A stretch of 37,665 nucleotides of DNA from Desulfobacterales bacterium (GCA_027027005.1 JALVMN010000181.1:1-37665), one strand, 5' to 3'. Shown: positions 1 to 37,665, counted from the first letter of the stretch. Numbers and translations are program-made. Notes: generated from the letters alone by a model not told the origin.

Positions 1-1
1 A

Positions 2-3077
<3,076 letters not shown>

Positions 3078-3100
3078 TGCGGTGATGGAGAGCCTTAGAA

Positions 3101-5527
3101 ATGGACCCTGAATTTGGTGTGGAGCATATTGCCATAGAAGAGGAGATGAAGAGGTCTTACCTCGAGTACTCCATGAGTGTGATCGTTGGGCGAGCGCTGC
3201 CTGATGTTCGAGATGGATTAAAGCCTGTGCACCGCCGCGTGCTTTTCAGCATGCACGAGCTAAAGAACTTTTACAACAAACCATTCAAAAAATCTGCAAG
3301 GGTGGTTGGCGACGTAATAGGAAAGTATCATCCCCATGGAGATGCCGCCGTCTATGACACCATTGTGAGAATGGCCCAAGACTTTTCCATGCGCTATCCC
3401 CTGATAGATGGCCAGGGAAATTTTGGTTCTGTGGATGGCGACCCTCCCGCTGCCATGCGTTACACCGAAGTACGCATGACCAGGATGGCCCAGGAATTCC
3501 TAAATGACATAGAAAAAGAGACCGTTGACTTTGTCCCAAACTACGATGGGTCCCTCAGAGAGCCGGTGGTGCTACCCACCCCTGTGCCCAATCTCATCAT
3601 CAATGGCTCGTCGGGCATTGCCGTTGGCATGGCCACAAACATACCTCCTCATAACCTCTCCGAGGTATGCGAGGCCCTAAAAATCCTTATTGACAATCCT
3701 GGTGCTGATATCCAAGACCTCATGAAGGTTATCCCAGGGCCTGACTTTCCCACTGCAGGGTTTATCCTGGGAAAAGCGGGTATCACCGAGGCCTATAAGA
3801 CAGGTCGTGGAATCCTAAAGATAAGGGCCAGGGCCTTTATTGAAAAGGTGGGCAAGGACAGGGAGAGGATCGTAATTACCGAGATCCCGTTTCAGGTGAA
3901 CAAGGCCCGCATGCTTGAAAAGATTGCAGAGCTCGTAAGAGACAGAAAGGTGGAGGGGATCTCAGAGATCAGGGACGAGTCAGACCGCGAGGGCCTTCGT
4001 GTGGTGATCGAGATCAAGAGAGATGCAAAGGCCGTGGTCATCCTCAATCGCCTTTACAAATTTACCCAGATGGAGACCTCCCTTGGCGTGATAATGCTCG
4101 CCATCGTAAATGGAAGGCCACAGGTCTTGAACCTCAAAGAAATCCTTGAGCATTTCCTGGCCCACCGCAGGGAGATAATTGTTAGAAGGACCATCTTTGA
4201 TCTCAGGCGAGCAGAAGAGAGGGCCCACATACTGGAGGGACTGAAAAAGGCCCTGGATTTTTTGGACGAGGTTATCGAGCTGATCCGCTCTTCCACTGAC
4301 CCCAAGGAGGCAAAGGCCAGACTGATTTCAGACCTGGAGCTTACCGATGTCCAGGCCCAGGCCATCTTGGACATGAGGCTCCAGCGGCTCACCGGTCTTG
4401 AGCGAGACAAGATAAACTCAGAGTATCAAGACCTTATCAAGGAGATTGAGAGATTCAAGGCGATACTTGAAAGCCCTGCCATGGTGGACCAGATAATAAA
4501 GGAGGAGGTCTCCCGCATCCAGGAGGTCCACGGAGATGCCAGGAGGACAGAGATTCTGGATCAGGTATCAGATATTGACCTAGAAGACTTGATCGCAGAA
4601 GAGGACATGGTGGTAACCATAAGCCACCGTGGCTATATAAAGCGAAATCCCATCACCCTGTACAGGGCCCAGCGCAGGGGTGGCCGTGGTCTCGTGGGGG
4701 TCAAGACAAAGGAAGAGGACTTTGTAAAAGACCTCTTTGTGGCCTCCTCCCATGACTATCTCCTCTTCTTTACAAATACCGGTAGGGTGTACTGGAGAAA
4801 GGTGCATGAGATCCCTGAGGCCGGCAGGATGTCCAGGGGCAAGGCAATAGTGAACTTACTGGATCTCAAGCGCGGGGAAGTGGTAGCCACCACGCTCTCT
4901 GTGCGCGACTTTGAGCATGGAAAATACCTGGTTATGGCCACAAAGAATGGCATGGTGAAAAAGACCGAACTGGCGGCCTACGGAAACCCTAGAAGCAGTG
5001 GGATCATCGGGGTGAGGATAAATCCCGGCGACGAGTTGATCTCGGTGAAGATAACCAATGGAGATCAAGATATCTTCCTGAGCACCAGGAGTGGAAAGTC
5101 CATAAGATTTCACGAATCAGAACTGAGGCCCATGGGGAGGGCTGCTGCCGGCTACATAGGCATAAGGCTCTCATCCCTTGAGGAAGACAGGGTTGTGGGG
5201 ATGGAGGTCCTGGACGAAGGGGCCACCATCCTGACTGTGACAGAGAATGGTTATGGCAAGAGGACCCGAACAGAAGAATACAGGAGACAGAGCAGGGGTG
5301 GGAAGGGGATCCTTACCATCAAGGTGACAGATAGAAACGGTCCCGTGGTGTCGTGCTGCCAGGTGAGAGAGCACGATGAGATAATGTTGATAACTCAGCA
5401 GGGCATGATAATAAGGTTAAGGGCCTCTGAAATATCTGTAATTGGAAGAAATACCCAAGGTGTAAAATTGATAAACCTCTCCCCAGGAGAAAAGGTGGTG
5501 GCTGTTGCAAAGGTGGTGGAAGATTGA
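3101..5527 (+). CDS. gyrA: DNA gyrase subunit A
   Basis: 808 aa; [55 protein letters not shown], GyrA-box-like QRRGGRG; follows gyrB. Confidence 0.98.
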
Positions 5528-6582
5528 TGGATAAGAAAGAAATCCAGTCAATAGGAGTTATCGGGGGAGGCAGCTGGGGCACCACACTGGCCAGACTTTT
5601 GGCCCTCAAGGGATTCAGGGTGACCCTCTGGGCAAGGGAGAAAGAGGTGGCCGAAGGCATCAACACCCAAGGTGAGAATCCAGTGTTTCTTCCAGGGGTC
5701 AAGCTCCCCGAGACCCTAGTGGCCACCACAGAGATCGGAGAGGCCATTGAGGGAAGGGATGTGGTAGTCATGGTGGTGCCCAGCCAGTTCTATAGAGAAG
5801 TGCTCACCCAGATGAAGCCCTATTTGAGGACTTCCACAGGTTTTATCAGCGCCACCAAGGGGATCGAAAATCAAACTCTCATGATCATGTCAGAGGTTAC
5901 AGAAGACGTGGTTCCAGGCCTCTTTACCAACACGTTCTGTTGCCTGGCAGGGCCAAGCTTTGCAAGGGAGGTTTGCACACAACACCCCACTGCCGTGACC
6001 ATAGCCTGCAAGGACCCCGCTGTGGGAAGGCGCATGCAGGAGCTTTTTGCAACAGAATACTTCCGCTCCTATGTGATAGAGGATGTGGTGGGGGCCCAGT
6101 TGTGTGGGGCGCTCAAGAATGTCATAGCCATTGCAGCCGGGGCCTCAGACGGCCTAGGGTTCGGACACAATGCAAGGGCTGCACTTATCACCAGGGGCCT
6201 TGCAGAGATTCGTCGCCTTGGGGTGGCAATGGGGGCAGACCCCATGACCTTTGCAGGCCTTGCAGGGCTTGGCGACCTGGTCCTCACCTGTACCGGCGAC
6301 CTCAGCAGGAACCGGACTGTGGGACTCCAGGTGGGAAGGGGCCTGACCCTTGAGGAGATCACATCCAAGATGAAGATGGTGGCAGAGGGGGTCAAGACCA
6401 CAAGGAGTGCCTACCAGCTTGCCAAGCGAATGGGTGTGGAGATGCCGATAACAGAGCAGGTCTACCAAATCCTCTATGAGGGAAAAGAACCTAAGAAAGC
6501 GGTAAAAGAACTCATGACAAGGGCCCTTAAGCCAGAGGTGGATTCCCCCGAAGATAGGAGACCCCCACTACCTGGCGTGTAG
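5524..6582 (+). CDS. gpsA: Glycerol-3-phosphate dehydrogenase [NAD(P)+]
   Basis: [17 protein letters not shown] Rossmann motif, [40 protein letters not shown]. Confidence 0.96.
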
Positions 6583-6610
6583 ACAGGCGGTCCACAGGAA
6601 AAGATCTCCA

Positions 6611-7591
6611 ATGGAAGCTGAAAGGAAGCCCCAATTCCCCGCCTTCCGTGCGCAGTCAGGCAGGTTGGACCCGGATAGACCCCTCAGCGCCCAGGAGCTG
6701 AGGGGGGCACTCCAGGGTACCATTTTTTCCGATAATATTTTCTGCCACCAGGTCCTTGAGTCCACCAATTTGATCTTGAAGGAGATGGCAGCAAAGGGGA
6801 GTCCCTCAGGTACCGTAGTGCTTTGTGAAGAGCAGACTGCTGGCAGGGGAAGGAGAGGCAGGAGATGGCTTTCGGCACCCTTCAAGAATCTGCTCTTTTC
6901 CGTCCTCATTAGACCTGATATCCATGTGTCCGAGGCCTTTTTGTTGACCCTTGCAATGGCACTTGCGACCGCAGAGAGCATTGACAAGGAGGTGGATTTC
7001 AAGGCCATGATCAAGTGGCCAAATGATATATATCTCGAGGGAAAAAAGGTGGGTGGAATCCTTACGGAATTTTCCACATATCCTCCAAAGGGTGAAAGTA
7101 GCCAAGACAAGGTCCAATGGGCAGTGATTGGTCTTGGCCTCAATGTAAACTGGGCCCCCCCTCTCGGCCCGCCGGGCAGGGAGGGAAATGAGGGTCTGTT
7201 ATATGAATCGACCTCGTTGACGCAGCAGGCGGGAAGGTTGCTTGATAGACAGAGCATCCTGGTCCAGATCTTGAAGGGGCTCGATGGCTATCTGAAAGAA
7301 CTCCAACAGGGGGGCAAGAGGGCTATTCTTTCTAGATGTGAGACCAGGTGGTTTTTAAAAGACAAGAATGTGGTTATCAGGGTGGGACAAGGCGGTGCCT
7401 GTCTGCCAGCCAGGCAGGAAGGTGAGCCAGAAGGGATAATCAAGGCAAAGGTCTTGGCCCATGCAGATGATGGCTCCCTGGTGGTTCTCACAGATGATGG
7501 GAGGGTAGAAAGGTTGGTCTTTGGTGATGTTTCAGTGAGCCCCTGGGAGCCAGGACCGGCACTGTCTCAGGGTGCAACAGAAAAGGGGTGA
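6611..7591 (+). CDS. birA: Biotin--[acetyl-CoA-carboxylase] ligase
   Basis: ESTNLILKEMA, EQTAGRGRRGRRW, IKWPNDIYLEGKKVGGILTE; no N-terminal HTH domain visible. Confidence 0.93.
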   Translation: MEAERKPQFPAFRAQSGRLDPDRPLSAQELRGALQGTIFSDNIFCHQVLESTNLILKEMAAKGSPSGTVVLCEEQTAGRGRRGRRWLSAPFKNLLFSVLIRPDIHVSEAFLLTLAMALATAESIDKEVDFKAMIKWPNDIYLEGKKVGGILTEFSTYPPKGESSQDKVQWAVIGLGLNVNWAPPLGPPGREGNEGLLYESTSLTQQAGRLLDRQSILVQILKGLDGYLKELQQGGKRAILSRCETRWFLKDKNVVIRVGQGGACLPARQEGEPEGIIKAKVLAHADDGSLVVLTDDGRVERLVFGDVSVSPWEPGPALSQGATEKG

Positions 7592-7596
7592 TTTTT

Positions 7597-7833
7597 ATGA
7601 GCGCGATCCAGCCAAAAGGCGAAAAGCTTCGGCAGGCCGTCAAGTGGATATCAGGCAAACTAGGGGAGGAGGACTCAGAGCAGAGTAGCAGGGATCTCCC
7701 TAGGGATATTGCCCATCGAGATTTACATGAGCTGATACAACAGGCTGCCCTCAAGTTTAACCTGTCTCCAAGGGAAGAGGAGTTCTTGAATTCCTTTTAT
7801 GGCAAGGGGGAGGGTCAGGAGCAGCTTGACTAA
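7597..7833 (+). CDS. Small conserved-looking hypothetical protein (about 78 aa)
   Basis: Open frame directly downstream of birA; MSAIQPKGEKLRQAVKWISGKLGEE...; no family recognised. Confidence 0.6.
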   Translation: MSAIQPKGEKLRQAVKWISGKLGEEDSEQSSRDLPRDIAHRDLHELIQQAALKFNLSPREEEFLNSFYGKGEGQEQLD

Positions 7834-7902
7834 TGAGCGGCTGCCCTTATTTGGGGGGCCATAGACACTAATCTAGAAATCGTCAACCAGAGGCCTCTGC
7901 CC

Positions 7903-9333
7903 CTATTTTGTTCCGTGTAGCTTATCAGAGAGGAAGTGGATTTCTCTTCTCAGCTTTGGGTCCTGGGCCATTTTTCGGTTTATGACTTCACATGCATAGA
8001 GCACCGTGGAGTGGCTGCGGTTTATGGATCTTGCGATCTGCTCGACACTCTTTTCCGTGTGCTGGCGCGATAGATATATATAGATATTCCTGGGGAGCAC
8101 GTGGATCTTCTTCCTTGACTTTGATTTCAGTTCTTCCTGGCCCACCTTGTAATAGGTACAAACCAGATCCTGGATCTTTTCCAGATCAAGGGAATTTCTC
8201 TGAGAGCTTAGGTGGCTGATTACCTCTCTTGCCAGCTCTAGGGTGATTTTCTGGTTCAGGAGTTCTGACTTGGCCTTCAGGCACCTAAGGGCGCTTTCCA
8301 GGTGGCGCACATCATCGCTCAGGCCCTCTGCCAGAAGTTCTATTATCTTGGAAGAGAGGTTTAGGCCTTGTTCAGAGGCCTTGTGCATGATGATCTTTAC
8401 CCTTGTCTCGAAATCCGGGGCCTCGATGGTGGAGACCAACCCTGCGGTCACCCTTGAAGAGAGGTCTCTTGAGAAAGAGGGGATCTGCTTTGGGGGGAGA
8501 GAGCTGGTAAATATGATCTTCTTGCGATCACTTGCCAGGGCATCCAACGTATGGGCCAGTTCTTGCTGGATCTTGAGCTTTCCGCTCAAAAAGTGGATTT
8601 CCTCAAGGAGCAATACATCACACAGCGCCCTGTATTTGTTCTTGAACCGGTCAATACAGTTGTTCCTGAGCGAAGAGATCATCTCATTGGTGAACTCTTC
8701 TGCCGTGACATAGAAGACCCGGCACTGGGGATTGTGCCTCAAGATGAGGTGGCCCACGGCTTGAGAGAGGTGGGTTTTGCCAAGCCCTGTGTTGGCAAGC
8801 AGGAGCAGCATATTGTAGTCGGGGCAGGAGCCATGGGCAATGGCCTTGGATGCAGAATAGGCAAATTCATTGGATTTGCCCACCACAAACCTTTCAAAGG
8901 TATAATGCTTGTTAAGGAGCAGCCTTCCTCCGATCCCAGCGGTGGGGTGAGAAGACAGGCCTTTGGCCAAGTTTGGAAGGAAAAGTTGGTGGGGCCGGTT
9001 TCCACCTGCCTCATAGTGCAAGGCAGTTGGATGAGAGGAGGCGTTTTGGCCCGGCGCATCTACCCGATTTTGCTGGACCACCTTTAGCTCCACCTCCAGG
9101 CCTTTGAGGCCTTGTTTGAAAAGCTTTTCTTTTATTACGGGGAGGTAGTTTTCGGTTACCCAATTCTTGGAAAAGCGGTTGGGACATCCCAGCAAAATGG
9201 AGCCATTTTCCCGTCCCAAAAAGACGATGGGCTTTATCCAGAGCGAAAAACTGCTTCGCGGAAGCTCTGCTCGCATCTCTTCTTTGATTTCTTTCCAGGC
9301 CTCTTCCATGCTCTTTTTCGCCCTTACGCCCAT
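7903..9333 (-). CDS. dnaA: DnaA-family replication initiator, divergent (possibly a second DnaA)
   Basis: Walker A TGLGKTHLSQAVGH, Walker B-like DVLLLEEIHFLSG, C-terminal helix-turn-helix VLPRNIYIYLSRQHTEKSVEQIARSINRSHSTVLYA. Confidence 0.88.
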   Translation of the reverse strand: MGVRAKKSMEEAWKEIKEEMRAELPRSSFSLWIKPIVFLGRENGSILLGCPNRFSKNWVTENYLPVIKEKLFKQGLKGLEVELKVVQQNRVDAPGQNASSHPTALHYEAGGNRPHQLFLPNLAKGLSSHPTAGIGGRLLLNKHYTFERFVVGKSNEFAYSASKAIAHGSCPDYNMLLLLANTGLGKTHLSQAVGHLILRHNPQCRVFYVTAEEFTNEMISSLRNNCIDRFKNKYRALCDVLLLEEIHFLSGKLKIQQELAHTLDALASDRKKIIFTSSLPPKQIPSFSRDLSSRVTAGLVSTIEAPDFETRVKIIMHKASEQGLNLSSKIIELLAEGLSDDVRHLESALRCLKAKSELLNQKITLELAREVISHLSSQRNSLDLEKIQDLVCTYYKVGQEELKSKSRKKIHVLPRNIYIYLSRQHTEKSVEQIARSINRSHSTVLYACEVINRKMAQDPKLRREIHFLSDKLHGTK

Positions 9334-9339
9334 TAGGGG

Positions 9340-9970
9340 CGGAGTTGGAAATGCGGGTTAAGTTGAAGTGGTGTTCGGCTCAAGGCCTTGGTCAGGACCT
9401 GCCACTGGGCCCTCTATCCACACGCCAGGTGGATCGGCAGATCGCCTTTGAAAAGGCTGAAATCCTTGAGAAGCTTGACCATGACGATAGGTCTTCTACA
9501 TGGAGAGGGGCGTTTGTGTCAAAGGGCAAGAGGGGGAAACAAAACTTAGGGGGCAGGGGGTTTTCTACATGGGCTAAGCGTATTCAATCACATGCGAAAT
9601 GGAGGGCAACGACCTAAGTGTCTACAGGCAAAGAGGAAAAGGGGAAATGAAAAAAACTTGTAAGTTCAGCCCGTTATCAAGGGAATAAGGGTTGTTGAAA
9701 AATTTTTTCACAATGCAGTTCTTCTGTTTTCTCTCTTTTTTTCAGTTTTTCATTGGCTTTCATTTTTTTTTCTTTAAAATTTGGCAAAGAATCACGTCGA
9801 GAGCCACCGACTAGTTTAAGTGCTTAAAATACAAAGATTCCTAAAAGAGTGCCTTGAGCACGGAAAAATCCCCTTTATAAGAGGATGGGTTCATTTTTAG
9901 GGTAAAATAGGTTATAAAGATACAGTCATGTTGGGTTTGCTAAAATTTTATAAAATATGTAACAATTAAG
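9340..9970. other. Candidate origin-like intergenic region between dnaA and ddl
   Basis: About 630 bp spacer with DnaA-box-like CTATCCACA (9414-9422), repeated TTCTACATGG-type motifs near 9494 and 9563, and a long AT-rich tract about 9640-9960. Confidence 0.4.
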
Positions 9971-9975
9971 AGAAT

Positions 9976-10935
9976 TTGGAAATGCTTAATGTAGCCATTA
10001 TTGCAGGTGGATGGTCAGGGGAAAGGGAGGTCTCGTTGAGCAGCGGCAGGGCCATTTTCCATGCCTTGGAAAAGGAAAGGCCGTCCAAGTACAACCTAAT
10101 ATTTCTGGATCCGAAGGATAAGCTGGACGAGATCTTCCGGAGACGCAAAGACATAGACATTGCCTTCATCTTATTACACGGGAGGTGGGGAGAGGATGGG
10201 ACCATGCAGGGCATGATGGAAGTGCTCAATATCCCGTATGTGGGCTCAGGGGTGCTTGCCAGTGCCCTGGCCCTAAACAAGGTGATGGCCAAGGAACTCT
10301 ATAGGGCCTCGGGTCTTGAGGTGCCCCGTTGGGTCTCCATAAAGAAGGGAGAGGACTGGGATGGGGAGCAGATATTGAGCCTCCTTGGGGGCAAAGTAGT
10401 GGTAAAGCCTGCATGGGAAGGCTCCAGCCTCGGAATCAGCATTTGCTCTTCCAAGGATGAGATCAGGGAAGGAATAGAAGTGGCTATGGAGCATTGCCCC
10501 CAGGTCCTGGTGGAAGAACACATAGAAGGAGTGGAGCTAACCTGTTGCGTGATGGGAAATGAGGAACTCGAGACCTTTCCATTGATCGAGATAAGACCAA
10601 CCAAAGGCCATGCCTTTTTTGACTACAAGGCCAAGTACACCCCAGGGGCCACCCAAGAGATATGCCCTGCTCCACTATCCGAAGACATAGCGGAGAAAGC
10701 CCGCAGGTGCGGGATCACGGCCCACCAGGCCCTTGGGTGCCAGGTGTGGAGCCGCACCGATATGATCGTCCGCGATGACACCCCCCTGGTGTTGGAGACC
10801 AACACCATTCCAGGCATGACGGAGACCAGCCTCTTTCCTTTGGCCGCAAAGACCGCTGGATTGACCCTCGGCCAACTGGCAGAAAGACTTATTGAGCTCT
10901 CCATGGAGGCCCGTGGTTCAGCAAATCCTGGGTAG
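9976..10935 (+). CDS. ddl: D-alanine--D-alanine ligase
   Basis: ATP-grasp protein; NVAIIAGGWSGEREVSLSSG, YVGSGVLASALALNKVMAKELY, ETNTIPGMTETSLFP. Confidence 0.93.
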   Translation: MEMLNVAIIAGGWSGEREVSLSSGRAIFHALEKERPSKYNLIFLDPKDKLDEIFRRRKDIDIAFILLHGRWGEDGTMQGMMEVLNIPYVGSGVLASALALNKVMAKELYRASGLEVPRWVSIKKGEDWDGEQILSLLGGKVVVKPAWEGSSLGISICSSKDEIREGIEVAMEHCPQVLVEEHIEGVELTCCVMGNEELETFPLIEIRPTKGHAFFDYKAKYTPGATQEICPAPLSEDIAEKARRCGITAHQALGCQVWSRTDMIVRDDTPLVLETNTIPGMTETSLFPLAAKTAGLTLGQLAERLIELSMEARGSANPG

Positions 10936-11928
10936 CTGCTCCCCTGTGAGTGTTGTCACTATGCGGGTCCCTCCCACGGGGGTCTTCAAGAGCACCCTGC
11001 CTGGATTTTCCTGGGTCACCTTGCCTATTACCGTAGCATCCCTGCCCTCTGGGAAGCCTTTCAGGTGCGACAGTACACCAGGGACCACGTCTTGGGGGGA
11101 AAAGATCAGGCATTTTCCTTCATTGGCAATGTAGAGGGGGTCCAGCCCCAGCAGTTCACAGACAGCTTTTACGGGACCCCTCACCGGGAGCCTCGCCTCT
11201 TCCAGGACTATGCCCACAGAGGAGCTGGTTGCCACATCATTTAGGGCCGTGGCCACCCCACCCCGGGTGGGGTCCCTGAGGGCGTGGACTTGAGGGAATT
11301 TTTCCAGCAACGAGGTGACCATCAAATTTAAGGGTGCGCAGTCACTCTCGAGGGCCACAGAGAGGTTCAATCCCTCGCGTTTACTCAGGATGGCTATGCC
11401 GTGGTCTCCCATGGGGCCATTGATGATTACGGCATCTCCAGGCCTGGCATTGTCTGCGCCCACACAGACTCCGGGCAAGACTTGCCCGATGCCCGAGGTA
11501 TTGATGTAGACCTTGTCAGCCTTGCCCCTGGGCACCACCTTTGTGTCTCCTGCCACCACCTCTACCCTAGCCCTTCTGGAGGCCCTTGAGACAGATTCCA
11601 ATATGCGCCTGAGGTCTTGGAGGGGAAAGCCTTCCTCCAGGATCAGGCCAAGGGTAATGTAACGAGGAAGGGCCCCCTGCATGGCGAGGTCATTCACTGT
11701 GCCATAGACCGAGAGGCAGCCGATGTCACCGCCAGGAAAGAATATGGGGTCCACAACATAGGAGTCCGTGGTAAAGGCCACCATGTCCTCCCCCAGGGGC
11801 ACCAGGGCGCTATCGTCTAACTGGCCCAGATAGCTGTTTGCCAAAAGGGGCAGGAATACCTCTTCAATAAGGTCTTGGGAAGCCTTGCCCCCGCTTCCAT
11901 GGTCCATGGTGATGCTTTTTGACTTCAT
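10918..11928 (-). CDS. hypE: Hydrogenase expression/formation protein HypE
   Basis: DHGSGGKASQDLIEEVF, DDSALVPL, DPTRGGVATALNDVA, C-terminal ...EQLPRIC (HypE PRIC tail). Confidence 0.96.
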   Translation of the reverse strand: MKSKSITMDHGSGGKASQDLIEEVFLPLLANSYLGQLDDSALVPLGEDMVAFTTDSYVVDPIFFPGGDIGCLSVYGTVNDLAMQGALPRYITLGLILEEGFPLQDLRRILESVSRASRRARVEVVAGDTKVVPRGKADKVYINTSGIGQVLPGVCVGADNARPGDAVIINGPMGDHGIAILSKREGLNLSVALESDCAPLNLMVTSLLEKFPQVHALRDPTRGGVATALNDVATSSSVGIVLEEARLPVRGPVKAVCELLGLDPLYIANEGKCLIFSPQDVVPGVLSHLKGFPEGRDATVIGKVTQENPGRVLLKTPVGGTRIVTTLTGEQLPRIC

Positions 11929-12018
11929 GGCCCCCCGCCGGTCGTCATCTCGTCATATTGCAGTCCCAGGGATTCAATTGTTATGTCCGGTTCAGAAGGC
12001 TTGTCAAGCGGTTTTTGA

Positions 12019-12034
12019 TGTTTCACGTGAAACA
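12019..12034. promoter_or_regulatory. parS: parS centromere site
   Basis: Exact 16-bp palindrome TGTTTCACGTGAAACA, matching the canonical chromosomal parS, about 100 bp upstream of parA. Confidence 0.95.
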
Positions 12035-12135
12035 TTGCTGACCATATATTCTTTTTTTCTTCAGTCTCAAAAGGGTTTAATTGCCAAATAAATTGTGCTA
12101 TCAGCTAAAGGCATGGGGGATCCGATTAAGACACC

Positions 12136-12897
12136 ATGGGCAGGATCATAGCCTTGGCCAATCAAAAGGGTGGGGTGGGAAAGACCACCACTGCCATAAA
12201 TCTAGCCGCCTCCTTGGCAGTGGCCGAGCGCCGGTGCGTGGTGGTGGACTGTGACCCACAGGGAAATGCCACCACCGGCCTGGGTCTTGAAAGGGACTCT
12301 GGCGGTGTTTATGCCTTGATCTTTGGTGAGGACCCCTTTGGCACCATAAAGGAGACATGCATCCCAGGCCTCTCTTTAATCCCTTCCACCCCCGAACTGG
12401 TGGGTGCAGAGGTGGAAATGGTGGAAATCAAAGAAAGGGAGATGCTCCTAAAACGGGCCCTTGAGCCCTTGAAGCAAAACTACGATTACCTCTTCTTGGA
12501 CTGCCCGCCCTCGCTTGGTTTTTTGACCGTAAATGCCCTGGTGGCGGCCCACAGCGTAATGGTGCCACTTCAGTGTGAATATTATGCCCTCGAGGGGCTC
12601 TCAGAGCTTATAAAGACCATTAGAGCGGTTCAAAGGGGGCTAAACCCTATCCTTGCCCTGGAAGGGATCCTTCTGACCATGTTTGATGTGCGAAACAACC
12701 TGTCCCAGCAAGTGGCAATGGAGGTGCGGTCTCATTTCAAATCCCTGGTCTTCGAGACGGTGATTCCCCGAAATGTGCGATTGAGTGAGGCCCCCAGCCA
12801 CGGAAGGCCTGTGCTCCTTTACGACATTCGCTCCAAGGGGGCCCAGAGCTATCTTGCCCTTGCCCGGGAGTTGATGGAGAGGGAAAAGTCAAGATGA
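12136..12897 (+). CDS. parA: Chromosome partitioning protein ParA (Soj)
   Basis: IIALANQKGGVGKTTTAINLAASLA; DCDPQGNATTGLG; DCPPSLGFLTVNAL. Confidence 0.97.
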   Translation: MGRIIALANQKGGVGKTTTAINLAASLAVAERRCVVVDCDPQGNATTGLGLERDSGGVYALIFGEDPFGTIKETCIPGLSLIPSTPELVGAEVEMVEIKEREMLLKRALEPLKQNYDYLFLDCPPSLGFLTVNALVAAHSVMVPLQCEYYALEGLSELIKTIRAVQRGLNPILALEGILLTMFDVRNNLSQQVAMEVRSHFKSLVFETVIPRNVRLSEAPSHGRPVLLYDIRSKGAQSYLALARELMEREKSR

Positions 12898-13739
12898 AAA
12901 AGCGCAGAGCCCTTGGCAAAGGATTATCAGTGCTGATTCCAGAAGTGGACGGCATCCAAGGCCCTGAGGCGTCCTTTTTCTATTGCCCAATAGGACTCAT
13001 CGACCCAAACCCCTATCAGCCCAGGGAGGTATTTTCCACCCAGGAGCTCCAAGAGATGGCCTCCTCGGTGAAGGAGAAGGGAATAGTTACCCCACTTCTG
13101 GTCACCAAAAAGGGTGAGAGGTTCCAGTTGATAGCAGGGGAGCGCAGGTGGCGTGCAGCACAGATGGCAGGCCTTGAAAGGGTCCCTGTGGTGGTAAGGG
13201 AGGCAGGGGGAGTGGAGGCCCTGGAACTGGCCCTCATCGAGAATATCCACAGAAAGGACCTCAACCCCATAGAGGAGGCAAGCGCCTACAAGCGCCTCCT
13301 GGAAGAGGCGGGAATTACCCACGAAGACCTTGCCAGGCGTCTAGGCAAGGACAGAAGCACCATCACCAACCTATTGAGGGTCTTGTCCCTGCCCAAGGCC
13401 ATACAAAAGGACCTGGTGGAAGGGACCCTTTCCTTAGGTCATGCCAGGGTGCTGGCAGGCCTCAAATCAGCCAGGGAGCAGTTGGCCCTCAGGGATGAGG
13501 TGGTCAAGAAATCCCTCTCTGTGAGGCAGTTGGAAAGGCTTGTAAAGGACCTGAAGAAAAAGGGTTCCAAGGCCAGGAAGAAGGAGGTGGACCCTTACCT
13601 CGACTCCCTGGCCAATGAGCTCAAGGGCCGTTTGGGCACCCGGGTGGAGATCAGGAGGCGAGGCAGTGGCGGCTCCATCGTGATCCATTTCTATTCAGAC
13701 CAAGAGCTGGACCGTATTCTGGATCTGCTGACACCGTGA
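12894..13739 (+). CDS. parB: Chromosome partitioning protein ParB (Spo0J)
   Basis: ALGKGLSVLIP; NPYQPREVF; GERRWRAAQMAGL; RLGKDRSTITNLLRVLSLP. Confidence 0.97.
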   Translation: MKKRRALGKGLSVLIPEVDGIQGPEASFFYCPIGLIDPNPYQPREVFSTQELQEMASSVKEKGIVTPLLVTKKGERFQLIAGERRWRAAQMAGLERVPVVVREAGGVEALELALIENIHRKDLNPIEEASAYKRLLEEAGITHEDLARRLGKDRSTITNLLRVLSLPKAIQKDLVEGTLSLGHARVLAGLKSAREQLALRDEVVKKSLSVRQLERLVKDLKKKGSKARKKEVDPYLDSLANELKGRLGTRVEIRRRGSGGSIVIHFYSDQELDRILDLLTP

Positions 13740-13774
13740 ATCGTAGTAAAAATGCAAAGGTAAGGTGCTGAGGA

Positions 13775-14179
13775 ATGAAGATCGTTGTGATAGATGGCCA
13801 AGGAGGCGGGATAGGTGCCACCGTAATTAAGGCAATAAGAGAGAGGCTTGGCCACGGTGTGGAGGTCCTTGCCCTTGGGACCAATTCCATTGCCACGTCT
13901 CGCATGATGAAGGCAGGGGCCAACAGGGGTGCCACGGGGGAGAATGCCATTGTGCAGACCTGCCCGAAGGCAGATTGGATAGTGGGCCCCCTTGCAATAG
14001 TGCTTGCCAATTCCATGATGGGGGAGCTCACCGCTGCCATGGCCGCTGCTGTGTCATCGTCGCCAGCCAAAAAGATTCTAATTCCTCTGACCCAAGAAGA
14101 GGTCACCATAGTGGGAATCAGCGGGGAACCACTGCCCCACCTGGTGGAAAAGGCCGTGGAGATCATAAGGGAGACCTAA
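13775..14179 (+). CDS. DUF3842-type protein
   Basis: MKIVVIDGQGGGIGATVIKAIRERLG...; small Rossmann-like protein commonly found next to CooT. Confidence 0.75.
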   Translation: MKIVVIDGQGGGIGATVIKAIRERLGHGVEVLALGTNSIATSRMMKAGANRGATGENAIVQTCPKADWIVGPLAIVLANSMMGELTAAMAAAVSSSPAKKILIPLTQEEVTIVGISGEPLPHLVEKAVEIIRET

Positions 14180-14189
14180 GGAGGGGAAG

Positions 14190-14384
14190 ATGTGTGAGGC
14201 ATCCGCATATCTCGTCAAAGCAGATGGGGAAGAGCTGCTGATGGAAGGGGTTGAACTACTTGAGAAGGGAAAAAATGGGACCTTGACCTTAGTGGACCTC
14301 TTTGGAGAGAGGAAGGAAGTGAAAGGGACCGTAAAGGTCCTTTCCCTGGTGGAGCACAAGATCCTCATCGAAAGTAAGGCTTAG
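14190..14384 (+). CDS. CooT-family nickel-binding protein
   Basis: 64 aa starting MCEASAYLV with Cys2, typical of CooT-like Ni-binding proteins. Confidence 0.75.
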   Translation: MCEASAYLVKADGEELLMEGVELLEKGKNGTLTLVDLFGERKEVKGTVKVLSLVEHKILIESKA

Positions 14385-15291
14385 TTTGTGCGGCCTGTAA
14401 CTTGTTGATTTCATTGTATATTTCTAGGGCTTGGGCCAATTTTTCTTGGCCCTTTTCTGGTTCTTGGGCCTCAAATAAGTTTGGTATTGATTCATAAAGC
14501 CCTGCTTCTTCCTTTTTTCCCCTCTTGCGGCAGCCCTGGGCATAGATGTGGCATTTCTTGCGGAGTTCTGCAGCCACTGCCCTTTGCTTTTTTCGGTCCA
14601 GGCGCCAGAACAGCAAGAGCTTCATGAGAGAGCGGATCCTGAAGCGGTCCATTCCCCAAAAAGCTGCTGAGAGCTGGTCCGGTGCACCACCCTCTTTTAC
14701 CAAGAGGGGTTCGGGTATGAGTTCAATGGGATAGCGGGCTGAAATCCTGAGCCACAAATCATAGTCCTCACAGACAGGGAGTGTCTCGTCAAAGAGGCCC
14801 ACTTCATACAACACTTGGCGCTTTATCATGACTGCTGACGGACTCACCAGGCATAGGCCAAGGGAGGGCAAGAAGATATCGCCAGAGGGCTTTCGATGTT
14901 TTTTCTTTGGATTCACCCTCGTGCCCTTTCTGATCCATATCTCTTGGGTCTGACATGCCACTGTGGAGTCGTGTTTTCTAAAAAAACCCACCTGGACCTC
15001 CAGCTTCCTGGGGAGCCAGTAATCGTCTGAGTCCAGAAAGGCCACCAGGGGCCCGCTACTCTGCCTTATCCCCCTGTTCCTTGAGGCGGCAACCCCCATC
15101 CTCTTTTCATTAACCAGATATGTGATGCGGTCAAGATAAGGTGCAAGAGCTTGAGGGGTGTCATCAGTGGATGCATCATCCACCACCACCAACTCGAAAT
15201 CCCCAAAGGTCTGCTCCAGCACAGAGCGCACGGCCCTTACAACCTTTTCCGCCCTGTTGTGGGTGGGGATGATAACGCTTACCAAGGCCAT
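14365..15291 (-). CDS. Family 2 glycosyltransferase
   Basis: MALVSVIIPTHNRAEKVVRAVRSVLEQTF...VVVDDASTDDT...FLDSDDYWLP. The track ORF start (15471) extends into ispH/ubiA; start at 15291 preferred. Confidence 0.9.
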   Translation of the reverse strand: MALVSVIIPTHNRAEKVVRAVRSVLEQTFGDFELVVVDDASTDDTPQALAPYLDRITYLVNEKRMGVAASRNRGIRQSSGPLVAFLDSDDYWLPRKLEVQVGFFRKHDSTVACQTQEIWIRKGTRVNPKKKHRKPSGDIFLPSLGLCLVSPSAVMIKRQVLYEVGLFDETLPVCEDYDLWLRISARYPIELIPEPLLVKEGGAPDQLSAAFWGMDRFRIRSLMKLLLFWRLDRKKQRAVAAELRKKCHIYAQGCRKRGKKEEAGLYESIPNLFEAQEPEKGQEKLAQALEIYNEINKLQAAQTKPYFR

Positions 15292-17078
15292 TTTGAGATC
15301 CAGGCGCCAAGGGCAATAAGTCCGGCCAGGACAAAATTGGCCTCCACCAGCCCCTCCAAGAATATGCCTGGCCCGATCCTGCTCCTCTGATAGGCCCACA
15401 GGCAGGCAGCAAGACCTGCGGTGGGCAGGAGCAGGGAAAGGAGTGCTGAGCCAGAAAGCCCAGCGGCCCAAAACACCAAAAGGAGCACAAGAAGGGCGCC
15501 AAGCAGTATTTTCAGAAGCCTCATGGTGCGACGCTCCCCAAGGGCAATGGGAAGGGTTTCCCTCCCAACGATGAGGTCGCCCTGAACCTGGAACAGCTCA
15601 AAGAGTGCGGATCGGATAAAGGAAAGGATGAAGACAGAAGAGGCGCCCGCAAGTGTCCAGCCCCCTATCTTAGGGGCCCATAATCCAGAAGGGGCCCAAG
15701 CCCCCAGAATAGGTACAACTATCATTACGGCCACCCATGCGAGGGCCTCTCCGGTGGCCTTTGAACCGGGGATATCCTTTAACTTGGAAAAGGACCGGCC
15801 CTTTGACCAGGACCGAGGGAGCAAGGGCACACTGTAAAGCAATCCAAGGAGCGTTAGGGTAAGGAGTGCAAGCAAGGGCCATGTTCCCAGGCCATGGGCC
15901 AGCCACAGCGAGAGGATATTTGCACCCAGGGCAAGGAGAACCAGCCAAGCACGGTGTAATCTGAGAAAGGTGGCCCTCTCAGGCTCACTATATGCGCTTG
16001 CCCCCTTGTCCAGGAAGCGGTTGAGCACATGCATGGAGAAGAGATAGAGGGCTGCCACAAGAGAGTGGGCCGGTGTCCAGGGGATAGAGGCAACTTGGAT
16101 GGCTGAAAAGGAAAAAAAGAAGGCCGCCCCACCTGCGGCGAGATTGCTGAGAACCAGGAACTTGAAGATCCTGCTTGCCAGCACCTTAGCGGGGTTGTCT
16201 CTGGTGCTTACTATGGATTCGATCTCTCTTACCACATCTTTTATGAGCCAGCTGGGGGTGGAGGCCCCGGCTGTTACCCCCACCACCTTGAAAGAGGACA
16301 AGGCCGCCTTGTCCAATTGTCGCCCTGTCTCCACGTGAAAGGCCGGTATTCCCGAATCACGGGCGATTTGGACCAAGCGCTTGGTATTGCCGCTCTCTTT
16401 TCCACCCACCACCACCAGGGCGTCCACCTGGGAGCAAAGCTCTCTCACCTCAGACTGCCGCTCCACGGTTGCCCCGCAAATGGTGTCGAATATCAGGACA
16501 TCGGAAAACCGCTCCCTCACGGCCTTGGTGATGCGGGCAAAGGCCACTGCATCCTGTGTGGTCTGGGCCACCACCACCAGGGGGGTGTCTGGGTCAAGGG
16601 ATGCCAGGGCCTCTGCATGTTGTATGACCAGGGCCTCTGTCTTGCTATAGCCCACAAGGCCCACTACCTCTGGGTGGTCCTGGTCGCCCACAATCACGGC
16701 CTTTCGCCCCTTGGAAGTATGATATTTTATGAGGGCCTGGACTTGGGCTACCTTTGGACAGGTGGCATCCAGGATCTCGAATCTGCCCTGCTTCAACTTG
16801 GCCCGTGTCTGGGGAGGGATGCCGTGTGCCCTTATGATTATCCTTGCCCCTTGACCAGGGGCCCCACTTTCCTCACCCAGGGAGGCCAGCTCTTCAGGTG
16901 AGCGGAGCACTCGGACGCCCTTGGAGGCCAAGAGCTCAAGGACCTGGTTGTTGTGGATCAGGGGGCCAAAGGTATAAAGGGGTGTGGGATCGTTTTTGTT
17001 GGCCTCTGAGAGGGTGAGCTCCAGGGCACGACGGACACCCATGCAAAACCCCGCGGTCTTTGCCAGCTTCACCTTCAA
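15279..17078 (-). CDS. ispH: Fusion: 4-hydroxy-3-methylbut-2-enyl diphosphate reductase (IspH) + UbiA-family prenyltransferase domain
   Basis: N-terminal KLAKTAGFCMGVRRAL, DATCPKVAQVQ, FDTICGATVERQ. C-terminal membrane domain with HVLNRFLDK and GDLIVGRETLPIALGER. One uninterrupted 599-aa frame. Confidence 0.9.
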   Translation of the reverse strand: MKVKLAKTAGFCMGVRRALELTLSEANKNDPTPLYTFGPLIHNNQVLELLASKGVRVLRSPEELASLGEESGAPGQGARIIIRAHGIPPQTRAKLKQGRFEILDATCPKVAQVQALIKYHTSKGRKAVIVGDQDHPEVVGLVGYSKTEALVIQHAEALASLDPDTPLVVVAQTTQDAVAFARITKAVRERFSDVLIFDTICGATVERQSEVRELCSQVDALVVVGGKESGNTKRLVQIARDSGIPAFHVETGRQLDKAALSSFKVVGVTAGASTPSWLIKDVVREIESIVSTRDNPAKVLASRIFKFLVLSNLAAGGAAFFFSFSAIQVASIPWTPAHSLVAALYLFSMHVLNRFLDKGASAYSEPERATFLRLHRAWLVLLALGANILSLWLAHGLGTWPLLALLTLTLLGLLYSVPLLPRSWSKGRSFSKLKDIPGSKATGEALAWVAVMIVVPILGAWAPSGLWAPKIGGWTLAGASSVFILSFIRSALFELFQVQGDLIVGRETLPIALGERRTMRLLKILLGALLVLLLVFWAAGLSGSALLSLLLPTAGLAACLWAYQRSRIGPGIFLEGLVEANFVLAGLIALGAWISKWPW

Positions 17079-18142
17079 GGCTCGCCTCTCTCTAATGTGT
17101 TAAAATATTTCTCCATCTCCCTTGTAAGGGAATCAAGGTCTTTTATGCGGCCTATGGCGCCTCGGAACCGGCTGCTGTTGGGAAGGCCCTTGGTGTACCA
17201 AAGGAGTAGCCCACGCATGAGCCTTGCCGCCTGGGCCTCGCCCCGCTCCTGGGCAAGGAGATGAAAATGGCGCATTATCATGACCTTGCGCTCTTTCACT
17301 GTGGGCCCGCGTGGTTCTTTGCCCTTTTCCATATCAATAATCTGGCGGAAGATCCAGGGGTTGCCTATGGCTCCCCTGGCTATCATCACTCCGTGGCACC
17401 CTGTCTGGACCCTCATGTCAAAAGCCTTTTGCGGGGAAAAGACATCACCATTTCCTATCACAGGGATAGAGACCGCCTTCCTCACCTGGGCGATGATGGG
17501 CCAATGGGCCTGGCCTGAGAAGCCCTGGGTGGCGAACCTGGGATGAATGCTCACTGCATCCACGCCCAGGTCTTGGAGCATTGCGGCTATTTCATGGGCA
17601 ATGCCCTTGGGCGGGCTCCAGCCTGCCCTCAATTTGGCGGTAAGGGCCCTGGGCCAGACCTTTCGAACGGCCCGGATGATCTCTGACAATCTGTGCCTAT
17701 CCCTTAGAAGGGCTGCCCCACTACCCGTCTTGGTTACCTTCTTGACCGGGCACCCAAGGTTGATGTCAAGTATGGAAAATCCCTTTTGGGCCACAATTTC
17801 TGCCGCCCTTGCCATGGTCTGGGGCTCGGCCCCAAAGATCTGAACCGCCAGGGGGGCTTCTGCAGGATCTGTTTTGAGGTATTCCAGGGTTCTCTTTTGG
17901 CCCAGCACCAGACCATTGGCACTGACCATTTCTGAGTACACGAGCCCTGCCCCCATCTCCTTTGCCAGCAACCTGAAGGCAAGATTGGTTATGCCCGCCA
18001 TGGGCGCAAGCACTGCCCAATGATCGAGCTCCACATTTCCGATTCTCAATTTGGAGTAAGGTTTCTGGCATGGGAGGGGAGAAGGGGGCTGGCGCAGCTC
18101 TTGGTCTTCCCGGGCCGAGGACTGAAAGGTTGAAGATTTCAT
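17075..18142 (-). CDS. dusB: tRNA-dihydrouridine synthase (DusB-like)
   Basis: LAPMAGITNLAFRLLAKEMGAGLVYSEMVSANG; DINLGCPVKKVTKTGSGAALL; IPVIGNGDV; GVMIARGAIGNPWIF. Confidence 0.94.
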   Translation of the reverse strand: MKSSTFQSSAREDQELRQPPSPLPCQKPYSKLRIGNVELDHWAVLAPMAGITNLAFRLLAKEMGAGLVYSEMVSANGLVLGQKRTLEYLKTDPAEAPLAVQIFGAEPQTMARAAEIVAQKGFSILDINLGCPVKKVTKTGSGAALLRDRHRLSEIIRAVRKVWPRALTAKLRAGWSPPKGIAHEIAAMLQDLGVDAVSIHPRFATQGFSGQAHWPIIAQVRKAVSIPVIGNGDVFSPQKAFDMRVQTGCHGVMIARGAIGNPWIFRQIIDMEKGKEPRGPTVKERKVMIMRHFHLLAQERGEAQAARLMRGLLLWYTKGLPNSSRFRGAIGRIKDLDSLTREMEKYFNTLERGEP

Positions 18143-19179
18143 AAAACCTTCTCAAAAAAGGCAAGCCAATTGAGCCCCAGGATCTTTTCAGTGGCAGAAT
18201 CGCCATAGCCGTGGTCGAGCATGATCCGGGCCAGGGCCTCAAAGCCTTCGAGCCCACAGAAGGGGCCGTCAGAGCGGGGCCCAAAGCCCCCTAGATCAGA
18301 TCCAATTGCCACATGGCGTGGCCCGAAGCGCTGAACCACGGTATCCAGGTGGGCAAAGATCTCTTCAGCCTCACCCTTGCACTCAGGGCCCAGGAGTTCG
18401 GGATTGAAGGAAATTCCCACGACCCCTTGGCGGTCAAACAGCTCTTTGCACTGGGCCAGGGTTATGTTCCTGGGGATTTCGTACTTTTCGCTTAAGCCGG
18501 TATGAGAGCAGAAGATGGGGCCTTCGTAGGAGTCCAGCACCTGCCAGAAGCACTTGGGGTGGAGATGAGATATGTCCAGGGCCAAACCGTGATCCATCAT
18601 TATTGATAGGAGCTCCTTTCCCTCTTTGGAGAGGCCTTGGGCAATGTCGGCCGCATCTCCATCTGCCAATCGGTTTGTGTTTCTGTGGGTGAGCCCAATG
18701 GCAAAAAAGCCTTCAGAGCGCAACTCCTCGGCCCTGGAGAGATCGTCTGCTAAAAAATCTGCGTTTTCCAGCAAAAAGAGTGTTGCCACACTTTGGGTGT
18801 CATTTCTTAGCTCTTCCAGCTCCTGTCTGTGCCTGATGATGTGGAGGCCCTTATAGTGGTTGAGGGTAAAGGCCAGGTTTTCCTCAAAGTGGAGTTGTGA
18901 TGCCTGGCCGTTGAACTCATCCTGGCAGTAGATGGCAGAGACAAAGAGCCTAACCCCTGTGCTCACGGCCTTTTCCAGTGTAACAGGACCTTCTTGGAGG
19001 TCTTTTATGGCGACTTCAGGGTAGTATTTTTTCATGAAATAGGGGAGGTCCACGTGGCCGTCGATCCAGAGCCTTTGGGCCTTGTGATGATCCAGGTCTT
19101 CGTCGGTGGCCTTACCTTTGGCCGAGCCTTCAATTTCGGCCAAGAGGTCCTGGTCAATGCTGGTAATGATTTTTCCCAT
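18139..19179 (-). CDS. Membrane dipeptidase (peptidase family M19)
   Basis: IDGHVDLPYFM, LTHRNTNRLADG, LDISHLHPKCFWQVLD, FCSHTGLS, HVAIGSDLGGFG. Confidence 0.9.
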   Translation of the reverse strand: MGKIITSIDQDLLAEIEGSAKGKATDEDLDHHKAQRLWIDGHVDLPYFMKKYYPEVAIKDLQEGPVTLEKAVSTGVRLFVSAIYCQDEFNGQASQLHFEENLAFTLNHYKGLHIIRHRQELEELRNDTQSVATLFLLENADFLADDLSRAEELRSEGFFAIGLTHRNTNRLADGDAADIAQGLSKEGKELLSIMMDHGLALDISHLHPKCFWQVLDSYEGPIFCSHTGLSEKYEIPRNITLAQCKELFDRQGVVGISFNPELLGPECKGEAEEIFAHLDTVVQRFGPRHVAIGSDLGGFGPRSDGPFCGLEGFEALARIMLDHGYGDSATEKILGLNWLAFFEKVL

Positions 19180-19280
19180 GGCACTACTCCAATTCAGCCA
19201 AGCCCTAAGGATGCCTCTTCCTTTTGTAACTGAAAATCAATGATTGTGAACAGTCACGAAAAGTGCCATTAGACAGAAAC

Positions 19281-19346
19281 AGAGAGGGTACTGGGCCTCG
19301 GGGTCTTTGAGGGGGGAGGTCGGCGCCAGGTACCCTCTCTTTTTAG
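19281..19346. terminator. Long hairpin followed by a T-tract (terminator or small structured RNA)
   Basis: 11-bp inverted repeat AGAGAGGGTAC (19281-19291) / GTACCCTCTCT (19330-19340), continued by TGG/CCA and GCC/GGC pairing, then TTTTT on the + strand. Confidence 0.5.
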
Positions 19347-19399
19347 AAACCTTCATCCCCGCCTGCCCGCCGCTCAAGCGGCGATGAAGGGGATTGAGA

Positions 19400-19834
19400 T
19401 CATTTTACTTCAATCTTTTTGGGTTTCTGGGCCTCGGCCTTTGGGAGGACCAGCCGCAGCACTCCGTTCTTGTAAGTTGCATCCACCTTGTCCGTCATCA
19501 CATCTTCTGGAATCCTGAAACTTCGGGCAAAGGCACCATACGCCCTCTCGGTCAGGCAATAGTTTTCCTCCCTTTCCTCTTTCTTTTTTTCACCTTTGAC
19601 GGTCAAGATCCCATCGCTTATATAAACCTGGAGTTCCTTGGGATCGATGCCAGGGAGTTCTGCCTCCACCACAAATTCCTTTTCATTTTCACTGATATCA
19701 AAGGCAGGCACCCATTCGGTGTCATAGCCAGCAAAAAGGGGCCTGCTCCACTCCTCTAAGAGCCGATCCACCAAGTCAAGCCCGCCCCATATATCCTCTG
19801 TCCAGGGAATTAATGCCCTTGTCATTTTGATCAC
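19400..19834 (-). CDS. Hsp20/alpha-crystallin family small heat-shock protein
   Basis: WVPAFDISENEKEFVVEAELPGIDPKELQVYISDGILTVKGEKK...NGVLRLVLPKAE; strong SD AAGGAGGTGAT. Confidence 0.96.
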   Translation of the reverse strand: MIKMTRALIPWTEDIWGGLDLVDRLLEEWSRPLFAGYDTEWVPAFDISENEKEFVVEAELPGIDPKELQVYISDGILTVKGEKKKEEREENYCLTERAYGAFARSFRIPEDVMTDKVDATYKNGVLRLVLPKAEAQKPKKIEVK

Positions 19835-19938
19835 CTCCTTGAGGCCTTCTCAGGCCTTTAAGCTCTATAACGAAATTAATCATCAAACAGACCCAGTCAA
19901 GCTTGGTTGCCTCAAAGGCGTGCAGGGCCGGTGTCTCA

Positions 19939-21816
19939 TCAGTAGTCCACAGAAGGAAAAAGCCGGCGATCAGTGTGGGGGAGAAAGAGTGCTGCCACAA
20001 ACTCGTCCATGAAGGGCTGGTAGGCGGATAACTCTATATTGGTCATGGACCTCGAGATCACCACGCTCTTTTCAAGGGCAGCCTCAGAGAGCAGGCAATA
20101 TCTGGCCCCTGTCAGCGAGCTATTGCCTATGAACTTTATCCTCTCTTTGGGGATGTCAGGGAGCAGACCAATGGCTATAGACTTTTCTATGTCCAGATAG
20201 CTGCCAAAACCCCCTGCCACATAAAAGGTCTCAATGGAATCAAAGCTCAGTCCTATGTAATCCACCAGAGACTTTATGGCCGCAAATATAGCGCCCTTGG
20301 ATTTCATGAGGTTGTCGATGTCCGACTGGGTTATCACGATGGGCTCACCGGTCTCGGTCTCCTCCGGATAGGCGATGGTGTATTGGGGGATATCATCGGC
20401 CACCGTCAATCTCGGGTCCTTGCAATCTTTGTTGAACTTTCCATCTGGCAGGATTATCTGGTTCTTGACCAGTTCATAGATACAGTCGATCAGCCCGGAG
20501 CCGCAGATCCCTCGAGGCTTGGCATTTCCAATGGTCTGGTAGGAGACCTGGTCTCCTGAAATCTCCACCTTTTCAATGGCCCCTCTTGTTGCACGCATCC
20601 CGCATCTAGTCCCTCCCCCTTCAAAGGCAGGCCCGGCAGAGGCGGAGCAACAGACCAGCCAGTCCAGATTTCCAATGGCGATCTCACCATTGGTGCCGAT
20701 GTCAATTAGGCCCTGGACCTGGGGGCTCTCTGAGATACCGCAGGCAAGGACCCCTGCCACGATATCCCCTCCCACATAGGATGACACACTGGGCAAGGTC
20801 TCCAGGATCCCCTCGGGGTTTATGTTTATACCGATCTCGCGGGCAAAGATCTGGGGGTAGACATCTGCTGTGGGCACATAGGGTTCAAGCCGGATGGAGC
20901 AGGGCAACAGCCCCAAAAGCAGGTGGCTCATGGTGGTGTTGCCCGCTGCCACAATGGCCATGATATCTTCAGGGGACAGGTTTTTTTCTGATGTAAGCTG
21001 GGAGATGAGCTCATTTATGTTCTTGATCACTGCCTCATGGACAGGATTCAGGCCCCCCTCCTTACAGGCATAGATGGTTCGCGAGATTACATCTTCACCA
21101 AAGCTTGCCTGTTGATTGGGGCTTCCGGCCACTCCCAGGACCTTTCCCGAGCCCATTTCCACCAACTGGGCCACCACCGTGGTGGTTCCCACATCCACTG
21201 CCAGGCCATAGGTCTGGTGGGAGGTATCGCCCTTGTCGATCCTGAGGATCTTGTAGCGGTTCTTGTCCTTTGCAACAGAGGCGGTTATCTTGAAGTCGGC
21301 ATCTCGAAGATTCTCCGAGAGCCGCCTCAGACAGGATAGAGAGATCTCATAGCTGTGCCATCCCAACTTTTTCCGAAGCCCTCTGGAAACCCTTGCAATG
21401 TCAGAGACATTGTCCTCTATGGTGGGTTGGGGTAACTCCAAATAGATCTTGCGCACTATGGGGACGGTGGTGAGGCCTTCTCTGCCCTCTTCCACCTCTG
21501 CGATCATTATCTTTGCATCTTCCATCCTGGTCTCTGGCGGGATGAGGACCTCGAGGTTGTCCAGGACCTCTGTCTGGCAGGCCAGCACATAGCCGCTTTC
21601 CAGCTCCTCCTGGGAGAAAAAGGCCATTGATTGCTCGTCAGGCTCCACACTGCCAGAGAGGATCTTCACCCGACACTGACCACACACCCCTTCACCACCA
21701 CAAAGGTTTTTAACGAACACATCGGCCTGTCTGGCGGCTTCGGCCAGGGTGACACCTTTTTCCACAATGGCCGAGCGATTGTCGGGCATGAATCGAACTT
21801 GAAACTTGTCTGCCAT
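19939..21816 (-). CDS. ASKHA-domain corrinoid-protein reductive activator with N-terminal 2Fe-2S ferredoxin (DUF4445/RACo-like)
   Basis: CGGEGVCGQCRV ferredoxin motif; GLAVDVGTTTVVAQLVEM; FYVAGGFGSYLDIEKSIAIGLLPDIP. Confidence 0.9.
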   Translation of the reverse strand: MADKFQVRFMPDNRSAIVEKGVTLAEAARQADVFVKNLCGGEGVCGQCRVKILSGSVEPDEQSMAFFSQEELESGYVLACQTEVLDNLEVLIPPETRMEDAKIMIAEVEEGREGLTTVPIVRKIYLELPQPTIEDNVSDIARVSRGLRKKLGWHSYEISLSCLRRLSENLRDADFKITASVAKDKNRYKILRIDKGDTSHQTYGLAVDVGTTTVVAQLVEMGSGKVLGVAGSPNQQASFGEDVISRTIYACKEGGLNPVHEAVIKNINELISQLTSEKNLSPEDIMAIVAAGNTTMSHLLLGLLPCSIRLEPYVPTADVYPQIFAREIGININPEGILETLPSVSSYVGGDIVAGVLACGISESPQVQGLIDIGTNGEIAIGNLDWLVCCSASAGPAFEGGGTRCGMRATRGAIEKVEISGDQVSYQTIGNAKPRGICGSGLIDCIYELVKNQIILPDGKFNKDCKDPRLTVADDIPQYTIAYPEETETGEPIVITQSDIDNLMKSKGAIFAAIKSLVDYIGLSFDSIETFYVAGGFGSYLDIEKSIAIGLLPDIPKERIKFIGNSSLTGARYCLLSEAALEKSVVISRSMTNIELSAYQPFMDEFVAALFLPHTDRRLFPSVDY

Positions 21817-21853
21817 TTCTTACAAACTCCTCCCGCTTAGAATGGATGATGCA

Positions 21854-24775
21854 TCAAAGCACCTTGAGCACATTGAGCCATCCGGGTCGCCGTCTGTTTG
21901 CCTCCTCAATGGCCTCTGGCGAGCCAAGCACCTTTACTATTCCCTGGTTGGCCATTTTTCCCAAGGCCTCCCCAAAGGCCTTGAAGTGTTTGGGTTCAGT
22001 GGCCAGGATCTCGTCTCGCATCTTTTGCCTTGCCTCATCGCTGTCTCCGCAAAGATACCTCAACATGGAGGCGCGGCCCTTGGCATCAGGCAGCATGTGC
22101 CTGTCCAGGTCTCCGATGGCCCCTATTATGGCCTTTGTAAGCTCCTGTGGGGGGACCTCTGTGCCCTGGAGGAAATTAGCCGCCTGGTCAAAGGCCTCCA
22201 CAGTGGCTTCAAGATTGGGGTCTCTATAAGAGAGAAAGCTCACCACTCCTGAGAGGCGGTCAAACAAAGAGAAGGCCCCATAGGCCCCCCCTTGCACCCT
22301 TATCTTGTCCCAAAGCCAGGATGTCCTGAGGTACCGGGATATTACGAGGGCAGAGCCGTGGAACCTGTAGCCGAACTGGTAGAGGTTGGCGGCCTTTCCC
22401 ACATAGTTGACCTGAGATGGTATGCAAAGCCCCTCATAGGGGGCCCCTGGGGGCTTGGGGTCCCAGGTCTCTGCCGCCTGGCGCTCAGCCGTGGGGAGCT
22501 TATCTATCAGTTCGGCAATCAAGGGCCTGAACTCATGGAAGTTCTTTTGGTCCAGGGTGACGTTGACCACCATGGCATCTCTAACAAAAAGGGCTTGTTT
22601 GAGCCTCACCAGGGACTCGTGTACCTCGGGCCATGACTCCTGGACCTTGGAGGCCAGTTCCCTCAGAAAGAAGAGATAGCTAACACCTGCCAGCCTTTCT
22701 GCCAGCCAAAATGCCTCGCCGAAATGACTTCGCAACCTGGTGTTGACCACCTGGTGGCCGCTGGGGACGAGATCGTGCTCTTCTCTCGCCTTTTCTTCCA
22801 GCACCATCTGGATGAAGCGTTCTTTGTTGGCGAGCCTTGGGAGGAGTATGAGGTCAGAGAGCAGCTCCATGAGTTCTTCTGCATGTTTGACCATGGCCTT
22901 GGCCCTCAGAAAAAGCCATGCAGCACTCCCTTGGCCCCCCAACATAGGGGAGGTAAAGGCCTCGGCGTGTATTCCCCCTGTCTTCTGGCTGATTCTCTGG
23001 CCCAATGAGACATAATCTTCTTTCTCAGTGCCCAGTTCCACAAGGCCCCTGCCAAAAAGGGGCACCAATGGGAGGAGGTCCTGGGGCACGCGGTGGAGAT
23101 CAAAGCCCAGCTCCAGGTAGATTATTCCTGTGGTGAAGAGGTCATGAAACAGGAGCCTTGTGCTGTCTACCTGTTCAACATCCAAGGGTATGACCTTGTT
23201 GAAGCGATCCAGGTCTTCCAGTTTCAGGGTGGGGAGTTTGGCCAAGGCCTCCGGGGGGTCAGGGCTCTGCTGCCGCCTCTTGAGCTCCAGGGCCTCGTGG
23301 ACCAGGCCTTGAAGGGCCTCGGGATCAAGGGAGGCACAGAATCTCTCCACCCTGCTCTTTTCCTCTTCCTCCTCCCGGCGCCTGAGCCCTGGATCAGGCT
23401 TGAGGTACAGGACGGTGTGGTGGGGATTCTCAATGAGACCCTCTGCAATCAAGGATTCAAAATGCCCATGCCCTTTTTCAACCCTCCTTCGTATCTCTCC
23501 CAGGGGCTCTTCAAAGCAGAGCATGGCAAATGGGTCATGGTCATAAAGCCAGGTGGTAAGGGCCCTTAGCATGAGCACAAGGCCCCGGGGAAAGCGCCCC
23601 GGGTTGTTTTCTCTTAACCTAAACTCAATGGTATTGAGGCCAGCCTCCACTGTCTTAGGGTCAATCCCCTGATCTGCCAGTTGCTTTAGGGTGTCTTTTA
23701 CAAGCTGTGGAACAGAGCCAAGGTCTTGCTCTTTTACCCCCTTGAGACCAGTGGAAAAATAGATTTGCCTCAACTCTGCCCCAAGGCCGTCACCGGCAAG
23801 ATCTTCTCCAAGGCCTGAATCAATGAGGGCCTTCCTGAGTGGCGACCCAGGCATACCCAGTAGGATGTACTCGAGAATGCGCAGAGAGTAGTTTCTCACC
23901 ACATCTTCTGTGCGACCCACAATCCAGTTGCAGGTGACCATTGCCTTCGGGGAATCCACCTCCCCGCCCACCAAGTAAGGCCGCTCCAGCACCTTTGGCC
24001 GGGAAAAGGGTGGCTGGAGCCCCACATGGGAGTCAACCTCCAAGGGATCAAAGTCCCTCAAGTACTGGTCCATTATCTTTAGCCTGGTCTCTGGGTCGTC
24101 ATCTCCATAAAAATAGATCCTGGAATTGGAAGGATGATAGTATTTCTCGTGAAATGCCTTGAACTGTTCATAGGTAAGGTTGGGGATCTCCTTTGGGTTG
24201 CCGCCGGAATCAAACCCGTAAGGGCTATCGGGAAATAGTGACTGGAGCGAGTATTCCGAAAGCACCGAGTCAGGAGAACTGTAAGCCCCTTTCATCTCAT
24301 TGTAGACAACGCCTGTGAAGTAAAAAGGCCCTTGGGGCCCTTCGGCCTCGATGTGCCATCCTTCCTGTTTGAATACAAATGGATCAAGGAGGGGATAGAA
24401 GACGGCATCCAGATACACATCTATCAAGTTGTAGAAGTCCTGGAGATTCTGGCTTGCCACAGGATAGCACGTCTTGTCCGGGTATGTGAAGGCGTTCAAA
24501 AAGGTCTGGAGCGACCCTTTCAAGAGCTCCACAAAGGGCTCTTTAACCGGATATTTCCTGGATCCGCAGAGCACACAATGCTCCAGGATGTGGGCGACAC
24601 CCGTGGAATCAGAGGGAGGGGTTCGAAATGTAATGCCAAACACCTTGTTTTCATCGTCATTAATAAGAGAGAGTAGTTGGGCCCCTGTCTTCAAGTGCCG
24701 ATAGAGCCGGGCCTCTGCCCTGTACTCCTGGACCTCTTTTTGTGCCAACAACTGGAAGCCATGAAGTATGTTCAC
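21854..24775 (-). CDS. M16C zinc metallopeptidase (presequence-protease/insulinase-like)
   Basis: 973 aa; HILEHCVLCGSRKYPVKEPFVELLKGSLQTFLNAFTYPDKTCYPVAS (HxxEH inverted zinc motif). Confidence 0.94.
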   Translation of the reverse strand: MNILHGFQLLAQKEVQEYRAEARLYRHLKTGAQLLSLINDDENKVFGITFRTPPSDSTGVAHILEHCVLCGSRKYPVKEPFVELLKGSLQTFLNAFTYPDKTCYPVASQNLQDFYNLIDVYLDAVFYPLLDPFVFKQEGWHIEAEGPQGPFYFTGVVYNEMKGAYSSPDSVLSEYSLQSLFPDSPYGFDSGGNPKEIPNLTYEQFKAFHEKYYHPSNSRIYFYGDDDPETRLKIMDQYLRDFDPLEVDSHVGLQPPFSRPKVLERPYLVGGEVDSPKAMVTCNWIVGRTEDVVRNYSLRILEYILLGMPGSPLRKALIDSGLGEDLAGDGLGAELRQIYFSTGLKGVKEQDLGSVPQLVKDTLKQLADQGIDPKTVEAGLNTIEFRLRENNPGRFPRGLVLMLRALTTWLYDHDPFAMLCFEEPLGEIRRRVEKGHGHFESLIAEGLIENPHHTVLYLKPDPGLRRREEEEEKSRVERFCASLDPEALQGLVHEALELKRRQQSPDPPEALAKLPTLKLEDLDRFNKVIPLDVEQVDSTRLLFHDLFTTGIIYLELGFDLHRVPQDLLPLVPLFGRGLVELGTEKEDYVSLGQRISQKTGGIHAEAFTSPMLGGQGSAAWLFLRAKAMVKHAEELMELLSDLILLPRLANKERFIQMVLEEKAREEHDLVPSGHQVVNTRLRSHFGEAFWLAERLAGVSYLFFLRELASKVQESWPEVHESLVRLKQALFVRDAMVVNVTLDQKNFHEFRPLIAELIDKLPTAERQAAETWDPKPPGAPYEGLCIPSQVNYVGKAANLYQFGYRFHGSALVISRYLRTSWLWDKIRVQGGAYGAFSLFDRLSGVVSFLSYRDPNLEATVEAFDQAANFLQGTEVPPQELTKAIIGAIGDLDRHMLPDAKGRASMLRYLCGDSDEARQKMRDEILATEPKHFKAFGEALGKMANQGIVKVLGSPEAIEEANRRRPGWLNVLKVL

Positions 24776-24892
24776 GCCTTGGTACCTCGAAAAAGGGATG
24801 TGTTGCAGATGACCAAAGGATCATATACGCCAGGCTGGGTCACTATCAAGCAAAATCCAAACAGCCAGCCCCAGAAGAAATGGAAAGGGGCT

Positions 24893-25774
24893 CTAGAGCC
24901 TGTGATCCTCAAAGCCCTCGGGGTCCAGGCCCACGGCCCCCACCCTGAGGGCAACCAGATTGTCCAAAGGCACTCTGGGGACGAGCAGGGATACCTGTCG
25001 GTCTCTTGGATATACCTCCAGGGTTATTCCCAGGGCCAGGACAAAGCCTTCTATGTCTTCCAGGGCCACCAGGCCACCTCGTGTAAAGTATGGCCTTGGA
25101 AAGACTCCCAGGGATGACCACTCAAGCACCACGGTGTGGGCCTCGTGAAAATACTTGGAAAATTGTGCCTTGCGATGCTCACGCCTCTCATAGGTGCTGC
25201 GTCCCTGGGCGGCCAAAGAGGGCTTGAGATCAATGATCCTGAACCTGTTACTCCGCCTGAAGGGGGAGAGGATGTGCTCCAGCTCCGTGCCCCTTTGGAT
25301 GGCAAAGATGACAGATGGGGCAAACAGCTCTATCTTGCTTTGCTTCAAGACCATGCCGCCCTGATCCTTGTGGATGAGGCCTGTGGTATCATAGATTAGG
25401 GCCTCCACTCCTTCATTCCTGGAGGCGGCGATCAGCTTTGAGGCCGCCACCAGCATCTGGAGCATATGGCCTGCTGGGGAAACAGAGCCCACAAATGTCC
25501 TCCAGATCTTGCCTTGCTCTCCAACGGGCGATTCCTGTTTGGGCCCAAGGGCATAAGGGTCACGGCCCAGGGCCAGGGTCATGGTGGTGGGAGGCCCCAG
25601 CCTGCTCTGTCCAGGGTCTCCATCCAGAAACCCTGCGGGCACCTGATTGCGGTGTAGTCTCTGCCACAGATAGCGCGAAAAGGTGCTCTTTCCCACATCA
25701 GGGCCGCCGATGACCATGATCAGGCCTTTTAAGTCCCGGAACTCTAAGTTTTCCCATTGCTGGGGTATGTCCAT
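24893..25774 (-). CDS. Clp1/polynucleotide-kinase-like P-loop protein
   Basis: MVIGGPDVGKSTFSRYLWQRL Walker A; DGDPGQSRLGPPTTMTLAL motif of Clp1/Grc3-like kinases. Confidence 0.75.
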   Translation of the reverse strand: MDIPQQWENLEFRDLKGLIMVIGGPDVGKSTFSRYLWQRLHRNQVPAGFLDGDPGQSRLGPPTTMTLALGRDPYALGPKQESPVGEQGKIWRTFVGSVSPAGHMLQMLVAASKLIAASRNEGVEALIYDTTGLIHKDQGGMVLKQSKIELFAPSVIFAIQRGTELEHILSPFRRSNRFRIIDLKPSLAAQGRSTYERREHRKAQFSKYFHEAHTVVLEWSSLGVFPRPYFTRGGLVALEDIEGFVLALGITLEVYPRDRQVSLLVPRVPLDNLVALRVGAVGLDPEGFEDHRL

Positions 25775-25870
25775 GAGGTCGCCTCTCTTCCCTGGTTCAG
25801 GTTAACAAGAATAATACTCAAAAAAGCATCTTTGAAGAAATTTTGCTTTCATTTTTTACGGTTTTCGATT

Positions 25871-26212
25871 ATGATTATCGATATGACCCGGGAAGTAAAG
25901 GTAAAGGTGCTATCCAGGGAGATACTGCTGGGGCTGTGGAAGATTCACATACTCCATCACGCAGGAGAGGGACCGGTGGTGGGGTTGTGGATGCTCCATG
26001 AACTCAGGGCCCATGGCTACGATTTGAGCCCGGGCACCCTGTATCCGCTGCTCCGACGCATGGAGCAAAACGGCTGGCTTCGTTCTCATGTGGATACCAA
26101 GGCTGGCCCGCGTGCCCGAAGGGAATACCACCTCACGGAGCAGGGGAGGGAAGTCCTCAAATTTCTCAAAGACAGGGTCAAGGAGCTGTGGGAGGAAATA
26201 AGGGATGAGTAG
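25871..26212 (+). CDS. PadR-family transcriptional regulator
   Basis: LLGLWKIHILHHAGEGPVVGLWMLHELRAHGYDLSPGTLYPLLRRMEQNGWLRSH...REYHLTEQGREVL; start at 25871 or 25883 more likely than 25757. Confidence 0.88.
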   Translation: MIIDMTREVKVKVLSREILLGLWKIHILHHAGEGPVVGLWMLHELRAHGYDLSPGTLYPLLRRMEQNGWLRSHVDTKAGPRARREYHLTEQGREVLKFLKDRVKELWEEIRDE

Positions 26213-26921
26213 TCCCGAAGGGATGACCACCAGATCACCAAGGCCTTCAAGCTCATCGGGGCCAGGGGTGAGCGAGCCCATTATCAGAATGAGGGAGGTG
26301 AGCTTTGTATTCGGAGCCAAGGTGGTGCTTGAGGGCTTTTCACTGGATGTGGCTCGAGGTGAGAAGGTGGTCTTAACCGGGCCCTCTGGGAGTGGAAAGA
26401 CCACCATTTTAAGAGCTCTTTTGGGTTTTGTGCTTCCCTCAAGGGGGTCCATCTCCATAAACTCCCATGAGATCGGCCCTGATAACATTTGGCACCTTCG
26501 CACCCTGATGGGTTATGTGCCCCAGGAGCCAGAGCTTGAAAATGGAACCGTGCGCCAGTGGCTTGAAAGACCTTTCTCTTACAGGGCCAACAGGGCGCTC
26601 AGGTCTAATCTGGGCAGGATCCCGGAGCTGTTTCACCACTTTCTCCTGCCCTTGGATCTCCTGGAAAAGGAGGTCCGGCTTCTCTCCGGGGGCGAAAAGC
26701 AGCGGGTGGCCATAGTGTCAGCCCTCTTGCTGGATAGACCCATACTGTTGCTGGATGAGCCCACCTCTGCCTTGGATGATCTAAGCAGAAGAAGGGTTAC
26801 AGAGTCGTTGTCTTCAAGGCCGGATCTAACCGCCCTGATAGTCTCACATGACCCCGGGCTCCGTTCAGTGGCCCATAGGGTAGTGGGCATAAACCAGAAA
26901 AAAAGCCAATGGGTGCAGTAG
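26205..26921 (+). CDS. ABC transporter ATP-binding protein, FetA/YbbL-like
   Basis: VVLTGPSGSGKTTILRALLG Walker A; RLLSGGEKQRVAIVSALLLDRPILLLDEPTSALD; next to a FetB-like permease. Confidence 0.88.
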   Translation: MSSPEGMTTRSPRPSSSSGPGVSEPIIRMREVSFVFGAKVVLEGFSLDVARGEKVVLTGPSGSGKTTILRALLGFVLPSRGSISINSHEIGPDNIWHLRTLMGYVPQEPELENGTVRQWLERPFSYRANRALRSNLGRIPELFHHFLLPLDLLEKEVRLLSGGEKQRVAIVSALLLDRPILLLDEPTSALDDLSRRRVTESLSSRPDLTALIVSHDPGLRSVAHRVVGINQKKSQWVQ

Positions 26922-27718
26922 ACATACCGGTCACAGAGCTGGCCCTCTACTATGGGCTATTGATCATTCCCCTAGGGGCAATGCTGTGGTTGAAGGTCCC
27001 CATGGTGGGGAAGACCCTGGTGGCAGTCATCCGCATGACGCTTCAGCTTGCCTTTGTCGGGCTTTACCTTCAGGTGGTGTTCAAGATAAACAACCCCTGG
27101 CTCAACTCGCTGTGGCTGTTGGTAATGCTGGCCGTTGCAGACCTCTCTGTCATACGGGGGGCCGGGCTGAAGGCGTCCAGATTCATGCTCCCCGTTTTCG
27201 TGGCCCTGGTGTTTGGCACTGCTATCCCTTTATTGTTTTTTGTGGGTCCCCTGCTCAAGCGGCCAGGACTCATGGAGGCCCAGTATGTGATCCCCATCGG
27301 CGGAATGATCCTTGGCAATTGTCTGAGGGCCGATATCATTGGCATCAAGAACTTTTACAGCACTCTTCAAAAAAGTGAAAAAGCATTTCATTTGACCCTC
27401 GCCCAGGGAGCGAGGCTAAGTGAGGCCATAATGCCCTACCTCAGGGAGGCCTGCGAGGCTGCCCTCATGCCCACAGTGGCCACCATGGCCACGATAGGGC
27501 TGGTATCCCTGCCCGGTATGATGACGGGGGTGATCCTCGGGGGCACTGATCCTGCCACGGCAATAAAATATCAGATGGCCATCATGGTGGCCATTTTTAC
27601 GGGCACTGCCATCACTGTGATACTGGCCATATTCATGAGCTTGAAGATCAGCTTCACCCCTTATGGCGTCCTGGACCACACCCTAATCAGCCCTTCAGGG
27701 CTTTCCACAAAAAAGTAA
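26909..27718 (+). CDS. ABC transporter permease, FetB/YbbM family
   Basis: VAVIRMTLQLAFVGLYLQVVF; YVIPIGGMILGNCL; GLVSLPGMMTGVILGGTDPATAIKYQMAIM. Confidence 0.9.
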   Translation: MGAVDIPVTELALYYGLLIIPLGAMLWLKVPMVGKTLVAVIRMTLQLAFVGLYLQVVFKINNPWLNSLWLLVMLAVADLSVIRGAGLKASRFMLPVFVALVFGTAIPLLFFVGPLLKRPGLMEAQYVIPIGGMILGNCLRADIIGIKNFYSTLQKSEKAFHLTLAQGARLSEAIMPYLREACEAALMPTVATMATIGLVSLPGMMTGVILGGTDPATAIKYQMAIMVAIFTGTAITVILAIFMSLKISFTPYGVLDHTLISPSGLSTKK

Positions 27719-27745
27719 TCCCCTCCACACCGCAAAAAAATGGTT

Positions 27746-27791
27746 ATCCCTGGAGTAACGCTCTTGATGAGATATGTTCAGGGATTTTTTT
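27746..27791 (+). terminator. Rho-independent terminator-like structure after fetB
   Basis: ATCCCTG (27746-27752) ... CAGGGAT (27779-27785) followed by a T-run. Confidence 0.55.
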
Positions 27792-27868
27792 GGTTTGTAA
27801 CATGAGTGCATTATAGGAGTGCAAACAGCGTGCATCCTCATCACTGAGTCAAAGGCCTTCAATGTAGG

Positions 27869-29131
27869 CTAAGACCATGTGTTTTCCCACAGGTCCCAAA
27901 ATCCGGGAAATGATTTGGACACGCAGGCCTTGTGGGTGATCGTTGTCCCTCTTACCCTGAGGGCCACGATGGCCAGGCTCATGGCAATCCTGTGGTCATT
28001 GTGGGGATCAACCTCTGCAGGCCTCAAAGGGTGGTTTCCGTGGATGATCAGGCCGTCTGGTAACTCCTCCACGCGCGCGCCCAGCCTTTTCCACTCTGTT
28101 GCCACCGCCTCCAAGCGATCGCTTTCTTTGTATCTCAGATGAGCCACGTTTCCAATGACGGTGCTCCCTTCAGCAAAAAGAGCGATGGCAGCCAGTGTGG
28201 GCACCATATCTGGCATATGGCCCATGTCTGCTTCAATGCCTTGAAGCCTCACGCCACCTTGGACCATCACGCTGTCCCATTGCCTCACCACGGTGGCACC
28301 CATTTGTTCCAGGAGCTCCAGGAGACCGATGTCGCCTTGGCTTGTTTTGAAAGGATAAATGTTTCTGGTAATCAGCCCTCTTCCTGTGACCATAGCTCCT
28401 GCCCAAAAATATGATGCTGATGAGACATCCCCTTCGATACTAATCTCTTGAGCTGCATATCTCTGGCCCCCCGGCACCTTGAAATAGTTATAATCCTGGT
28501 GGTTCAACATTACGCCGAAGCGCTCCATGAGATCAATAGTCATTTGAACATAGGGCTGAGATATGGGTCCAGAGCTCACCCGTATCTCCACATCATCTTG
28601 AGCAAGGGGAGATATTATGAGAAGGGAAGAAAGAAACTGGCTGCTCTTTGATGCATCAATGGTCACTCTCCCTCCCCTTATACTGGAAGACGTGATGCTT
28701 AAAGGACAAAGACCTGGCTGATCCAGGTATTCTATTTCGGCCCCCCACTGTTCCAATGCTTGCACTAGATCGCTGATAGGCCTTTCTGTCAAGCGGGGCT
28801 CCCCTGTAAGGATCTGGGTTCCGCGGGCAAGGGCGCACACCCCCAGCAGAAGCCTTAGAGAGGTCCCGCTGTTACCCAGATAAATCTCTTTCTTGGAGGA
28901 TGGGGCGCCCAGATCCCTGCCCCTGCCTTGGAGGGTAAGGCTTCCGTCGGTATCGATGGAGAATCTGCATCCCAGCTGTTCCAGGCCCAAAAGGGTATAG
29001 TTTGTGTCCTCACAGGCCAAAAAGCCCTTGATACGGCTCTCACCTGGTGCAAGGGCAGCCAGGATGGCGGCCCTGTGACTAAGGCTTTTGGAGCCCGGGA
29101 TCATGACCTCTCTGATCCGACTCTTCGCCAT
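27869..29131 (-). CDS. aroA: 3-phosphoshikimate 1-carboxyvinyltransferase (EPSP synthase)
   Basis: IPGSKSLSHRAAILAALAPGES, LGNSGTSLRLLLG, RYKESDRLEAVATEW, DPHNDHRIAMSLAI. Confidence 0.97.
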   Translation of the reverse strand: MAKSRIREVMIPGSKSLSHRAAILAALAPGESRIKGFLACEDTNYTLLGLEQLGCRFSIDTDGSLTLQGRGRDLGAPSSKKEIYLGNSGTSLRLLLGVCALARGTQILTGEPRLTERPISDLVQALEQWGAEIEYLDQPGLCPLSITSSSIRGGRVTIDASKSSQFLSSLLIISPLAQDDVEIRVSSGPISQPYVQMTIDLMERFGVMLNHQDYNYFKVPGGQRYAAQEISIEGDVSSASYFWAGAMVTGRGLITRNIYPFKTSQGDIGLLELLEQMGATVVRQWDSVMVQGGVRLQGIEADMGHMPDMVPTLAAIALFAEGSTVIGNVAHLRYKESDRLEAVATEWKRLGARVEELPDGLIIHGNHPLRPAEVDPHNDHRIAMSLAIVALRVRGTTITHKACVSKSFPGFWDLWENTWS

Positions 29132-29951
29132 GGGGATCTTTTAAGGCCTCCCTTACAATCTTTTCCATCAGGGACAGGGGCGGGTCTGTCTGGGTCCATA
29201 ACCTGAGCTGCTCAGCGGCCTGGTGGACAAACATGGATACACCGTCGATCACATGGCATCCTAAGTGCTCAGCAAGTTTGAGGAGCTTTGTTTTGGGGGG
29301 ATTGTATATGACATCCATCACAGTAATGTTCGGTTTGAGCAAGCATGGGGTAACAGGACATTGATCAGAATACGGGGACATTCCCAGCGGAGTTGTTTGC
29401 ACAATGAGATCTATATTATTAATGCTGCCCATCACTTCCCATGGCACAAACCCACAAGACAATTCTTGAGCCAGTGCCTTACCCCTTGAGGCGGTTCGGT
29501 TCGTAATGATAATGATTGCCCCCCTTTCTTTTAGGGGAAAAGCGATGCTCCTTGCCGCTCCCCCTGCACCCACCACAAGGGTGCGAATCCCTTTGAGGCA
29601 GAGTGCCTGCTCCAAGGCCTTCATCGCCCCTGTTGCATCAGTATTGAAGCCCATTAGGCGGCCCCCGCGGTTTAAAACCGTGTTCACGGCCCCGATCTTT
29701 GCCGCAGTGGGGTCCAACTCATCAAGGTATTGGATTATGCTAGTCTTATGTGGCATGGTGACACTCATCCCCCCTATGGAAAGTGCCCTCATGGAAGCGA
29801 TTACACCTGCAAGATCCGTGGTCTCAAAGGCAAGGTAGACGGCATTTATTCCCATATGCTCAAAGCAGGCATTGTGCACAGCAGGGCTTAAGGAATGCCC
29901 TACAGGATCTCCAATAAGGCAATAGAGTTTTGTATATTGGTCAATCTTCAT
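29079..29951 (-). CDS. aroE: Shikimate dehydrogenase
   Basis: YCLIGDPVGHSLSPAVHNACFEHMG; GMSVTMPHKTSI; GAVNTVLNRGGRLMGFNTDATG; VVGAGGAARSIAF. Confidence 0.96.
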   Translation of the reverse strand: MKIDQYTKLYCLIGDPVGHSLSPAVHNACFEHMGINAVYLAFETTDLAGVIASMRALSIGGMSVTMPHKTSIIQYLDELDPTAAKIGAVNTVLNRGGRLMGFNTDATGAMKALEQALCLKGIRTLVVGAGGAARSIAFPLKERGAIIIITNRTASRGKALAQELSCGFVPWEVMGSINNIDLIVQTTPLGMSPYSDQCPVTPCLLKPNITVMDVIYNPPKTKLLKLAEHLGCHVIDGVSMFVHQAAEQLRLWTQTDPPLSLMEKIVREALKDPHGEESDQRGHDPGLQKP

Positions 29952-30651
29952 AACCCAGGAAGCTTAGAATCGCTTTCATCTCCCTCAGACTGATTTGGCC
30001 CGGGGCGGTCTCTCCGCCCTCACCATGACTCACAAAGCTCATGTGGCTCCCCAAAAGGTGTGAGAGTATTCGGCTTATCCTTCCCTTTGCTCCCATGCAG
30101 AAGGCCACAATCTGTGCTCCTCGTCTCTGGACCTCTGGAATGAGGGAGACCACAAGGAGGTTGTCTTCCCATGTCCTTGCGTATGGCACTATCTTGACAA
30201 TATCAGCCCCACAGGAATGTGCTCTCTCAAAAAGAGAATAGAGCTCTTTGTGCCCTGGGGTATAATTTAAAATGTGCACAGACACGATCGCCTTAGTCCT
30301 GCCTCTTGCCTCCATTATTCTTTGGCGTATATTTACTGGCAATGTGAGCTCAAGATCCACATAATCTGCACCCAGCTCAACAGCCTCCAAGAGATATTCC
30401 TCTATTTTTCTTGTCTCGTCGTGGCCTTTTCCTCCCTGCTCCGCTGATCTGTAAGTGACCAGCATGGGAACAGGGCTTGAGGCCAGTATTTCCTTGAGAT
30501 TCCACTCTTCCATAAAATCGAGCCTTATCTCAAAGATGTCAGCACTCTGCCCCAAGGACCTTATCTTTTGAACAGCCTCCCTTGTGTTTTGTGCTGCTAT
30601 TGAGATGCAAAACTTGGGCGATGGGCATTGGGATTGAGTGCTTTTATTCAT
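29941..30651 (-). CDS. aroD: 3-dehydroquinate dehydratase, type I
   Basis: DIFEIRLDFMEEW; VTYRSAEQGGKG; YVDLELTLP; DIVKIVPYA; FCMGAKGRISRILSHLLGSHMSFVS. Confidence 0.93.
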   Translation of the reverse strand: MNKSTQSQCPSPKFCISIAAQNTREAVQKIRSLGQSADIFEIRLDFMEEWNLKEILASSPVPMLVTYRSAEQGGKGHDETRKIEEYLLEAVELGADYVDLELTLPVNIRQRIMEARGRTKAIVSVHILNYTPGHKELYSLFERAHSCGADIVKIVPYARTWEDNLLVVSLIPEVQRRGAQIVAFCMGAKGRISRILSHLLGSHMSFVSHGEGGETAPGQISLREMKAILSFLGYED

Positions 30652-31640
30652 TTTTCAGTAATGGTCTCGTCAACCTTGTGCCCGAAGTGTCTACCAGCTT
30701 GATCCACATACCCAAGTACCTTGTCTCCAGGCCTAAGGGCAACTACGGAAATTGCCTCACCTTGGGCCCCCACAAGGCGAATAGTCTCGGCATTTTGAAC
30801 TATTATTCCAACAACCCCCTCAGGCCCTGCAGCCTTGATCAACAAGAGAGGCCTTCGTTCTATTTTCACTCTTCCAACCAACATCTCTGTGGCCTGTCCG
30901 TCAGAAGAAACCCCCAGCACGCGGTCGCCCGCCTCTATTTCTGAAAGATACTTGGTCTTTCCCCCGGGCAGCATTATGTATGCATGGACAGCCCCAGCAT
31001 TCACCCTAAACGGCCTTGGTGACACATATGGATTGACGAGGCTTTCGCTCTGTACGAGGAACAGGGCACTGCTGCTGTTACCCACCAAAAGGCCTTGGCC
31101 TTCCTCCATCAAGGTGCAGGTATCCACACATACCCTGTCTCCCATGATGGCGGGGGTAACGGACTCAATAGTGAATTCCACGAGCTTCACAGGATCATTG
31201 TGTGAAAGCAGACGGCCCACTATCTCCTTGACAATTTTGGGATCCTGATTTTCCACAACAACACCTGCCACACCCTTTTCAAGGATTTCAGAGGCCGTTC
31301 TGGCCTCTTGAGGGGTTTTAACCGGCACGAATATGTTGTTGGATTGTGCCACGAGGTTCTCCAAAGGAATGATGTTCCAGTCTGTGGTCTTTACAATAAC
31401 CTTTTTTGACTGTGCAAGTTGAACAATCTCTTGTTCGTCTTGGCTGGAGCTGACTTCCACTGTTGTCACATCCTCTTCCCATCTGATATCACCGTTTCGG
31501 GCAACAGTGGTGATGATGCCCAGCTCTCTTACCTCCTCCACCCTTTCCTCGGGCACCATTACAGCATGGGCACCTGCTTCAAGGGCTGTTGTGACAAGCT
31601 CCTTATCCCAAGGGTCTGCCTTTACCCAGATTTGCTTCAC
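30648..31640 (-). CDS. 3-dehydroquinate synthase II (AroB', archaeal-type)
   Basis: MKQIWVKADPWDKELVTTALEAGAHAVMVPEE; VCVDTCTLMEEGQGLLVGNSSSALFLVQSES; RPFRVNAGAVHAYIMLPGGKTKYLSEIEAGDRVL. Confidence 0.93.
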   Translation of the reverse strand: MKQIWVKADPWDKELVTTALEAGAHAVMVPEERVEEVRELGIITTVARNGDIRWEEDVTTVEVSSSQDEQEIVQLAQSKKVIVKTTDWNIIPLENLVAQSNNIFVPVKTPQEARTASEILEKGVAGVVVENQDPKIVKEIVGRLLSHNDPVKLVEFTIESVTPAIMGDRVCVDTCTLMEEGQGLLVGNSSSALFLVQSESLVNPYVSPRPFRVNAGAVHAYIMLPGGKTKYLSEIEAGDRVLGVSSDGQATEMLVGRVKIERRPLLLIKAAGPEGVVGIIVQNAETIRLVGAQGEAISVVALRPGDKVLGYVDQAGRHFGHKVDETITEK

Positions 31641-32431
31641 CTTATGACCTCCTCTTTGAAATATTTCTTAAGCGAAATGAACAGCTCCCGAAAGTCTTCA
31701 TCCTGCTTGGAAGAGATGATCTCTGAAATTTTTTTACAAGACTTTTCGTATAACTGGATATACTGCCTTGAAAAGGGGTTTTCCATGAGCAAAGGTCCAA
31801 AGAGCTCCGTAGTTTGGCCCAGGATGGATTCTATTCTCTTCAGGGTCTCCCTGAATGAATAGGTGGAAAGGGAAGATATCTCTTCATGGAGATGACCTGA
31901 CTCTGCAATAAAGTATGCAAGACTGAGCATGGAAAAATGATGCACCACTTGGATTACACCCATGATCTGGTCATGGAGCACCGCATCCACCAACACAGGC
32001 TTCAAGCCCGCTTTGGCGAGAAGATCAAGGATCCAGTCAAGCCCTTCCTGTCCCCTGCCGGGGCAGACCGCCACACTTAATCCCTCCTTTATATTTGACT
32101 TGGGTCCGAAAAGGGGATGGAGTCCTACCACCTGAGACCGGGAATGGCTGAGCATACTGGCCAGGGGGCTGGCCTTTAAAGATGTGAGATCCATCAGTAG
32201 TGCCTCTTCTCCAAGCAAAGGCCCTATTTGTTCTATAATGGGAAGAGTGGCTTTAATAGGGACCGAGAGGACCACTACATCACAGAGGGAGGCAATGTCT
32301 CTCGGACCCACTGGAGTGGTTCTGCCGCACCTGATCACTTCCAGGCCCAAGTCTTCAAAGAGGTCCCCAAACCAGGAACCCATCCCTCGAGTGCCGCCCA
32401 CAATTCCGATTCTGGGTCGCCCTAATCCCAT
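31637..32431 (-). CDS. tyrA: Prephenate dehydrogenase
   Basis: IGIVGGTRGMGSWFGDLFEDLGLEV; LMDLTSLKASPLASML; GLHPLFGP. Confidence 0.9.
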   Translation of the reverse strand: MGLGRPRIGIVGGTRGMGSWFGDLFEDLGLEVIRCGRTTPVGPRDIASLCDVVVLSVPIKATLPIIEQIGPLLGEEALLMDLTSLKASPLASMLSHSRSQVVGLHPLFGPKSNIKEGLSVAVCPGRGQEGLDWILDLLAKAGLKPVLVDAVLHDQIMGVIQVVHHFSMLSLAYFIAESGHLHEEISSLSTYSFRETLKRIESILGQTTELFGPLLMENPFSRQYIQLYEKSCKKISEIISSKQDEDFRELFISLKKYFKEEVIR

Positions 32432-33534
32432 GACTCATCCCCCTTTGGATAAGACCCCAAGCTCTTGAAATAAGAACACTGCTTCTCCATCTCCTCCAGG
32501 GCCATTGCCAAATGGGTATCAGTCTCGTGCCCTTCCATATCCACAAAGAAGAGGTACTCCCACTTTCTGGTTTTTGCAGGCCTTGATTCAATGCGCGTCA
32601 TGTTTATTCCATGGGAGGCAAGGGGCCCCAGGGCCCTGTGGAGTGCGCCTGCGCGGTGGGGAAGAGAAAAGATGATGGAAGTCTTGTCCCTCCCGCTTGG
32701 CCCCATCTCCTCCCTTCCAATTGCCAAGAAGCGGGTCACATTGTCAGGGCGGTCTTCAATGTCTTGCTCAAGGATGTGAAGGCCGTAAAGATGTGCAGAC
32801 AGTCGGCTTCCAATGGCAGCTGCTCCTCTCTGCTCAGCAGCCTTTTTTGCCGCCTCGGATGTGCTCTGTGTCTCCACCAGAGTGGTATCAGGCATGTTCT
32901 CCCTGAGCCATTCCTTGCACTGGGAAATAGCCATAGGATGGGAATAAATATTATGTATGTCACCCTTGCTCTGTTCCTTGCACAGCAGGTGGTGCCTTAT
33001 CCTGAGGAAAACCTCTCCTTGGATTTTCAATTCGTATTGGTAGAAAAGGTCCAGGATGGCGGCCACAGACCCCTGATAGGAATTCTCCACAGGCACCACA
33101 CCCATATGGCAAGCTCCCTTTTCAACCAATGAAAACACGGCTTCAGGGCTCGAGGCAGCAAAGAGATCTGAGTGTTCACCCAGGAAGAGGGAGGCAGCCT
33201 CATGAGAAAAACTTCCTTTAGGGCCGAGAAATGCCACCTTTGGGATCACCTGAAGAGAACGGCCAGCTGAGATTATCTCTCTGAATATGCTTTTTACGAC
33301 CGCAGGGGACAAGGGAGTGCCAGCCTGCGAAACCAGCCGTTCCATGATCCTAGCTTCCCGGGCCAAGTCCAAGGTCTGGAGCCCCAAGGCCTTTTTGTAT
33401 TCACCTATTTTGTGGGCGATCTCTTGCCTGTTGGCCAGCAAGGAAAGGATCTGGTCGTCTATCTGGTCAATATCTGCCCTCAGTCTTTCAAGCAGCCCTT
33501 CTTTGTGAGAGCATGGCTCCTGAGACATTTTCAA
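32422..33534 (-). CDS. pheA: Chorismate mutase / prephenate dehydratase (P-protein)
   Basis: Chorismate-mutase domain [34 protein letters not shown] domain [46 protein letters not shown]. Confidence 0.96.
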
Positions 33535-34336
33535 TCCCTTTTTCAGTCCTTAGATAATCCATTGCCTCCTTCACATCGGCCCCATGATGCACTATCATGG
33601 CAAGGGCTTTGACCATTCTGCGAGGATTAGGGTGCTGAAATACATTTCTGCCTATGGATGTCCCTGCTGCCCCTGCTTCCATGGCGCCCTTGACCATTTC
33701 AAGGACCGCACGGTCTGATTCCATCTTCGGACCTCCTGCAATTACCACCGGCACACTGCATCCTTCCACCACCTCTCTGAACGACTCTGGATCACCCGTG
33801 TATGAAACCTTCACTACGTCTGCACCCAGTTCAGCACCCAGCCGCGCTGCATGCTTGATGGCCTCAGGGTCATACTCATTCTTTATCTTTTCACCTCTCG
33901 GATAGATCATGGCAAGGAGCGGCATACCCCAGTAGTCAGCCCTTTCGGCTGTTCGGCCCAGGTCTGCAAGCATCTCTTTTTCCCTGCCGTTGCCAATATT
34001 GACGTGGACCGAGACACCATCGGCTCCAAGCCTTACTGCCTCTTCAACCGTACAGACAAGGGTCTTGGCATCGGGCTCAGGGGAAAGAGATGTGCTCCCA
34101 GAAAGATGCACGATCAGACCAAGATCAGGCCTGCTCTTTCTGTGTCCTTTTGCCACTATTCCCTTGTGCACAACCACTGCATTTGCCCCGCCGTCAGACA
34201 CCAAGGCCATGGCCTTTTTCATATCAGTGATCCCATAAATGGGGCCGGCACTGAGCCCATGGTCCATCGGGACAATTACCACCTTGCCAGTGTTCTTGTT
34301 TATAATCCTCTGAATCCTTATCTCTTTGCCTGCCAT
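33488..34336 (-). CDS. 2-amino-3,7-dideoxy-D-threo-hept-6-ulosonate synthase (ADHS/AroA', class I aldolase family)
   Basis: [80 protein letters not shown] before the ATG at 34336. Confidence 0.9.
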
Positions 34337-34407
34337 GGTGATCCTCCCTTTTGGTATTACTCCTGGATTCTCTCCCATTAATGAAAAAGGGGTTTACAGG
34401 CTTGAAC

Positions 34408-34451
34408 AAAAAAGGCCGCGAGCATTATGTGACTTTGCCCGTGGCCTTTTT
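34408..34451 (-). terminator. Attenuator B terminator hairpin (regions 3:4) upstream of aroA'
   Basis: Minus strand: AAAAAGGCCACGGGC (34451-34437) pairs with GCTCGCGGCCTTTTT(T) (34423-34408); one A.C mismatch and one G.U in 15 positions; U-tract. Confidence 0.8.
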
Positions 34452-34464
34452 GGATACGATTACA

Positions 34465-34530
34465 TCACAAGGCCATGGGCGGGGCCCTCCACCAAAAATA
34501 ATAAGCAGTCCTTGTTTCATGGGTTTCCAT
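34465..34530 (-). CDS. Leader peptide B, METHETRTAYYFWWRAPPMAL (Tyr-Tyr-Phe-Trp-Trp), for the aro operon
   Basis: 21-codon ORF 20 nt downstream of the aroC stop; SD GGAG (34542-34539) with 8-nt spacing; stop adjoins an antiterminator arm. Confidence 0.82.
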   Translation of the reverse strand: METHETRTAYYFWWRAPPMAL

Positions 34531-34550
34531 AAAAAATACTCCAGCCATTT

Positions 34551-35639
34551 TCACCTTACCCGTTCAACAAACCTGCCGCCGGCGGCAGACAGGTTGGTCA
34601 TCTGCCGCAAGTAATGATCTGCAAGCACTATTTTCACCATTGCCTCTATGACGGCCAGTGCCCTGGGCAAGGGGCATATGTCATGCCTACCGGAAAGTCT
34701 TATCCTTGCGGGCCTCCCCTCCCTGTCTATGGTCTCCTGTTCCATCCTGATGGAAGGGATGGGCTTGAGCGCCACCCTTGCAATTATCCGGTCTCCGTTT
34801 GAGATGCCAGCAAGGATCCCCCCTGCATGATTGCTCTTGAACCCCTCAGGGGTAATAGGATCATTGTTTTCGGAGCCTTTGAGCCTGGCAGCACCGAATC
34901 CTGCCCCGATTTCCACACCCTTGACCGTGCCGATGGAAAAGATTGCCTTTGCAAGATCAGCATCCAACTTGTCAAACACAGGTTCACCAAGACCCGGGGG
35001 GCATCCTGTCACAATGACCTCTGCCACCCCGCCAACGGAGTCCCCACGGGCTGCTGCATCCTTAAGGACCTGTTGGATCCTGTTGGATGCTCGGGGGTCA
35101 GGGCAGTAAAAAGGACTCTGCTCCAGGGTGTCCCACTTGAATTGCATTGCCCGTACACCGCCGATCTCCAGGGTGTATGCCTTAACCTTTACGCCTATGG
35201 GGTCCAATATCTTGCCGGCCACCACCCCGGCAGCCACCCTTGCAGCGGTCTCCCGGGCCGAATACCTGCCCCCGCCCCTGAAGTCAACGTGCTGGTATTT
35301 TTTGAAAAAGGTATAGTCACCGTGACCGGGACGAAACAGCTTCCTCAAGATCTCATAGGCTCGGCTGTCGGTGTCTTGGTTGGCAATCATTAGCATGATG
35401 GGTGCTCCAGTGGTTAATCCTTCAAACACACCAGAAACTATCTCAACCTCATCCGTTTCTCTCCTAGAGGTGTCAGAGGAACGCTCCTTTGATCTTCGTC
35501 TTTCCATGGCCGCAACAAAATCGGCTGCACTGAGTTCAATGCCAGGAGGACAACCCTCCACCACTGCGCCCATGGCAGGACCATGTGATTCTCCAAAGGT
35601 GGTCACCCTGAAGGCCCGACCGATACAATTACCTCCCAT
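34551..35639 (-). CDS. aroC: Chorismate synthase
   Basis: FRVTTFGESHGPAMGAVVEGCPPG; GRYSARETAARVAAGVVA; GRHDICPLPRALAVIEAM. Confidence 0.97.
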   Translation of the reverse strand: MGGNCIGRAFRVTTFGESHGPAMGAVVEGCPPGIELSAADFVAAMERRRSKERSSDTSRRETDEVEIVSGVFEGLTTGAPIMLMIANQDTDSRAYEILRKLFRPGHGDYTFFKKYQHVDFRGGGRYSARETAARVAAGVVAGKILDPIGVKVKAYTLEIGGVRAMQFKWDTLEQSPFYCPDPRASNRIQQVLKDAAARGDSVGGVAEVIVTGCPPGLGEPVFDKLDADLAKAIFSIGTVKGVEIGAGFGAARLKGSENNDPITPEGFKSNHAGGILAGISNGDRIIARVALKPIPSIRMEQETIDREGRPARIRLSGRHDICPLPRALAVIEAMVKIVLADHYLRQMTNLSAAGGRFVERVR

Positions 35640-36174
35640 GGCTGAGTCCTTTTCTAGAGAAGGTATAAAATTCTTTTTCTATTGCCTCACATACCTGGTC
35701 AATGTGGCTTGTGGTGGTGTCAAGGACAAGGTCAGCAGCCATCTCATAGAGCGGTTCCCTTTCTTTGAGCACCTGTTCGATCTCGTCGACGGAGTTGTCG
35801 GCCAGAAGAGGCGGCCTTTTTTTCCCTGCTGCCTCATGGTAGGCCATTCTTTCCTTGATTATATTGGGGGAGGCCTTTAGCCACACGATAAATCCATTCT
35901 TTCTCAATCGTTCCATGTTCTGCTCCTTCAGGACCACGCCCCCGCCCGTGGCGATTATCAGATTCTCTTGCCCTGAGACCTTGGTTACAACTTCTTGTTC
36001 CATTGCCCTAAATCTTGGCCACCCGAGCCTGGTGACGATTTCCTGGATGCTCATCCCGGCTTGTCTTTCCACCAGTGAGTCGGTGTCCACAAACTCGAAG
36101 TTCAGCTTATTTGCCAGTGCCATACCCACCGAGCTCTTTCCGCTGCATCTATATCCTACGAGCACGATATTCAT
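35629..36174 (-). CDS. aroK: Shikimate kinase
   Basis: MNIVLVGYRCSGKSSVGMALANKLNFEFVDTDSLVERQAGMSIQEIV; IATGGGVVL. The track ORF start at 36444 runs through the attenuator; start at 36174 preferred. Confidence 0.93.
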   Translation of the reverse strand: MNIVLVGYRCSGKSSVGMALANKLNFEFVDTDSLVERQAGMSIQEIVTRLGWPRFRAMEQEVVTKVSGQENLIIATGGGVVLKEQNMERLRKNGFIVWLKASPNIIKERMAYHEAAGKKRPPLLADNSVDEIEQVLKEREPLYEMAADLVLDTTTSHIDQVCEAIEKEFYTFSRKGLSHGR

Positions 36175-36197
36175 TCTGTTGGACTTCTTCGTGAAAC

Positions 36198-36240
36198 AAA
36201 AAAGGCCGTGGGCTCTATCAGTCTGCCCACGGCCTTTTTT
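36198..36240 (-). terminator. Attenuator A terminator hairpin (regions 3:4) upstream of aroK
   Basis: Minus strand: AAAAAAGGCCGTGGGC / GCCCACGGCCTTTTTT, 16-bp perfect stem, 11-nt loop. Confidence 0.88.
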
Positions 36241-36257
36241 GCTCCAAAAATTACAAA

Positions 36258-36335
36258 TCAATCCATGGGCAGACCTCCAGCACCCCAAAAATAGGAGAAG
36301 TAATGAGGATTCTGCCAGGATTGATTGAAGGACAT
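36258..36335 (-). CDS. Leader peptide A, MSFNQSWQNPHYFSYFWGAGGLPMD (Tyr-Phe-Ser-Tyr-Phe-Trp), for aroK-aroC
   Basis: 25-codon ORF about 36 nt downstream of a predicted start site; aromatic codon run; stop adjoins the antiterminator arm. Confidence 0.82.
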   Translation of the reverse strand: MSFNQSWQNPHYFSYFWGAGGLPMD

Positions 36336-36378
36336 AAGTGTTTGACCCTCTTTCTGAAACTATATCAGTGAAGACTGA

Positions 36379-36407
36379 TTGATAGACCAGTAACATCCCT
36401 TTGTCAA
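36379..36407 (-). promoter_or_regulatory. Sigma70-type promoter for leader A/aroK operon
   Basis: Minus strand TTGACA (36407-36402), 17-bp spacer, TATCAA (36384-36379). Confidence 0.7.
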
Positions 36408-36444
36408 GAAAAATTTTGCAGGTCCACAAAATTCTTCTTGACAA
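36401..36444. repeat. Inverted repeat spanning both divergent -35 boxes (candidate operator)
   Basis: TTGTCAAGAAAAATTTTG (36401-36418) versus CAAAATTCTTCTTGACAA (36427-36444): 17/18 arm identity, 8-bp centre. Confidence 0.7.
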
Positions 36445-36466
36445 TTTTGATCTGGCCTTTCATCTT
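36438..36466 (+). promoter_or_regulatory. Candidate promoter for trpL-trpE
   Basis: TTGACA at 36438-36443 with 17-bp spacer to a weak -10 CATCTT (36461-36466); TCTTAT (36463-36468) is an alternative. Confidence 0.5.
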
Positions 36467-36495
36467 ATGCATTCAGATTCTTGTGGGAGATAGTT

Positions 36496-36567
36496 ATGAA
36501 GCATAAAATATCAAATTGCTGGTTGTGGTGGCGTGGCCTCGGAAGAGAGGTGATCCCACCACTGTGA
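36496..36567 (+). CDS. trpL: Leader peptide C, MKHKISNCWLWWRGLGREVIPPL, trp operon leader
   Basis: 23-codon ORF; SD GGGAGA 5 nt before ATG; TGG TTG TGG TGG run; regions 1:2, 2:3 and 3:4 all found by complementarity. Confidence 0.9.
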   Translation: MKHKISNCWLWWRGLGREVIPPL

Positions 36568-36585
36568 TCTATTATAATTGTTAAG

Positions 36586-36623
36586 AAACCGTGGGGTCAC
36601 CTCGGTGGCCCCACGGTTTTTTT
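36586..36623 (+). terminator. Attenuator C terminator hairpin 1 (regions 3:4)
   Basis: AAACCGTGGGGTCAC-CTCG-GTGGCCCCACGGTTT, 15 bp with one G.U, followed by T-tract. Confidence 0.9.
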
Positions 36624-36643
36624 GTTTTTACTGTTTCCGCAAT

Positions 36644-36682
36644 AAAAGGCCGTGGGGCCATGATGAGCCCCACGGCCTTTTT
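36644..36682 (+). terminator. Second tandem terminator hairpin (regions 5:6) before trpE
   Basis: AAAAGGCCGTGGGGC (36644-36658) / GCCCCACGGCCTTTT (36667-36681), 15-bp perfect stem, 8-nt loop, T-tract. Confidence 0.85.
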
Positions 36683-36701
36683 GCTTTTTACAGGGTTGGA
36701 A

Positions 36702-37665
36702 ATGAATGCAATCCCAACTATTTCAGGATTCAAGGCCCTTGCCGGGCCGGGCAGGATTATTCCGGTTTGGGCCGAGTTTCTCGCAGACACCGTGACACCG
36801 GTATCAGCCTATTTGAAGCTGAGGAGCAATTTTGGACCTCCCTGCTTCCTGCTGGAGAGTGCCGAGTTTGGAAAGACATGGGGAAGGTATTCTTTTCTGG
36901 GCCTTGATCCTTTCCTTTCGGTCTTCATCTACCCTGACAGGGTAGAGATTCTCCAAAATTCCGCCAGAAGGAAAGAGCCAGCCTCGAATCCCATTGAAGC
37001 CCTTAGAACTCTCGCGAGCAAAATACGCTTTGTAGATACCTCACTAAGCTTTCCATTCCAGGGGGGGCTGGTGGGATTCCTGAACTATGATGTGGTGCGA
37101 AAGTGGGAGCCTCTTCCAGGCCTCCGACCTTATAAGCAGGGGATGCCGGAAGGGATATTCACGGCCCCTCGGGTAGTGGTGGTCTTCGATCACCTCACCC
37201 ACAAGGTAACCATTGTTTCTCAAATCCACCTTAATGATACCCATGACCTTGATGGGGAGTATTGGAGAGGGGTTGAGACCATTGGGGGTGTAGCAGAGAT
37301 CTTGGAAAGACCGGGCCCATTGGGCAAAGCCGCGAGCATTGAGGTGTCTCCTTTTGTCCCGAGTATGGAAAAGGCTGGGTTTGAAGAGATTGTGCATCAA
37401 GCCAAGAGGCAGATAGAGGCTGGCGAAGTGATTCAAGTGGTCCTGTCCCAGAGGTTCAGCGCCAAGGCGAGGGGTGATGCCTTTGGCCTGTATCGAAGTC
37501 TGAGGGGCCTTAATCCCTCGCCTTACATGTTCTACCTGGATTTTGAAGATATCCAGCTGGTAGGGGCCTCGCCAGAGGTGCTGGTGCGATGCCGTGGCTC
37601 TTCAATCAGGCTCCGTCCCATTGCCGGGACCAGGCCGAGGGGAGGGAGTGAACAAGAAGATAAGT
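36702..37665 (+). CDS. trpE: Anthranilate synthase component I, partial (runs off the window)
   Basis: MNAIPTISGFKALAGPGRIIPVWAEFL...PCFLLESAEFGKTWGRYSFLG...EVIQVVLSQRFSA...PSPYMFYLDF...RPIAGTRPRGGSEQEDK; open to the window end, so absent from the ORF track. Confidence 0.95.
   Translation, partial: MNAIPTISGFKALAGPGRIIPVWAEFLADTVTPVSAYLKLRSNFGPPCFLLESAEFGKTWGRYSFLGLDPFLSVFIYPDRVEILQNSARRKEPASNPIEALRTLASKIRFVDTSLSFPFQGGLVGFLNYDVVRKWEPLPGLRPYKQGMPEGIFTAPRVVVVFDHLTHKVTIVSQIHLNDTHDLDGEYWRGVETIGGVAEILERPGPLGKAASIEVSPFVPSMEKAGFEEIVHQAKRQIEAGEVIQVVLSQRFSAKARGDAFGLYRSLRGLNPSPYMFYLDFEDIQLVGASPEVLVRCRGSSIRLRPIAGTRPRGGSEQEDK

Follow-up and report, generated by a model that had tools for sequence, protein, structure and literature searches.

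In the enterobacterial trpL and pheL systems, a short leader ORF that contains the regulatory codons is combined with the alternative RNA pairings 1:2, 2:3 and 3:4, and an intrinsic terminator is placed before the biosynthetic operon. The his attenuator of Salmonella and Escherichia coli is the nearest known six-segment design, in which the stems A:B, C:D and E:F alternate with B:C and D:E, yet only its last stem terminates. The tandem attenuators of Salmonella mgtCBR are reported to involve two short ORFs (PMC3641672).

An attenuator at an operon of the kind considered here has also been predicted. Song et al. (2005, Table 7; PMC1173090) list a putative attenuator before the aroA'-aroB'-...-trp supraoperon of Desulfovibrio vulgaris, in an entry drawn from a database of putative attenuators and in a paper whose text does not use the word “leader”. 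An earlier note on the present locus, which knew of no description of such a network for a DKFP-type aromatic operon, needs correction on this point, since a Desulfovibrio aroA' attenuator had already been predicted in 2005 (PMC1173090). The open-licence literature that was searched on leader peptides in Deltaproteobacteria, or on tandem terminators in leader attenuators, does not describe the system, and the two-terminator chain discussed below is apparently unreported. When the whole of the DNA was scanned against all Rfam families with cmscan, no match to a Trp or Phe leader was obtained at E values up to 1.

Anatomy of the three leaders

The DNA analysed, referred to as the window, is the full 37,665-nt stretch GCA_027027005.1 JALVMN010000181.1:1-37665 from a Desulfobacterales bacterium. 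The minus strand carries aroK-aroC as well as a seven-gene operon that runs from aroA' to aroA, and the plus strand carries trpE, divergent from aroK; gene identities were checked against NCBIfam (Table 1).

Table 1. Genes and leader elements of the window, with coordinates counted from its first nucleotide
Feature	Position	Strand	Remarks
trpE (anthranilate synthase component I)	36702..37665	+	TIGR00564 match; contig end cuts gene
trpE terminator T2 (regions 5 and 6)	36644..36681	+	5' arm complementary to T1 3' arm
trpE terminator T1 (regions 3 and 4)	36583..36622	+	U-tract to ~36625; covariation support
trpE leader ORF MKHKISNCWLWWRGLGREVIPPL*	36496..36567	+	WLWW; three Trp codons in four
aroK leader ORF MSFNQSWQNPHYFSYFWGAGGLPMD*	36258..36335	-	mixed Tyr/Phe/Trp, core HYFSYFW
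aroK terminator (regions 3 and 4)	36198..36240	-	U-tailed hairpin; covariation support
aroK, shikimate kinase	35629..36171	-	family-level match, under curated cut-offs
aroC, chorismate synthase	34551..35639	-	NCBIfam check
aroA' leader ORF METHETRTAYYFWWRAPPMAL*	34465..34530	-	mixed Tyr/Phe/Trp, core YYFWW
aroA' terminator (regions 3 and 4)	34409..34451	-	U-tailed hairpin
aroA', 2-amino-3,7-dideoxy-D-threo-hept-6-ulosonate synthase (ADH synthase)	33491..34336	-	TIGR01949; first gene of operon
Remaining operon genes	27869..33534	-	chorismate mutase/prephenate dehydratase, prephenate dehydrogenase, 3-dehydroquinate synthase II, aroD, aroE, aroA

Each of the three leaders has the anatomy of an attenuator, comprising a short ORF rich in the codons of the end products, an intrinsic terminator before the genes, and a 2:3 antiterminator that is mutually exclusive with the 3:4 terminator. 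The last part of each leader ORF, at or close to its stop codon, contains region 2, which is complementary to the terminator's 5' arm. This agrees with the earlier note, which had proposed three such aromatic leaders before aroK-aroC, the aroA' to aroA operon and trpE, all of which fall within 34408-36682. At trpE, where a single terminator had been described, T1 stands but T2 had been overlooked; the two are separated by 16-21 nt, the exact value varying with the start chosen for the second stem. The ATG start of the aroA' leader is nested in a longer in-frame ORF that has a possible GTG start at 34554. When the leaders were folded, as had been recommended, the result set two of them apart from shuffled sequences (trpE, z -6.8, or -8.9 with both terminators; aroK, z -6.0), but the window aroA' leader, whose helices contain mismatches, was unremarkable (z -1.4).

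The divergent aroK and trpE leaders are separated by an inverted repeat, TTGTCAAGAA...TTCTTGACAA, at 36398-36444, in which two back-to-back -35-like boxes can be seen by eye. A sigma-70 scan gave no promoter where one would be expected for the aroK leader or the trpE leader; the arrangement TTGACA-N17-TATCAA on the minus strand at 36407-36379 was found by eye and is absent from the output of that scan. Another contig of the same genome, C401 (L053), begins within a trpE that is 92% identical to that of the window and continues with trpG- and trpD-like genes. The genome is a MAG with a contamination of 8.9%, and this second trpE probably belongs to a second strain inside it.

Conservation and covariation in relatives

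The earlier note had called for a comparison of the leaders and their complementary arms in related genomes, and this comparison came out in its favour: codons, position and alternative pairings are kept over many genera, with compensatory changes. Among the relative contigs, with the window counted, an aromatic leader, a terminator and 2:3 complementarity occur together at 13 of 14 aroK starts, and at the fourteenth (L036) the leader is lost because only 83 nt of contig precede the gene. The corresponding figure for aroK in the wider set is 16/36, under stricter codon criteria; that set includes loci present more than once and some upstream regions that are cut short. For aroA', a leader and terminator are present at 59/97 starts of the wider set, in which some loci are duplicated, and records titled Desulfonema, Desulfosudis, Desulfocicer and Desulfobacca are among those with the leader; where aroA' lies immediately downstream of aroC, its own leader is usually absent. 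Of the 34 trpE upstream regions of the order, 30 contain a terminator and a leader rich in Trp codons, in most cases NWWW. Other genes of the pathway rarely or never have a leader in the relatives: in the wider set the counts are 0/220 starts for aroA, aroD, aroE, tyrA and pheA together, 2/45 for aroC, with one case appearing genuine, and 3/90 for the gene of DHQ synthase II.

Covariation was evaluated separately for the two mutually exclusive sets of pairings. In the trpE alignment the terminating set 1:2+3:4+5:6 is paired in 95.3% of cells, with 32 double-change cells compared to 10.1 in shuffles (0/500 reach this number), and the alternative set 2:3+4:5 is paired in 89.4% of cells, with 10 double-change cells compared to 4.4 (1/500). 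For aroK, 1:2+3:4 is paired in 82.7% of cells (23 double-change cells against 8.7 in shuffles, 0/500) and 2:3 in 90.3% (5 against 1.8, 0/500). Comparison of each genome's own arms with arms swapped in from other genomes favours the own arms at trpE for 2:3 (0/5000) and for 4:5 (53/5000); the control pairing 2:5 has no own-genome advantage, and the 3:6 control is intermediate rather than clean (202/5000). In the aroA' set, own arms are favoured for 2:3 (p=0.001) and for 4:5 (0/5000), and neither control, 2:5 or 3:6, favours them. These probabilities come from shuffle and swap tests that correct for relatedness only incompletely. The 2:3 energy also played a part in the choice of the aroK and aroA' sets; 4:5 at no point did. 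In the aligned sequences 1:2, 2:3, 3:4 and 5:6 covary; the support for 4:5 is more modest, its column support at trpE coming mainly from one variable pair that changes on both sides. The GGAGG in region 2 resembles a Shine-Dalgarno sequence, but a second start site there was rejected, since the alignments contain no consistent downstream start codon.

Proposed ribosome decision and terminator chain

The three leaders are very probably ribosome-mediated transcription attenuators that belong to one RNA family. Attenuation at all three sites, as the earlier note had proposed, is supported because the leader codons, their position and the alternative pairings are conserved, with compensatory changes, across genera. 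With an ample supply of charged aromatic tRNAs, the ribosome would reach the leader stop codon and cover region 2, so that 3:4 would form and transcription would end before the genes; a shortage of Phe, Tyr or Trp would stall it at the aromatic codons, 2:3 would pair, no terminator would form and the genes would be transcribed. The kinetics of this process, the response to amino acids and the effect on expression are predicted from the sequences. The aroK and aroA' leaders would sense a mixture of Phe, Tyr and Trp and the trpE leader Trp only, and this division between the common pathway and trpE, already drawn in the earlier note, holds in the relatives examined. The graded amino-acid sensing proposed there is putative.

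Among the trpE leaders of the order, 24/34 have a second terminator within 45 nt, and a second terminator is also present in 31/57 aroA' leaders. The aroA' leader of Desulfonema magnum (L070), a cultured relative, is of this two-terminator type. In the trpE leader and in many Desulfobacterales aroA' leaders, the formation of 2:3 would free region 4 to pair with region 5, which would disarm T2, so that a single decision by the ribosome would arm or disarm both terminators through a chain of pairings. With region 2 free and the RNA made through region 5, the window trpE leader folds into 2:3 plus 4:5 (-54.5 kcal/mol); the same combination is the minimum in 17/20 trpE and 30/31 aroA' two-terminator leaders when region 2 is free and region 6 is not yet made. 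At equilibrium in the full-length leader, 3:4 plus 5:6 is the minimum in nearly all cases, and the antitermination choice must therefore be kinetic, as it is in classical attenuation. Folding and covariation together suggest that T2 is coupled to the decision of the ribosome.

It is also conceivable, though unlikely, that T2 at trpE is an independent fail-safe or the leftover of a duplication, not coupled to the ribosome through 4:5. T1 and T2 have a common core, duplication alone would give some 4:5 complementarity, and the trpE data for 4:5 are modest, with a swap result of 53/5000 beside 202/5000 for the 3:6 control and one pair changed on both sides. A mere copy of T1, however, predicts that 3:6 should be as good as 4:5, and in the aroA' set the mean energy of 3:6 is -10.3 kcal/mol (own versus swapped arms, p 0.96) against -16.7 kcal/mol for 4:5 (0/5000); an origin of the 4:5 complementarity purely from duplication is disfavoured by this control, less clearly at trpE. 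A strong uncoupled terminator directly before trpE would, in addition, block trpE even with T1 disarmed. The shared core GGCCGTGGG is ruled out as the general terminator of the genome, because no site other than the aroK terminator and T2 has the exact pattern, and this too counts against an uncoupled T2.

The alternative that the leaders are ligand-binding riboswitches, or are bound by a TRAP-like or new regulatory protein, with the short ORFs incidental, is very improbable. In its favour, the hairpins are strong and conserved, and a GGAGGT-like segment is conserved in region 2. Against this, no Rfam family matches at its gathering score, and codon identity tracks the pathway step, with Trp only at trpE and trpD and mixed codons elsewhere, a pattern that codon reading explains directly. 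Nor do the 61 genomes searched contain TRAP (PF02081) or a T-box riboswitch (RF00230), and TrpR (PF01371) is above its cut-off in none of them, with one sub-threshold match in G047. The earlier note had supposed that attenuators replace TyrR- and TrpR-type control. The TrpR half of that proposal is consistent with these counts; for TyrR, the domain model PF18024, whose best score in the window's own genome is 35 bits, also matches generic NtrC-type activators. A published survey found TrpR and TyrR to be conserved in gammaproteobacteria and absent from the other proteobacterial classes that it covered (PMC5343134).

The frequency with which the same criteria are satisfied by chance was estimated by census. 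On both strands of the window, the ATG-start ORFs that match are the three leaders and one weak match antisense to the aroA' leader (2:3 energy -9.5 kcal/mol), and the other matches are three TTG-start ORFs. In the relative G058, of which 2.13 of 2.53 Mb were covered, there are four ATG-start F/Y/W matches, two of which precede plausible targets, aroK and an ABC importer. Such chance matches, and the richness of U-rich intergenic RNA in Phe and Tyr codons, lend a little colour to the notion of accidental aromatic ORFs beside ordinary intergenic terminators, but it is scarcely credible: the leaders are conserved in many genera, the mutually exclusive pairings covary, and none of the 220 control starts in the same operons has a leader.

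A shared scaffold and its further targets

Support for ribosome-mediated attenuation also comes from leaders that were found through RNA structure instead of codons. A covariance model, R1, was built from 14 aroK leaders and starts downstream of the main aromatic run, so that the presence of a leader at an R1 locus is a check independent of the codons. R1 finds the aroA' leader of the window (E 7.8e-5) and its trpE leader (E 1.8e-4), and a trpE covariance model reciprocally finds aroK leaders. An aromatic leader is present at 39/41 inspected R1 loci and at 27/28 of the loci that were not used in training. The leaders are likely to share a common descent, part of the score being terminator core. 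At the level of the phylum, 89/395 sampled genomes match at E 1e-4, and the weaker of these matches may be plain terminators.

In the relatives, R1 matches away from aroK precede trpD and DAHP synthase with aroB. In the genome to which the window belongs, R1 also found a fourth aromatic attenuator (G000:C287:2265-2336; L305:366-437), whose leader ends FLSEVFFYFYADPCPWQGGG and which precedes a CoA-transferase of the acetyl-CoA hydrolase/transferase family. Phe/Tyr-rich attenuators lie before an acyl-CoA synthetase (acyl-CoA ligase) in the relative locus L306, and before an MBL-fold hydrolase in L307-L310, L312, L313, L317, L318 and L321; the hydrolase is followed in L313 by a BadF/BcrA-type ATPase and a 2-hydroxyglutaryl-CoA-dehydratase-like gene, and in L318 by a 3-hydroxyacyl-CoA dehydrogenase/enoyl-CoA hydratase. 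The gene content of the hydrolase and ligase loci suggests a candidate route to aromatic amino acids from aryl acids. Aromatic attenuators in L319, L320 and L323 precede a class I/II aminotransferase, a match to NF005305 in L319, which is a candidate aromatic aminotransferase. An attenuator of the aroK type on the same scaffold, with the leader ...RFTYFF..., occurs at G058:C1:320322 (L184, minus strand), and the genes behind it read as a LivK-type substrate-binding protein and an ABC ATPase, for which a role as an aromatic amino acid importer is predicted. At G058:C1:594665 (plus strand) the leader MDLFYLNVVLVVAVNSRGGG and a terminator precede a gene that reads as ilvB, the arrangement of a branched-chain attenuator.

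The broader reading, which is favoured but by no means secure, is that a family of attenuators in the Desulfobacterota, in which one scaffold is re-specified by its codons, would take the place of protein regulators as the principal transcriptional control on the supply of aromatic amino acids. Its reach would cover biosynthesis, transamination, uptake and possibly the activation of aryl acids to CoA thioesters, and it would use a chained two-terminator switch. If this reading is correct, codon-reading attenuation would no longer be confined to single operons but would serve a whole family of amino acids as a network spanning the lineage, in a phylum whose regulation has received little study and on the alternative (ADH/DKFP) route to dehydroquinate. 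As a design for low leakage, the chained terminators would be testable. The leaders could also be used as function labels, predicting a role in aromatic amino acid supply for the broadly annotated MBL-fold hydrolase, CoA-transferase, acyl-CoA ligase and LivK-type importer.

The earlier note was right to regard the basic architecture as textbook attenuation, but it lacked the second trpE terminator, the common scaffold and the wider range of target genes. The leader ORF, the alternative pairings and the intrinsic terminator are common to these leaders and to trpL and pheL. Unlike those systems, the present one has mixed Phe/Tyr/Trp leaders at genes of the common pathway, repeats one scaffold in related copies and adds a second terminator that appears to be coupled; it has no Rfam match, and TrpR is above its cut-off in none of the genomes searched. 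With the his attenuator the trpE leader and many aroA' leaders share, as a potential of their sequences accompanied by covariation, the six-segment alternation of 1:2, 3:4 and 5:6 with 2:3 and 4:5; in contrast to his, both 3:4 (T1) and 5:6 (T2) are U-tailed terminators. The D. vulgaris entry (PMC1173090) concerns the same first gene, aroA', in another member of the former Deltaproteobacteria, and attenuation is predicted there too, but the codons, the scaffold and a second terminator are not discussed in it. The mgtCBR leader (PMC3641672) resembles the two-terminator leaders in having more than one attenuation element and in its use of short ORFs, but where it is reported to have two such ORFs, a single ORF here appears to control two terminators through a chain of pairings.
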